Below, piece after piece: positions 1 through 64,000 of a stretch of DNA of 64,000 bases (position 1 is its first letter; each line of letters starts with the position of its first letter). The DNA is from Pseudomonas entomophila (GTDB lineage: Bacteria; Pseudomonadota; Gammaproteobacteria; Pseudomonadales; Pseudomonadaceae): positions 930,001-994,000 of the forward strand of contig NZ_CP063832.1 of the NCBI RefSeq assembly GCF_023277925.1. The letters run 5' to 3'. The position numbers were made by a program, and so were the translations under genes. A model generated the notes under the pieces. The model made no database searches. It saw only the letters and a list, made by a program, of their open reading frames with translations, and was not told the DNA's origin.

Positions 1-654
1 CACCAGGGCCAACAGGCAGGCCAGGGCACAGCTGGCCGCCAATGCCCGCAACCCGAGCCGCTGCTCCAGCCAGGCGCCCACCGCCGCCCCCAGCAGCATG
101 CCGCTCCACGGCACCAACTGCACGCGCCAGCCATGCCGGCGCTCGCCCAACAGCCAGCGCCCGAGCCCGCGCCCGAACCGCGAAAGCGCCCCGGTCACGT
201 AGGTCAGGCCGATGGGCAGGCCATTCACCTGTTCGACCACGGCATTGAGCATGCCCATGGCGAGAATCGCCGCGACCAGCGCTGCAAAGGTCGAGGGGCC
301 AGGCCAGGCGGCGGCGAAGGCAAGCAGCATGGCGACCAGCATCAGCAACGGCGATGCCTGGCGTTTGAACTGCCGGGCCAGCAATACGCCCAAGGCATTG
401 CCCAGCACGAAGCTGAGGATCGCCAAGGCCAGGCGCAGCATCAGGGCGAAGTCCGCCTGGCTGATCGCCACGGCCAGGCGGGTGGTGTTGCCGCTCATGA
501 ACGAGACGAAGTCCCCCAACGCCAGCAGGCCGATCGCGTCGGTCATGCCCGCCAACACCGAAAGCCCGGCCACCAGCCCAAGGCCGACCCGCCCGCGCAG
601 TACTTGCAACCTGACCCGGCGGGCGCTGTGCAGGGAGGAAGCGGTGGGCAGCAT
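1..654 (-). CDS. DUF1275 (YoaK-type) membrane protein, truncated by window edge
   Basis: The reverse strand is open from an ATG at 654 through position 1 (218 codons, no stop), so the 3' end lies outside the window. The protein begins MLPTASSLHSARRV and has successive hydrophobic segments, including AGMTDAIGLLALGDFVSFMSG, which matches the conserved start of the DUF1275/YoaK family of multi-pass inner-membrane proteins (usually about 220-240 residues). GGAG lies a few bases before the ATG. The family has no firm biochemical role. Little is missing judging from family length. Confidence 0.8.
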   Translation of the reverse strand, partial: MLPTASSLHSARRVRLQVLRGRVGLGLVAGLSVLAGMTDAIGLLALGDFVSFMSGNTTRLAVAISQADFALMLRLALAILSFVLGNALGVLLARQFKRQASPLLMLVAMLLAFAAAWPGPSTFAALVAAILAMGMLNAVVEQVNGLPIGLTYVTGALSRFGRGLGRWLLGERRHGWRVQLVPWSGMLLGAAVGAWLEQRLGLRALAASCALACLLALV

Positions 655-706
655 GCGAGGTATCTCCGGTACAGGACGGGGCGGGACCCCAATCATATAC
701 CTGGTG

Positions 707-1216
707 TCATGCGCTTGGACAAAGCGTCAGGCACATGCCTTGAACCTGCAGTTCGCTGTCCTCGCGCAATGGCTCCGGCGCACCGGAAGGGTAGAACCCA
801 TTCGCCCGATACAAGCCCATGGCCGGACTGTCAGCCACTGTCACGCCCAGACGCACCTCGTGCACCTGGTGATCTCTACTCCAGTCCAGAGCCGCCCGCA
901 GCAGCGCGCGGCCGGCACCTTGCCTGCGGGCCTCAGGGGCAACCCACATCTGATAGAGGTCGGCCGAGACTGGTTCGGTAGCGGACAAACGACACCATAC
1001 GAGCCCACATGGCAGGTGGTCGAGCACCGCGATCAATAACTGATCTTTGCCGGAGGCGAGGGCGGATTCGACTCGCGCTTGCCAGGCCTGATCGCTACGC
1101 AACGATTCCGTTGCGTAGGTGCTGCCGAATGCATCAGGCGTGTCGAGCAGGGCCTTGAGGCGCAAGTCGCGATAAATGGGCCAGTCGGCACTGCCCACGG
1201 TACGGATCCGGATCAT
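707..1216 (-). CDS. GNAT family N-acetyltransferase
   Basis: A 169-residue single-domain acetyltransferase. The acetyl-CoA loop is visible as APEARRQGAGRALL (about residues 94-107), followed by the helix and the strand-turn DSPAMGLYRANGFYP typical of GNAT proteins. The start chosen is the ATG at 1216 (MIRIRTVG), which begins the first beta strand; the frame stays open 20 codons upstream but those residues look non-coding. The substrate cannot be told. Transcribed alone toward the DUF1275 gene. Confidence 0.8.
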   Translation of the reverse strand: MIRIRTVGSADWPIYRDLRLKALLDTPDAFGSTYATESLRSDQAWQARVESALASGKDQLLIAVLDHLPCGLVWCRLSATEPVSADLYQMWVAPEARRQGAGRALLRAALDWSRDHQVHEVRLGVTVADSPAMGLYRANGFYPSGAPEPLREDSELQVQGMCLTLCPSA

Positions 1217-1347
1217 GCTTTGCCTCGGTTGTGTGAGGGTTAGTCGAGTGGCACGGGCTGAAATCGACAGGAGCACTGAACGATAGCTGGATATGGACGG
1301 CTGTCAGCCTTCTGGGACGGGGAGGGTGATCGTCTTGCAGTGCTCTC

Positions 1348-1448
1348 GAGATCGAGCGCCGCCCGTGCGGCGCATCGCGGATGAATCCGCTCCTACAGGT
1401 TTGTTTCGGGTAGGAGCGGATTCATCCGCGATGGTGGCGCTCGATCTT
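1348..1448. repeat. REP palindrome pair (GCGGATGAATCCGC type)
   Basis: Two inverted copies of a REP unit with stem GCGGATGAATCCGC and tail CTCCTAC face each other. The pair is enclosed by a second inverted repeat (GATCGAGCGCC ... GGCGCTCGATC), giving a symmetric hairpin of about 100 bases. It lies between the GNAT gene and the P-loop NTPase; the rest of 1217-1501 holds no gene. Confidence 0.8.
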
Positions 1449-1501
1449 GAATGCGCTGCAACGCCCCCGTCGCACACCCAGAAAGGGCAGCGACCACCTG
1501 C

Positions 1502-2110
1502 TCAAGGACGACCTGGCAGCAACGCGATCATTCGGTCGAAGGCTGCAATCGAATAGCGTTCAACCGGGCTTTCCAAGGCAGGCAATTGCGTGGGAAAGCC
1601 GAAATGGACACGCCCAGGCAGCACCTTGCCCAAGGCCGAGTACCATGCCATCAGCGCCGGTTGCAGACGCACATGCAGCTCGAAGCCGCTACGTCGGCGG
1701 GTACTGTCCGCCTGGGCTCGTTCCCGCGCCAGACGAGGGTCGATACGGCCGACAAGGTAGCGGTCGGCAAAACTGATACGCCCTTGCGCGATCGTTTTCC
1801 GGGTGGCCGCAAGCTCCAGGCGCCAGTCGTGCTCGCTCGCCTCGCCGATCTGCCAAAGGCTCCAGATGTAGTGCAACTTGAGCGGGTCGCTGTCGCACAC
1901 GGCCCATGTCGCGGTGCTTTCCATCGCCAGCGCCGCTTGCCAGCGATCCACGTTGCGCTCAGCCCAAAACGCTGCCGCGCCGACGGGGTCGGCCTGACGG
2001 TCTGGTACATGGGCGAAACGTCCGTGTTCGGCAACGACCTGCTGCCCTCCATGCTGCGTGCACCAAGTGGTCTTGCCACAGGCGCTGATCCCTTCGACCA
2101 CCAGAATCAT
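1502..2110 (-). CDS. P-loop NTPase / nucleotide-kinase-like protein
   Basis: 202 residues beginning MILVVEGISACGKTT, where GISACGKTT (7-15) is a Walker A loop at the very N-terminus, as in thymidylate- and adenylate-kinase-fold proteins. A later FADRYLVGRIDPRLARERAQ stretch resembles a lid or arginine-bearing segment of such kinases. No clear specificity motif is seen, so the substrate is unknown; a deoxynucleoside-kinase-like or small-molecule kinase role is only a guess. Monocistronic, downstream of nhaB on the same strand. Confidence 0.65.
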   Translation of the reverse strand: MILVVEGISACGKTTWCTQHGGQQVVAEHGRFAHVPDRQADPVGAAAFWAERNVDRWQAALAMESTATWAVCDSDPLKLHYIWSLWQIGEASEHDWRLELAATRKTIAQGRISFADRYLVGRIDPRLARERAQADSTRRRSGFELHVRLQPALMAWYSALGKVLPGRVHFGFPTQLPALESPVERYSIAAFDRMIALLPGRP

Positions 2111-2193
2111 GCTTCGACTGCTCCGTTGCTTGCCTCATCCTCGTGGGCAGGCCCATGACGCCCCTGCCCGAGGATATTCGAAAGGCGCGCACT

Positions 2194-3696
2194 CTACAGC
2201 CAGTAGGTCACCGCCCACCAGCCCAGCCCACCCATGACCACGGTGTAGGGCAGGGCCATCCACACCATGCGCCCGTACGACAGGCGAATCAGCGGTGCGA
2301 TCGCCGAAGTGAGCAGGAACAGGAACGCCGCCTGGCCATTGGGTGTGGCCACGCTGGGCAGGTTGGTGCCGGTATTGATCGCCACCGCCAGGGTCTCGAA
2401 ATGCTCGCGGCTCATCGCGCCGTTGAGGAAGGCCTGCTTGACCTCGGTGATGTAGATGGTGGCGACGAACACGTTGTCGCTGATTGCCGACAGCAGCCCG
2501 TTGGCCAGGTACAGCATGCCCGGCTGCTGCTCGCTGGGCAGGGCCAGCACCCAGGCGATCAGCGGGCTGAACAGCTGCTGCTGGTGGATCACCGCGACCA
2601 CGGCGAAGAACACCACCAACAGCGCGGTGAACGGCATGGCGTCCTGGAACGCACGGCCCAGGCGATGCTCGTCGGTGATGCCGGTGAAGGCGGTGATCAG
2701 CACGATCATCAGCAGGCCGATCAACCCCACCTCGGCGACATGCAGGCCCAGGCAGACGATCAGGGTCAAGGCGGCCAGGCCCTGGACCACCAGGGCGATA
2801 CGTTGCGCTTGGGTGCGTGCGGCGTCGTTTTCGGCGGCATAGGCGGCCAGCACCTGGCGCACACGCTCGGGCATCAGCGTGCCGTAACCGAACAGCCGCA
2901 GTTTTTCCACCAGCACGCAGGTCACCAGGCCCGCCGCCAGCACCGGCATCGACACCGGCGCGACCTTGCTGAAGAACTCGGCGAAGTGCCAGCCCATCTC
3001 ATGGCCGATCAGCAGGTTCTGCGGCTCGCCCACCAACGTGCACACGCCGCCCAGGGCAGTGCCCACCGCACCATGCATCAGCAAGCTGCGCAGGAAGGCG
3101 CGGAACTGGTCGAGGTCTTCGCGGTGCAGTTGCTCGACCTGGTAGTCGCTCTCCAGCGCCGACTCCTCGCGTGGATTGGTGCCGGATGCGACCCGGTGGT
3201 AGACCGCATAGAAACCCACCGCCGCGCTGATGATCACCGCCGTCACGGTGAGGGCGTCGAGGAACGCCGACAGAAACGCCGACAGCACGCAGAACAGCAG
3301 GCTGAGCACAGCCTTGGAGCGCACCCCCAGCAGGATCCGCGAGAACAGGAACAGCAGCAGCTCCTTCATGAAGTGGATGCCGGCGACCATGAACATCAGC
3401 AGCAGGATCACCGGGAAGTTGTGCTGCAGCTCTTCATACAGCGCCTCGGGCGTGGTCATGCGCAGCAGCAGCGCTTCGACCAGTAGCAGCCCGCCAGGCA
3501 TCAGCGGGTAGCACTTGAGCGCCATCCCCAGGGTGAAGATGAACTGGATCACCAGCACCCAGCCGGTGACCACCGGGCCGAGGGTCGCCAGCAGTAATGG
3601 GTTGAGGATCAGGAACAGGGCGATGACGGCCTTGTACCAACGCGGCGACTGGCCCAGGAAGCTGTGGGCGAGGGCGCCGGTCAGGGAATGGGACAT
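2194..3696 (-). CDS. nhaB: Na+/H+ antiporter NhaB
   Basis: 500 residues, close to E. coli NhaB (513). About 12 hydrophobic segments are visible. The N-terminus [18 protein letters not shown] and internal stretches such as [19 protein letters not shown] and [23 protein letters not shown] are characteristic of NhaB. The protein exchanges cytoplasmic Na+ for protons across the inner membrane for salt and alkaline tolerance. Start taken at the ATG at 3696, preceded by AAAGGA at good spacing, rather than the in-frame upstream extension. Diverges from the crotonase gene. Confidence 0.93.
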
Positions 3697-3847
3697 GAAT
3701 TTGTATCCTTTTGATTCAGCAGTCGCGCACGGTGCCCCATCAAGCCGCGCGGCGCAAGGCATCCAGTCCAGCTTTTGGCACATGCACGGCCTTGCCGCTG
3801 CGCTAAGATCCTGCACTTTGAACCCTTTCTCCACAGGAGTGCCGCCC

Positions 3848-4660
3848 GTGACCGACTACACCGCATTCAAGGTTGAACTGACCGACAACATCGCCCACGT
3901 GCAAATCAACCGCCCGGAAAAGATCAACGCGATGAATGCCGCGTTCTGGGAGGAGATCGTCGACATCTTCCAGTGGATCGACGACACCGACGCAGTACGC
4001 GCGGTGGTCATCAGCGGGGCGGGCAAGCACTTCTCCTCGGGCATCGACCTGATGATGCTGGCCTCGCTGGCCGGCCAGATGGGCAAGGACGTCGGCCGCA
4101 ACGCCCGCCTGCTGCGCCGTACCATCCTGCGCCTGCAAAGTTCGTTCAATGCCGTGGACAACTGCCGCAAGCCGGTGCTGGCGGCAATCCAGGGCTACTG
4201 CATCGGTGGTGCGATCGACTTGGTGTCGGCCTGCGACATGCGCTACTGCGCCAGCGACGCGCAGTTCTCGATCAAGGAGATCGACATGGGCATGGCCGCC
4301 GATGTCGGCACCCTGCAACGTCTGCCGCGTATCATCGGCGACGGCATCCTGCGCGAACTGGCCTACACCGGGCGCAACGTCGATGCCCAGGAGGCGCTGC
4401 GCATCGGTCTGGTCAACCGGGTCTACGATGACCACGCGGCGCTGCTCGACGGGGTCTTTGCCATTGCCCGCGAAATTGCCGCAAAATCACCGGTCGCGGT
4501 GGCCGGCACCAAGGAGATGCTCAGCTACATGCGCGACCATCGCATCGACGATGGCCTGGAGTACATCGCCACCTGGAACGCCGCCATGCTGCAGTCCGAA
4601 GACCTGCGCGTGGCCGTGGCCGCCCACATGAGTAAACAGCAACCGACGTTCGCCGACTGA
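3848..4660 (+). CDS. Crotonase-fold delta3,5-delta2,4-dienoyl-CoA isomerase-like protein
   Basis: 270 residues from a GTG ([10 protein letters not shown]). The fold is enoyl-CoA hydratase/isomerase, but the motifs are those of the dienoyl-CoA isomerase branch (mitochondrial/peroxisomal ECH1): [28 protein letters not shown] and [18 protein letters not shown]. The three acidic residues of rat ECH1 (Asp176, Glu196, Asp204) correspond to D124, E144 and D152 here, with identical spacing of 20 and 8. It likely shifts double bonds during beta-oxidation of unsaturated acyl-CoAs. It is followed by nudC 34 bases downstream on the same strand. Confidence 0.85.
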
Positions 4661-4694
4661 CCGGGTTGGCGGGCGCCCTGAAGGGACCGCAAGC

Positions 4695-5525
4695 ATGTCA
4701 GCACGCTGGACAACCGCAGTACTCGACCCGCAGACCACCGGGGGCTGGGCTGTCGCCCGCAGCCCGGAGGGGTTCCTGGTGGACGCCAACGGCGCGCTGT
4801 TTCCCCGCGACTGGCTCAAGCGCCAGGAACTGGACGTGCTGTGCGAGCACGGCATCGGCTATTTCGACGGCCAGCCGGTGTTCCTGCTGGAGTTGCGCAC
4901 CGCCAGCGAAGTGCAGGGGTGCAACTGGCAGGGGCTGCGCCGGTTCATGCTCGAAGGTGACTTCGACACCTACAAGGTGCTGGGTTACGCCGCGCAGATC
5001 GGCACCTGGGCCCGCGAGCACCGCTTCTGCGGCAGCTGCGGGCAACCCATGACGCAGATCCGCTGGGAGCGGGCGATGTACTGCCAGCCGTGCGACCTGC
5101 GCAGCTACCCGCGCATTTCACCCAGCATGATCGTGTTGATCACCCGTGGCGACCAAGTGCTGCTGGCGCGCTCTCCGCGCTTCGTCACCGGGGTGTACAG
5201 CACCCTGGCCGGCTTTGCCGAACCGGGTGAGTCAGCCGAAGAGTGCCTGGTGCGCGAGGTGCGTGAAGAAGTGGCGATCGAAGTGAAGAACATCCAGTAC
5301 GTGGGCAGCCAGTGTTGGCCGTTCCCGCATTCGATGATGCTGGGCTTCCATGCCGAGTACGCGGGCGGGGAGATTGTCATGCAGCCGGACGAAATCGAGG
5401 ACGCACAATGGTTCAACGTCCACGACCTGCCGCCATTGCCGGCCGGGCGCTCCATCGCCCGGTACCTGATCGACCTGTACGTAGCGCAGCGTTTGGGGCT
5501 GGCGGAGCCTGTACTGCCAAGCTGA
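4695..5525 (+). CDS. nudC: NAD(H) pyrophosphatase / NAD-RNA decapping hydrolase NudC
   Basis: 276 residues. A zinc ribbon is formed by C112/C115 and C130/C133. The Nudix box runs from G173 ([12 protein letters not shown], then REVREE). A following WPFPHS motif marks the NudC branch, which cleaves NAD(H) and removes NAD caps from RNA. The canonical SQPWPFPxS reads SQCWPFPHS, a P-to-C change, and the usual Nudix glycine near position 194 is alanine; both are tolerated in homologues. Start MSARWTT at 4695. Probably cotranscribed with the crotonase gene. Confidence 0.92.
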
Positions 5526-5532
5526 TGGGCCC

Positions 5533-5625
5533 CGGTAGGAGCCAGCTTTGCTGGCGAACGCAAACACTGCGGTGCATGGCACCGCTTGCGTCGCTGTTCG
5601 CCGGCAAAGCCGGCGCCTACCTCAG
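5533..5625. repeat. REP palindrome pair (GCCGGC type)
   Basis: Two opposed REP units (GTAGGAGCCAGCTTTGCTGGCG and CGCCGGCAAAGCCGGCGCCTAC) separated by about 40 bases lie between the convergent ends of nudC and the TSUP gene. The left copy has compensating changes in its stem (CCAGC/GCTGG in place of CCGGC/GCCGG). Confidence 0.8.
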
Positions 5626-6401
5626 GCCTGACCGAACCAATGCTGCCAGGCCAAGCGTACGGTCAACGCCAGCACCACGGTGATGAACACCGGACGGATG
5701 AACTTGCTGCCACCGCTGATCGCCGTGCGCGCACCAAAGAAGGCACCGACCATCACCGACAGGCCCATGCACAGGCCGACGATGTAGTCCACCTGCCCGG
5801 AAATGACGAACACTGTCAGTGCCGCGATGTTGCTGACGAAGTTCATGCTGCGGGCCACGCCGCTGGCGCGGACCAGGTCGATGGGGTAGAGCAGCAGCGT
5901 GCTCACGGTCCAGAACGCGCCAGTGCCGGGGCCAGCCACGCCGTCGTAGAAACCCAGCGAGAAGCCTTGGGGAAACTGCCATTTCCGCTTGATCGGCGCG
6001 TCGGCGTCCAGCGGCGCCTTGGGCGTGCCACCGAACAACAGGTAGACGCCGCAGGCGAAGACGATCACCGGCAGCATCTTGTTCAGCCATTCGGCCGGCA
6101 TGTAGTGGGCGGCCACCGCGCCGATCAGCGCGCCCACCAGCGTGCCGAGAATCGCCAGGCGCCATTGCGCCGGGTGAAACAACTTGCGCCGGTAGTAGGT
6201 GATGCTGGCGGTGGCCGCGCCGAAGGTCGAGCTGAGTTTGTTGGTGCCCAGCACCAGGTGTGGGGGCATGCCGGCGGTCAGCAGTGCCGGGGTGGTCAGC
6301 AGGCCGCCGCCGCCGGCGATGGCATCGATGAAACCGGCGACGAAGGCGACCAGGGCGAGGATCAGCAGGGTGAGCGGTTCTACGGTGAGTTCGAAGGGCA
6401 T
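5622..6401 (-). CDS. TSUP (TauE/SafE) family permease
   Basis: 259 residues from the ATG at 6401 (MPFELTVEPLTLL). Multiple membrane segments, with the family's repeated motif seen in FIDAIAGGGGLLTTPALL and the second-half motif GFYDGVAGPGTGAFW. TSUP proteins export sulfite, sulfoacetate or other small organic anions; the substrate here is unknown. The start is uncertain: no good ribosome site precedes 6401, a TTG at 6437 is in frame, and a strong site lies at 6461 in front of a four-codon ORF (described separately). Confidence 0.85.
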   Translation of the reverse strand: MPFELTVEPLTLLILALVAFVAGFIDAIAGGGGLLTTPALLTAGMPPHLVLGTNKLSSTFGAATASITYYRRKLFHPAQWRLAILGTLVGALIGAVAAHYMPAEWLNKMLPVIVFACGVYLLFGGTPKAPLDADAPIKRKWQFPQGFSLGFYDGVAGPGTGAFWTVSTLLLYPIDLVRASGVARSMNFVSNIAALTVFVISGQVDYIVGLCMGLSVMVGAFFGARTAISGGSKFIRPVFITVVLALTVRLAWQHWFGQA

Positions 6402-6446
6402 GGGGGCTTGGGCTGGCTGGACGGCGGGGTGCGGCAAAAGGCCGCG

Positions 6447-6461
6447 CTAGAGGCGGTACAT
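6447..6461 (-). other. Possible four-codon leader ORF (MYRL) before the TSUP gene
   Basis: A good ribosome-binding sequence (GAGG, 7 bases before the ATG) precedes ATG TAC CGC CTC TAG. The stop lies 45 bases upstream of the presumed TSUP start at 6401, which itself lacks a ribosome site. It may be a minimal translated leader or a trace of a lost longer N-terminus. Confidence 0.3.
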
Positions 6462-6487
6462 GGTAATCCTCGTCCGGTTGAGTTGCC

Positions 6488-6565
6488 AGCGTCGGCCTTG
6501 TTCGCCGGCAATCCGGCTCCTACGAGGACCTCTGTAGGAGCCGGCTTGCCGGCGAACAAGGCATC
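6488..6565. repeat. REP palindrome pair, long inverted repeat
   Basis: Inverted arms of about 27 bases: TTGTTCGCCGGCAATCCGGC plus CTCCTAC on the left, and GTAGGAGCCGGCTTGCCGGC plus GAACAA on the right, around a 10-base centre. The element sits just 3' of the PuuA-like gene and could form a hairpin stabilising the mRNA end. Confidence 0.8.
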
Positions 6566-7907
6566 ACAGGAACCAGCGATATTCCCGCGCGCTCACCTCC
6601 TGCATGAAGGCAAGATGGTCTTGTCGCTTGTTTTCGCAGTACACCATCACGAACTCCTGCCCCAGCCCTTCATTGACCACCGGATGCCCACGCATGGCCG
6701 CCACCGCGCCAAGCATGTCCTTGGGGAAATCGATGCCGCTGCCACGGTTCTCGTTCAGTGGCTCGATCGGCTCCTGCGCGGCATCGAGCCCATGCTCCAT
6801 CCCGCAAAGGATCGCCGCCAGCACCAGATACGGGTTGGCGTCCGCCCCCGCCAGCCGATGCTCGATACGCAGGTTGCGTGGGGCCGACTCGGGGATGCGG
6901 ATACACGCATCGCGATCCTCGAAGCCCCAGCTGGCACGGCTGGCGGCATTGACCATGGCGCCGTAGCGGCGGAACGCATTGTGGTTGGCGGCGAAGATCG
7001 GCATACAGTGCGGCAGCAGCGCCAGGCAGCCGGCCACCGCGTGGCGCAGCGGCCGTTGCTGGTCGACGGCGAGCACATTATTGCCATCCCGGTCGTAGAG
7101 GCTGACATGCACATGCATGCCGCTGCCCGGCGCCTGCAGGTAGGGCTTGCTCATGAACGAGGCGCGCAACCCGTGTTTCAGCGCTACGCCACGGGTGCTG
7201 CGGCAGAACATCGCCGCCCAGTCGGCGGCGCGCAGGCCATCGTCGCAGTGGCCGAAGTTGATCTCGAACTGGCCCGGCCCCAGCTCGGCGGTGATCACGT
7301 TGGCGTCCACGCCCTGGGCGTTGGCGGCCTCGACCATCTCGCGCAGGACATCGGAGAAGCGCGACAGGCGTTCGATGTGCAGGTTGGGCTGGTCGTCGGC
7401 GTCGTTGCTGAACGGGTCGTGGGGAAACTGGGGCAGGCCTTCCTTGAGTGCGCGATCGAACAGGTAGAACTCCAGCTCGAATGCCACTACCGGGCGGATA
7501 CCGCGCCGTGCCAGGCGCTGCAACACGCGGGTGAGCACTTCGCGGGGTTCGAACTCGATGGGCGCGGCGGTGCCGTCGGAAGTGATCAACATCTGGCCCA
7601 GTGGCTCGCGCTCCCAGCTCACCGGTTTGAGCGTGCCCGGTACCAGGCGGCGCAGGGCGTCCGGGTCGCCGTCGTTGAAGCAGTAGTCGCCAATCGGGAA
7701 CAGCCCGCCCTGGACACCCAGCAACACGCAGTTCTGCGGCAGCTTCAAGGGGCTGCCAGCGGCGACCTTTTCCAGCATCTCGATGGGGTAGCGCTTGCCG
7801 TAGAAGTGGCCAGGAATGTCCAGGCTGATCAAGTCGACGTAGCGCACGTCAGGATGCTGTGAGCGGAAGGTACGGACTTCGTCGAGCAAGCTGTGGTGCG
7901 TGGTCAT
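6564..7907 (-). CDS. Glutamine-synthetase-family gamma-glutamylpolyamine synthetase-like ligase
   Basis: 447 residues with a complete type-I glutamine-synthetase catalytic domain: ELEFYLFDR, GPGQFEINF, GSGMHVHVSLYD, NHNAFRRYG and the ATP/glutamate-site stretch IPESAPRNLRIEHRLAGADANPYL. Family members in this context (PuuA, SpuB/SpuI) ligate glutamate to putrescine or other amines rather than ammonia. The ATG at 7907 (MTTHHSLL) has GGAG 6 bases upstream, so the ATG at 7919 is not chosen. The neighbouring PuuB-like oxidase and PuuR-like regulator support polyamine use. Confidence 0.85.
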   Translation of the reverse strand: MTTHHSLLDEVRTFRSQHPDVRYVDLISLDIPGHFYGKRYPIEMLEKVAAGSPLKLPQNCVLLGVQGGLFPIGDYCFNDGDPDALRRLVPGTLKPVSWEREPLGQMLITSDGTAAPIEFEPREVLTRVLQRLARRGIRPVVAFELEFYLFDRALKEGLPQFPHDPFSNDADDQPNLHIERLSRFSDVLREMVEAANAQGVDANVITAELGPGQFEINFGHCDDGLRAADWAAMFCRSTRGVALKHGLRASFMSKPYLQAPGSGMHVHVSLYDRDGNNVLAVDQQRPLRHAVAGCLALLPHCMPIFAANHNAFRRYGAMVNAASRASWGFEDRDACIRIPESAPRNLRIEHRLAGADANPYLVLAAILCGMEHGLDAAQEPIEPLNENRGSGIDFPKDMLGAVAAMRGHPVVNEGLGQEFVMVYCENKRQDHLAFMQEVSAREYRWFL

Positions 7908-7979
7908 CGTGTGCTCCATTGCAATGAAACATGATTCGGTGATCGGTGGGGGGGCGCCAGCTTCAAGGTCAACGCCGCA

Positions 7980-8012
7980 CCAGTAGGAGCCGGCTTTGCC
8001 GGCGAATGGACC
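7980..8012. repeat. Single REP unit
   Basis: GTAGGAGCCGGCTTTGCCGGCG, one copy, in the 174-base gap between the regulator stop and the PuuA-like start. Confidence 0.7.
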
Positions 8013-8081
8013 AGCGCAGTCGACACAACACAGTTGCTCCCGGCACGGTGCTGGTCCCAGGCAGGCAACGAAGCCGTGCCG

Positions 8082-8642
8082 TCAACGGAACACCCAAAGC
8101 ACACGCGTCACCAGGGACGTCAGGTTGGCGTAGCGAAACTGGCTGTGCGGCGGCAGCTGGAAGCTGTCGTTGGGGTGCAAGGTCACGGTCTCTTCGTGGC
8201 CGTGCAGCCATAGGGTCAGCTCGCCTTCGAGGACGAAGCCTCCCTGCTCCGAGCTGTCGTCCAGGTGCCCCTCGCCACTGCTGGCGCCCGGTGCCAAGTG
8301 GCTTTCGAGCATGGCGAAGCGGCCGTTGAGGGTGGGCGAGACCAGCACATCGGTAACCCCGGCGGCGTAATACAGGGTGCGCCGTTCGCCGGGGCGGGTG
8401 ACCCAGTCGATCTCCCTTGGCGGCACCGCCTGGTAGAAATAGGTGGTGGGTACCTGCAACGCTTCGCTGATGGCGGTGAGATCGGCCACGGTGGGGCGTG
8501 ACAGCCCGCGCTCCACCTGGGAGAGAAAACCCACGGAGCGGTTCACCCGCGTGGCCAGATCATCCAGGGTGAAACCTCGGTGCTTGCGCAGGTCGCGGAC
8601 CAGGCGCGCCAGGTCTTCGCGTGCATCACGTGGCTCAGACAT
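8082..8642 (-). CDS. XRE-family regulator with C-terminal cupin (PuuR-like)
   Basis: 186 residues. N-terminal helix-turn-helix at about 14-68 (LRKHRGFTLDDLATRVNRS ... FLSQVERGLSRPTVADL) and a cupin_2 sensor domain in the last 75 residues (GEGHLDDSSEQGGFVLEGEL ... NDSFQLPPHSQFRY). This is the layout of PuuR, the putrescine-responsive repressor. The start ATG at 8642 overlaps the last 8 bases of the oxidase gene, implying translational coupling. It probably controls the adjacent amine genes; a palindrome at 9955-9966 upstream of the oxidase is a candidate operator. Confidence 0.87.
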   Translation of the reverse strand: MSEPRDAREDLARLVRDLRKHRGFTLDDLATRVNRSVGFLSQVERGLSRPTVADLTAISEALQVPTTYFYQAVPPREIDWVTRPGERRTLYYAAGVTDVLVSPTLNGRFAMLESHLAPGASSGEGHLDDSSEQGGFVLEGELTLWLHGHEETVTLHPNDSFQLPPHSQFRYANLTSLVTRVLWVFR

Positions 8643-9924
8643 GATCGCGCATCCTGTACCAGGCCTTGGCCGCCGCTTCCAGCGGGGCCGCCAGCAGGTC
8701 GCCACCGAAGAAGCAGCCGTTGTCGATGCCTTGGTACAACGCCAGCAGGTCATCGTTGCCGAGGATCGCATCGCTGACCGCGCGCGCCCCGGCCAGGGTC
8801 GGCAGTACGCCGTGCCCGGAGAAACCCTGCAGCCAGTAGCGCTGGCCCTGGCGGCCGATATCCGGCGTGCGTTGGAGGCTGCAGTCGATATGCCCACCCC
8901 AGGCGTGCTCGATGGCTACGCCCTTGAGTTGTGGAAACACCCGTTCCAGGCAGGGGCGGGTGGCGGCGGCGACATCCTTGGGGATGCCGCCAAGATAGGT
9001 GCAGCCGCCACCAAACAGCAGGCGGTGATCGGGGGTGAGACGGAAGTAGTCGGGGATGAACTGGTTATCGATCACGCAACTGTTGCGGGGTAGCAGCGAG
9101 GCGGCGAGGCCCGTATCGAGCGGCACGGTGGCCACCTGGTAGGAACCTACTGGCAGCAAGCGGCGCGAGAGGGCGCGGTCGAGGCCGTCGATGTAGGCAT
9201 TGCAGGCCAGCACCAGCACGCGGCTGCGCACTTCACCTGTGGCGGTGCGGGCTACGAAGCCGTCTGCCTGTTCCTGGTAGTCGAGCACCTGGCTCTGTTC
9301 GAAGATGTCGCCTCCGGCCGCCTCGATCGTGGCCGCCAGCCCCTGGGCCAGTTTCAGCGGGTTGAGGTGGGCACCGTTGGGGTCGTACAGCGCGGCCTGA
9401 TAGCGCGGGCTGTCGATCCATTCGGGCAGCTCATCGCGGCTGATCAAGCGCAGGCAATCGTAGTGGAGCGTGGCCTGCGCTTCACGACGAGCTTCCTCCA
9501 GCAGCTTGACGCGACGCGGCAGCACCGCGGCCCATAGGCTGCCGAGGCGGTAGTCGACATCGAAGCCGTGGCGTTGGGGTAGCTCGCGCATTTCCCGAGC
9601 GGCCCAGCACATGCTGTCCCACAGGCGGCGCCCGCGTTCCAGGCCAAGGGCCTTGAGCAGGGGTGGCATGTCGCATGACCAGCCGAGCAACGCCTGGCCG
9701 CCGTTGCGACCGGACGCCGCCCATGCCACCCGGCTGGCCTCCAGCAGGGCCACGCGCTTGCCGGCCAGGGCCAGGCGCAGGGCGGTGTGCAGGCCACTGA
9801 AACCGGCGCCGATGATCAGTACATCGGTGTCGACGGCGCCTTGCAGGGTAGGGCGCAGGGGGATGGGGGCGGGGTAGGTCTGGGCGTAGTAGCTGGCGAC
9901 GTGCTGGGCGGATTGCTTGAACAT
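8635..9924 (-). CDS. FAD-dependent gamma-glutamylputrescine oxidase-like protein (PuuB family)
   Basis: 429 residues of the DAO/GlpO flavoprotein fold. The dinucleotide-binding loop GAGFSG (39-44) is followed by LLEASRVAWAASGRNGGQ, the segment common to PuuB and related amine oxidases; the C-terminus holds GFSGHGVLPTLAG, which covers the flavin. It likely oxidises gamma-glutamylated amines made by the neighbouring ligase. Start MFKQSAQHV at 9924 with GAGG upstream. First gene of the set; its 3' end overlaps the regulator start by 8 bases. Confidence 0.87.
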   Translation of the reverse strand: MFKQSAQHVASYYAQTYPAPIPLRPTLQGAVDTDVLIIGAGFSGLHTALRLALAGKRVALLEASRVAWAASGRNGGQALLGWSCDMPPLLKALGLERGRRLWDSMCWAAREMRELPQRHGFDVDYRLGSLWAAVLPRRVKLLEEARREAQATLHYDCLRLISRDELPEWIDSPRYQAALYDPNGAHLNPLKLAQGLAATIEAAGGDIFEQSQVLDYQEQADGFVARTATGEVRSRVLVLACNAYIDGLDRALSRRLLPVGSYQVATVPLDTGLAASLLPRNSCVIDNQFIPDYFRLTPDHRLLFGGGCTYLGGIPKDVAAATRPCLERVFPQLKGVAIEHAWGGHIDCSLQRTPDIGRQGQRYWLQGFSGHGVLPTLAGARAVSDAILGNDDLLALYQGIDNGCFFGGDLLAAPLEAAAKAWYRMRDHV

Positions 9925-9954
9925 GCCGGGGCCTCGTGAAATTTTTTATGATTA

Positions 9955-9966
9955 TTTTCATGAAAA
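9955..9966. promoter_or_regulatory. Perfect palindrome TTTTCATGAAAA upstream of the PuuB-like gene
   Basis: A 12-base perfect palindrome in an AT-rich stretch (about 9940-9975), 31 bases upstream of the oxidase start at 9924. Position and symmetry suit an operator for a dimeric regulator such as the adjacent XRE-cupin protein. No biochemical evidence. Confidence 0.4.
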
Positions 9967-10021
9967 AATAGCAGAGGATTTTCACATCGCCAGTCGAAGG
10001 CATTGTTCGAGGCAAGCCGTG

Positions 10022-11968
10022 CTAGGTTGCCGCCTTGCGCCGAGGCTGTCGGGGCTTGCTGGTTGCTGCCTTGCCCTTGGCCGCCCCCTTGCGCTTCTTC
10101 TTCCAGGGCGCCGTGGCCTTGCCTGCCGCTGGCCCGGTGATGTTCAGGCGCATGCCACTGCAGCGCTGCACCAGCTTGCCCATCCACGCCGACTGGCGGG
10201 TGACGAACTCGTCCAGGCTCATCTCGCCGCTCTGTACCATGTCCAGCGCCTGTTCCCAGATCGCCGTGGTGCCGGGGTCGGCGATGGCCCGGGGTACGGC
10301 ATCGATCAGGCTGAAGGCTGCTGGTGTGGCCGACAGTGCCTTGCCGTTCTTGGCCAGGTAGCCGCGATCGAGCAGGCCCTGGATGATGCTTGCGCGAGTC
10401 GCCTCGGTGCCGATGCCAGTGGTCTCCTTGAGCTTCTGCTTGAGCAGTGGATCCTGCACCAGCTTGGCGACGTTCTTCATCGCCTTGATCAGGTCGCCTT
10501 CGGTAAATGGCTTGGGGGGCTGGGTCCACAGGTCCTTGAGCTGCAAACCCTGCACCGCGCAGTCCTGCCCCTCGCGCAGTGCCGGCAGCACCTGGGCCGG
10601 TGGCGCCTCGCGGCCCTTCGTGGGGGTCAACGCCTCGGGTAGCGCCCGGCGCCAGCCCGGCTCGATGATCTGCTTGCCGACCGAGCGCAGCGTGTGCCCG
10701 GCGCAGTCGAAGTCGGCCTGGGTGCGGTCGTACTCGTGGTTGGGCAGGAACTGGGCGAGGTAGCGGGCGCGAATCAGGGTGTACACCGCCTTGTACTTCG
10801 GCGGCAGGCGCGACGGGTCGCTGGCGGCGGCGGTGGGGATGATGCCGTGGTGGGCGCTGACCTTCTGGTCGTTCCAGGCCCGCGAGCGGCGTTGCGGGTC
10901 GAGGTACGGCTGCAGCGGTGCAAGGCTGCCATCGGTGCGTTGCAGCGCGGCGAGGATGCTCGGTGCCTCGCCGTGCTGGCTGAGGGGCAGGTAACCGCTG
11001 TCGCTGCGCGGATAGGTGATCAGTTTGTGGGTTTCGTACAGCGCCTGGGCGATGTCCAGTGTCTCCTGGGCACCGAGCCCCAGTTTCTTCGAGCAGACCT
11101 CTTGCAGGGTGCCCAGGTCGAAGGGCATGGGCGCGGCCTCGCGGACGCGCTCGGTGGCGATCTTCATCACCCGGGCGCTGCCGGCAGTTTGCATATCGAG
11201 GGCAGCCTGCTGCGCCAGGGCCTGCTTCAGGCAGCGGCCCTGGTCGTCGCAGGCATCCTCCGGCGCGCGCCATTGAGCGTTGAACACATTGCCGGCACTC
11301 TCCAACTGCACGTCGATGGCCCAGAAGGGCACCGGCACGAAATCGGCGATGCTGCGGTCGCGGTCTACCACCAGGCGCAGCGTCGGTGTCTGCACCCGCC
11401 CCACGGGCAATACGCCTTGATAGCCGGACTGGCGCCCGAGCAGGGTGAACAGGCGGCTCATGTTCATGCCAATCAACCAGTCCGCCCGCGAGCGGCCCAG
11501 GGCGCAGTGGTAGAGGTTGAAGGTTTCCTGGCCGGGCAGCAGGCGCGCCAGTGCCTTGCGGATCGAGGCGTCGTCCAGGGCCGATAGCCACAGGCGCTGG
11601 ATCGGCCCGCGGTAGCGGCAGTGTTCGACCAGCTCGCGGGCGATCATCTCACCCTCGCGGTCGGCGTCGGTGGCGATTACCAGTTCACGAGCCTCGCCGA
11701 GCAGGCGCTTGACCGCCTTGTACTGGCTGGCGGTCTTGGGCTTGACCGTCATCTTCCATTTTTCGGGGATGATCGGCAGGTCGTCGAGCGACCAGCGCTT
11801 GTAGCGCTCGTCGTAGCTGTCGGGCGGGGCGGTTTCCAGCAGGTGGCCGATGCACCAGGTCACGCAGACATCGGTACCCAACCAGCAGCCGTCGCCCCGG
11901 CGGTGGGCGCCGAGCACCTTGGCGATATCTTTTGCCTGGGAGGGTTTTTCACAGAGAAAGAGGCGCAT
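10022..11968 (-). CDS. topB: DNA topoisomerase III
   Basis: 648 residues (E. coli TopB 653). N-terminal Toprim domain starts MRLFLCEKPSQA and carries the metal-binding DADREGE (101-107). The type IA catalytic tyrosine is Y319 in ITYPRSDSGYLP. The C-terminus ends in a Lys/Arg/Ala-rich tail, as in other TopB proteins, for DNA binding. It relaxes and decatenates DNA. The ATG at 11968 is chosen because the family begins exactly there; upstream in-frame codons are not conserved-looking. Diverges from the lipase gene. Confidence 0.93.
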   Translation of the reverse strand: MRLFLCEKPSQAKDIAKVLGAHRRGDGCWLGTDVCVTWCIGHLLETAPPDSYDERYKRWSLDDLPIIPEKWKMTVKPKTASQYKAVKRLLGEARELVIATDADREGEMIARELVEHCRYRGPIQRLWLSALDDASIRKALARLLPGQETFNLYHCALGRSRADWLIGMNMSRLFTLLGRQSGYQGVLPVGRVQTPTLRLVVDRDRSIADFVPVPFWAIDVQLESAGNVFNAQWRAPEDACDDQGRCLKQALAQQAALDMQTAGSARVMKIATERVREAAPMPFDLGTLQEVCSKKLGLGAQETLDIAQALYETHKLITYPRSDSGYLPLSQHGEAPSILAALQRTDGSLAPLQPYLDPQRRSRAWNDQKVSAHHGIIPTAAASDPSRLPPKYKAVYTLIRARYLAQFLPNHEYDRTQADFDCAGHTLRSVGKQIIEPGWRRALPEALTPTKGREAPPAQVLPALREGQDCAVQGLQLKDLWTQPPKPFTEGDLIKAMKNVAKLVQDPLLKQKLKETTGIGTEATRASIIQGLLDRGYLAKNGKALSATPAAFSLIDAVPRAIADPGTTAIWEQALDMVQSGEMSLDEFVTRQSAWMGKLVQRCSGMRLNITGPAAGKATAPWKKKRKGAAKGKAATSKPRQPRRKAAT

Positions 11969-12202
11969 GGCCGCAACGCTTGATCGATGGGAAAGGGCAC
12001 TAGGATGCGCAAGGCAGGGCGCGTAGGCAAGTTTTATCTGTATGCATGTACAGTTTTCTTGTGCGCGATTTTGGCAGGGTTGCCACTCCCAGGGGCTTGA
12101 ATCATGTGGCACCGGCGTGCCAGCTTTGCCTTTCGCCTGCCAGTCGTGTCAGAGGACGATGTCGCTGAGGCGCCTCAACTACAACCAACAGGGATGTATC
12201 CA

Positions 12203-14053
12203 ATGCCCATATTCGATTACCGCCAACTTGGCGGCTCTGCCTCTTCCGCCCTCTACAAAGATGCCATGGCCTTGGCGATGTATGCCTACCACGGCATCGA
12301 CGATGGATTCGCCGCAGGCTACCAGCAGCATGGTTTCGGCCTCGGCTTGCCCGCCACACTGGTCAAAGCACTGGTAGGCGGCACCGACAGTCAGGGCGTG
12401 ATCCCCGGCATACCCTGGAACCCTGACGCAGAGGCCAAGGCCTTGGCCAACGCCAAGGCGATCGGCTGGAACCCGATCAGCGCCGCGCAGCTGGGCTATC
12501 AGGGCAAGACCGATGCGCGGGGGACCTTCTATGGTGAAAACGCCGGCTATACCACGGCACAGGCTGAAGTCATGGGTCGCTACGACGCTGACGGTCACCT
12601 GACGGGCATCGGCATCGCCTTTCGCGGCACCGGTGGGCCACGGGAAGTGCTGATTGGCGACACCATCGGCGACGTGATCAACGACCTGTTGGCGGCGTTC
12701 GGGCCACCGGGCTATGCCCGCGACTACACCGGCAACGCCTTCGGCCGCCTGCTCGACAATGTGGCGGCATTTGCCAAGGCCAACGGCCTGACCGGCGCCG
12801 ATGTCACCGTCAGTGGCCACAGCCTTGGCGGGTTGGCGGTGAACAGCCTGGCAGACCTCAGCACCTCGCGTTGGGGCGGCTTCTACCAGGATTCGCGCTA
12901 CGTCGCCTTCGCCTCGCCGACCCAGGCCGCCGATGCCAACAAGGTGCTCAACATCGGCTACGAGAACGACCCGGTATTCCGTGTGCTCGACGGTACCTCG
13001 GTCACCTGGGGGACCGCCGGCGTGCACGATAGCGCCAAGGCCTCGGCCACCAACAACATCGTCAACTTCAACGACCACTACGCTTCTGACGCCTGGAACC
13101 TGCTGCCGTTCTCCATCGCCAACATCGCCAACTGGCTGTCGCACCTGCCGGCCGCCTACACCGATGGCCTGGGGCGGGTGGTGGACTCGTCCTTCTATCA
13201 GTGGACCACCCGCGACTCGACCGTGGTGGTCAGCAACCTGTCCGATGTGACCCGGGGCTCGACCTGGGTCGCGGACCTCAACCGCAGCGCCGAGCCTCAC
13301 AAAGGCAGTACCTTCATCATTGGTACCGACAAGGACGACCTGATCCATGGCGGGCGTGGCAACGACTACCTCGAAGGGCGTGCCGGCAACGATACCTTCC
13401 GTGATGATGGCGGCTTCAACCTGATCGATGGCGGCGACGGGCATGACACGTTCAAGCTGCAGGATTCACTGGCTAGCCTGAACATCGCCCGCGACGGCGA
13501 GGGCACGGTGTATGTGCAGGATGCCGTGGGCGGCATCAGCCAGTTGCACGGCGTCGAGAACCTGGTCAGCAAGGAGCCGAGCCTGGTGATCTTCACCAAG
13601 GAGGTGGCCCATCAGCTAGGCGTAGATGGGTTGCTGAACAGTGGCAAGCTCAACCCCTACGCAGCGTCGATCAGTGGTAGCCAGGCGGGTGACCAGCTGG
13701 TGGCGGGGAGCCAGGGCCAGTGGTTGTTCGGCCTGGGTGGGGATGATCGCCTGCAGGGCGGCGCGGGCAATGACGTGCTGGTCGGTGGCACCGGCAACGA
13801 TGTGCTCAGTGGCGGTGCCGGGCGCGATACGTTCCTGTTCAGCGGGCACTTCGGTCTGGACCGGGTGCTGGATTTCACCGGCCAGGACCGCCTGGTATTC
13901 ATGGGCGTGGAGGGCGGCACGGCTGTACCGGCCTGGCGTGATCATGCCAGCCAGGTGGGCAATGACCTGGTGCTGACGTTCGGTGCCGACAGCGTGACGC
14001 TGGTGGGGATTGCGGCGCAGTCGCTGGGTGATGGCCAGGTCGTGATTGCCTGA
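12203..14053 (+). CDS. Family I.3 secreted lipase with RTX repeats (type I secretion substrate)
   Basis: 616 residues, resembling LipA/TliA of P. fluorescens and Serratia LipA (about 615). There is no signal peptide. The catalytic part contains GHSLGG (205-210) with S207; D256 (YENDPVFR) and H314 (WLSHLPAAY) fit the rest of the known triad of this family. Two blocks of Ca2+-binding nonapeptide repeats follow: GGRGNDYLE/GRAGNDTF near 390 and GLGGDDRLQ/GGAGNDVLV/GGTGNDVLS/GGAGRDTF near 515-550. The hydrophobic C-terminal tail is typical of ABC-exporter signals. No exporter genes are in the window. An in-frame ATG 9 bases upstream is an alternative start. Confidence 0.92.
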   Translation: MPIFDYRQLGGSASSALYKDAMALAMYAYHGIDDGFAAGYQQHGFGLGLPATLVKALVGGTDSQGVIPGIPWNPDAEAKALANAKAIGWNPISAAQLGYQGKTDARGTFYGENAGYTTAQAEVMGRYDADGHLTGIGIAFRGTGGPREVLIGDTIGDVINDLLAAFGPPGYARDYTGNAFGRLLDNVAAFAKANGLTGADVTVSGHSLGGLAVNSLADLSTSRWGGFYQDSRYVAFASPTQAADANKVLNIGYENDPVFRVLDGTSVTWGTAGVHDSAKASATNNIVNFNDHYASDAWNLLPFSIANIANWLSHLPAAYTDGLGRVVDSSFYQWTTRDSTVVVSNLSDVTRGSTWVADLNRSAEPHKGSTFIIGTDKDDLIHGGRGNDYLEGRAGNDTFRDDGGFNLIDGGDGHDTFKLQDSLASLNIARDGEGTVYVQDAVGGISQLHGVENLVSKEPSLVIFTKEVAHQLGVDGLLNSGKLNPYAASISGSQAGDQLVAGSQGQWLFGLGGDDRLQGGAGNDVLVGGTGNDVLSGGAGRDTFLFSGHFGLDRVLDFTGQDRLVFMGVEGGTAVPAWRDHASQVGNDLVLTFGADSVTLVGIAAQSLGDGQVVIA

Positions 14054-14059
14054 CCAGGC

Positions 14060-14126
14060 GGTTCGCCGGCAAGCCGGCCCCTACGGGAATATCCTGTAGG
14101 CGCTGGCTTGCCGGCGAATGGCGGCT
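14060..14126. repeat. REP palindrome pair
   Basis: CGCCGGCAAGCCGGCCCCTAC and the opposed GTAGGCGCTGGCTTGCCGGCG lie between the convergent lipase and GNAT genes; the right unit carries a stem mismatch. Confidence 0.75.
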
Positions 14127-14560
14127 TAGACGATCTCGCGCGAGTCGCGCACCATGTCCACGTGCGGGATCCCGGCCTCGAGGAACTCCTCGCTGACCAC
14201 GCGGAACCCCAGGCGCTCGTAGAATGGGGTGGCATGCACCTGGGCGCTGAGCATCTGCTGTTTGAGGTCGCGGTTCTGCGCCTCGACGATCACCGCCTGC
14301 ATCAGTGCATCGCCCACCTTCAAGCCGCGCCAGTCCTTGAGCACCGACACCCGGCCGATGGTGCCGTCGGGCAATAGGCGCGCGGTACCGATCGGGTAGT
14401 CGCCTTCCATGGCGAGGAAATGCACGGCGCTCGGGTCTTCAGCGTCGAACTCCAGCTCCGGTGGCACATGCTGCTCGGCGACGAACACGGCGCTGCGGAT
14501 GCGGTGGATATCGGCGTTGTCTTTGTGCCAGTCGGCCAGTCGAACGCTGATCTTATTCAT
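14126..14560 (-). CDS. GNAT family N-acetyltransferase (ElaA/YjcF-like)
   Basis: 144 residues. GRVSVLKDWRGLKVGDALM (about 69-87) is the acetyl-CoA loop and helix, and HATPFYERLGFRVVSEEFLEAGIPHVDM is the C-terminal half typical of the ElaA/YjcF subgroup. The ATG at 14560 overlaps the stop region of roxA by 8 bases, so the two are translated together. The acceptor is unknown. Confidence 0.82.
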   Translation of the reverse strand: MNKISVRLADWHKDNADIHRIRSAVFVAEQHVPPELEFDAEDPSAVHFLAMEGDYPIGTARLLPDGTIGRVSVLKDWRGLKVGDALMQAVIVEAQNRDLKQQMLSAQVHATPFYERLGFRVVSEEFLEAGIPHVDMVRDSREIV

Positions 14561-15719
14561 CGGCGAACCCCAGGCTGCCTTGCATGACCAACTGCTGGAC
14601 CAGCATCAGGCCGTCTTCATCCGGCAGCCACTGGGCCAGGTTTTCGCTGTGCAGGGCGTCGGCGGAGCAGATCAGTTTCAGCAGCTCGCGCAGTTTCCCC
14701 GGCAGCGGGCAACTGCGGCCGCTGGCGAACAGCAGCAGGTCGTCGCCGAACTCCGACCAGGCCAGGCGTGCGCTCGGGTTGCGGATCAGGATGGCGCCCT
14801 GGCCGAGGTAGTCGAGCAGCTCCTGTTCAGACAGTTCCTCGCCTACTACCTGCTCGGGGTAACGCGGCTCGGTCATGAACTGGCCGAACCAGGTCAGCAG
14901 CAGGTCCTTGTCGGCCATGTGCTTGTCGATCAGGGCCTTGAGGCGGTCCAGGGCGTCGTGCTGGATCTGGTGCGGGTCGCTGACCGGCTGGGCGTCGGCA
15001 TCGCTGTAGCGCTCTTCGTCCGGCAGGAACTGGCCGAGGAAGTCGGTGAAGTGGGTCAGCACTTCGGCCGCGCTGGGGGCGCGGAAGCCCACCGAGTAGG
15101 TCATGCACTCGCCCTCGGCGACGCCGTAGTGGGCCAGGCGCGGCGGCAGGTAGAGCATGTCGCCGGGCTCCAGGGTCCACTCGTCGCTCTGCTCGAATTC
15201 GGCGAGGATGCGCAGGTCAGCGTGGTCGATCAGCGCGCTGTCGCTGTTGCACATCTGGCCGACTTTCCAGTTGCGCTTGCCATCGGCCTGCAGCAGGAAC
15301 ACGTCGTAGTTGTCGAAATGCGGGCCGACGCTGCCGCCGGGCGCTGCGTAGCTGATCATCACGTCGTCGATACGCCAGCTGGGCAGGAAGCGGAACTCTT
15401 CGAGCAGCTCGGCCACTTCCGGGACGAACTGGTCCACCGCCTGTACCAGCAGGGTCCAGTCACGCTCGGGCAGGTCGGCGAAGGCGTCCTCGGCGAACGG
15501 GCCGCGGCGCAGCTCCCACGGGCGCTCGCCGTGTTCGAGCACCAGGCGCGACTCGACTTCTTCTTCCAGGGCCAGGCCGGCCAGTTCGTCGGCGTCGATG
15601 GGGCTGATGAAGTCGGGGAAGGCCTGACGCACCAGCAGCGGCTTCTTCTGCCAGTAGTCGCGCAGGAATTCACGGGCCGTCAGGCCGCCCAGCAGTTGCA
15701 GTGGAGTATCAGAATTCAT
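14553..15719 (-). CDS. roxA: Ribosomal protein uL16 arginine 3-hydroxylase (JmjC/cupin, RoxA/YcfD)
   Basis: 388 residues. A JmjC-type 2-oxoglutarate oxygenase: the Fe(II) ligands are H134 and D136 in GPHFDNYD and H197 in PPRLAHYG. A C-terminal winged-helix part follows, with SARLAWSEFG. YcfD/RoxA hydroxylates an arginine of ribosomal protein L16. Start ATG 15719 has AGG 7 bases upstream; a TTG six bases earlier is not preferred. It is the first gene of a two-gene unit with the GNAT gene downstream. Confidence 0.9.
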   Translation of the reverse strand: MNSDTPLQLLGGLTAREFLRDYWQKKPLLVRQAFPDFISPIDADELAGLALEEEVESRLVLEHGERPWELRRGPFAEDAFADLPERDWTLLVQAVDQFVPEVAELLEEFRFLPSWRIDDVMISYAAPGGSVGPHFDNYDVFLLQADGKRNWKVGQMCNSDSALIDHADLRILAEFEQSDEWTLEPGDMLYLPPRLAHYGVAEGECMTYSVGFRAPSAAEVLTHFTDFLGQFLPDEERYSDADAQPVSDPHQIQHDALDRLKALIDKHMADKDLLLTWFGQFMTEPRYPEQVVGEELSEQELLDYLGQGAILIRNPSARLAWSEFGDDLLLFASGRSCPLPGKLRELLKLICSADALHSENLAQWLPDEDGLMLVQQLVMQGSLGFADE

Positions 15720-15756
15720 GTTCAACCTATTGAAAAAACGTAGTTTTCAGACGGGA

Positions 15757-15786
15757 ATAAAAACGCCCGGCCAGGCCGGGCGTTAA
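15757..15786 (-). terminator. Rho-independent terminator of purB
   Basis: Reading on the minus strand after the purB stop: stem AACGCCCGGCC/GGCCGGGCGTT followed by TTTTATT. Confidence 0.85.
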
Positions 15787-15800
15787 GCGCGGAGCGCAGG

Positions 15801-17362
<1,562 letters not shown>

Positions 17363-17371
17363 GGTGTTCGT

Positions 17372-17998
17372 TCAGTCGTTGGTACGCATCATCCCGTACA
17401 GCTCGTTGAGCAACTTGCGCCGGCTGAACACCAGTTGCCAGCGATGCCCGCCCAGCTGGCGCCACAGGCGCGCGGCGCGGATGCCGGCCAGCAGCAGGGC
17501 ACGGATCTTCGAGGCATTGCTCGCCTGCTGCAGGAAACGCATGTCGCCGTGCACCTGGATGCGTTGGCGCAGGGTGCTCAAGGTGTCCTGGTACAAGGCT
17601 CCGCTGGAAGCGATGACGTTTTCGTGAACCAGGCCGAAATGATCGGCCTGCGATTGAATCTGCGGCAGGCGATTGCCGATGATGTCGAGCATGTCGCCGC
17701 GTTTGTTCAGCTGGCGCTCAAGGCCGAGCATCGACAGGGCGTAGCGCAGCGGCTCGCGCTGCAGGCTGCTGGGGTCGCGCTCCAGGGCGCCGACCAGCGC
17801 GCGATAGCCATCGCGCAGGTTAAGGTCGTCGCCGCCGAACACTTCCAGCGTATCCTTCGGGTCGCGCACCAGCAGGCTACCAAGCATGCAGCCGATGTGG
17901 GCCTCGCTGGCCTGGCCGGTGCGGGCGATGCGGTCGACCAGTACTGCGGCCTGGAACACGCCGCCCAGGGCGACCAACTGCTCCTGGAGGTTGTTCAT
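17372..17998 (-). CDS. hflD: High frequency lysogenization protein HflD homologue
   Basis: 208 residues, all-helical in appearance, with family stretches [18 protein letters not shown] and [19 protein letters not shown]. In E. coli HflD is a peripheral membrane protein that counteracts lambda CII; its housekeeping role is unclear. The start ATG at 17998 overlaps the mnmA stop (ATGA), so it is translationally coupled to mnmA. Confidence 0.93.
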
Positions 17999-19119
17999 TG
18001 ACGCGGGCTCCACGGCTCGGCGGTCTCGATCACGCCACCACCCAGGCACACCTCGCCGTCGTAGAACACCACCGACTGGCCGGGGGTGACCGCGCGTTGA
18101 GGTTCGTCGAACACCGCGCGGTAGCCGTTCTCGGTGCGCTCAAGGGTGCATTGTTGGTCGCCCTGGCGATAGCGCACTTTGGCGGTGAGCCGGCGCGGGC
18201 TGCTCAAGTCGATCGGGTTGACCCAGAAGATTTCCGAGGCAAGCAGGGCGCGGGAGAACAGCCAGGGGTGTTCGTTACCCTGGCCGACCACCAGCACGTT
18301 CCGTGCGAGGTCCTTGTGTAGCACGTACCACGGTTCGTCGCCGGCGTCCTTCAGGCCGCCGATGCCCAGGCCCTGGCGCTGGCCGATGGTGTGGTACATC
18401 AGGCCGTGGTGGCGGCCGATGACTTCGCCATCGGTGGTCTGGATCTCGCCCGGCTGGGCCGGCAGATACTGCTTGAGGAAGTCGCTGAAACGGCGCTCAC
18501 CGATGAAGCAAATGCCGGTGGAGTCCTTCTTCTTCGCCGTGGCCAGGCCATGTTTCTCGGCGATGGCGCGGACTTCGGGCTTCTCTAGCTCACCGACCGG
18601 GAACAGGGTGCGGGCGATCTCCTTGCCGCCCACGGCGTGCAGGAAGTAGCTCTGGTCCTTGTTCGGATCCAGGCCTTTGAGCAGCTCGGTCAGTTCGCCG
18701 GTATCGCGGCGGCGCACATAGTGGCCGGTGGCAATCAGGTCGGCGCCCAGCGACAGGGCATAGTCGAGAAACGCCTTGAACTTGATCTCGCGGTTGCACA
18801 GGATGTCCGGGTTCGGTGTGCGGCCGGCCTTGTACTCTTCGAGGAAGTGCTCGAACACGTTGTCCCAGTATTCGGCGGCGAAGTTGGCGGTGTGCAGCTT
18901 GATGCCGATGCGGTCGCACACGGCCTGGGCGTCGGCGAGGTCTTCGCGGGCGGTGCAGTATTCGGTGCCGTCGTCCTCTTCCCAGTTCTTCATGAACAGA
19001 CCTTCCACCTGGTAGCCCTGCTCCATGAGCAGAAGGGCGGAGACGGAAGAGTCCACGCCGCCGGACATGCCGACGATGACGCGGGTCTTGGCGGGGTCTT
19101 TGAGTGCTGGGCTGGTCAT
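17995..19119 (-). CDS. mnmA: tRNA-specific 2-thiouridylase MnmA
   Basis: 374 residues. PP-loop motif GMSGGVDSS at 18-26. Catalytic cysteines appear in [12 protein letters not shown] and [12 protein letters not shown]. MnmA adenylates U34 of Lys, Glu and Gln tRNAs and adds sulfur delivered by TusE, whose gene lies near 39 kb in this window with tusBCD. Followed by hflD with a 4-base overlap; nudJ is upstream on the same strand. Confidence 0.96.
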
Positions 19120-19177
19120 GGCTACCGGTGTGTATCTGGGGGAAAAGCGCGGATTCTATCAAACCCGCGGGCTGGCG

Positions 19178-19618
19178 TCAGTCGCGCAGCAGTTCGAGGC
19201 TGTGCAGAGGGCCTTTCAGATAGTCGTCGAGGCAACGGGGCACCAGTTCGCTGCGCCAACGCGACGGCTCGGCCAGCAGCTCGTCGCGGCTCAGCCACAC
19301 GGCGCGGACGATGTCGCTGTCCAGAGCCAGGTCTGTGTGGTGGTGTACGGGGCGGGCGGCGAAGCAGATACGCTGGTAGGTTACACCGTTGCTCGGGGCG
19401 GTATAGAGGTAGATGCCGACCACGCCGGTGAGTTCGACTTCCCACGCGGTTTCTTCCAGCGTCTCGCGCAGAGCGGCCTGGGTGATGGTTTCGTTGGCTT
19501 CCAGGTGGCCGGCAGGTTGGTTGAGAACGTGCTGGCCGGCCTTGAATTCCTCGACGAAGAGGAACTTGCCCTCATGTTCGACGATGGTGGCGACGGTGAT
19601 GTGGGGTTGCCAAGACAC
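19178..19618 (-). CDS. nudJ: Nudix phosphatase NudJ-like
   Basis: 146 residues from a GTG at 19618 (VSWQPHITVATIVE), with GGGAG about 7 bases upstream. The Nudix box is GHLEANETITQAALRETLEE. In E. coli, NudJ (YmfB) sits in the same position beside mnmA and hydrolyses thiamine pyrophosphate precursors and nucleoside di-/triphosphates. The gene precedes mnmA by about 58 bases on the same strand and is likely in that operon. Confidence 0.87.
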   Translation of the reverse strand: MSWQPHITVATIVEHEGKFLFVEEFKAGQHVLNQPAGHLEANETITQAALRETLEETAWEVELTGVVGIYLYTAPSNGVTYQRICFAARPVHHHTDLALDSDIVRAVWLSRDELLAEPSRWRSELVPRCLDDYLKGPLHSLELLRD

Positions 19619-19631
19619 GGTCGATTCTCTC

Positions 19632-19716
19632 CCTAAGTGGCAAGTTTCAAGCTGCAGGCCACAAGTAGAAGCGGTAAGCGACTGCTTTGACTTGTCGCTT
19701 GCAGCTGGCCACTTGT
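19632..19716. repeat. Imperfect long inverted repeat (GCAAGTTTCAAGCTGCA type)
   Basis: GTGGCAAGTTTCAAGCTGCAGGCCACAAGT is partly inverted as ACTTGTCGCTTGCAGCTGGCCACTTGTGG. This is a different repeat type from the CTCCTAC REP units. It lies between idh and nudJ. Confidence 0.55.
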
Positions 19717-19727
19717 GGCTGAAAAAG

Positions 19728-19766
19728 CACAAACCCCGGTGCGTGGCCGGGGTCTGTGTTGTTACT
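19728..19766 (-). terminator. Terminator of idh
   Basis: On the minus strand, 12 bases after the idh stop: stem ACAGACCCCGG/CCGGGGTTTGT with a TGCTTTTT tail. Confidence 0.75.
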
Positions 19767-19777
19767 GCAAGCGAACC

Positions 19778-23801
<4,024 letters not shown>

Positions 23802-23807
23802 GGCAGG

Positions 23808-23853
23808 CAAAAAAACCGGCCACCTTCTTATTAAAGAGGTGGCCGGTTTTTTC
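23808..23853. terminator. Bidirectional terminator between icd and cspD
   Basis: AAAAAACCGGCCACCTT and its inverse AGGTGGCCGGTTTTTT around an 8-9-base loop; runs of A and T on the two sides make it usable for both convergent genes. Confidence 0.9.
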
Positions 23854-23876
23854 GTATGCCGAAAATTAGGCGGGGA

Positions 23877-24137
23877 TCAGGCTTCTTGAGGGATGGATGT
23901 AACATTGCCTGTGCTGGTACCTGAAGGGGTGGTGCTGGCACTCTGGATGTTCACTGCGTGCGTGCCCTTGGGGCCTTGCACGAGCTCGAACGTCACGGCC
24001 TGTCCGGCTTTCAATGTTTTGTAGCCATCCATCTGGATGGCGGAGTAATGGGCGAACAAGTCTTCGCTTTTACCCTCCTCATTGATGAATCCGTAGCCCT
24101 TGGCGTTGTTGAACCACTTGACTTTACCGCTTGCCAT
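23877..24137 (-). CDS. cspD: Cold-shock domain protein CspD
   Basis: 86 residues. One cold-shock domain with RNP1 KGYGFI and RNP2 DLFAHYS, followed by a short Ser/Thr-rich tail. CspD of E. coli is a stationary-phase single-stranded-nucleic-acid binding inhibitor of replication. Start [11 protein letters not shown] at 24137. Convergent with icd and divergent from clpS, the same order as in other Pseudomonas. Confidence 0.93.
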
Positions 24138-24369
24138 CCCTATGTCCCTCTGCAAAGGACTCCATCACTGGAGTATCATCCACTTCATCCGCATACGAAC
24201 CATGCGAGAAAATCTGGTTGACTGCGCGGATCTTTATAGACCACGGTGGGTTCTTATTGGTTGTAACACCGTTTTGCCGTTAGTCAAGGTCAGCCGGCGC
24301 CCGCGCCGGCAGCCACCTGAAGCGGTCAACCCACAACCTTAACCTGTCGCTCATGATGAAATTCTTTCC

Positions 24370-24744
24370 ATGCATGTACCCAGTGAGATTCGACTAACAT
24401 TCAATCAGGATCGCCCGCAGTCGAACGAGGACGGGCATGAGGACGATGGCGCGGGCCTTGCGGTCCAGGAGGCCAAGCCGATCCTGCAGGCGCCACCGAT
24501 GTACAAGGTGGTTTTGTTCAACGATGACTACACGCCAATGGATTTCGTCGTCGAAGTGCTCGAGACGTTCTTCAATCTGAACCGCGAGCTGGCAACGAAG
24601 ATCATGCTGACCGTCCATACCGAAGGGCGGGCAGTGTGCGGATTGTTTACCCGTGACATCGCCGAGACAAAGGCCATGCAGGTCAACCAATACGCCAGGG
24701 AAAGCCAGCATCCGCTACTCTGTGAAATCGAGAAGGACGGTTAA
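24370..24744 (+). CDS. clpS: ClpS adaptor
   Basis: 124 residues. After a variable N-terminal extension, the ClpS core [20 protein letters not shown] ... [19 protein letters not shown] contains the NDDYTPM loop and residues that hold N-degron leucine, phenylalanine, tyrosine or tryptophan and dock on ClpA. Ends 30 bases before clpA, same strand, an operon. Confidence 0.96.
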
Positions 24745-24774
24745 TCGCCGACCACTTGGGTATGAGGTGAAGCT

Positions 24775-27045
24775 ATGTTAAACCGCGAGCTCGAAGTCAC
24801 CCTCAATCTGGCCTTCAAGGAGGCGCGTTCGAAACGTCATGAGTTCATGACCGTCGAACATCTGCTGCTGGCACTCCTTGACAATGAGGCTGCCGCGACC
24901 GTTCTGCGCGCCTGTGGCGCCAATCTCGACAAACTCAAGCATGACCTGCAGGAGTTCATCGATTCGACTACCCCGCTGATCCCCGTGCATGACGAGGACC
25001 GCGAAACGCAACCGACGCTGGGTTTCCAGCGCGTGCTGCAGCGTGCCGTGTTCCACGTGCAGAGCTCCGGCAAGCGCGAGGTTACCGGCGCCAACGTGCT
25101 GGTGGCGATCTTCAGCGAACAGGAAAGCCAGGCTGTGTTCCTGCTCAAGCAGCAGAGCGTGGCCCGCATCGATGTGGTCAACTACATCGCCCACGGTATT
25201 TCGAAAGTGCCGGGCCATGGCCCGCATACTGAAAACGAACAAGACATGCAGGACGAGGAAGGTGGTGAAACCTCTTCTTCCGGCAACCCGCTTGACGCCT
25301 ATGCCAGCAACCTGAACGAACTGGCCCGTGCCGGGCGCATCGATCCGCTGGTGGGGCGTGAGCAGGAGGTCGAGCGCGTCGCGCAGATCCTCGCTCGTCG
25401 GCGCAAGAACAACCCGTTGCTGGTCGGTGAGGCTGGCGTGGGCAAGACCGCGATCGCCGAAGGCCTGGCCAAGCGCATTGTTGATGGCCAGGTGCCGGAC
25501 CTGCTGGCCCAGAGCGTCGTCTACTCCCTCGACCTTGGCGCGCTGCTGGCAGGCACCAAGTACCGTGGTGACTTCGAGAAGCGCTTCAAGGCGCTGCTCG
25601 GTGAGCTGCGCAAGCGTCCGCAGGCGATCCTGTTCATCGATGAGATCCACACCATCATCGGTGCTGGCGCGGCATCCGGTGGCGTGATGGATGCCTCCAA
25701 CCTGCTCAAGCCACTGCTGTCTTCCGGCGATATCCGTTGCATTGGTTCGACCACGTTCCAGGAGTTTCGCGGCATCTTCGAGAAGGACCGTGCCTTGGCG
25801 CGTCGTTTCCAGAAGGTCGATGTCAGCGAGCCTTCGGTGGAGGACACCGTGGGTATCCTGCGCGGCCTGAAAGGCCGCTTCGAGAGCCACCACAACATCG
25901 AGTACAGCGACGAAGCCCTGCGCGCCGCCGCCGAACTGGCCTCGCGTTATATCAATGACCGGCATATGCCGGACAAGGCCATCGATGTGATCGACGAGGC
26001 GGGTGCCTACCAGCGCCTGCAACCGGAGGCCAATCGCGTCAAGCGTATCGATGTACCACAGGTCGAGGACATCGTTGCCAAAATCGCGCGAATTCCGCCG
26101 AAACATGTCACCAGCTCCGATAAAGAGCTGTTGCGCAACCTCGAACGTGACCTCAAGCTCACGGTGTTTGGCCAGGATGCGGCGATCGATTCGCTGGCCA
26201 CTGCCATCAAGCTGTCACGTGCCGGCCTCAAGGCACCGGACAAGCCTGTCGGCTCGTTCCTGTTCGCCGGCCCGACCGGTGTGGGCAAGACCGAGGCGGC
26301 TCGCCAGCTGGCCAAGGCATTGGGTGTGGAGTTGGTGCGCTTCGACATGTCCGAGTACATGGAGCGGCACACTGTGTCGCGCCTGATCGGCGCGCCGCCC
26401 GGCTATGTCGGGTTCGACCAGGGTGGCCTGCTGACTGAGGCCATCACCAAGCAGCCGCACTGTGTGCTGCTGCTGGATGAGATCGAGAAGGCACACCCCG
26501 AAGTCTTCAACCTGCTGCTGCAGGTGATGGACCACGGGACCCTGACCGACAACAACGGGCGCAAGGCGGACTTCCGTAACGTGATCCTGATCATGACCAC
26601 CAATGCCGGCGCTGAAACCGCCGCGCGGGCCTCGATCGGCTTCACCCACCAGGACCATTCCTCCGATGCCATGGAGGTCATTCGCAAGAGCTTCACGCCG
26701 GAGTTCCGCAACCGTCTGGATACCATCATCCAGTTTGGCCGTCTTTCCCACGAGACGATCAAGAGCATCGTCGACAAGTTCCTTATCGAACTGCAGGCGC
26801 AGCTGGAGGACAAGCGTGTACTGCTGGAGGTCACCGATGCCGCGCGCGGCTGGCTGGCTGCCTCGGGCTACGACGTGCAGATGGGCGCGCGTCCGATGGC
26901 GCGGCTGATCCAGGACAAGATCAAGCGGCCGCTGGCCGAGGAGATCCTGTTTGGTGAGCTGGCCGAGCATGGTGGCGTGGTGCACATCGACTTGCGCGAT
27001 GGTGAGTTGGTGTTCGATTACGAGACCACGGCTGAGGTCGCGTAA
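24775..27045 (+). CDS. clpA: ClpA, ATPase subunit of ClpAP protease
   Basis: 756 residues (E. coli 758). N-terminal double Clp_N repeats, then two AAA+ modules with Walker A loops GEAGVGKT and GPTGVGKT. The ClpP-binding loop reads [11 protein letters not shown], corresponding to the IGL loop of E. coli ClpA. It unfolds proteins delivered by ClpS and feeds them to ClpP, which is encoded elsewhere. Confidence 0.97.
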
Positions 27046-27063
27046 AGCTGGGGCCGCTTTGCG

Positions 27064-27112
27064 GCCCATCGCGGCTGAAGCCGCTCCTGCAGGAGTGGCT
27101 CCAGTCGTGATG
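27064..27112. repeat. REP-like unit (GCGGCTGAAGCCGC type)
   Basis: CGCGGCTGAAGCCGCTCCTGC plus a weak opposed partner GGAGTGGCTCCAG, 3' of clpA. Confidence 0.6.
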
Positions 27113-27125
27113 TATTGTTCAGGCA

Positions 27126-27160
27126 CAAAAAAGCCCGGCACATGGCCGGGCTTTTTCATG
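27126..27160. terminator. Bidirectional terminator between clpA and infA
   Basis: AAAAAAGCCCGGC, a 4-5-base loop, then GCCGGGCTTTTT; serves the convergent clpA and infA genes. Confidence 0.88.
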
Positions 27161-27168
27161 GCTCGAGC

Positions 27169-27387
27169 TTAGCGCGCACGGTAGGTGATGCGGCCCTTGC
27201 TCAGGTCGTATGGCGTCAGTTCGACGCGGACCTTGTCACCAGTGAGAATACGGATGTAGTTCTTGCGCATCTTGCCGGAGATGTGCGCGGTAACGACGTG
27301 CCCGTTTTCCAACTCCACGCGGAACATGGTGTTGGGCAGGGTGTCGACGACAGTGCCTTCCATTTCGAAGCTGTCTTCTTTCGACAT
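27169..27387 (-). CDS. infA: Translation initiation factor IF-1
   Basis: 72 residues, the exact usual length. S1/OB-fold protein beginning [19 protein letters not shown] and ending in KGRITYRAR. It binds the ribosomal A site during initiation. The ATG at 27387 is chosen over the in-frame extension because the family starts there. It stands between the N-degron genes clpSA and bpt-aat, a conserved order. Confidence 0.97.
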
Positions 27388-27490
27388 GCAGTAAAGCCCT
27401 CGGTATCCAGTGTTGGCCCGACGCACGACTGCACCGGGCAAAAAAAGTGGCGTGGAGTATGCCCGAAAACTGCGTGTCAAGCCAATGCTT

Positions 27491-28198
27491 TCAGTTGAGG
27501 GTGACCCAGCGCTGATTGATCAGTAGTTCGATGGGGCGATATTGGGTCTTGTAGTTCATTTTCTTGCAGTTCTTGATCCAGTATCCCAGGTACACGGCGT
27601 CGAGGTTCTGACGCAGGGCTTCGGTGATCTGCCAGAGGATGGCATAGCGGCCCAGGCTGCGCCGTTCTTCATCGGGCTCGTAGAAGGTGTACACCGCCGA
27701 TAGGCCATTGGGCAGCAGGTCGCAGACTGCCACCGCCATCAGGCGCCCTTCGAGGCGGAACTCATAGAACCAGCAGAACGGCAGGTCGCGGACCAGGAAG
27801 GTCGAAAACTGGTCACGGCTGGGCGGGTACATGTCGCCATCGGCATGGCGCTGCTCGATGTAGCGGCGGTACAGCTCGAAATACTCTTCCTTGAATACCG
27901 GGCGCACGGCGCTGACGGTCAGGTCGGCATTGCGCTTGAGAATGCGCCGCTGCTGGCGGTTGGGGATGAAGCGCGCAGCAGGGATGCGCGCCGGTACGCA
28001 GGCATTGCAGTTTTGGCAATGCGGGCGATACAGGTGGTCACCGCTGCGGCGAAAGCCCATTTCCGACAGGTCAGCGTACACATGCACGTCCATCGGCTGG
28101 CTCGGGTCGAGAAACAGCGTGGTGGCCTGCTCATCCGGCAGGTAGCTGCAGGAGTGGGGTTGAGTGGCATAGAACTTCAACCGCGCCAACTCTGTCAT
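27491..28198 (-). CDS. bpt: Aspartate/glutamate leucyltransferase (arginyltransferase family)
   Basis: 235 residues of the ATE/Bpt family: N-terminal cysteine-rich [12 protein letters not shown] and the C-terminal [18 protein letters not shown]. Bacterial Bpt proteins attach leucine from Leu-tRNA to N-terminal Asp or Glu, creating a primary N-degron for ClpS. Start [16 protein letters not shown] at 28198. Lies 57 bases downstream of aat, same strand. Confidence 0.94.
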
Positions 28199-28255
28199 GT
28201 TCAACCCCTTCGATGAGTCGTTGTCTCTAAGTGTAAGCCAGCTCTGGAAACTCGC

Positions 28256-28936
28256 CTAGCGAACCCAACTGGCGCCGCTGGGCTGGTTGAGGTGGCGTGC
28301 CAGGTGGTCGGCGAATTCGGCCCGACTGATGGCCCGGGCGCCCAGGCTGTGCAAGTGGTTGGTGGGCATCTGGCAGTCGATAAGGGTGAAACCGGCCTGT
28401 TTCAGGTGCTCGACCAGTGCCACGAAGCCTACTTTCGAGGCGTTGTCGGCGCGGCTGAACATCGACTCGCCAAAAAACAGGCGGCCCATGGCCAGGCCGT
28501 AGAGTCCGCCGACCAGTTCACCTGCCTGGCGCACTTCCACCGAATGGGCGAAGCCGCGGCGGTGCAGTTCGCAGTAGGCCGCGCGCATGCTGTCGGTAAT
28601 CCAGGTGCCATCCGCGTAGTCGCGCGGGGCGGCGCAGGCCTTGATCACGGCCGGGAAGTCGCTGTCGAAGCTGACCTGGTAGTGGCCCTGGCGGATGAAC
28701 TTGGCCAGCGAGCGCGAGACGTGCAATTCCTCCGGAAACAGCACGGTGCGTGGGTCGGGTGACCACCAGAGGATCGGTTGGCCATCCTGATACCAGGGGA
28801 AGCAGCCGTGACGATAGGCGGCCACCAGCCGTTCGGGGGTGAGATCACCTCCAGCGGCAAGCAGGCCGTTGGGGTCGTGAAGGGCCTTTTCCAGGGGTGG
28901 GAAGGTCAGCGAGTCGCGGGTGAGCCAGGTGAGCAT
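28256..28936 (-). CDS. aat: Leucyl/phenylalanyl-tRNA-protein transferase
   Basis: 226 residues. Family hallmarks: [42 protein letters not shown] and [18 protein letters not shown]. It adds Leu or Phe to N-terminal Lys or Arg, making substrates for ClpS-ClpAP. Start [14 protein letters not shown] at 28936. Forms an operon with bpt. Confidence 0.96.
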
Positions 28937-29299
28937 GGTGTTCTTGGGCGGCGGGGGAGGGGAGGGCGACCAGCATGGCGCGGCTTGCGGATGCGGTCAA
29001 CGGCCGCTATCGCGGGGCAAGCCCGCCGCCAAACGCGACGACTACAAGGTGTTTCACGCTTGCTTTGGCACCATCTGGTACATTTGCTGTCACACCTGTG
29101 CAAAAACACAGCATAAGCCTTTGTCACAAAAGAAAATGCATGCTCAAATTGCAACCATTGTGAAAGTAGCCCCCGTTCACGCTCCAGCAGCGTGCCGCCA
29201 TGGCGGCTGGCGGGCAGTAATGTTAAAAGTAGTGGTTCAAAGGCCTGCGTACGGCCTTTCACTGTTTGGACGCGCAGCACGCGCAGGAATAGACGCGTT
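28937..29299. other. Intergenic region between divergent aat and ftsK
   Basis: 363 bases with no supportable gene. It contains a partial REP-like stem (CGCGGGGCAAGCCCGC at about 29008) and an AT-richer stretch at 29090-29160 that probably houses the ftsK promoter. In some Pseudomonas a thioredoxin reductase gene lies here; no trace of it is seen. Confidence 0.55.
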
Positions 29300-31717
29300 T
29301 TGAAGAAATCCACCGCAACTCCAGCCCCTTTGCCAGTGCCTCTTTGGCGGCAGCAGCTGCACTACCGTCTGAAGGAAGGTGCGCTGATCGCCGTAGGTGC
29401 CCTGTGCCTGTACCTGTGGATGGCACTGGTCACCTACGACACTGCCGACCCAGGCTTCAGCCACACCAGCAACGCCGACCAGGTGCAGAACGCCGCCGGC
29501 CGTGCCGGGGCCTATTTCGCCGACATCCTGTTCATGGTGCTTGGCTACTTCGCCTATATCTTCCCGCTGCTGCTGGCGATCAAGACCTGGCAGATCTTCC
29601 GCGAACGCCACCAGCCCTGGCAGTGGAGTGGCTGGTTGTTTTCCTGGCGACTGATCGGCCTGGTGTTCCTGGTGCTGTCGGGCGCGGCGCTGGCGCATAT
29701 TCATTTTCACCCTTCGGCCAGCCTGCCGTTCTCTGCGGGCGGGGCCTTGGGCGAGAGCCTGGGTGACCTGGCGCGCAACTTGTTGAATGTGCAGGGCAGC
29801 ACGCTGATGTTCATTGCCCTCTTCCTGTTCGGCCTGACGGTGTTCACCGACCTGTCCTGGTTCAAGGTGATGGACGTCACCGGCAAGATCACCCTCGACC
29901 TGTTCGAGCTGATGCAGGGTGCCGCCAACCGTTGGTGGGAGGCGCGCAACGAGCGTAAGCGCCTGGTGGCGCAGCTGCGTGAGGTGGATGATCAGGTTGA
30001 GGAAGTGGTTGCCCCGGTGGTGGCGGACAAGCGTGAGCAGGTCAAGGCTCGTGAGCGCATCATCGAGCGCGACGAAGCGTTGACCAAGCATGTTGCCCAG
30101 CGCGAGCAGCAACCGGCCCCGGTGATCAATATTCCGCCTGCGCCGGTCAAGGCGCCAGAGCCAAGCAAACGGGTGATGAAGGAGAAGCAGGCGCCGTTGT
30201 TCATCGACAGTGCGGTGGAAGGCACTTTGCCGTCGATCTCCATCCTCGACCCTGCCGAAGAGAAGAAGATCGAGTACTCGCCTGAGTCACTGGCCGGTGT
30301 CGGCCACCTGCTGGAAATCAAACTGAAGGAATTCGGTGTCGAGGTGTCGGTCGACTCGATCCATCCGGGGCCGGTGATCACCCGTTACGAGATCCAGCCT
30401 GCCGCGGGCGTGAAGGTCAGCCGTATCGCCAACCTGGCCAAGGACCTGGCGCGTTCCCTGGCGGTGACCAGTGTGCGCGTGGTCGAGGTGATTCCCGGGA
30501 AGACCACCGTGGGTATCGAGATCCCCAACGAGAACCGCCAGATGGTGCGTTTCTCCGAGGTGCTGTCGACGCCGCAGTATGATGAGCAGAAATCACCGGT
30601 CACCCTGGCCCTGGGCCACGACATCGGCGGCAAGCCGGTGATCACCGACCTGGCGAAGATGCCGCACCTGCTGGTGGCTGGTACCACTGGCTCCGGTAAG
30701 TCGGTAGGTGTGAACGCGATGATCCTGTCGATCCTGTTCAAGTCGGGCCCGGAAGACGCGCGCCTGATCATGATCGACCCGAAGATGCTCGAACTGTCGA
30801 TCTACGAAGGTATTCCGCACCTGCTGTGCCCGGTGGTCACCGACATGAAGGACGCCGCCAACGCGCTGCGCTGGAGCGTTGCTGAAATGGAGCGCCGCTA
30901 CAAGCTGATGGCGGCCATGGGCGTGCGTAACCTGGCGGGCTTCAACCGCAAGATCAAGGATGCAGAAGAGGCTGGCGAGGTCGTTCACGACCCGTTGTAC
31001 CGCCGCGAAAGCATGGACGACGAGCCGCCTACGCTGAAAACGCTGCCCACCATCGTGGTGGTGGTCGACGAATTCGCCGACATGATGATGATCGTCGGCA
31101 AGAAGGTCGAGGAGCTGATTGCCCGTATCGCCCAGAAGGCCCGTGCCGCCGGTATCCACCTGATTCTTGCGACCCAGCGCCCATCGGTGGATGTGATCAC
31201 CGGCCTGATCAAGGCCAACATCCCGACCCGCATGGCGTTCCAGGTATCGAGCAAGATCGACTCGCGGACCATCATCGACCAAGGTGGCGCGGAGCAGCTG
31301 CTGGGCCACGGTGACATGCTCTACATGCCGCCGGGCACCAGCCTGCCGATACGTGTGCACGGCGCCTTCGTCTCCGACGACGAGGTGCACCGCGTCGTCG
31401 AGGCGTGGAAGCTGCGCGGTGCTCCGGACTACAACGACGACATCCTCAACGGCGTCGAAGAGGCCGGTAGCGGCTTCGATGGCGGCGGTGGTGGCGGTGA
31501 TGGCGACGATTCCGAGAGCGACGCCTTGTATGATGAAGCCGTCCAGTTCGTGCTCGAAAGCCGTCGCGCGTCGATTTCTGCCGTGCAGCGCAAGCTGAAG
31601 ATCGGCTACAACCGCGCCGCCCGGATGATCGAGGCGATGGAGATGGCTGGCGTAGTCACCCCCATGAACAGCAACGGCTCGCGGGAAGTGATTGCCCCGG
31701 GCGGCCCGCGCGACTGA
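29300..31717 (+). CDS. ftsK: DNA translocase FtsK
   Basis: 805 residues from a TTG start ([14 protein letters not shown]), chosen because the N-terminus aligns with other Pseudomonas FtsK proteins and AGGA precedes it. Four membrane segments are followed by a short charged linker, the alpha/beta motor with [10 protein letters not shown] and the Walker [11 protein letters not shown], and a C-terminal gamma winged helix ([21 protein letters not shown]) that reads KOPS. It pumps chromosome ends at the septum for dimer resolution. Followed at 62 bases by lolA. Confidence 0.95.
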
Positions 31718-31779
31718 TGAACACCCTGCCGGGCACCAACGAAGGTGCCCGGCCTATCCAATGCTCAATGAGGATTCCC

Positions 31780-32403
31780 ATGCGCGCGATTCGCATGCTG
31801 TTGGTTTCTGCCCTGGCCATGGGCGCTGTGTCGGTACATGCCGACGAAAAAGACGTGGCTCGCCTCACCCAGCTGCTGGAAAAGTCCCGGACCATCACCG
31901 CGCGCTTCTCCCAGCTGACCCTGGACGCCAGCGGCACCAGCCTGCAGGAAGCCAACGGTGAAATGGCGGTCAAGCGCCCGGGGCTGTTCTACTGGCATAC
32001 CGACGCGCCCCAGGAACAGGTGGTGGTGTCCGATGGCCAGAAAGTCACCCTGTGGGACCCGGATCTTGAGCAGGCCACCATCAAGAAGCTCGATGTGCGC
32101 CTGAGCCAGACGCCCGCGCTGTTGCTGTCCGGTGACGTGTCGAAGATCAGCCAGAGCTTCGATATCAGCTCGAAGGAGCAGGGCGAGGTGACCGACTTCA
32201 CCCTCAAGCCGAAAACCAAGGACACCCTGTTCGACTCGCTGCGGGTATCGTTCCGCAAGGGCCTGATCAACGACATGCAGTTGATCGACAGCGTCGGCCA
32301 ACGCACCAACATCCTGTTCAACGGGGTCAAGGCCAACGAAGCTATCCCGGCGACCAAGTTCAAGTTCGATGTCCCGAAAGGCGCGGACATCATCCAGGAG
32401 TAA
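31780..32403 (+). CDS. lolA: Outer-membrane lipoprotein carrier protein LolA
   Basis: 207 residues with a Sec signal peptide ([21 protein letters not shown], cleavage before DEKD). The half-barrel core contains [17 protein letters not shown]. LolA shuttles lipoproteins across the periplasm from LolCDE to LolB. The ATG at 31780 has TGAGGA upstream and fits the signal peptide; the frame is open further upstream but without a signal sequence. Confidence 0.95.
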
Positions 32404-32415
32404 CCAGAGCCCGCC

Positions 32416-33741
32416 ATGGACCTGTTTCGTAGCGAACCCGTCGCCCAGCCCCTGGCCGCCCGCCTGCGCCCGTCCAGCCTGGACGAGTACGTCGGCCAGG
32501 AGCACCTGCTGGCGCGTGGCAAGCCACTGCGCGAGGCGCTGGAACAGGGCGCCCTGCACTCGATGATCTTCTGGGGGCCGCCGGGGGTGGGCAAGACCAC
32601 CCTCGCGCGGTTGCTGGCGCAGTTCTGTGACGCCCACTTCGAGACGGTCTCGGCCGTACTGGCCGGGGTCAAGGAGATCCGCCAGGCGGTCGAGGTGGCC
32701 AAGCAGCAGGCGGGGCAGTATGGCCGTCGCACCATCCTGTTCGTCGACGAAGTGCACCGCTTCAACAAATCGCAACAGGACGCCTTCCTGCCCTACGTGG
32801 AGGACGGCACGTTGATCTTCATCGGCGCCACCACCGAGAACCCTTCGTTCGAGCTGAACAACGCCTTGCTCTCGCGGGCGCGGGTGTATGTGCTCAAGAG
32901 CCTCGACGAAGCGGCGCTGCGCAAGCTGGTCGATCGTGCCCTCAGCGAACAGCGGGGCCTGGGCAAGCGCAACCTGCGTGTGGGCGACGAAGCCTTCAAG
33001 ATGCTCATGGCCGCCGCCGATGGCGATGGCCGGCGCATGCTCAACTTCCTCGAGAACGCATCGGACCTGGCCGAAGACGGTGGTGAGATTGCTGTCGAGT
33101 TGCTGCAGAGCTTGCTCGGTGACAGCCGCCGCCGCTTCGACAAGGGCGGCGAGGCGTTCTACGACCAGATCTCGGCCTTGCACAAATCCGTGCGTGGCTC
33201 CAACCCGGACGGCGCGCTGTACTGGTACGCGCGCATGCTCGACGGTGGCTGCGACCCGCTGTATATCGCCCGTCGCGTGGTGCGCATGGCCAGCGAGGAT
33301 ATCGGCAACGCCGACCCCCGGGCCCTGAGCCTATGCCTGGCGGCGTGGGATGTGCAGGAGCGTCTGGGTAGCCCCGAGGGCGAACTGGCGGTGGCCCAGG
33401 CCATCACCTACATCGCCTGCGCACCGAAGAGCAACGCGGTGTACGTGGGTTTCAAGGCGGCCATGCGCGAAGCGGCCGAGCACGGTTCGCTGGAGGTGCC
33501 GCTGCATCTGCGTAATGCCCCAACCAAGCTGATGAAGCAGCTTGGCTACGGCGAGGAGTACCGCTACGCCCATGACGAGCCTGACGCCTATGCCGCTGGC
33601 GAAGACTATTTCCCCGAGCAGCTTGAACCACGCCAGTACTACCAGCCGGTGCCACGCGGCCTTGAGCTGAAGATTGGCGAAAAGTTGCGCCACCTGGCCG
33701 AGCTCGATCGCAACAGCCCCCGCCAGCGGAGAAAACCGTGA
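32416..33741 (+). CDS. rarA: Replication-associated recombination protein A (MgsA/WRNIP1 family AAA+)
   Basis: 441 residues. AAA+ motor with Walker [10 protein letters not shown], Walker [11 protein letters not shown] and sensor [12 protein letters not shown], then the family's C-terminal tetramerisation region with [19 protein letters not shown]. It acts at stalled replication forks. Stop overlaps the crcB start by 4 bases (GTGA). Confidence 0.95.
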
Positions 33742-34112
33742 TCGCACTCATCGCCGCCGTCAGCGCAGGCGGTATTGCCGGCACGCTGCTGCGCTTCGCC
33801 ACCGCCAACTGGGTGGCGGCCCACTGGCCACGGCACTTCTATGCCGGTACGCTGGCGGTCAATCTGGTCGGCTGCCTGCTGATCGGCCTGCTTTACGGGC
33901 TGTTCCTGCACAAGCCCCTGGCGCCGGTCGAGCTGCGCGCCGGATTGATCGTCGGGTTTCTGGGCGGTCTGACCACATTTTCCTCTTTCTCGCTCGATAC
34001 CGTGCGCCTGATGGAAAGCGGGCAAGTACCGCTGGCCATGGGCTATACCATTATCAGCGTTGTAGGCGGCCTGCTCGCGACCTGGGCCGGCCTGTCCCTG
34101 ACCCGATTCTGA
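33738..34112 (+). CDS. crcB: Fluoride channel CrcB/Fluc
   Basis: 124 residues, four membrane helices. Conserved [13 protein letters not shown] and [16 protein letters not shown] (the F- path phenylalanines and the central-Na+ region). Functions as an antiparallel dimer that releases fluoride from the cytoplasm. GTG start overlaps rarA by 4 bases; no fluoride riboswitch could be placed, as the upstream sequence is rarA coding. Confidence 0.95.
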
Positions 34113-34130
34113 ACCAACTTTTACACATAA

Positions 34131-35423
<1,293 letters not shown>

Positions 35424-36815
35424 ATGGACTACCTGCCGCTGTTCCACAAGCTGCAGGGTGGCCGCGCGCTGGTCGTCGGCGGTGGCGAGATCGCCTTGCG
35501 CAAGGCGCGTCTGCTGGCTGATGCCGGCGCCGCGCTGCGGGTAGTGGCGCCGGAAGTCGACGGCCAGCTCGCCGCGCTGGCCCGTGAGGGCGGTGGCGAA
35601 GTCCTGGTGCGTGGCTATCAGTCGTCGGATCTGGAGGGCTGTCGCCTGGTGATCGCGGCCACTGATGACCCTGGGCTCAACGCCCAGGTCTCGGCTGATG
35701 CACAGGCGCGCAGCCTGCCGGTCAACGTGGTGGACGCACCGGCCCTGTGCAGCGTGATCTTCCCAGCCATCGTCGACCGTTCACCCCTGGTGGTGGCGGT
35801 GTCCAGCGGTGGCGACGCCCCGGTGCTGGCGCGGTTGATCCGCGCCAAGCTGGAAGCGTGGATTCCATCCGCCTATGGCGAACTGGCCGGGCTCGCCGCG
35901 CGTTTTCGCGACAAGGTCAAGGCCTTGTACCCAGACGTCAACCAGCGTCGCGGTTTCTGGGAGAACGTGTTCCAGGGACCGATCGCTGAGCGGCAGTTGG
36001 CCGGGCAGGGCGCGGAAGCCGAGCGCCTGTTGCAGGCAATGGTCGACGGCGCGCCCTTGCAGCAAGGGGGCGAGGTGTACTTGGTTGGTGCCGGTCCAGG
36101 TGATCCGGACCTGCTGACTTTCCGCGCCCTGCGCCTGATGCAGCAGGCCGATGTGGTGCTCTATGATCGCCTGGTGGCGCCGGCGATCATCGAGATGTGC
36201 CGGCGTGACGCCGAACGCATCTATGTCGGCAAGCGCCGCGCCGACCATGCCGTGCCCCAGGACCAGATCAACCGCCTGCTGGTGGACCTAGCGCGCCAGG
36301 GCAAGCGCGTACTGCGGCTCAAGGGCGGTGACCCGTTCATCTTCGGCCGGGGTGGCGAGGAGATCGAGGAGCTGGCCGATGAAGGGATTCCGTTCCAGGT
36401 GGTGCCAGGGATCACGGCAGCCAGTGGCTGCTCCGCCTACGGCGGTATTCCGTTGACCCATCGGGATTATGCCCAGTCAGTACGTTTCGTGACCGGTCAC
36501 TTGAAGGATGGCACCAGCAACCTGCCCTGGCACGACCTGGTGGCGCCGGCCCAGACCCTGGTGTTCTACATGGGGCTGGTCGGGTTGCCGACCATCTGTG
36601 CCGAGCTGGTCCGCCATGGCCGCGCGGCAAGTACGCCTGCGGCGTTGGTGCAGCAAGGCACCACGCGTAACCAGCGGGTGTTTACCGGTACCCTGGCTGA
36701 CCTGCCTGAGCTGGTAGCCCGCCATGAAGTGCATGCGCCGACCCTGGTGATCGTCGGGGAGGTGGTGAAGTTGCGCGACAAGCTGGCGTGGTTCGAAGGG
36801 GCGCAGAATAGCTGA
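35424..36815 (+). CDS. cysG: Siroheme synthase (uroporphyrinogen-III methyltransferase/dehydrogenase/ferrochelatase)
   Basis: 463 residues, the trifunctional fusion. N-terminal NAD-binding dehydrogenase/ferrochelatase ([15 protein letters not shown] at 15-29) and C-terminal SUMT methylase ([18 protein letters not shown] and [17 protein letters not shown]). Makes siroheme for sulfite and nitrite reductases. Begins immediately after the serS stop, so probably read from the same mRNA. Confidence 0.96.
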
Positions 36816-36835
36816 AGCATTTGCGGTCCATCGCC

Positions 36836-36892
36836 GACAAACCGGCTCCTACGAGATGGCTGTAGGGGCCGGCTTGCCGGCGATGGGCTGTA
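36836..36892. repeat. REP palindrome pair
   Basis: CATCGCCGACAAACCGGCTCCTAC and GTAGGGGCCGGCTTGCCGGCGATG between the convergent cysG and the glutathione-transferase-like gene. The left unit has a stem mismatch. Confidence 0.75.
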
Positions 36893-36908
36893 CGCCGCCC
36901 CAATTGTC

Positions 36909-37868
36909 TCAGGCCTGCCAGATACCTTCGCCCGGCAACCGCTGCCGATCATGCGGCAGGTTGAAATCCTGCTGCGGCCCCTTGGGCACGATCCCATTCG
37001 GGTTGATGGTCTTGTGGCTCATGTAATAGTGCTTCTGGATATGCTCCATGTTCACTGTCTTGGCCACGCCAGGCCACTGGTACAGCTCGCGTAGCCAGTT
37101 GGACAGGTTCGGATAATCGCTCAGGCGACGCAGGTTGCACTTGAAGTGACCGTGGTACACCGCGTCGAAACGCACCAGTGTCGTGAACAGGCGAATGTCG
37201 GCCTCGGTCAGGTACTCGCCGGCCAGGTAACGCTGGCGTCCCAGTACCCCCTCCAGATGGTCCAACTCGTTGAACACGTCATCGAATGCTGCCTCATAGG
37301 CGGGTTGCGAAGTGGCGAAGCCTGCGCGGTACACGCCGTTGTTGACCGCAGGATAGATACGTTCATTGAGCGCATCGATGGTGGCGCGCAGGGCCTCTGG
37401 GTACAGGTCCAGTGTATTGCCGGTGAGCTCGTTGAATGCCGAATTGAAGATGCGAATGATCTCTGCCGACTCGTTGTTGACGATGCGCTTCTCCTGCTTG
37501 TCCCATAGCACCGGTACGGTCACGCGCCCGGTGTAGTGCGGGTCGTCCTGGGTGTAGCGCTGGTGCAGGTACTGCAAGGCTTCCAGGTGGTCGCCGGTGG
37601 AGCCTTCCTGCTGGTCGAAGGTCCAGCCATGTTCGCCCATCAGCCAGCTGACCACCGAGATGTCGATCAGCGATTCGAGGCCTTTGATGGCTCGAAAGAT
37701 CAGGGTGCGGTGGGCCCAGGGGCAGGCCAGCGACACGTATAGATGATAGCGACCAGCCTCTGGAGCGGGCAGCGTATTGCGGCGCTGTGCGTTTTCGCGC
37801 TGGAAGGCGCCATCCTTGCTGCTCTGGTACCACTGGTCATGCCAGCGACCGTCGATCAAAAGGCCCAT
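36909..37868 (-). CDS. Glutathionyl-hydroquinone reductase-like glutathione transferase
   Basis: 319 residues, larger than ordinary GSTs, as in YqjG/PcpF (Xi class). The catalytic cysteine is in SLACPWAHRTLIF. A long helical C-terminal domain follows. These enzymes reduce glutathionyl-hydroquinones. Start MGLLIDGRWHDQWYQ at 37868, preceded by GAGGAG. Monocistronic. Confidence 0.9.
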   Translation of the reverse strand: MGLLIDGRWHDQWYQSSKDGAFQRENAQRRNTLPAPEAGRYHLYVSLACPWAHRTLIFRAIKGLESLIDISVVSWLMGEHGWTFDQQEGSTGDHLEALQYLHQRYTQDDPHYTGRVTVPVLWDKQEKRIVNNESAEIIRIFNSAFNELTGNTLDLYPEALRATIDALNERIYPAVNNGVYRAGFATSQPAYEAAFDDVFNELDHLEGVLGRQRYLAGEYLTEADIRLFTTLVRFDAVYHGHFKCNLRRLSDYPNLSNWLRELYQWPGVAKTVNMEHIQKHYYMSHKTINPNGIVPKGPQQDFNLPHDRQRLPGEGIWQA

Positions 37869-37964
37869 GCTGGAGCTCCTCGAACAAAGTTGTCTGTCGT
37901 TGGAGCTCAGTCTAGATAAAAACGTTCGAAGAAATAGTGCAAATACTGCGCTGTTTTAATCTGG

Positions 37965-38966
37965 TTATCCGATGTTTTTACGGCTAGCCCAGTAGGTGTG
38001 CGCGGTGCTGAACGCTTGCTCGCGAGGCTGTCCGAGCCCGCGCAGGGCCAGCGCCATGGTGGCGATCACCGCCAGTTCGCCATAACTGTCGTTGGTTTCG
38101 CCGCGCCACACTGCCAGCAAGTGCTCAGGTTGCAGGCTGGCGGGTTTGACGTGGCGCTGGGTGCTCAGGGCCGGCCATTCCTCGTCCCACGCCTCGCCGG
38201 CGGACGTGCCATAGAGATGACTGATCACGTCCGGATTGATCTCGATCTCGCCACCATCGCCCTTGATCACCAGCGCATGGTCACCGAGCAGGCGGCTGGC
38301 TTCACGGTGCACGGCCTGGTAGCCGGGGTGGAAGATGCTTTGCAGCCCGCAGCGTGCACCAAGGGGGTTGAGCACGCGGGCCAACGAGTGGATCGGCGAG
38401 CGCAGGCCAAGGGTGTTGCGCAGGTCGATCATGCGCTGCAGTTGTGGGGCCCAGTCCAGCAGCGGAGCAAAGGCCAGTCGACGAGCGTCCAGCGCCTGTT
38501 CCACCGATGCCCAGTCGCGGCACAGGGGAATGTCCAGCAGGCCAAGCAGTTGCTCGGTGTAAAGCCGCCCTGCGGTGTGTGCGCCGCCTCCGTGCATCAG
38601 AATGCGCAGGCAGTTGCCTGCCAGGCATTTGGCAGCCAGCAGGTACCAGGGCAGGTGGCGCTTCTTGCCAGCGTAGCTCGGCCAGTCCAAGTCGACGCAA
38701 ATGCGTGGCGCCTGCAGGTGCGCGCGCAGGGCCTCGGTGAAACCGGCCAACTCCTCGGCGCTTTCCTCCTTGTGCCGCAACAGCATCAGGAAGGCGCCGA
38801 GCTGGGTGTCTTCCACCTTACCTTCGAGCAGCAGCGTCATGGCGGCACGGGCCTCTTCGCGCGTCAGCCCACGGGCGCCACGTTTGCCTTTGCCGAGAAT
38901 GCGCACGAATTCAGCGAAGGGGTGTTCAGCCGGGGTTTCCAGGGTCAGTGCAAGCGGTTCGGTCAT
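37965..38966 (-). CDS. ybiB: YbiB-type protein (TrpD2, anthranilate phosphoribosyltransferase fold)
   Basis: 333 residues of the nucleoside phosphorylase/phosphoribosyltransferase-like fold: helical N-terminus (LGKGKRGARGLTREEARAAM) and glycosyltransferase domain with LRILMHGGGAHTAGRLYTEQ. E. coli YbiB binds nucleic acids and is not a tryptophan enzyme. Start ATG 38966 overlaps the tusE stop by 4 bases, making it the last gene of the tus operon. Confidence 0.88.
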   Translation of the reverse strand: MTEPLALTLETPAEHPFAEFVRILGKGKRGARGLTREEARAAMTLLLEGKVEDTQLGAFLMLLRHKEESAEELAGFTEALRAHLQAPRICVDLDWPSYAGKKRHLPWYLLAAKCLAGNCLRILMHGGGAHTAGRLYTEQLLGLLDIPLCRDWASVEQALDARRLAFAPLLDWAPQLQRMIDLRNTLGLRSPIHSLARVLNPLGARCGLQSIFHPGYQAVHREASRLLGDHALVIKGDGGEIEINPDVISHLYGTSAGEAWDEEWPALSTQRHVKPASLQPEHLLAVWRGETNDSYGELAVIATMALALRGLGQPREQAFSTAHTYWASRKNIG

Positions 38967-39298
38967 ATGCAGTTGGTCGGCTTGGGCAGGCCCGCCAGCT
39001 TGGCGGCAAGTTTGGCGGGAGTGCCGTTGAACAGGCGGTTCAGATGTGGGCTGTTGCCCTTTTCCGCGCCCAGCTTGAGCGCGGTGTACTTGATCAGCGG
39101 GCGGGTGGCCGGGGACAGCTGGTATTCGTCGTAGAACTGGCGCAGCAGTTCGAGGATCTCCCAATGATCCGTGGTCAGGGCGATGGCTTCGCGGGCGGCG
39201 AGGGACTCGGCAACCTCATGGGACCAGTCCTGCAGATCGACCAGGAAACCATCCTTGTCCAGGGCGATCGAACGATCGCCAACAGTCAGTGTACTCAT
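38963..39298 (-). CDS. tusE: Sulfurtransferase TusE (DsrC family)
   Basis: 111 residues. Ends in LPKPTNCI, with the penultimate cysteine (C110) that accepts persulfide sulfur from TusBCD and hands it to MnmA. Family stretch DHWEILELLRQFYDEYQLSPATRPL is present. The ATG at 39298 overlaps tusB by 4 bases. Confidence 0.95.
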   Translation of the reverse strand: MSTLTVGDRSIALDKDGFLVDLQDWSHEVAESLAAREAIALTTDHWEILELLRQFYDEYQLSPATRPLIKYTALKLGAEKGNSPHLNRLFNGTPAKLAAKLAGLPKPTNCI

Positions 39299-39591
39299 AG
39301 CCAGCTGTTGACCTTGTCGTAGTGCAGGGTGAGCTCGACGAAGGCTGGGTAGTCCACGGGCTTGGCCATTTGGCTGTCCAGGGCGCGGGCTTGCAGGTCC
39401 TCGGTGAGCGCGAACAGGCGGTTGCCGAGATTGGCAGCTTGCAGGCCTGCGTAGGGCTCGCTGCCGGCCTTGAGTGCATAGGTGGCATCGCCACATAGCA
39501 GCAGCGCGTCTTGCGGGCCCAGTAGGCGCAGGCAACTGGCCAGGCGCTCGTCACCGAACGGTGAATGGGCGATTACATGCAGGGTTGTCAT
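39295..39591 (-). CDS. tusB: Sulfur relay protein TusB (DsrH family)
   Basis: 98 residues, small Rossmann-like DsrEFH fold; MTTLHVIAHSPFGDERL and LLLCGDATYALKAG are the recognisable parts. Part of the TusBCD heterohexamer. Its ATG shares one base with the tusC stop (TGATG). Confidence 0.92.
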   Translation of the reverse strand: MTTLHVIAHSPFGDERLASCLRLLGPQDALLLCGDATYALKAGSEPYAGLQAANLGNRLFALTEDLQARALDSQMAKPVDYPAFVELTLHYDKVNSWL

Positions 39592-39950
39592 CAGAGCGTC
39601 ACCACCTGGTCGAAACGGGCAATCAGTGCAGCCAGCGCGGTATCGTCGAGCACCTCGACCGGCAGGCTCAGCGTGTCACCGCCCAGCCCGCGGCGGGCCA
39701 GGCTATGGCCACAGGCGAACAGTTCCTCGACACCGAACATCGGCAATGCCTGTAGGTTGGCGGCAAGGTTCTTCTGCTGCAGGGCGTCGGGTTGCTGGCC
39801 GGCCGCGAGCTGGAATACGCCGTCGTCAAGGAACAGCAAGCCCAAGGGTAGGTCGAAGGCACCGCCAGCCAAGGCAATGTCCAGCGCCTCGCGAGCGGAC
39901 GGGCCGTTCCAGGGCGCCTGGCGGCTGATGATCAATAGCGACTTGGCCAT
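39591..39950 (-). CDS. tusC: Sulfur relay protein TusC (DsrF family)
   Basis: 119 residues, DsrE/F fold: MAKSLLIISRQAPWNGPSAREAL and LPLGLLFLDDGVFQL. Structural subunit of TusBCD. Starts 1 base after the tusD stop and overlaps tusB by one base. Confidence 0.93.
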   Translation of the reverse strand: MAKSLLIISRQAPWNGPSAREALDIALAGGAFDLPLGLLFLDDGVFQLAAGQQPDALQQKNLAANLQALPMFGVEELFACGHSLARRGLGGDTLSLPVEVLDDTALAALIARFDQVVTL

Positions 39951-39951
39951 C

Positions 39952-40344
39952 TCAATCCCCTCCGAAACAGACCAGGCGATCGGCCAGTTGCGCCGCCTCG
40001 TGCAGTTGGCCCAGGCCTGACAGTTCCCAGGGCATGGGCAGATTTACGGCCGGACGCTGGTAACGGTTGGCCTCCGAGTCGTCCAGCACGCCACGGCGCA
40101 GGGCGGCGGCAATACACACCACGGCGTCGAGCCGGTGTTCGCTGACGAACGCACGCCATTGAGCCGCCACATCCAGCTCATCCTGCGGTGCGACGATGTT
40201 GGCCGAAGCGCTGTGCACGCCGTCCTGGTAGAAGAACAGCCGGGCAATTTCATGCCCGCCGGCCAGCGCCGCCTCGGCGAAGCGCAGGGCGCGGCGCGAG
40301 GAGGGCGCATGGGCCGGGGAAAAAACCGCAATGGCGAATTTCAT
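39952..40344 (-). CDS. tusD: Sulfurtransferase TusD (DsrE family)
   Basis: 130 residues, MKFAIAVFSPAHAPSSRRAL. The conserved cysteine lies in LDAVVCIAAALRRG (about residue 78) and carries sulfur received from TusA before passing it to TusE. First gene of tusD-C-B-E-ybiB. The ATG at 40344 begins the family's first strand; the longer open frame upstream is not used. Confidence 0.94.
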   Translation of the reverse strand: MKFAIAVFSPAHAPSSRRALRFAEAALAGGHEIARLFFYQDGVHSASANIVAPQDELDVAAQWRAFVSEHRLDAVVCIAAALRRGVLDDSEANRYQRPAVNLPMPWELSGLGQLHEAAQLADRLVCFGGD

Positions 40345-40381
40345 GGGAAGCTCGTACAAAGGAATGTGGCCATGATAAAGC

Positions 40382-40413
40382 AAAAAGCCCGCGCTAGTGG
40401 GCGCGGGCTTTCG
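40382..40413 (-). terminator. Terminator of the NCS2 permease gene
   Basis: Minus-strand stem AAAGCCCGCGC/GCGCGGGCTTT followed by TTG, 18 bases after the permease stop. Confidence 0.8.
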
Positions 40414-40430
40414 GTTCAACCGGGCATGGC

Positions 40431-41810
40431 TCAGGCCGCTTCCTTGCTCTCCGGCAGGAACCAGTTGAGCACTAGGGCGCAGATGCCGCCGGTGGCGACA
40501 CCTGACTCCAGCACATGGCGCAGTGCCGACGGCATGTGCGACAGGAACTCCGGTACCTGCGCCACACCCAGGCCCAGGGCCAGTGAGACGGCGATGATCA
40601 GCAGGGCGCGGCGGTCGAGGCGGGTGCTGGCGAGGATGTTGATGCCCGAGGCGGCCACCGCGCCGAACATCACCATGGCCGCGCCACCGAGCACGGGCTC
40701 CGGCACGGCCTGGATTACACCGGCAACGGTCGGGAACAGGCCCAGTAGGACCAGCATGGCCGCGATCCAGATACCGATGTGGCGGCTGGCGATGCCGGTC
40801 AGCTGAATCACGCCGTTGTTCTGGGCGAAGATCGAGCTGGGGAAGGTGTTGAACAGACCCGCCAACAGCGAGTTGGCGCCGTTGACCAGCACGCCGCCCT
40901 TGATCCGCTGCATCCACACCGGGCCTTCGACGGGTTGGCGCGAGACCTTGCTTGTGGCGGTGACGTCACCAATGGCTTCCAGCGAGGTGACCAGGTAGAT
41001 CACCAGCATCGGGATGAACAACGCCCAGGAGAAGCCCAGGCCAAAGTGCAGCGGTGTGGGTACCTGGAACAGCGCGGCCTGGTGCATGCCGGTGAAGTCC
41101 AGGCGGCCCAGATAGCCGGCAAGGGCATAGCCCACTGCCAGCGCGATGACGATGGCGCAGCTGCGCATCCACACCACCGGGATACGGTTGAGGATGACGA
41201 TGATCGCCAGCACCACGCCCGACAGCAACAGATTCTCGCCGTTGGCGAAGGTGCCGTCGGCCATGGCGCCGAAGCCGCCGCCCATACTGATCAGGCCGAC
41301 TTTGATCAGGGTCAGGCCGATCATCAGCACGACGATGCCGGTCACCAGCGGTGTGATCAGGCGTTTGACGAAGGGCAGGATACGCGAGACGCCCATCTCC
41401 ACGAACGAACCGGCGATGACCACGCCAAAGATCGCCGCCATCACACTTTCCACCGGCGTCCCTTGCTTGACCATCAGCGCGCCACCGGCAATCAGCGGCC
41501 CGACGAAGTTGAAGCTTGTGCCTTGGACGATCAGCAGCCCTGCACCGAATGGCCCGAAGCGCTTGCACTGGACAAAGGTGGCGATCCCCGAGATCACCAG
41601 CGACATCGACACGATCAGGTTGGTGTCGCGGGCAGACACGCCCAGCGCCTGGCAGATCAGCAAACCGGGCGTGACGATCGGCACGATGATCGCCAGCAAA
41701 TGCTGCAGGGCGGCCAGCAGGCCGATCATCAGGCGTGGCTTGTCTTCGAGGCCTAGAACCAGTTCATTGGCAGGCGCCGTGGCGCCCGGGCCCTGTTCGA
41801 GTGAACTCAT
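40431..41810 (-). CDS. NCS2 family nucleobase (xanthine/uric acid/uracil-type) permease
   Basis: 459 residues, about 14 membrane segments. The NCS2 signature region is seen as QGTSFNFVGP and TSLEAIGDVTATSKVSRQPV, and the C-terminal FGAVAASGINIL. The TSLEAIGDVTATS form resembles xanthine/urate carriers (XanQ, UacT) more than UraA, but specificity cannot be fixed. Start MSSLEQGPGATAPAN at 41810. Monocistronic. Confidence 0.87.
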   Translation of the reverse strand: MSSLEQGPGATAPANELVLGLEDKPRLMIGLLAALQHLLAIIVPIVTPGLLICQALGVSARDTNLIVSMSLVISGIATFVQCKRFGPFGAGLLIVQGTSFNFVGPLIAGGALMVKQGTPVESVMAAIFGVVIAGSFVEMGVSRILPFVKRLITPLVTGIVVLMIGLTLIKVGLISMGGGFGAMADGTFANGENLLLSGVVLAIIVILNRIPVVWMRSCAIVIALAVGYALAGYLGRLDFTGMHQAALFQVPTPLHFGLGFSWALFIPMLVIYLVTSLEAIGDVTATSKVSRQPVEGPVWMQRIKGGVLVNGANSLLAGLFNTFPSSIFAQNNGVIQLTGIASRHIGIWIAAMLVLLGLFPTVAGVIQAVPEPVLGGAAMVMFGAVAASGINILASTRLDRRALLIIAVSLALGLGVAQVPEFLSHMPSALRHVLESGVATGGICALVLNWFLPESKEAA

Positions 41811-41971
41811 GGAAATTGCTGCCCCGGATGAAAAAAGGAGCGCATTCTACGGGGTGAAATCGCAGAGGGGTAGTGGCAAGCACGATGGCCGCATAATCAC
41901 AGAAGAATCAACGAATAAACTGACTTTTAGGTCAATTGCTTTTGTTGTCTATTTCCAGTTTTGACCAAGCA

Positions 41972-42001
41972 CGAAAAAGCCCGCCGAGGCGGGCTTTTCG
42001 A
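41972..42001 (-). terminator. Terminator of yccA
   Basis: AAAAAGCCCGCC, GAG loop, GCGGGCTTTTC; 20 bases after the yccA stop on the minus strand; could act both ways. Confidence 0.85.
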
Positions 42002-42020
42002 GGTGTGGCGGGCAATTGGA

Positions 42021-42692
42021 TCAGTCGTCGCGACCCATGATGCCGAACAGCTGCAGCAGGCTGACGAACAGGTTGTAGATCGATACATACAGGCTGATGG
42101 TTGCCATGATGTAGTTGCGCTCGCCGCCGTGGATGATCGCGCTGGTCTGGAACAGGATGCAGACCGACGAGAACAGCACAAAACCAGCGCTGATCGCCAG
42201 TTGCAGGCCACTGATCTGGAAGAAGAAGCTGGCCACCACGGCGCCCAGCAGGACGAAGAAGCCGGCGGTGATGAAGCCGCTGAGGAAGCTCATGTCCTTG
42301 CGGGTGATCAACACGTAGGCGGACAGGCCACCGAACACCAGCGCGGTCATGGCGAATGCCGAGCTGACCACTTCGGCGCCACCGGCCATACCCAGGTAGC
42401 GGTTGAGGATAGGGCCAAGGATGAAGCCCATGAAACCGGTGAGGGCGAACGTGGATACCAGGCCCCAGGCCGAGTCACGCAGCTTGTTGGTGAGGAAGAA
42501 CAGGCCGTAGAAGCCGATCAGCACCACGAAGATGTTCGGGTAGCCAACACGCATCTGCTGGGCGACGAACGCCATGATGCCGCTGAAGGCGAGGGTGAGC
42601 GCCAGCAGGCTGTACGTGTTGCGCAGGACCTTGCTGACCTCCTGCTGCTCGGCCTGCTGGCCGTGTTGGATGGCGTAATCCTGTTCGCGCAT
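42021..42692 (-). CDS. yccA: Bax-inhibitor-1/YccA family inner-membrane protein
   Basis: 223 residues with seven membrane segments and the family's C-terminal stretch ISLYVSIYNLFVSLLQLFG. YccA in E. coli binds and modulates the FtsH protease; BI-1 relatives are Ca2+-leak proteins. Starts MREQDYAIQHGQQAEQQE at 42692. The tus operon, ybiB and yccA run in the same direction. Confidence 0.93.
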   Translation of the reverse strand: MREQDYAIQHGQQAEQQEVSKVLRNTYSLLALTLAFSGIMAFVAQQMRVGYPNIFVVLIGFYGLFFLTNKLRDSAWGLVSTFALTGFMGFILGPILNRYLGMAGGAEVVSSAFAMTALVFGGLSAYVLITRKDMSFLSGFITAGFFVLLGAVVASFFFQISGLQLAISAGFVLFSSVCILFQTSAIIHGGERNYIMATISLYVSIYNLFVSLLQLFGIMGRDD

Positions 42693-42793
42693 GGCGCACT
42701 CCTTTGGTGTGAAACCGGTGGGTTGGGACCCGTGGTATTGGAACGTATGGGCTGAAGCATACCAGAGCTGCCACAACCCGCGACACAGAGAGT

Positions 42794-42821
42794 TTGACAG
42801 CGTGTTTCATTAAGGTATTAT
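42794..42821 (+). promoter_or_regulatory. Sigma-70 promoter of tRNA-Ser
   Basis: TTGACA at 42794-42799, a 16-base spacer, and TATTAT at 42816-42821, 19 bases before the tRNA. An excellent consensus match. Confidence 0.88.
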
Positions 42822-42840
42822 TGCCGCCGCAAAACTAGCT

Positions 42841-42928
42841 GGAAGCGTGGCCGAGTGGTTTAAGGCAACGGTCTTGAAAACCGTCGATGGGCAACTATCC
42901 TAGAGTTCGAATCTCTACGCTTCCGCCA
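42841..42928 (+). tRNA. tRNA-Ser (anticodon UGA)
   Basis: 88 bases including an encoded CCA. Acceptor GGAAGCG pairs with CGCTTCC; anticodon stem CGGTC/GACGG-type around CTTGAAA gives anticodon TGA; a long class II variable arm and the T loop GTTCGAATC follow. The integrase relic immediately downstream suggests the 3' end has served as an attachment site. Confidence 0.95.
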
Positions 42929-42932
42929 CATT

Positions 42933-42962
42933 CAAAGCCCTGATTATTCAGGGCTTTTTGCG
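42933..42962 (+). terminator. Terminator after tRNA-Ser
   Basis: AAAGCCCTG, short loop, CAGGGCTTTTTG. Confidence 0.88.
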
Positions 42963-43051
42963 TTTTTGGGGCATGGAAAAACCACACATGGGAACACTCC
43001 TGGGAATGGTTTCCTTCGGAAGCGCTTTCGAAACTTTCGCTATTGGGTGGG

Positions 43052-43330
43052 TTACGCCAAGGCTCCAACGCAGCGATAGACTCGCTCTGTAGTATCGCCC
43101 TTGGCCTCGATGTCGTCCCTCCTCATCACCAGCACGTCCGCTGGACGCTGGCCCGTCAGATACGTCAGGTCCATGGCGTCTTTCAGTTCACCCACCGCTT
43201 TGCATACACCGCGTTCCAGATCGCACCATTCGCGTAGAAATCCCGCGGTACTTCCTTGTTCTGACGTGCGCCTTGGCACGGGTTCCATGAGCGGTCCTTG
43301 ATGGGCTGGACTTCGAGATCGCCCTGAAAG
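43052..43330 (-). pseudogene. Tyrosine-recombinase (phage integrase) relic, frameshifted
   Basis: On the minus strand one frame reads NPCQGARQNKEVPRDFYANG then AIWNAVYAK (about 43290-43196), the linker to the catalytic domain of phage integrases. The next frame continues AVGELKDAMDLTYLTGQRPAD then VLVMRRDDI (about 43195-43080), which contains the TGQR catalytic-arginine motif. The two halves join only across a one-base shift near 43196. The sequence breaks off soon after, with no HxxR or Tyr motif. Thus only a middle fragment survives, pointing toward the tRNA. Confidence 0.75.
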
Positions 43331-43585
43331 TAAAGGTACGGTCTGATCTCGCTCGTTAATTGCTCGATGCGCTTTCATAGAAAGGATCGGGCAGTTAACG
43401 TCAGGCTGACATGGCGCTGGTTGTTCAACTGCAATGCTGGGCCAGGAAGGCGTCTGCTTCCGACTTGATCGTGTCCCTGGATGCTGTACCAATGTTCAGG
43501 ATTGCTGGAGTGGTTTGCGTGGGTATGGGATCTCGCGCCGAGACGCATCTAGAATATTGATAGGCGGGGAGTCGTGAGGTGAGTC
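43331..43585. other. Degenerate stretch between integrase relic and small membrane protein
   Basis: No recognisable gene; minus-strand frames are open in places and may be further eroded phage sequence. Confidence 0.4.
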
Positions 43586-43768
43586 ATGCGCTACTCGAAG
43601 ATTCGGCCCTTTCTATGGTGGGCAGCCGCACTGCAGTTTTTTGCCATCTTGGCGGCCATTGAGCACAAGGCGTGGGATGTCGTGTTCATCTGCCTGATGG
43701 TGATAGGGGGCGGGGTATGGTTCGCCAGGAATGCGCAGCGGCTGGAGACACCCAAGCAGCACAGCTGA
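43586..43768 (+). CDS. Small hypothetical membrane protein
   Basis: 60 residues, MRYSKIRPFLWWAAALQFFA and so on: two predicted hydrophobic segments (about 9-24 and 29-47), then a short polar tail. GAGGTGAGTCATG provides a good ribosome site. No known family recognised. It is the first intact gene after the integrase relic; whether it belongs to the island or the host backbone is unknown. Confidence 0.6.
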   Translation: MRYSKIRPFLWWAAALQFFAILAAIEHKAWDVVFICLMVIGGGVWFARNAQRLETPKQHS

Positions 43769-44020
43769 TCACGCCGATATCTGCTCAAGATGCTCTTGCA
43801 GCATCTGGCGACGGCTCGCAGTTGGAAGTTGCGCAATGGCACATGGCCGGTATCGCTTGACCCAACACGGCCATTTGCTGTTGAATGCTCGCCCTAAAGC
43901 CCCCGCAACCTTTCCCCCCAAGTGGTGAAGCCAGTGCCCTACGCCAGCCAACACGCCTGATACCGACGACGGTCCATCGTGCCTGATGGCTGCCCGCGCC
44001 CGTGCGCGGCGGCGCTTCAT
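43769..44020 (-). CDS. Doubtful small hypothetical protein
   Basis: 83 codons from an ATG at 44020 (MKRRRARARAAIRHDG...), preceded by AGGCAGG about 9 bases upstream. The middle GVLAGVGHWLHHLGGKVAG is amphipathic and the end RRQMLQEHLEQISA looks helical, but no family is recognised and the region may be non-coding. Otherwise the 307 bases between 43768 and 44076 hold only the presumed promoter of the RNA-ligase operon. Confidence 0.25.
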   Translation of the reverse strand: MKRRRARARAAIRHDGPSSVSGVLAGVGHWLHHLGGKVAGALGRAFNSKWPCWVKRYRPCAIAQLPTASRRQMLQEHLEQISA

Positions 44021-44075
44021 CGCTGTGCCTGCCTGATCCTGTCGTCGGTTTTTCCCTATTTGAATGGAGAAACCC

Positions 44076-44936
44076 ATGAACATGGATTTTCGTGCCGACC
44101 TGCACACCCTAGAACTACTCAAGTACCCCCGCACGCCCCACCTAGAAGGTTCGCGCCTTCAAGATGGTGATACCGACGCAGGTCAGGTTCGCTATGCCTC
44201 CCTGGCCGGCCAATGGCTAGTAGTGGAGGAAAAGCTCGACGGCGCCAACGCTGGCATCAGCTTCACCGAAGGCGGTGAGCTGCGCCTGCAGTCGCGCGGT
44301 CACTACCTCAGCGGCGGCGGCCGCGAGCGCCAGTTCAACCTGTTCAAACAGTGGGCCGTGGCCCACGAGCGCTGGTTGCTGGAGCGCCTCGAAGACCGTT
44401 TCGTGCTGTATGGCGAGTGGCTGCACAAGAAGCACTCGGTGTTTTACGACCACTTGCCGCATTACTTCTGCGAGTTCGACATCTGGGACCGCGCCACAGG
44501 GCTGTTCCTGTCCACCGCGGCGCGCCGAAGCTTGCTCGAGGGCGGGCCGGTGCTGTCGGTGCCGGTGTTGTACGAGGGCCCGGCGCCGCGCCGTTATGCG
44601 GACCTGATGGCGCTGGTCAGTGATTCGCTGGCCAAGACCGTACGGTGGCGAGCGGTGTTCGAGCAGGTAGTGCGCCGCGAAGGCCTCGACCTGGCACGCG
44701 CCTGGCGCCAGTGCGACTGCTCCAGCCGCATGGAGGGGCTGTACCTGAAGCTCGAGGACGAGCGGCAGACCCTGGGGCGGCTCAAATGGGTTCGCCAGGA
44801 CTTCGTCCAGGCCATCCTCGATGCCGACCAGCACCATGCCAACCAACCGTTCATCCCCAATCAACTGGCCGACGGCGTGGACCTGTACGCACCTTGCCTG
44901 TCCATGGACTGGCAAGGCCCGCGCCGCGGTTACTGA
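44076..44936 (+). CDS. ATP-dependent RNA ligase family protein
   Basis: 286 residues with the covalent nucleotidyltransferase motifs of RNA ligases: motif I EEKLDGAN with nucleophile K53, RGHYLSGGG (Ia), LYGEWLHKKH (III), FCEFDIWD (IIIa), EGLYLKLED (IV) and the lysine of LKWVR (V). It should join 5'-phosphate to 3'-OH RNA ends through an AMP intermediate, most like the compact RNA_ligase (PF09414/Rnl5-like) group. The ATG at 44076 has GGAG 6 bases upstream; the ATG at 44064 does not. The HD-Pnk gene follows after 14 bases. Confidence 0.85.
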   Translation: MNMDFRADLHTLELLKYPRTPHLEGSRLQDGDTDAGQVRYASLAGQWLVVEEKLDGANAGISFTEGGELRLQSRGHYLSGGGRERQFNLFKQWAVAHERWLLERLEDRFVLYGEWLHKKHSVFYDHLPHYFCEFDIWDRATGLFLSTAARRSLLEGGPVLSVPVLYEGPAPRRYADLMALVSDSLAKTVRWRAVFEQVVRREGLDLARAWRQCDCSSRMEGLYLKLEDERQTLGRLKWVRQDFVQAILDADQHHANQPFIPNQLADGVDLYAPCLSMDWQGPRRGY

Positions 44937-44950
44937 AGGAGCATCCCGAA

Positions 44951-46096
44951 ATGGATATTCGACACCTGCAACAACTGGTGCCCGAGCCTGGGCACGACAT
45001 GGACGCCACGGCCTGCCTGGCGGCGATCCCGGCCCTGGCGCGCCTGGCCGAGACACCGCAGGACCCGACCTACCACGCGGAGGGCGATGTGTGGATACAC
45101 ACCCGCCTGGTGGTTGAGGCACTGCTGGCACAACCCGCTTATCAGCAGGCCACTGCCGAGCAACGCCTGGTGCTGTTCTTCGCCGCGCTGTTGCATGACA
45201 TCGCCAAACCCGACACCACGGTGATCGACCCGGAAACCGGGCGCATCGGCCAGCCCGGCCACTCGCGTCGGGGCGCGGTGGATGCCCGGCTGCTGTTATG
45301 GCGAGCTGGCGTGCCGTTCGAGCTGCGCGAGCAGATCTGCCGCATCATCGCCGTACACCAGTTGCCGTTCTTTGCATTGCAGGGCGATCGCAGCGGACGC
45401 AGTGCGGAGTTTCTGTTGCACAAGCTGTCGTGGGAGCTACCGGTGTGGATGCTCTGCGCGGTGGCCGAAGCCGACATGCAAGGCCGCCATTACGCTGGCA
45501 AGGCCGACGTACTCACCGCCATCGAGCTGTGGAAGGAGCTGGCGGCCGAGGAGGGCTGCCTGCACGGGCCGCGGGCGTTCGCCGACGACTACACGCGCAT
45601 CCAGTACCTGCGCGGTGCGCGGGTGCACCCCGATTACTCGCTGCACGAGCCGGAGGGCTCGCAGGTTGTGATGCTCTCGGGCCTGCCGGCCAGCGGCAAG
45701 GATACCTGGACCGCGCGGCATCATCCGGATCTGCCGGTGGTGTCGTTCGACGATGCGCGTCAGGCTTTGGGTTTGCGCCATGGGCAGAACGAGGGGGCCG
45801 CCGCGCACTACGCCATCGACCGGGCCAAGGCCCTGTTGCGTGAGCAGCGGCCGTTCGTGTGGAACTCGACGCACCTGTCGGCGCAGATGCGCAGCCGTAC
45901 CCTGGACTTGCTCTACGGTTACGGTGCCCAGGTGGAGATCGTCTACCTGGAGCGCCCCGAGGCCGAGATCATGCGGCGCAACCAGCGGCGTGACACGTCG
46001 CTGCGCAACGACGATATCCGCCGCATGCTGTTCAAGTGGGAGGTGCCGTTACCGACCGAGGCGCACCGGGTCATGTATCAGGCCGTGACGGTTTGA
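44951..46096 (+). CDS. HD phosphohydrolase-polynucleotide kinase fusion (HD-Pnk type RNA end-healing enzyme)
   Basis: 381 residues in two parts. Residues about 45-200 are an HD domain with H50, H82-D83 (LLHDIAKP), H104, H136 and D175 all present. Residues about 238-381 are a P-loop kinase: GLPASGKDTW (244-253), SFDDARQALG, NSTHLSAQMR and an arginine-rich lid RRNQRRDTSLR, as in T4 Pnk-type 5'-OH kinases. The same fusion in Runella (HD-Pnk) removes 2',3'-phosphates with the HD domain and phosphorylates 5'-OH ends. With the upstream ligase it supplies healing and sealing. Ribosome site AAGGAG 9 bases before the ATG. Confidence 0.85.
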   Translation: MDIRHLQQLVPEPGHDMDATACLAAIPALARLAETPQDPTYHAEGDVWIHTRLVVEALLAQPAYQQATAEQRLVLFFAALLHDIAKPDTTVIDPETGRIGQPGHSRRGAVDARLLLWRAGVPFELREQICRIIAVHQLPFFALQGDRSGRSAEFLLHKLSWELPVWMLCAVAEADMQGRHYAGKADVLTAIELWKELAAEEGCLHGPRAFADDYTRIQYLRGARVHPDYSLHEPEGSQVVMLSGLPASGKDTWTARHHPDLPVVSFDDARQALGLRHGQNEGAAAHYAIDRAKALLREQRPFVWNSTHLSAQMRSRTLDLLYGYGAQVEIVYLERPEAEIMRRNQRRDTSLRNDDIRRMLFKWEVPLPTEAHRVMYQAVTV

Positions 46097-46104
46097 TCGG
46101 GCCC

Positions 46105-46145
46105 GCATCACGAAAGCCCCGGCGCGTCGGGCTTTCGCGATGCCA
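46105..46145 (+). terminator. Hairpin after the RNA-repair operon
   Basis: GCATCACGAAAGCCC ... GGGCTTTCGCGATGC forms a long stem; the T-run is weak, so it may be a terminator or a stabilising hairpin for both convergent genes. Confidence 0.6.
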
Positions 46146-46166
46146 TGTGCCCTTGGCCAAGCGCCT

Positions 46167-46595
46167 TCAATCCAGCACGTTGTGCAGGACCTCATAGATC
46201 ACGCCCGTGGCAATCGTCACCAGCAGCAGGTCTGCCCCGGCCTGTCGCCATTCATAGCCGTCGTAATGCGGAAGTCTCCCCAACAGCCGGCTATCCAGCT
46301 TCTTGGCAATCCCCGGCGGAAGTGGTTTGCCCCGTTCAAGATTCTTTTGCACTCCTGGCGGTAGCGCCGAGCCGCGGCTCCAGTACTCGCGGTTGTCATC
46401 GAGTACGACCCGCACCCCACCCAGGTCCACGGATGGGCCGCCATGCCAGTCGCTACCGTTCTGTGAATGGCCCTGGCCGCCATGCGGGTTACCCTTGTCA
46501 TGGCCCTTGCCTTTGCCTGGATCCGCCAGCAAGGTAGGGCTCGCGCAAACAAGGGCCAGGCTCAATGCTGCCGTGAACAGCGATTCAAGCTTCAT
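46167..46595 (-). CDS. CigR/RcnB-like secreted protein
   Basis: 142 residues. Sec signal peptide (ends about residue 24 before DPGKGKGHDKG), then a Gly/His/Lys-rich segment, then the CigR-type region RGSALPPGVQKNLERGKPLPPGIA, and a hydrophobic C-terminal stretch (LLLVTIATGVIYEVL). CigR is an inner-membrane anti-virulence factor in Salmonella; the role here is unknown. The tandem LPPGxxKxLxxG pattern supports the assignment. Confidence 0.75.
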   Translation of the reverse strand: MKLESLFTAALSLALVCASPTLLADPGKGKGHDKGNPHGGQGHSQNGSDWHGGPSVDLGGVRVVLDDNREYWSRGSALPPGVQKNLERGKPLPPGIAKKLDSRLLGRLPHYDGYEWRQAGADLLLVTIATGVIYEVLHNVLD

Positions 46596-46715
46596 TAGCG
46601 GCTACCTCTGGATGGCTTCCTTGTAGCGTAGAGCGTAGTCAGTTCCTTGTGCGGTGCAGACATTCCACTGCTCGTGACCTACAGTCCAGCGGTCAATCTC
46701 TGCTGAGCCTTTTCC

Positions 46716-47126
46716 ATGCTGACGGGTTTCAATCACCTCACCCTCGCCGTAAGCCACTTACCTCGAAGCATCGCGTTCTATCAGCAAACCCTGGGCTTCA
46801 GGTTGCACGCTAGCTGGGCGGCGGGCGCGTACCTCAGCCTGGGTGACCTGTGGCTCTGCCTGTCATTGGACGAAGTGCGTGCGACGGACTTGCAGCGTAA
46901 TTACACACACTACGCATTCTCCATCGAGCAGGGGTATTTCAGTGCCTTCGCGCAACGCCTGCGTGAGCGGGATGTTGCACTTTGGAAGCAGGACAAGAGC
47001 GAAGGCGATTCACTCTACTTCCTCGACCCCGACGGTCATCAACTGGAAGCCCATGTCGGCGGCCTTGCGTCGCGTTTGGCAGCTTGTCGTGCCAACCCCT
47101 ACAGCGAGATGGTGTTTTTCGACTGA
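46716..47126 (+). CDS. fosA: Fosfomycin resistance glutathione transferase FosA
   Basis: 136 residues, glyoxalase/VOC fold. The Mn2+ ligands of FosA are all present at the expected positions: H7, H65 (NYTHYAF) and E111 (QLEAHVG). The K+-site stretch [14 protein letters not shown] matches. It opens the fosfomycin epoxide with glutathione. Chromosomal copies are common in Pseudomonas; no flanking mobile element is seen. The ribosome site is weak. Confidence 0.9.
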
Positions 47127-47137
47127 CCCGTGTCAGA

Positions 47138-47323
47138 TCACTGCAAGGTGGTCGGCTTGAAGGCCTGCGAGGTCGTGATCAACCCCTGTTCCAGCTTGGC
47201 AATGATGCGCGCCAACTCGTCCGCGCGTTTCAGGTCCCCGGTTGCTTTCAGTTGTGCGTGGTCCTTGCGCATGTTCAGCAGGCATTTCTGTAGCCCCAGT
47301 GCGGAAGCGTCGTAGTTTTCCAT
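47138..47323 (-). CDS. Small hypothetical helical protein
   Basis: 61 residues, MENYDASALGLQKCLLNMRK..., predicted helical hairpin with many charged residues and no membrane segment. GAG precedes the ATG at 47323 by 7 bases. Family not recognised. Convergent with fosA. Confidence 0.55.
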   Translation of the reverse strand: MENYDASALGLQKCLLNMRKDHAQLKATGDLKRADELARIIAKLEQGLITTSQAFKPTTLQ

Positions 47324-47678
47324 GGTGTTCTCACTTGGCGTGGCATCCGTGCCGTTGTAGGAATGTGGCGACGGTATCAGCTCAATTCAGCATTCAGTAC
47401 TGATTATTCATACACGGACGAGGGTTTTGAGTGAAACCTCCTACCTAACTAAATGATTGCTCCTACAAAGTGTTCGTCGAGACTGTTTCCACATGCTTCC
47501 AGCCGATTAGCGTCAGGCCCTGAACCTTGCGGCCTTGCACCGAAAAGGGGGGCATTCATGGACCTTTCGGGTTGGCGGTGCTTGCAGGCCCCTGCTGAAA
47601 AGATATGTTGCAAATCAGCCCCGCAGGACAAACTTCCGTTAGCATGTTGCGCTCTGTTTCCAGATATCCGGACACCCC
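47324..47678. other. Intergenic region without a recognisable gene
   Basis: 355 bases. Short open frames exist on both strands but none has a ribosome site or protein-like composition. Probably contains divergent promoters for the genes at 47138-47323 and 47679. Confidence 0.5.
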
Positions 47679-48170
47679 ATGAGTTCCCTGACCTTCCGCC
47701 AGGCCACGCCACACGATGTGGACCGTTGTTATCAGATCGAAACCACTGCCTACGAGGGCGATGAAGCTGCCACTCGGGAGAAGATCGCCACGCGCATCGC
47801 CCAGTATCCGGAAGGTTTCCTGATTCTGGAGCTGGATGGCCAGGTGATCGGTTTCATCAACAGTGGTTGCGCCCACGAAGTCGTGATGTCCGATGAGGCC
47901 TTCAAGGAGTTGCTTGGGCATGACCCGGTGGCCCTCAACGTGGTGATCATGTCGGTGGTGCTGGACCCGGCACACCAGGGCCAGGGCCACGCCGGGCGCT
48001 TGATGGCACGCTTCGTCGAGCAAATGTGCGAGCGCGGCAAGGCGACCATCCACCTGATGTGCAAGGATCGGCATGTCAGCCTTTACGAGAAACTGGGCTA
48101 TCGCTATGTCCGCCCATCGGCCTCTGACCACGGTGGCATGGCCTGGCACGAGATGGTCATGGTGCTCTGA
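47679..48170 (+). CDS. GNAT family N-acetyltransferase (arylalkylamine-type)
   Basis: 163 residues: SVVLDPAHQGQGHAGRLMARF is the acetyl-CoA loop, and CKDRHVSLYEKLGYRYVRPSAS is the C-terminal part found in bacterial relatives of serotonin/arylalkylamine N-acetyltransferase. Acceptor unknown. Start MSSLTFRQATPHDV at 47679. Confidence 0.82.
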   Translation: MSSLTFRQATPHDVDRCYQIETTAYEGDEAATREKIATRIAQYPEGFLILELDGQVIGFINSGCAHEVVMSDEAFKELLGHDPVALNVVIMSVVLDPAHQGQGHAGRLMARFVEQMCERGKATIHLMCKDRHVSLYEKLGYRYVRPSASDHGGMAWHEMVMVL

Positions 48171-48216
48171 GACAGGTCTGTTAGCATCGACGCTTTTCGC
48201 AGCCAGGGAGAGGCTT

Positions 48217-48570
48217 GTGAAGTACGTCGTGATAGCACCCCACCGCAGTGAATACCCGGCACCCATCACGTTCGCCAGGGATACCCTGCTGGATATAGGC
48301 CAGCGCTACGAGGGCAACGAGCACTGGGAGGACTGGTACTTGTGCAGTTGCGCGGGGCAGGCCCCTGGCTGGGTGCCGGCCCAGGTCATCGAGCGGCTCG
48401 GTGTTGGCCAGGGCAGGGCACTGGAGGCCTACAGCGCCCATGAGCTGGACATCGACCCTGGCCAGATGGTCGAAGGCCTGCGGCCATTGAACGGTTGGCT
48501 GTGGTGCCGCAGCCTGCGCAATGGCGAACTGGGCTGGCTGCCATTGGCGAAGCTGCGGCTGATGGCCTGA
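48217..48570 (+). CDS. SH3-like domain protein
   Basis: 117 residues from GTG (VKYVVIAPHRSEYPAPI), with GGGAG 6 bases upstream. Two short SH3-like barrels are suggested by the repeated patterns WEDWYLCSCAGQAPGWVPAQVIE and GWLWCRSLRNGELGWLPLAKL. No signal peptide. Ligand unknown. Confidence 0.7.
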   Translation: MKYVVIAPHRSEYPAPITFARDTLLDIGQRYEGNEHWEDWYLCSCAGQAPGWVPAQVIERLGVGQGRALEAYSAHELDIDPGQMVEGLRPLNGWLWCRSLRNGELGWLPLAKLRLMA

Positions 48571-48572
48571 GC

Positions 48573-49133
48573 TCAGTCGGCGGCCAGTACAGTGGCGCTG
48601 TCGACGATACGGGCATAGTCCATGGCCAGGTTGCTCAGAGACAGGGTGTGCACCTCCTCGGCAGGCCATCTGCGGCCCTGCAGATCCTGCTGGTCGAAGG
48701 TGTAGCAGGCATCGCTGACCACCGTTGTGGCGAAGCCCAGGTTGCCGGCCGAGCGCGCGGTCGACTCCACCGAATTGTTGGTGATCACCCCGATGATCAC
48801 CAGCTCGGTAATGCCGCGTGCCAGCAGCCAACGCTCAAGGCCACTCTGGCAGAATGCATCGGGCACCTGTTTGGTGAAGACAGCTTCGCTGGCCAGTGGC
48901 GTGAAGGCGGGCTGGAACTCGCAGCCAGGCTGTCCGGGCCAGAACACCGAGCCGGGATCACGCGATACGTGCCGCACGTGCACCACTGGGCGACCATGCA
49001 AGCGCCAGGCCTGGAGCAACTCGCCCATGCGCAGCTCCGCCTCAGGATTGTTGCGCCGCCCCAGTCGAGGGTGGTTGATACCTGCTTGCATGTCGATGAT
49101 CAGCAGGGTGGCGTTGCTGGTGAATAGGGTCAT
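48573..49133 (-). CDS. Isochorismatase/cysteine-hydrolase-fold protein with Ser in place of the catalytic Cys
   Basis: 186 residues. D14 (LLIIDMQAG) and K88 (VFTKQVPDAF) of the triad are present. The position that holds the nucleophilic Cys in TNxCVESTAR reads TNNSVESTAR, so residue 121 is Ser. Some subfamilies have this substitution, and isochorismatases proper do not need the Cys. The reaction is therefore uncertain. The start is the ATG at 49133. Confidence 0.8.
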   Translation of the reverse strand: MTLFTSNATLLIIDMQAGINHPRLGRRNNPEAELRMGELLQAWRLHGRPVVHVRHVSRDPGSVFWPGQPGCEFQPAFTPLASEAVFTKQVPDAFCQSGLERWLLARGITELVIIGVITNNSVESTARSAGNLGFATTVVSDACYTFDQQDLQGRRWPAEEVHTLSLSNLAMDYARIVDSATVLAAD

Positions 49134-49357
49134 GCGTGGGCGCTCTTCGGTGTGTCTCGCGGACCGTAGCACAGCTTGTCCAAACAGCGGGTCAGCGATT
49201 CGTCTGATCCGCTTTTTTTCCACGAACCTGCATCTGTAACCGTATCAGCCAAGTGTCGACAATAGCGACCAGGCCCAGCTTTGCGAACCGGCGTGCTGGG
49301 CAGGTTGGCCTCCCTCGGCTGGCCCCGCCGTCTAGTCATCACATCGTAGAGGTTCCA

Positions 49358-49441
49358 ATGGGCAAGCTCGCTCTGTTCCTGGGTGGTTTTCTGCTGCTGA
49401 CCATCATGATTGGCCTGCTGGGAACCATCCCGCCAAGCTGA
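49358..49441 (+). CDS. 27-residue single-pass membrane peptide
   Basis: MGKLALFLGGFLLLTIMIGL plus LGTIPPS: a lysine followed by one hydrophobic helix and a short tail. AGAGG lies 6 bases before the ATG at 49358. Too short for most gene callers. Function unknown; such peptides often bind larger membrane proteins. Confidence 0.5.
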   Translation: MGKLALFLGGFLLLTIMIGLLGTIPPS

Positions 49442-49645
49442 CACGCACATTTTCCTTGTCTCAGCCCGTCTGCCCGCAAGGCGGGCTCGATCCTCCCCCA
49501 GGCTGGCAAGCCGCCTTTTTGCAGTTGTCTGGACAAGCGGTAGCTGCAGTCATTCTCAAGTGCAGAACGCTCGTGTAATCTCGCGCCCCCATCTACCAGG
49601 TCCGGGCACACGGGCCAATCACCTGCCTTGGAGTCGAAGTTCACT

Positions 49646-49840
49646 ATGGAATGCAAGAAAGGCACTGCAGCGATGCTGGAGTGGCGTGGTCGTTTTCTTG
49701 GAGAAGGTATCCTGCACGAAGAAGATTATGACCAGGCACTGCGCCGTGCCGAGGCGTTGGAGCGTTCCGGGGTGATCAGCCCAAGCGAGTGGATTGAACT
49801 GGTCAAGTTGGCCAATGCGGCCTTGCTGCAATTGCGATAA
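49646..49840 (+). CDS. Small hypothetical protein
   Basis: 64 residues, MECKKGTAAMLEWRGRFLGE..., mostly helical and acidic, resembling no family I can name. A GGAG lies 13 bases before the ATG; a TTG at 49628 in frame is an alternative. Tail-to-tail with the LysR gene. Confidence 0.5.
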   Translation: MECKKGTAAMLEWRGRFLGEGILHEEDYDQALRRAEALERSGVISPSEWIELVKLANAALLQLR

Positions 49841-49957
49841 ACCCTACAGCCCCTGCTGAAACTGTCCACAAAAAACGTGGGTAGGTCTGTGGATAAAACG
49901 CTACAGGCCAGGTTTCGCAGGGGGTCTGTCAGATTGAGCAGAATTTGAACAGCGTTT

Positions 49958-50875
49958 TCACGCACGTGTTTGCGGCCAAGGGTGAGCCTCACGCAGGGCC
50001 TGCAGCAATTCGCGAACCCGTGCAGGCATATTGCCTGCGGGGTACACCGCATGCATCTGTGGGTCATGGCCGCTGCTGGAGGTCAGGTGGTACTCCGGGC
50101 AAATCTTTACCAGGCGACCAGCCTGCACATGTGGCTCGGCCAGCCAGTCGGCCAATCGCGCGATACCCGCGCCAGCCAATGTACTTTGCAAGACGGCGAT
50201 GCCCGAACCCAGCCGTAACCGTGGCTGTGGGCGCAGGCTGGTGATCTGGCCGTCGCGGCAGAAATGCCAGGCCTTGAGGATGCGCGGGGCGGTGTGCAGG
50301 ATCAGCGCGTGCCGCTCCAGTTCGTCCAGCGTTGTGGGTGTGCCTGCGCACGCCAGATAGCGTGGGCTGGCATAGAGGTAGCGACGATAAGCCCACAGTG
50401 GGTAGCCGATCAGCTCACTGGACTGTGGAAAAGCCCCGCGGATGACGAAGTCGAACTTGCCCTGCAACGGGTCGAGTGCCTGGTCGTCGAACTGTACGTC
50501 GAGGGTCACTTTCGGGTGGCACTGGGAGAAATCGGCCAGCACCGTGGGCAGTACATGCTGGGCCAGCACCTCAGGGGCGGCCAGGCGGATCCAGCCTCGT
50601 GCAGAGCCGGTCAGTGCCGCGAGCTCGTCGGCGGCATCCCGTTGCACATCCAGCAAGCGCTCGGCGTGGGGCAGCAGCCGCTCACCGGCTTCGGTCAGGC
50701 TGACGGCACTGGCACTGCGATTGAACAGCTTGGCCCCGGTATTGTCCTCGAGCGCCTGTACCGCACGGGTCACGGCGCTGGGTGAACGCCCCAGCGAACG
50801 GGCGGCGCTGATGAAACTGCGCTTGTGCGCAACGCTGACGAAGGCTTGTATCTCTCGCAACATGTCCAGGGCCAT
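49958..50875 (-). CDS. LysR-family transcriptional regulator
   Basis: 305 residues. N-terminal winged HTH (AFVSVAHKRSFISAARSLGRSPSAVTRAVQ), then a periplasmic-binding-protein-like effector domain with VLAQHVLPTVLADF. The start is the ATG at 50875 (MALDMLREIQ). Divergent from the TSUP permease at 50975, 99 bases away, which it probably controls. Confidence 0.9.
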   Translation of the reverse strand: MALDMLREIQAFVSVAHKRSFISAARSLGRSPSAVTRAVQALEDNTGAKLFNRSASAVSLTEAGERLLPHAERLLDVQRDAADELAALTGSARGWIRLAAPEVLAQHVLPTVLADFSQCHPKVTLDVQFDDQALDPLQGKFDFVIRGAFPQSSELIGYPLWAYRRYLYASPRYLACAGTPTTLDELERHALILHTAPRILKAWHFCRDGQITSLRPQPRLRLGSGIAVLQSTLAGAGIARLADWLAEPHVQAGRLVKICPEYHLTSSSGHDPQMHAVYPAGNMPARVRELLQALREAHPWPQTRA

Positions 50876-50974
50876 GGGCTTTACTCGTTGCAGTTTTTGC
50901 AATGTGGCATTTCAACACAAGCGCGATGCTTTGATTAGTCTGGTTGCCTGTTTTTCGCTACTTGGACGTTCAAC

Positions 50975-51736
50975 ATGATGGATATTGCCCTGCTTTCACT
51001 GTTCGCCTTCGCCGCCGGCTTGGTCGATGCCGCCGTGGGAGGTGGCGGGCTGATCCAGATCCCGGCGCTGTTCAACGTGTTGCCGAACGCACAACCTGCC
51101 GCGTTGCTGGGCAGCAACAAGCTGGCCTCGGTGTGCGGCACAAGCTTTGCCGCACGCTCGTTCATTCGCAAGGTGAAGTTGGACTGGGGGCTGATCGTGC
51201 CTGCGGCGTTGAGTGCCTTCGTCATGTCGTTCTTCGGCGCGGCCACGGTATCGCTGGTACCGGCGAGCGTGATGCGGCCGATGGTGCTGGTGCTGATCGT
51301 GGTGATGGCGGTCTACACCTTCTGCAAGAAGGATTTCGGCACCCTGCACAAGCCCACCGTGATTGGCCGCAAGGAACAATGCCTGGCGGTGCTGATCGGT
51401 GGCGCCATCGGTTTTTACGACGGGCTGTTCGGCCCGGGCACCGGCAGCTTCCTGATCTTCTTGTTCATCCGCTTCTTCGCTCTGGACTTCCTGCATGCCT
51501 CGGCGTCGGCCAAGTTGGTCAATATCGCCACCAACTTGGCCGCGCTGGTGTTCTTCATCCCTTCCGGCAACGTGCTGTGGGCCATCGCCCTACCCATGGC
51601 GGTATTCAACATCCTTGGCGCGCTGACGGGAACCTGGCTGGCAGTGCGCAAGGGGGCGGGCTTTGTGCGGGGGTTGTTCCTGATCCTGCTCTGCGTGCTG
51701 ATTGCCAAGCTGAGCTGGGACCTGCTGGCCATTTGA
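50975..51736 (+). CDS. TSUP (TauE/SafE) family permease
   Basis: 253 residues, about eight membrane segments; first-half motif AAGLVDAAVGGGGLIQIPALF and second-half motif GFYDGLFGPGTGSFLIF. It is the second such permease in the window (the other ends at 5622) but divergent in sequence. Likely exports a sulfur or organic anion. Two adjacent ATG codons; the first, at 50975, is used here. Convergent with the cyclase gene, one base apart. Confidence 0.87.
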   Translation: MMDIALLSLFAFAAGLVDAAVGGGGLIQIPALFNVLPNAQPAALLGSNKLASVCGTSFAARSFIRKVKLDWGLIVPAALSAFVMSFFGAATVSLVPASVMRPMVLVLIVVMAVYTFCKKDFGTLHKPTVIGRKEQCLAVLIGGAIGFYDGLFGPGTGSFLIFLFIRFFALDFLHASASAKLVNIATNLAALVFFIPSGNVLWAIALPMAVFNILGALTGTWLAVRKGAGFVRGLFLILLCVLIAKLSWDLLAI

Positions 51737-51737
51737 C

Positions 51738-53147
51738 TCAGACCAGCTGGCGTAGCGTCTCGGCTTGCTCGATGCGATTGCGGCCATGCGCTTTTGCCCG
51801 GTACAGGGCCAGGTCGGCCTGGGCCAGCAGTTCGTCGAGGCTGGAGGATGGATGTTCGGTGGAGCAGCCCGCCATGCCGATGCTGACGGTGATCTGCAAG
51901 CGTTGATCGGCTTGGCTGATGTGCAGCTCCTGTACCGTGCGGCGCAGGCGTTCGGCGCTGAACCTGGCCTGTTCGGGCGTAAGCCCAGGCATGACGATGG
52001 CGAACTCTTCACCCCCCAGGCGGGCGAACAGTTCGCCTTCATGCAACTGATCTTGCAGGGCCAGGGAGAATTGACTCAGCACCTGATCGCCAAGTGCGTG
52101 GCCATGGCGATCGTTGATCGTCTTGAAGTGGTCGATGTCGAGCATCATCAAGGTTAGCGGCATCGGCTGGGCGTCTTGCATACGGCTCTGCAGCAAGGTG
52201 TTGGCACGCTGGATGAAGGCGCTGCGGGTGAGGGCGCCGGTCAGGTGATCGATGGATGCCTGGTGTGCCAGGCGGGCCACCAGGTTGCGGTTGGCGCTGC
52301 TCACACAGGCCAGTACCAGCGGGCCTAGCACCAGCATGGCGATGCCCAGCCGCGCCGACATCAATGCGGTGACCCCAGGTTCGCTCTGCGGCACGCTGAA
52401 ATGCATGAGGTTCTGCGCCACGGCGACGATCAGCGTACTACCGGCGGTCAGCGCCAGCAGCGAAACCAGGAACGGCGTGTAGCTCAACGCACACCACAGC
52501 AGTGCGGCGATGGGGAAGGCGATGGCGCCGGGGCCGCCGAAGGCGATGCTCAGGGCGAGGGAGGCCAGCAGCACCAGCAACGGCGCGACAGGGATTGACT
52601 GGCTGCCGCTGCGTGTCAGGGCGCGCGGCGAGGGCGCGGTGAGCAGCACCGGCAATACCAGCACGCTGGTGGATAACTGCTCGCTGAACCAGGCCAGCCA
52701 GGTGGCGCGCAAGGATTGCTCGAACCACGGAGTGGCCATCACGCAGGCCAGGCTGGCGGCCACCGCGGCACCGGCGGCGCAGGCACCGAACAGGCAAAGC
52801 GTGCCGTGTGGTGTTCGCAGGCGACGGTGCTGGCGTGGCAGGCGTGAGACCAGGTACCAGACGGTGGCGATGGCGCCCAGGTTGCACAGGTTGAACCACA
52901 GGGCCGGTTGCCAGGCTGTACCGCAGGCCAGGTCGGCGATGACCATGGCCAGGTAGATCAGGCCGAAACCTGCCGGCGTGGAGTGGCGTGGGTTGCGTAG
53001 CAACACGCCAGCGAGCACTGCATTGACCGGCCAGAACAGTGAAAGGGACTCGATCGGCCGGGCCAGGATGCCGCCCAGGGTCAGTGCCAAGGTGAGTCCG
53101 AACAGGATCAGGGCTGGCAGCAGGCGCGAAGTGACTGGAGACACCAT
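51738..53147 (-). CDS. MASE1-like membrane diguanylate cyclase
   Basis: 469 residues. Eight or so N-terminal membrane helices of the MASE1 type (SLFWPVNAVLAGVLLRNP) precede a GGDEF domain with an intact active loop RLGGEEFAIV, so it should make c-di-GMP. The inhibitory I-site RxxD, expected five residues before GGEEF, reads HEGE, so product inhibition is probably lost. Start ATG 53147. Confidence 0.88.
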   Translation of the reverse strand: MVSPVTSRLLPALILFGLTLALTLGGILARPIESLSLFWPVNAVLAGVLLRNPRHSTPAGFGLIYLAMVIADLACGTAWQPALWFNLCNLGAIATVWYLVSRLPRQHRRLRTPHGTLCLFGACAAGAAVAASLACVMATPWFEQSLRATWLAWFSEQLSTSVLVLPVLLTAPSPRALTRSGSQSIPVAPLLVLLASLALSIAFGGPGAIAFPIAALLWCALSYTPFLVSLLALTAGSTLIVAVAQNLMHFSVPQSEPGVTALMSARLGIAMLVLGPLVLACVSSANRNLVARLAHQASIDHLTGALTRSAFIQRANTLLQSRMQDAQPMPLTLMMLDIDHFKTINDRHGHALGDQVLSQFSLALQDQLHEGELFARLGGEEFAIVMPGLTPEQARFSAERLRRTVQELHISQADQRLQITVSIGMAGCSTEHPSSSLDELLAQADLALYRAKAHGRNRIEQAETLRQLV

Positions 53148-53277
53148 AGGCTCGACCGGCAAGCGAGGACGGAATCCAGGAAAGCGGCTGTAGGCACCTG
53201 GGATGATGTTGTGTCAGTGTCTTTCAAGTCGCCAATTGATGTCAATTCACGAAAAAACGTGGGGATATTGCCAGGGA

Positions 53278-55107
53278 CTACAAGTCGAACACCCAGGGAA
53301 CCATCAGTACGGTCACCAGCATGACCAGCAGCGTGAAGGGCACGCCAACCTTGACGAAGTCGGCGAAGCGATATTGGCCGGGGCCGAGCACCAGTGTATT
53401 GACCGGCGACGAGACCGGCGTCATGAACGCCGCCGATGCGGCCAGGGCTACGGTCATGGCAAAGGGGTAGGGCGACATGCCCAGTTGCTGGGCAGTGCTG
53501 ATCGCCACCGGGGCCATCAGCACAGCGGTGGCGGTATTGGAGATGAACAGGCCGATCAGCGCGGTGAGGGCGAACAGGCAGCCGAGGATCACGCCAGGGC
53601 CGGCGCCACCGAGCAGACCAACCAGCGCCCCGACCGCCAGGTCGATGCCGCCGGTCTTCTGCAGAGCCAAGGCGAAGGGCAGCATGCCAACGATCAGCAC
53701 CAGGCTCTGCCAGTGAATGGCGCGGTAGGCGCTGTTCATGTCGATGCAGCGGCCGGCCCCCATCAGCAGGCAGCCGATCAGCGCGGCGATGACGTTGGGT
53801 ACCAGGCCGCTGACCATCAGCCCGACCATCACCGCCAGGCTGATCAACGCGTAGGGCGCGCGGGCGCGTGCCGGCGCCACCTGGTCGATCTCGGCGGGCA
53901 GGCTGAGCACCAGGAAGTCGCGTGGCTTGCCTTGCAGTTGGCGTACCGCTTTCCAGGGGCCGATCACCAGCAGGGTGTCGCCCAGGCGCAGCTTTTCTTC
54001 CACCAGTTGCCCTTCGATGGCCACTTGGTCGCGGCGCAGGCCGACCACGTTGAGGTCGTAGCGGGTGCGGAAGGCCACGTCGAGAATGGTCTTGCCGATC
54101 AGTTGCGAGCCGGGCGGCAGCGAGATCTCGGCCATGCCCACTTCCTGGGACTGGTCGATGAAGTAAGCCGCCTTGAAGTGCAGCGGCTCGAGCAGCATGC
54201 CCTGGCATAGGCTGCGCAGGTCGTCGCGGTTGGCGAACAGGTCGAGCAGCAGGATGTCGCCTCGCTGCAGCAGTGTGCCGGAGTCGGCGGGGATCACCCG
54301 GGTGGTGAATTTGTGCTGGCGTTCGATCCCCACCACATTGGCGCCGTGACGGGTGCGCAGTTCCAGTTCGCCCAGGGTGTGGCCAATCAGCGGCGAGTGC
54401 GGGCGGATGCGCAGACGCCGCTCGCGACCACTGAGCTTGTAGTCCAGGACCAGGTCGAGCAGGGTGCGACGGGTCTCCACCCTACCATCCTTTCGCACCT
54501 CACCGTTGAGCCAGTGGCGAGTCAGCAGCATGTAGCCGATGCCCAGCACCAGCACCACCAGGCCGAAGGGGGTAAAGCTGAAGAAGTTGAAACCCTGTTC
54601 GCCGTGGCGTACCAGTTCACTGTGCACCACCACGTTCGGAGGCGTGGCCACGAGGCTGAGCATGCCGCTGATCAGGCCGGCGAAACTCAGGGGCATCATC
54701 AGGCGGCTGGGCGAGAGCTGCAGGCGCGCGGCGATGCTCAGCACCACCGGGATGAAAATGGCGACCACGCCGGTCGAACTCATCACCGAGCCAAGACCTG
54801 CCACCGCGAGCATCAGCAGCACCAATAGGCCGGTTTCGCTATTGCCTGCGCGCTCGCTCATCCACTCACCGATGCGGTAGGCGATGCCCGTGCGAACCAG
54901 GCCTTCACCGATCACGAACAATGCGGCAATCAGTACCACGTTGGGGTCGCTGAAACCGGCCAGTGCCTGTTCCACGGTAAGGATGCCAGACAGTGGGAGC
55001 GCGAGTATCACCAGCAGGGCGACCACATCCATGCGCGGGCGGTTGATGATGAACAGAAAGACGACAACGGCGAGCAGGCCTAGGACCCAGAGCAGCTCAT
55101 GGTTCAT
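53278..55107 (-). CDS. SLC13-type anion permease with RCK_C domains
   Basis: 609 residues. N-terminal transporter half starting [19 protein letters not shown], two central TrkA_C/RCK_C domains (about 205-370, with [11 protein letters not shown] and [12 protein letters not shown]), and a second membrane half carrying the [15 protein letters not shown] motif. Members move sulfate, dicarboxylates or similar anions. The substrate is not evident. Start ATG 55107. Confidence 0.85.
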
Positions 55108-55407
55108 GGGGGGAGGGGGTTCCTTCACACGAGGGCACGAACGGTAATGGCACCAGTGTGGCAGCTTGGCGTGAAGGTGGTGTTGACGTGTTGCAGTATT
55201 TTGCCGGGGAACGGAGCGTGGGTTTGAAAGCGATGTGTCTCTTATGGGGACGGACTAGGCACGAACTCGGTGCCATTCATCGCGTCGACCACGGAACAAA
55301 CTTGATCCTTTGTCCAAGAGCGGCTTCAGCCGCGATCTCCCGCGTCACGGTGCCTGTATCGCGGCCAAAGCTGCTCCTACCCACGGGCTCGGCGCCCCGG
55401 TCCTGTA
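55108..55407. repeat. Intergenic region with a REP pair
   Basis: No gene is seen. At about 55318-55385, GAGCGGCTTCAGCCGCGATC and TCGCGGCCAAAGCTGCTCCTAC form an opposed REP pair of the GCGGCT-type. Confidence 0.65.
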
Positions 55408-55788
55408 TCAGTGACGGTGCTTGTGCTTGCGGTTGTTGTCGCCCATGTGGTTGCCGATGGCACCACCGGCCGCACCACCCAGACCTGCACCAATGGTCGA
55501 GCCATTGGAGCCACCCAGCTTGCCGCCGATCAGCGAGCCGCCGGCGGAGCCCAGGCCGCCACCAATGGCCGCCTCGGTGCGGTTGCCCTTGCGTGCACCC
55601 ACCGCGCTGCCGGCGGCGCCGCCCAGGCCGGCACCTATCGCAGCGCCGGTGCTGCCACCGATCTGTTTTCCGACGACGTTACCCAGTGCGCCGCCCAGGC
55701 CACCACCAATAGCTGCGGTACCGTCACCGGCGAAAGCGCCTTGGCACAGCAGCAGGCCGAGGGCGAGAGAAGGCAGAGTCAGACGCAT
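55408..55788 (-). CDS. Glycine-zipper envelope protein
   Basis: 126 residues: signal peptide (MRLTLPSLALGLLLCQGAFA) then almost continuous GxxxG/AxxxG repeats (GGGLGGALGNVVGKQIGG and similar, about six) and a basic His/Lys tail. Glycine-zipper proteins insert in or coat membranes. Neighbour of the His/Asp-rich lipoprotein gene, same strand. Confidence 0.75.
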   Translation of the reverse strand: MRLTLPSLALGLLLCQGAFAGDGTAAIGGGLGGALGNVVGKQIGGSTGAAIGAGLGGAAGSAVGARKGNRTEAAIGGGLGSAGGSLIGGKLGGSNGSTIGAGLGGAAGGAIGNHMGDNNRKHKHRH

Positions 55789-55861
55789 GTTATGAACCTC
55801 AGGGGGAGTCATCAGGGAATTTGCCGCACGGTCAGCGGCGAGTCAGGGATGCAAAGACGTT

Positions 55862-56047
55862 TCAGCGGTAGTAGCGGTCACGGTACTGGTGGTCATCGTC
55901 ATCGCGGTCACCCCTGTCATGGCGATGGTGGTGCCGGTGCTCACGGTCACGCCAGCCGTCATCGTCATCGTGGTAATGATGGCTGTAGCAGCCCCCAAGC
56001 AGCAGGAAGGCGGCAATCAGCGAGGCACTTGCGAGGCGCGAAGTCAT
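55862..56047 (-). CDS. His/Asp-rich small lipoprotein
   Basis: 61 residues. Lipobox LLGGC, so C20 is the acylated residue. The mature part is half His and Asp (9 His, 12 Asp in 42 residues), with runs HHYHDDDD and HRHHHRHD. This suggests metal binding in the envelope. Family unnamed; small proteins of this type occur across Pseudomonas. Confidence 0.65.
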   Translation of the reverse strand: MTSRLASASLIAAFLLLGGCYSHHYHDDDDGWRDREHRHHHRHDRGDRDDDDHQYRDRYYR

Positions 56048-56230
56048 GAAGTAGGTCCTTGATCCGAATAGGTTTACCGGATACGCGATCAGACCTGGGA
56101 TGATTCATTTGGTTCTTTGACGCACAAAATTTTGTTGTGACGTATTCATGTGGATCGTAAAGATGGAGGGCTCACTCTTCAGGCCTGCACGATGCTAGAG
56201 TCGCCTTCTTTTTTGTCCCGAGGATGGAAC

Positions 56231-56581
56231 ATGCGAGCGATTCTGCCGATCACCGTGGCGCTGCTGCTGGCGGGCTGTGCGTCATCTACCATGGAGGCGG
56301 CGCGCACTGGCACGCCGACCGCGCGGCTGGATTCGCACAAGACCCCGGACGTGGTCGCCCAATGCATCCAGTTCAGCTGGCAGGAAGAGTCGTCGTTTGG
56401 TGTCGATGCCAGCGGCTATCTGGAGGCGCGCAAGCAGGGCGGGTTTACGGTATATACCCGTGAAGCGGAATCGTTCGTCGATGTCTATGCACAGGCGGGT
56501 GGGACGCGGGTGGACTACTACGCCCAGCAGGATGATGGCATGGCATTGCGCCGGCGGGCCGCGGCCGCGACCTGCCTGTAA
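56231..56581 (+). CDS. Lipoprotein, hypothetical
   Basis: 116 residues with signal MRAILPITVALLLAGCAS, acylated at C16. The mature part QFSWQEESSFGVDASGYLEA resembles small periplasmic beta proteins. GAGGAT precedes the ATG at 56231. Function unknown. Confidence 0.7.
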   Translation: MRAILPITVALLLAGCASSTMEAARTGTPTARLDSHKTPDVVAQCIQFSWQEESSFGVDASGYLEARKQGGFTVYTREAESFVDVYAQAGGTRVDYYAQQDDGMALRRRAAAATCL

Positions 56582-56624
56582 TGATGGGCAAGGCCAGCCC
56601 CCACTTCCATGGGAGATTGTTGCC

Positions 56625-56700
56625 CGGCCTACTGTAGTAGCGGCTTCAGCCGCGATGAAGGCACCGCGGTGTCGGGCACTGGTTTCGCGGGTGAGTGGTT
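56625..56700. repeat. REP unit (GCGGCTGAAGCCGC type) plus weak partner
   Basis: GTAGCGGCTTCAGCCGCGATG followed by a weakly matching inverted part near 56690. Confidence 0.55.
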
Positions 56701-56759
56701 GTAAGGCGATTCACCGGCGGCTAACGTGGCGTCACGCCATCAAGCCAAGGAAGGACCGC

Positions 56760-57581
56760 ATGAGCCGTTCACTTGAACTCAACCGCGCCAGCTGGGACGA
56801 ACGAGCCCCGCTGCACGCCGCGTCAAAGGACTATGAGGTCGAGCGTTTCGTCAGCCACCCAGGGTATCTCTCCGAAGTGGTACGTTTCGACCTGCCTCGG
56901 TTGGGCGACATCCGTGGCTTGCGCGCGGTGCATCTGCAATGCCATATCGGTACCGATACCTTGTCACTGGCTCGTCTGGGTGCCCAGGTCAGTGGGCTGG
57001 ATTTTTCAGAGGCCTCATTGCACCAGGCGCGGCAACTCGCCGAGCGCGCCGGGGCACGCATCGACTACGTACAAGCGGAGGTCTACCGGGCGGCCGAAGT
57101 GCTGCAGGCGGGCAGTTTCGACCTGGTCTACACCGGTATCGGCGCCCTGTGCTGGCTTCCCAGCATCGAGCGCTGGGCACGCACCGTGGCGGCGTTGTTG
57201 AAGCCTGGCGGGCAACTGTTCCTGCGTGATGGCCATCCGATGCTGATGGCCGTCAACGAAGACTATCAGGATCGCCTGCAACTGGATTACCCGTACTTCG
57301 AGCGGGAAGCACCGACGATCTGGCACAGCGACCAGACCTACGTCGACACCGACCAGGCCCTGACCCATACCGAAACCCATGAGTGGAATCACGGCCTGGG
57401 CGAGGTCATCAGCGCCTTGTTGGCCAACGGCCTGCGGATAGTCGGCCTGGAAGAACACCAGAGCATCCCTTGGGAGGCTTTGCCCGGGCAGATGGCGCTC
57501 GGAGCCGACGGCGAATGGCGCCTGTGCGAAGCACCCTGGCGCCTGCCGCTGAGTTACACGCTGCAGGCGCTCAAGGCCTGA
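56760..57581 (+). CDS. Class I SAM-dependent methyltransferase
   Basis: 273 residues. Motif I (VHLQCHIGTDTLSLARLGAQ) and the next strand-loop VSGLDFSEASLHQAR are characteristic. No substrate clue. AAGGAAGG lies just before the ATG at 56760. Convergent with the SDR gene. Confidence 0.82.
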   Translation: MSRSLELNRASWDERAPLHAASKDYEVERFVSHPGYLSEVVRFDLPRLGDIRGLRAVHLQCHIGTDTLSLARLGAQVSGLDFSEASLHQARQLAERAGARIDYVQAEVYRAAEVLQAGSFDLVYTGIGALCWLPSIERWARTVAALLKPGGQLFLRDGHPMLMAVNEDYQDRLQLDYPYFEREAPTIWHSDQTYVDTDQALTHTETHEWNHGLGEVISALLANGLRIVGLEEHQSIPWEALPGQMALGADGEWRLCEAPWRLPLSYTLQALKA

Positions 57582-57584
57582 ACA

Positions 57585-58352
57585 TCAGGACAGGAAGCCA
57601 CCGTCGACATTGAGTGCGGTACCGGTGGTGTAGCTTGACGCGTCGCTGGCCAGGTACAGCACCGCGCCGGCCATCTCGCTCGGGTCGGCCACGCGTTTGA
57701 GCGGGATCTGCTGCAAGGCGGCATTGCGGATGCTGTCGTTCTTGACCAGCGCCGAGGCGAACTTGGTGTCGGTCAGGCCCGGCAGCAAAGCGTTGCAGCG
57801 GATGCCGAACTGCGCGCACTCCTTGGCGAAGACCTTGGTCATGTTGATCACCGCGGCCTTGGTCACCGAATAGATACCTTGGAACAGCCCTGGCGAGACA
57901 CCGTTGATCGACGCGACATTGATGATGCTGCCGCCCCCATGCTCGCGCATCAGTTTGCCGGCTTCGACCGACATGAAGAAGTAGCCGCGAATGTTTACAT
58001 CGACGGTCTTCTGGAACGCGCCCAGGTCGGTGTCCAGCACATTGCAGAACTGCGGGTTGGTGGCCGCATTGTTGACCAGGATGTCCAGGCGCCCGAATTG
58101 CTCGCGGATGCCGGCGAACACCTGCCGGATCTGTTCCATCTCACCGATGTGGCAAGCCACTGCGGTGGCCTTGCCGCCCGCGGCGATGATCGCCTCGGCC
58201 ACCTGCTGGCAGCCTTCGAGCTTGCGGCTCGAGACGATCACATGGGCACCCTGCTGGGCCAGCAGATGGGCGATGGCCTCGCCGATGCCACGGCTGGCGC
58301 CGGAGACGAAGGCAATCTTGCCGTCGAGGTCGAACAGGTGGGTCTTGGACAT
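57585..58352 (-). CDS. SDR family oxidoreductase
   Basis: 255 residues. NAD(P) loop GASRGIGE, NNAATN, the active-site pair YSVTK and catalytic Ser in NVASINGVS. A classical SDR like those acting on 3-oxoacyl or fatty-alcohol-type substrates. Lies 27 bases downstream of the phosphotransferase gene, same strand. Confidence 0.87.
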   Translation of the reverse strand: MSKTHLFDLDGKIAFVSGASRGIGEAIAHLLAQQGAHVIVSSRKLEGCQQVAEAIIAAGGKATAVACHIGEMEQIRQVFAGIREQFGRLDILVNNAATNPQFCNVLDTDLGAFQKTVDVNIRGYFFMSVEAGKLMREHGGGSIINVASINGVSPGLFQGIYSVTKAAVINMTKVFAKECAQFGIRCNALLPGLTDTKFASALVKNDSIRNAALQQIPLKRVADPSEMAGAVLYLASDASSYTTGTALNVDGGFLS

Positions 58353-58379
58353 GCCGGGATTCCTTGTTGTCTGCCGGTG

Positions 58380-59447
58380 TTACAGGCTGGATTTGTCGAT
58401 CAGTTGCAGGCTCATGTGCTCCAGCAGCCGGTTCATGTGGATGAACTGGGCGAAGCGCTTATCCTGGGTCTGGCCGTGGAAGAAGCGGTAGTAGATCTGC
58501 TGAACGATGCCGGCCAGGCGGAACAGGCCATAGCAGTAATAGAAGTCGAAGTTGTCGATGCGGATGCCGGCGCGCTCGGCGTAGTAATCGACGAACTGCC
58601 GGCGGGTAAGCATGCCGGGTGCGTTGCTGGGCTGGCGGCGCATCAATTGCACGGGGGCCGGGTCGCTTGCCTCGATCCAGTAAGCGAGGCTGTTGCCCAG
58701 GTCCATCAACGGGTCGCCGATAGTGGCCATTTCCCAGTCCAGCACACCGATGATGCGCATGGGGTTGTCGCTGTCGAGGATGACATTGTCGAAGCGGTAG
58801 TCGTTGTGCACGATGCCAGGGCGAGGGTGGTCGGCGGGCATTTTCTCACGCAGCCAGGCGATTACTTTCTCCCAGCGTGGCGCGTCGGGGGTCAGCGCCT
58901 TTTCGTAGCGGCTGGCCCAGCCCTCGATCTGGCGACGTACATAGCCTTCCGGCTTGCCCAGGTCGGCCAGGCCGCAGGCGGTGTAGTCCACCTGGTGCAG
59001 TTCGACCAGGCGATCAATGAAGCTCTTGCACAGGGCTTCGGTGCGGGTGGCGTCGAGGTCGAGTTCAGCGGGAATGTCCGAGCGCAGAATGATGCCCTTG
59101 ACCCGCTCCATCACATAGAACTCGCCGCCGATCAGCGCTTCGTCGGTGCAGTGCGCATAGGCTTTCGGGCAGTAGGGGAAGCCTTCGTTGAGCTGGTTGA
59201 GGATGCGAAACTCGCGGCCCATGTCGTGGGCCGACTTGGCCTTGTGGCCGAACGGCGGGCGACGCAGGACGAACTCCTTGCCCGGGTAGGCCACCAGGTA
59301 GGTGAGGTTGGAGGCGCCGCCAGGGAACTGGCTGATCGTCGGTATACCTTCCAGGCCTGGAATGTGATCCTTGAGGTACGGATCGATGACGACGGCATCG
59401 AGTTCTTCGCCGGGGCGGACCTGGGTGGACTGGTCGGTGAGCGTCAT
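58380..59447 (-). CDS. Phosphotransferase family protein (ACAD10/11 N-domain type)
   Basis: 355 residues. Kinase-like catalytic loop HNDYRFDNVI and the metal-binding DWEMATIGDPLMDLG. Homologous domains fused to acyl-CoA dehydrogenases (ACAD10/11) phosphorylate 4-hydroxyacyl-CoAs. The neighbouring SDR and SCP2 genes support a role in lipid or CoA-ester metabolism. Confidence 0.82.
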   Translation of the reverse strand: MTLTDQSTQVRPGEELDAVVIDPYLKDHIPGLEGIPTISQFPGGASNLTYLVAYPGKEFVLRRPPFGHKAKSAHDMGREFRILNQLNEGFPYCPKAYAHCTDEALIGGEFYVMERVKGIILRSDIPAELDLDATRTEALCKSFIDRLVELHQVDYTACGLADLGKPEGYVRRQIEGWASRYEKALTPDAPRWEKVIAWLREKMPADHPRPGIVHNDYRFDNVILDSDNPMRIIGVLDWEMATIGDPLMDLGNSLAYWIEASDPAPVQLMRRQPSNAPGMLTRRQFVDYYAERAGIRIDNFDFYYCYGLFRLAGIVQQIYYRFFHGQTQDKRFAQFIHMNRLLEHMSLQLIDKSSL

Positions 59448-59587
59448 GCGATTTCCTTATGATCGGTAGCAAGGACTATTGGTTAATCTAATTTCCTGAA
59501 GCAGTTGGTACAAGCGTGCCAGGCCGTTATAGGCCAGGTTGTTGCACGACGATCAATGGCCCTGATGGCCCGATCATTTTCGTGCGC

Positions 59588-59628
59588 AAAAAAAAACCGA
59601 AGCGCGTCGGCTTCGGTTTTTTCTTTTA
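59588..59628 (-). terminator. Terminator downstream of the SCP2 gene
   Basis: AAAAAACCGAAGC, short loop, GCTTCGGTTTTTTC between the SCP2 and phosphotransferase genes. Confidence 0.85.
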
Positions 59629-59644
59629 CGATACGCCCTGGCGA

Positions 59645-59962
59645 TCAGGCCGGGAACAGCTCGCTGAGCTTCATCGACAGCATCATGTCGCCTTCGACGC
59701 GCAGCTTGCCGCCCATGAAGGCCTGCATGCCGTCGGTTTCACCGCTGACGATGCCCTTCAGCGTCTCGCTGTCCAGTACCAGGGTGCAGTTGGCGTCGGC
59801 GTTCTCGCCTTCCTGGATCTCGCAGGTGCCATCCTTGACGAGCAGTGCGTAGTGCTTGTCTTCATCGGTGATGTTGAAGCCGAACACCAGGTCCAGGCCG
59901 GCGGCCGCTGCAGGGTTGAATTTTGCCTTCATCGCCTCGACGGCTTTAGCTACATCGCTCAT
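59645..59962 (-). CDS. SCP2 sterol-binding domain protein
   Basis: 105 residues, one SCP2 domain: FNITDEDKHYALLVKDGTC and GKLRVEGDMMLSMKLSELFP. Such proteins carry fatty acyl or sterol-like lipids. Start at ATG 59962; the upstream 14 codons are not part of the domain. Confidence 0.88.
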   Translation of the reverse strand: MSDVAKAVEAMKAKFNPAAAAGLDLVFGFNITDEDKHYALLVKDGTCEIQEGENADANCTLVLDSETLKGIVSGETDGMQAFMGGKLRVEGDMMLSMKLSELFPA

Positions 59963-60016
59963 GGTGTATTCCTTGTTAAGTGATATTCGCGTCCGCAGGG
60001 ACACAACAGACCGGGC

Positions 60017-60730
60017 TCATCGATAGGTGATGAGCTCCGGCGCCCGCAACAGCTGCACATGGGCTTGGCTGTTGAAGGAAGCCAGTGCCACGTCGCGGCC
60101 TCGGAATTTCAGGTGGCTGAGCGACGTGTTGATGATCTGCCAGTTCAGGTTGAAGGCCTGCGCCGGCGTGACTCCGGTAACCAGGTGGAGCAGGGCGGCA
60201 ATGGTGCCGCCCGAGGTGAACAGGGCAATGTTGTCGCCACTGGCGGCGCTTGCAAGCAAACGACGAAGGCCGTCGCCGACCCGGTCCATGAAGGCCTGCC
60301 AGGTTTCCAGATGGTCAACGTGGTTGTACTCGCCGTCATGCCAGCGCTGTACCATCAGCGCGAACAGGCGCTGGAACTCGCTGCGATGCTGCGTGCCATT
60401 ACGCAGGATGTGCAGCGCCTCGGGTTCGTCGGGCAACAGTCCCGGGAGCAGGGCGCGGATGACGCCGTCGGCGTCGAACTCGTTGAAGGCGGCATCGGTT
60501 TCTACGGCCGGTACCGGGCTACCGCTTTGCTGCAGTGCCTGGAGTGCCAGCCGGGCTGTGTCCTGCTGGCGACGCAAGGTGCCAGCGACGCAGCGATCCA
60601 GACGCAGCCCCAGCTGGGCGAGGTGCTCACCTAGGGCTTGGCTCTGGCGCTCACCCACGGGCGAGAGGACGTCGTAGTCGTCGGCACCGAAGGAGGCTTG
60701 GCCATGTCGGATCAGGTAGAGGTTGCCCAC
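60017..60730 (-). CDS. Histidine phosphatase family protein
   Basis: 237 residues with the phosphohistidine motif LIRHGQA at 6-12 and a later FTSGGTIAALLHL. Acts on an unknown phosphoester. Start is a GTG at 60730 (VGNLYLIRHGQ). First gene of the SCP2 group. A repeated CGTTTGAA pair lies 77 bases upstream. Confidence 0.85.
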   Translation of the reverse strand: MGNLYLIRHGQASFGADDYDVLSPVGERQSQALGEHLAQLGLRLDRCVAGTLRRQQDTARLALQALQQSGSPVPAVETDAAFNEFDADGVIRALLPGLLPDEPEALHILRNGTQHRSEFQRLFALMVQRWHDGEYNHVDHLETWQAFMDRVGDGLRRLLASAASGDNIALFTSGGTIAALLHLVTGVTPAQAFNLNWQIINTSLSHLKFRGRDVALASFNSQAHVQLLRAPELITYR

Positions 60731-60807
60731 GAGGTAGTCCGGCCCGGTTGGAGGTTGCTGCGAGGTTAGGATGCCCTAGGCAGGCTGTCAACGAAAAAAC
60801 ATACAAG

Positions 60808-60828
60808 CGTTTGAAAAGGTCGTTTGAA
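60808..60828. promoter_or_regulatory. Direct repeat CGTTTGAA (13-base period)
   Basis: Copies at 60808-60815 and 60821-60828, in the divergent region between the histidine-phosphatase gene and sohB. Two half-sites on nearly the same face suggest a regulator site; the owner is unknown. Confidence 0.3.
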
Positions 60829-60930
60829 CTGTGTTGCCAGCGTTTTCCCTAGCTGGCAGCCGCTCATGCGCACCGGTATGCTTGCAAGCATTTCGCGCCC
60901 CTCGTGGCGCTGGTCTATCAAGGAGTCAAT

Positions 60931-61947
60931 GTGGAGTTTCTTGCCGAATACGCAAGCTTTCTCGCCAAAACCGCCACGCTGGTGATCGCCATGCTGGTCG
61001 TACTGTCGGCCATCGCCGGGCTGCGCGGCAAGGGTAAGCGCAAGCCGGGCGGGCAGTTGCAGGTCACTCGTCTCAACGAGTTCTACAAGGAACTGCGCGA
61101 GCGCCTGGAGTCGGGCCTGCTCGACAAGGCCCAGCTCAAGGCCCTGCGCAAGCAGCAGGCCAAGGCGGAAAAACAGCAGAAGAAAAAGCCCGAGGACAAG
61201 CGCCGGGTGTTCGTTCTCGATTTCGATGGCGACATCAAGGCATCGGCCACCGAGAGCCTGCGCAATGAAATCACCGCGTTGCTCACCCTGGCTACCCCGC
61301 AGGATGAAGTGGTGTTGCGTCTCGAGAGTGGCGGTGGACTGGTGCACAGTTATGGCTTGGCAGCCTCGCAGTTGGCGCGCATCCGTGAGGCCGGTATTCC
61401 GTTGACCATCTGCATCGACAAGGTGGCGGCCAGCGGCGGTTACATGATGGCCTGCATCGGCGAGAAGATCGTCAGCGCCCCCTTCGCGGTGCTGGGCTCG
61501 ATCGGTGTGGTGGCGCAGATGCCCAACGTCAACCGCCTGCTGAAAAAGCACGACATCGATTTCGAGGTGCTCACGGCGGGTGAGTACAAGCGCACCCTGA
61601 CCGTATTCGGCGAAAACACCGACAAGGGGCGAGAGAAATTCCAGGAAGACCTAGACATCACTCACCAACTGTTCAAGGACTTCGTTGCCCGCTACCGCCC
61701 ACAGTTGCATATCGACGAAGTGGCCACTGGTGAAGTGTGGCTGGGTATCGCCGCGTTGAATCGCCAGTTGGTTGACGAGTTGGGCACCAGTGACGAGTAC
61801 CTGAGCCAGCGTGCCCGCGAGGCCAACCTGTTCCACTTGCGCTTTGCGGAGCGCAAGACCTTGCAGGAGCGCATTGGTGTAGCGGCCAGTGGCGCGGTGG
61901 AGAATACTCTGGTCGGTTTGTGGAGCAAACTCGGGCGTTTGCGCTAA
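60931..61947 (+). CDS. sohB: Inner-membrane serine protease SohB (signal peptide peptidase family)
   Basis: 338 residues from GTG (VEFLAEYASFLAKTATL) with AAGGAG upstream. One N-terminal membrane anchor, a charged coiled-coil segment, then the S49 domain: catalytic Ser in KVAASGGYMMAC and Lys in AGEYKRTLTVFGEN. S49 peptidases degrade membrane-associated peptides. An overlapping ATG two bases earlier is out of frame. Confidence 0.93.
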   Translation: MEFLAEYASFLAKTATLVIAMLVVLSAIAGLRGKGKRKPGGQLQVTRLNEFYKELRERLESGLLDKAQLKALRKQQAKAEKQQKKKPEDKRRVFVLDFDGDIKASATESLRNEITALLTLATPQDEVVLRLESGGGLVHSYGLAASQLARIREAGIPLTICIDKVAASGGYMMACIGEKIVSAPFAVLGSIGVVAQMPNVNRLLKKHDIDFEVLTAGEYKRTLTVFGENTDKGREKFQEDLDITHQLFKDFVARYRPQLHIDEVATGEVWLGIAALNRQLVDELGTSDEYLSQRAREANLFHLRFAERKTLQERIGVAASGAVENTLVGLWSKLGRLR

Positions 61948-61985
61948 CACCTTGAACCCCTTGAAGATTTTTTTCATAAAGGGGG

Positions 61986-62014
61986 TTGCAAGGGGAATCG
62001 AATGCCGACATAAT
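61986..62014 (+). promoter_or_regulatory. Possible sigma-70 promoter of tRNA-Cys
   Basis: TTGCAA (61986-61991), 17-base spacer, CATAAT (62009-62014), about 80 bases before the tRNA, which would leave a long leader. Confidence 0.45.
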
Positions 62015-62091
62015 GGCGTCCATCGAAACGCAGCTGACTTGAAAAAGCCCAGCGGTTTCAAGGGGATAGCGAAAGCTTACTCCGACTTTGA

Positions 62092-62165
62092 GGCCGAGTA
62101 GCAAAGTGGTTATGCTCCGGATTGCAAATCCGTCTACGCCGGTTCGATTCCGACCTCGGCCTCCA
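62092..62165 (+). tRNA. tRNA-Cys (anticodon GCA)
   Basis: 74 bases including the encoded CCA. Acceptor GGCCGAG pairs with CTCGGCC; anticodon loop ATTGCAAAT in the stem CCGGATT/AATCCG; T loop GGTTCGATTCC. A terminator and an integrase gene follow, so this is likely an integration site. Confidence 0.95.
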
Positions 62166-62171
62166 CCATTC

Positions 62172-62209
62172 GAAAGCCCCGCAATCATTGAGGTTGCGGG
62201 GCTTTTTTC
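62172..62209 (+). terminator. Terminator after tRNA-Cys
   Basis: AAAGCCCCGCAA, TCATTGA loop, TTGCGGGGCTTTTTTC. Confidence 0.9.
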
Positions 62210-62240
62210 ATGCCTGCGGATTGTCCATGGACGCCCGGTT

Positions 62241-62258
62241 TGGGACAAATATGGGACA
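62241..62258 (+). promoter_or_regulatory. Possible integrase arm sites (TGGGACA direct repeat)
   Basis: TGGGACA occurs at 62241-62247 and 62252-62258, an 11-base period close to one helical turn, between the tRNA and the integrase start. Confidence 0.4.
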
Positions 62259-62304
62259 CCGAAGGAAATTGCGTGCCCCACAAGCCCCCGGCAGAATCCG
62301 CAGC

Positions 62305-63207
62305 ATGGCTACTTTTGAGCAGCGCCCAGGCGGCGCATGGCGGGCAAAGATCCGCCGTAAGGGATACCCCGCACTCTCCGCAACTTTCGACACCAAGGCC
62401 GAGGCCCAACGATGGGCGGCTGAGATCGAGGGCGACATGTCGCGGGCACGCTTCGTCGACATGCGCGAGGCTGAGCGAACCACTCTGTCCGAAGCCCTCG
62501 ACCGGTATGCCCGCGAGGTCAGCTCAACGAAGAAGGGCGCCAAGCAGGAACTGACCAGGATCAACAAGTGGAAGAAGCATGCGTTCGCCGGCAAAAGCCT
62601 GGCCGCGCTGAGATCCAGTGATTTTGCGTTGTACAGGGATGATGAGCTCAAGGAGGGAAGGTCCACAGCCACGGTCCGGCTGGACCTGGCGATCATCAGC
62701 CACCTGTATACGGTGGCGATCAAGGACTGGGGTATTGAGGGGCTGAGCAACCCGGTAATGAAACTGCGCATGCCCAAGGGGGCAAAGGAGCGGGATCGGC
62801 GGCCGCTCAGTTTCGAACTGGCCAGCGTGATCGAGAAGGCGGGGGAGATTCATGCCGAAATGCCGGCGATTATCCAGCTCGCGGTCGAGACGGCCATGCG
62901 CCGCAGCGAGTTGCTGTGGCTGCGCCGCGAGAGCGTGAAGGCCAAGCATGTGTTGCTCGAGGATACGAAGAATGGCAGCCGTCGGCTTGTGCCGCTGTCC
63001 TCCAGGGCCAGGGCGCTGCTCGACGGCTTGCCGGTTCGGTTGGATGGGAAGATCTTCTCGTTGTCGCCGCATTCGGTGAGCCAGTACTTCCACCGGGCGT
63101 GCAAAGCGGCCCTGGTCCGCGACCTGCACTTCCATGACCTTCGCCATGAGGGCACGTCCAGGCTGTTCGAGAAGGGGTTGTCGATCATGGAGGTGGCCAC
63201 CAGCTGA
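62305..63207 (+). pseudogene. Island tyrosine integrase, C-terminus lost
   Basis: 300 codons from MATFEQRPGGAWRAKIRRKG. An arm-binding N-terminus and SAM-like core are followed by the catalytic domain: R199 (AMRRSELLWL), K222, and H277/R280/H281 in HFHDLRHEG. It then runs LSIMEVATS-stop, so the usual ITGH and catalytic tyrosine (near YTH) are missing. The breakpoint at about 63200 abuts IS66 sequence. It belongs to the type that integrates at tRNA 3' ends, as it lies 140 bases past tRNA-Cys. Inactive as it stands. Confidence 0.85.
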
Positions 63208-63252
63208 CTTTTGTTCGCCACGTGCAAATCAAAGAACTTGCGTCGGGCGTGG
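63201..63252 (-). pseudogene. IS66 transposase TnpC fragment, inverted orientation
   Basis: On the minus strand: HARRKFFDLHVANKSQL, an internal stretch of IS66 TnpC. It directly abuts a later part of TnpC on the plus strand at about 63252. Confidence 0.75.
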
Positions 63253-63712
63253 GACATGAGTGATGAAGAGCGCTGGCGAATACGACAAGAATTGGCGGTG
63301 CCGATCCTCAAAAAACTGCATGACTGGATGTTGGCTCAGCGAGACCTGGTGCCCAATGGATCAGCCACGGCCAAAGCCTTCGATTACAGCCTGAAACGCT
63401 GGGTAGCGCTGACGCGCTACCTGGATGATGGGGCTGTGCCCATCGACAACAACCAGGTCGAAAACCAGATACGGCCATGGGCACTCGGGCGCTCGAACTG
63501 GTTATTTGCGGGATCCCTGCGCAGCGGTAAGCGGGCTGCAGCAATCATGAGTTTGATCCAGTCGGCGCGCATGAATGGGCATGATCCGTATGCCTATCTC
63601 AAAGATGTGCTGACGCGGCTGCCGACCCAACGGGCCAGTGAGATCGGACAGTTGCTGCCGCATCAGTGGGTGCCGGCATGACTTACGCAAGGTGAGTTCG
63701 CCGGACGCTTAC
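63253..63712 (+). mobile_element. IS66-family TnpC C-terminal fragment with right end
   Basis: Reads MSDEERWRIRQELAVPILKK ... to HQWVPA-stop at 63681, the C-terminal third of IS66 TnpC; IDNNQVENQIRPWALGRSNW includes the last catalytic acidic residue (the E in VEN), while the earlier DD residues are absent. The element's right terminal repeat follows: CGCCGGACGCTTAC ends at 63712. It is thus a 5'-truncated transposon remnant. Confidence 0.85.
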
Positions 63713-63713
63713 A

Positions 63714-63770
63714 GTCGACGGGCTTGGGGTAGAGGTACACTTTTTCGACTTTGGCGTCGGGTCGCATCAT
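63714..63770 (-). pseudogene. IS66 TnpB N-terminal fragment, opposite orientation
   Basis: Minus strand from 63770: MMRPDAKVEKVYLYPKPVD, the start of IS66 TnpB (Orf2). It breaks right where the plus-oriented IS66 right end (63712) begins. Confidence 0.75.
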
Positions 63771-63855
63771 GGTCGGCGAGCTCCAGAAAGAAATCGGGAG
63801 CACAGCATCGGGGATCAGGTAAGCGCTTTGAATGTGGGGTTCATGGAGCGCTTAC
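63771..63855 (-). mobile_element. Left end of a second, minus-oriented IS66-family element
   Basis: Minus strand starts GTAAGCGCTCC at 63855, matching the other end's GTAAGCGTCC, and leads into the tnpB leader. A short inverted copy (GTAAGCGC at 63819) makes a subterminal hairpin. Confidence 0.65.
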
Positions 63856-63911
63856 ACTCGAACTCGCCTTCACACACGTCGTAGGCCATCGTCTTGTCGC
63901 CGTAGTAGGCT

Positions 63912-63963
63912 CGCCCAATGTAAAAACCCGCAGGTTCAAATCTGCGGGTTTTTACATTGGGCG
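63912..63963. repeat. Perfect 22-base inverted repeat (hairpin, bidirectional terminator-like)
   Basis: Left arm 63912-63933 and right arm 63942-63963 are exact complements around the 8-base loop GTTCAAAT. The central portion (AAAAACCCGCAG/CTGCGGGTTTTT) looks like a terminator usable in both directions. The region 63856-64000 contains no complete gene; a short minus-strand frame (GRAYYGDKTMAYDVCEGEFE) ends at the IS66 border. Confidence 0.75.
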
Positions 63964-64000
63964 TGGAGCGGGGGCCGTATAAACCGGCTCGTATGAATTA

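Follow-up and report, generated by a model that had tools for sequence, protein, structure and literature searches.

A two-gene cassette for putative RNA end healing and sealing in Pseudomonas entomophila and its conserved, possibly ribosome-gated, leader

The locus considered here lies in a 64,000-nucleotide stretch of Pseudomonas entomophila DNA (contig NZ_CP063832.1, positions 930,001 to 994,000; hereafter the window), and consists of a gene for an ATP-dependent RNA ligase, a gene for an HD-Pnk protein, and a conserved leader in front of them (Table 1). Both genes lie where the first-pass annotation of this DNA had placed them and are separated, as it had reported, by 14 nt. The tRNA that it had seen next to the cassette is indeed present, as a tRNA-Ser (TGA). 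Its integrase relic was not confirmed: searches of Pfam, NCBIfam, and PHROG at E ≤ 1e-3 left the corresponding ORF, 43052-43492 on the minus strand, unmatched. The ORF does resemble a frameshifted piece of a tyrosine recombinase (DLTYLTGQRPADVLVMRRDDI), and stretches of its DNA are repeated at other places in Pseudomonas. No methyltransferase was found among four other ORFs of the window searched with Pfam.

Table 1. Features of the cassette and its surroundings (window positions)
Feature	Position	Strand	Basis
tRNA-Ser (TGA), upstream of the slot	42841-42928	+	confirmed
Promoter-like pair TTGACC - 18 nt - TTGAAT	43857-43886	+	alignment of 28 Pseudomonas upstream regions
Conserved leader RNA, 5' end C-rich and G-poor, putative transcript start	43893-44062	+	alignments
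Leader mini-ORF GTG CCC TAC GCC AGC CAA CAC GCC TGA (MPYASQHA), preceded by GGTGA	43934-43960	+	pattern, codon bias
5' arm of stem P1 (ACCGACGACGG), one nt past the mini-ORF stop	43962-43972	+	pattern, arm comparison
3' arm of stem P1 (CTGTCGTCGGT)	44039-44049	+	arm comparison, RNAalifold
T-run, ahead of the ligase	44049-44053	+	sequence
ATP-dependent RNA ligase (PF09414), 286 aa	44076-44936	+	Pfam, motifs, alignment, predicted structure
HD-Pnk: predicted N-terminal HD phosphohydrolase and C-terminal P-loop 5'-OH polynucleotide kinase, 381 aa	44951-46096	+	Pfam, alignment, AF2
Inverted repeat CGAAAGCCC/GGGCTTTCG, 3' of the operon, possible terminator	46111-46137	.	read by eye

For the ligase, the start at 44076 is favoured by a GGAG located 6 nt 5' of the ATG, and this ATG is conserved in 28 aligned Pseudomonas leaders; an in-frame ATG at 44064 is a second candidate. 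The ligase motifs previously read in this gene are intact, the lysine of EEKLDGAN being K53 when counted from 44076 (57 from 44064), and RMEGLYLK and LGRLKWVR can be read further on. Pfam assigns the protein to RNA_ligase PF09414 (E 1.7e-35, 123.1 bits, cut-off 27), and K57, E118, E137, E224, and K241 are invariant in 23 aligned sequences. The structure model has a pLDDT of 72, with the first 37 residues below 50; all 15 Foldseek matches of this model at E ≤ 0.001 are RNA ligases with a TMq of just 0.37-0.42, the best being T4 Rnl2 and the Naegleria RNA ligase, and archaeal enzymes are also among the 15. A sequence search against solved structures matched no solved ligase.

HD-Pnk is recognised by Pfam in both halves, as HD (E 2.8e-5, 24.8 bits, cut-off 22) and as AAA_33 (E 3e-19, 70.2 bits, cut-off 27). 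The HD residues H50, H82, D83, H104, and D175 are numbered as in the first-pass annotation and are invariant in 21 aligned HD-Pnk sequences, as are G249 and K250 of the P-loop, which is intact as claimed. H136, which had been listed with the other HD residues, is at its position, and its conservation in the same 21 sequences is 90% or more, without its being listed as invariant. The AF2 model reaches a pLDDT of 93.4; polynucleotide kinases from bacteria, mammals, and T4 are among the matches of its kinase half. By its sequence, the protein has the domain order and the metal ligands that characterise HD-Pnk end-healing enzymes; a PADLOC search gave no match at E ≤ 1e-3 for either the ligase or HD-Pnk. 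Taken together, the sequences support the view that the pair represents two intact enzymes, for the healing and sealing of ends, in one apparent operon.

It is quite improbable that the cassette repairs DNA strand breaks and not RNA. Such a role would recall Deinococcus, where radiation induces an operon that encodes both the HD-Pnk protein DRB0098 and a DNA-ligase-like protein, and where DRB0098 phosphorylates 5'-OH DNA (PMC1997131), but the Deinococcus relative found here is just 28-29% identical, the partner enzyme belongs to the RNA_ligase family with T4 Rnl2 and the Naegleria RNA ligase as its best structural matches, and the translation-linked leader described below suits RNA damage.

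The cassette is accessory, as had been supposed from its surroundings: it is present in 22 of 398 Pseudomonas genomes, taken one per species. Matches to the ligase were obtained in 30 of these genomes, HD-Pnk adjoining on the same strand in 22; in the other 8, the ligase is a different one (32-41% identity), and no HD-Pnk lies within about 8 kb of it (a shorter distance at contig ends). The 22 cassettes occupy several different sites, and a few genomes have a site in common. Shared sites were seen, for example, for the window and L076 (both sides), for the window and L075 (downstream), for L083 with L086, and for L079, L080, L084, and L087 together. Where the sites differ, the DNA homology among the cassettes has a sharp onset at a promoter-like TTGAC. 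The gene at 42021-42776, upstream of the slot, is matched by all 35 same-genus relatives, in most of which the match runs as far as the tRNA-Ser; in no case does this upstream match extend into the cassette; two of the relatives, G001 and G007, have the cassette on another contig.

Beyond the chromosomes of the genus, HD-Pnk relatives are found on 43 of 72,556 plasmid records, and the ligase and HD-Pnk pair is present on two P. aeruginosa plasmids. Of 80 named HD-Pnk loci, chosen as the best among at least 532 confirmed ones, 68 have the ligase followed by HD-Pnk on one strand, in organisms ranging from Pseudomonas to cyanobacteria and Nannocystis. Among 50,697 phage records, one contains a relative, 31.5% identical. 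Carriage by viruses was considered and rejected, as none of 19 pattern stretches in viral contigs encodes a relative in a search covering close relatives only. A third cassette gene was likewise dismissed: when crudely called neighbours were clustered by sequence, no family was common to all Pseudomonas cassettes. RtcB, noted earlier as absent nearby, is encoded by two genes elsewhere in the genome.

The first-pass annotation had left the trigger of the cassette open and had overlooked the leader directly upstream, from which more can be learned than from any other part of the locus. The enzymes are of known kinds, and the novelty is in this leader, outside the coordinates that had been described. 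About 150 nt of strongly conserved DNA precede the ligase in 28 aligned Pseudomonas cassettes. The promoter-like pair at its upstream edge was not called by a sigma-70 scan, and a looser scan found such a pair in 30 of 72 leaders, the window not being among them; the Achromobacter and Burkholderia leaders bear TTGACA-17/18-TAGGAT/TAGCAT at the equivalent place. A common plan is recognised across genera: a Shine-Dalgarno-like site precedes an ORF of 7-9 codons that mostly begins with GTG, and a few nt at most separate its stop from an arm [N]CCGACGAC. About 50-210 nt past this first arm lies its complement GTCGTCGG[N]; T's often come next, and then the ligase. The distance from stop to arm is -1 to 3 nt in the classical leaders.

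To count the leaders, 3 loci with unusable upstream sequence (L133, L150, and L170) were left out and identical leaders were merged, giving 103, of which 78 belong to a ligase at least 55% identical. The mini-ORF and the arm are present in 72 of these 78 by a relaxed rule (Shine-Dalgarno-like context, 6-9 codons, and [C/T]GAC or CGTCGAC at most 12 nt from the stop) that was written after the leaders had been seen. The six close leaders that fail it are L139, L145, L151, L153, L247, and L249, and none of the 25 more distant cassettes (ligase below 55% identity) qualifies. By the same rule, 73 of 7800 first-order shuffles qualify, as do 21 of 875 regions upstream of other long ORFs at the same loci, 13 of the 21 being the cassette leader itself reached via nested ORFs. 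In a second set of 16 loci, 4 repeat leaders already known, and 10 of the 12 new ones follow the relaxed rule (L247 and L249 fail); a stricter pattern, fixed beforehand, was found in 3 of the 16 and in 0 of 7200 shuffles. The Pseudomonas form of the pattern occurs in 23 of 398 genomes, namely in all 22 with the cassette and in G207, where no ligase was found; a reversed-pattern control occurs in 3.

Several other identities of the leader were tried and rejected. Stand-alone copies of the Pseudomonas form come to one extra match in 398 genomes vs 3 for the reversed control, and the strict pattern was found in 0 of 20 leaders before ligases without HD-Pnk. Rfam gave no match at gathering score in the window leader or at six other loci, and at E ≤ 10 the window leader has two matches, E 1.9 and 5.3, far below the cut-offs. 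The element ACCGACGACGGU bears a resemblance to an ACGR hairpin of the Guanidine-II type, but its loop base varies together with the far arm instead. A longer leader peptide (e.g., MAARARARRRFIAVPA past the mini-ORF) was discarded as well, the frame being broken between clades in the alignment, as judged by eye.

The mini-ORF looks translated because G is strongly depleted at the third codon position and at no other. Among 45 distinct mini-ORFs, G occupies codon positions 1, 2, and 3 in 61, 75, and 8 of 324 codons (chi2 p 5e-14), and 37% of third positions in the ligase genes of the same loci; when one mini-ORF is taken from each of 21 groups chosen by us, the counts are 26, 33, and 6 of 153 (p 2.6e-5). 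The 5' flank has no such periodicity (p 0.80), and the 3' flank has a weak one (0.30, 0.26, and 0.21; p 0.006). NNC and NNU codons are preferred. The 45 peptides comprise 34 of 8 codons, 10 of 9, and 1 of 7, and 33 of the mini-ORFs start with GTG. Conservation thus extends to the frame, the length, the start and stop codons, and the type of codon, and the peptide sequence is free to vary: among close Pseudomonas mini-ORFs, all 12 of 12 single-base codon differences are non-synonymous and none is synonymous. Neither a string of regulatory codons nor a conserved arrest peptide was found among the 45 distinct peptides. The retention of frame and length but not of peptide argues against an arrest peptide or an attenuator tuned to one amino acid and in favour of a generic sensor.

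This bias bears on the possibility that the leader is a protein-binding or substrate RNA, in which the ligase or HD-Pnk would bind the P1-closed RNA, or cut and rejoin it, the mini-ORF being secondary. A nearly fixed arm core with a variable interior would be expected of a recognised stem, and the Pseudomonas form occurs without the cassette in just one match among 398 genomes, but the codon-position base bias and the kept frame indicate translation, and the arm abuts the stop codon; we consider this role very unlikely.

For a comparison of the two arms of P1, 16 of the 72 leaders were set aside because they lack the motif; the 56 loci that remained gave 18 distinct arm pairs, the 3' partner being the best match picked by script. 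Two-sided changes are seen at pair 1 (A-T/G-C), pair 3 (C-G/T-A), and pair 7 (G-C/A-T); unpaired or non-standard combinations number 2 at pair 1, 4 at pair 8, and 6 at pair 9. The arm core is nearly fixed in sequence, and the enclosed 50-210 nt vary. RNAalifold on 23 Pseudomonas leaders picks P1 with a small covariation term (-0.7 kcal/mol). In 47 of 72 loci, no more than 1 of 30 downstream shuffles attains the P1 score, the remaining 25 stems not being clearly above shuffles; the stems of the Comamonadaceae type are mostly of 5-7 bp and are not individually convincing. It is extremely unlikely that the leader plays no part in regulation and accompanies the cassette simply as its native promoter region: short cassettes do travel with their upstream DNA, but the mini-ORF, its stop, and both arms persist across genera amid an otherwise diverged leader, with compensatory changes.

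Folding was modelled with and without a ribosome. The window leader alone has an overall z of -1.16, with 27 of 200 shuffles folding at least as well, and its P1 probability without a ribosome is 0.03, the winning fold hiding the start of the mini-ORF. With a modelled initiating ribosome, P1 probability is at least 0.75 in 33 of 45 leaders vs 17 of 135 downstream-shuffled ones in the set that keeps all distinct leaders; in a set restricted to stems of at least 7 bp, a modelled ribosome at the start codon gives at least 0.77 in 34 of 35 leaders. A ribosome at the mini-ORF stop would necessarily cover the 5' arm of P1. On the most economical reading, pausing of a ribosome towards the end of the mini-ORF would prevent P1 and permit expression.

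What follows the 3' arm bears on how P1 would silence the operon. The 8 nt past the arm contain on average 3.8 T vs 1.9 expected (72 loci, many of them Pseudomonas). For Pseudomonas, Burkholderia, and most Achromobacter, the T-run would suit an intrinsic terminator; the loop is long, about 50-210 nt, unlike that of a compact intrinsic terminator, none of which was called by a terminator scan of the window leader, and T-runs are weak or absent in several genera (Aquabacterium, Chitinimonas, and Janthinobacterium). In most classical leaders, the 3' arm ends 21-32 nt ahead of the estimated ligase start, which makes occlusion of the ribosome-binding site less likely. Rho loading sites are C-rich and G-poor. 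Because the 5' leader has the same character (C 0.38 and G 0.19 vs 0.30 and 0.29 further upstream), Rho may take part in the output.

These features would also suit a ribosome-gated switch that senses ordinary translation stress, such as ribosome-targeting antibiotics or amino-acid shortage, with its output via Rho or via translation of the ligase and not via an intrinsic terminator. The C-rich, G-poor 5' leader and the weak U-tracts of several genera speak for it, and the E. coli toiL element has been proposed to act via ribosome-binding-site occlusion and Rho (PMC12121999). At the same time, the ligase Shine-Dalgarno sequence lies outside P1 in most classical leaders and the recurrent T-run past the arm would be left unexplained, so that this possibility, which has to be reckoned with, appears rather unlikely.

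The reading we prefer, for which we see an even balance of probability, is that the cassette is a mobile operon of two enzymes that would heal and seal RNA ends, under a ribosome-gated leader. Transcription would start a short way ahead of the leader. Fast completion of the mini-ORF by ribosomes would leave the arm free, P1 would form, and the transcript would be shortened or silent. With a cut tRNA or a damaged ribosome, translation would stall in the last codons or at the stop, the arm would remain covered, P1 would be blocked, and the ligase and HD-Pnk would be made. HD-Pnk would then convert 2',3'-cyclic-phosphate and 5'-OH ends into 3'-OH and 5'-phosphate ends, and the ligase would seal the healed ends, upon which translation would recover and the switch would close. 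The length and position of the ORF would matter and the identity of its peptide would not, making the sensor generic rather than tuned to one amino acid. That the natural trigger of the leader is RNA damage is what we infer from the enzymes that the operon encodes. Still more tentatively, with the balance leaning against the proposal, the leader may constitute a new cis-acting class in gamma- and betaproteobacteria: a generic sensor of translation damage of 7-9 codons, restricted to codons of the NNC/NNU type but insensitive to the peptide, through which cut tRNAs or damaged ribosomes would turn on the operon that repairs them, in a closed feedback loop.

If this is true, damage to tRNA or ribosomes would itself call forth the repair enzymes, and a widely spread class of leader would follow an unusual codon rule. 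The in vivo substrates of bacterial Pnk/Rnl repair are described as still unknown and the damage as hard to reproduce in the laboratory (PMC4411300). Should the leader indeed read ribosome stalling, it would offer a direct and cheap reporter assay for the toxins, phages, and drugs that induce it.

Operons with HD-Pnk beside a ligase are of a known kind, that of Runella slithyformis being an example, and the order of ligase and HD-Pnk seen here reportedly agrees with the published description of such operons. Like the Runella protein, the HD-Pnk studied here has the HD domain before the P-loop kinase, a similar size, and an adjoining ligase gene; the present operon is preceded by a leader mini-ORF, which recurs in gamma- and betaproteobacteria. 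A search of titles and abstract openings in the open-licence literature found no description of a leader mini-ORF or attenuator for HD-Pnk operons. To our knowledge, there is no sequence relation between this leader and the uORFs of toiL or whiB7. The phosphatase of the Pnk/Rnl systems is a metallophosphoesterase, and the cassette differs from them in having an HD domain in this role. It resembles these systems in combining kinase and ligase modules, which in their case heal and seal ribotoxin-cut tRNA in vitro (PMC4411300).

As regards regulation, RtcR-RtcB/RtcA is an RNA-repair operon that is regulated by damaged tRNAs (PMC7790460). The present operon is similar in being devoted to RNA repair, induction by damaged tRNA being reported there and proposed here. 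The sensing differs: RtcR-RtcB/RtcA relies on a protein activator, and the cassette would rely on a leader RNA with a mini-ORF and employs another ligase family. Several kinds of translation stress are sensed by the uORFs of toiL in E. coli and whiB7 in actinobacteria, and in toiL a stalled ribosome alters the downstream structure (PMC12121999). The cassette is like toiL-topAI and whiB7 in having a short uORF ahead of a stress operon, and unlike them in its target genes, in a stop codon set against the stem, and in a nearly uniform ORF length.

Among the 45 distinct leader mini-ORFs, acidic residues, glycine, tryptophan and lysine are nearly missing (D, 1; E, 0; G, 1; W, 0; K, 2), and NNG codons are shunned. 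The leader plan, in which a short ORF with a Shine-Dalgarno-like site ends against the first arm of a stem whose second arm precedes the ligase, may reach into Myxococcota, spelled with different letters. At two Nannocystis loci, L163 and L169, a 6-codon ORF lies upstream of the ligase (MPVSAR and MFVSVR) and is preceded by a GAGG-type site, with GCGCC after the stop and GGCGC near the ligase.

On the Pseudomonas megaplasmids pMPPla107 (locus L033) and pBASL58 (L095), HD-Pnk is encoded without an adjoining recognised ligase; a Pfam search with the gene upstream of it gave nothing at E<=0.01, and on pMPPla107 an annotated aminoacyl-tRNA hydrolase is found nearby. The order of the two genes is inverted at locus L100 (CP136011.1), where HD-Pnk comes first and the RNA_ligase protein behind it is longer, at 360 aa.

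In the window, the immediate downstream neighbour of the cassette is a CigR-family gene. The piece beside the tRNA gene resembles, in its sequence, a decayed tyrosine recombinase; profile searches with it gave zero matches at E<=1e-3, and portions of its DNA are found again in other Pseudomonas genomes.

Genes flanking the cassette in the window
Feature	Coordinates	Strand	Remark
Putative decayed tyrosine-recombinase piece	43052-43492	-	adjoins tRNA-Ser
CigR-family protein	46167-46595	-	NCBIfam NF040487, 161.3 bits

A second, shorter PF09414-like ligase occurs without HD-Pnk in eight Pseudomonas genomes (loci L067-L074), where its open frames span 236-269 aa, and at loci L250-L260. Directly upstream of it, in five of the eight Pseudomonas loci, lies one ATPase family (AAA_15/AAA_21/DUF3696 at the single locus checked), and the two genes possibly constitute a separate defence-like pair.
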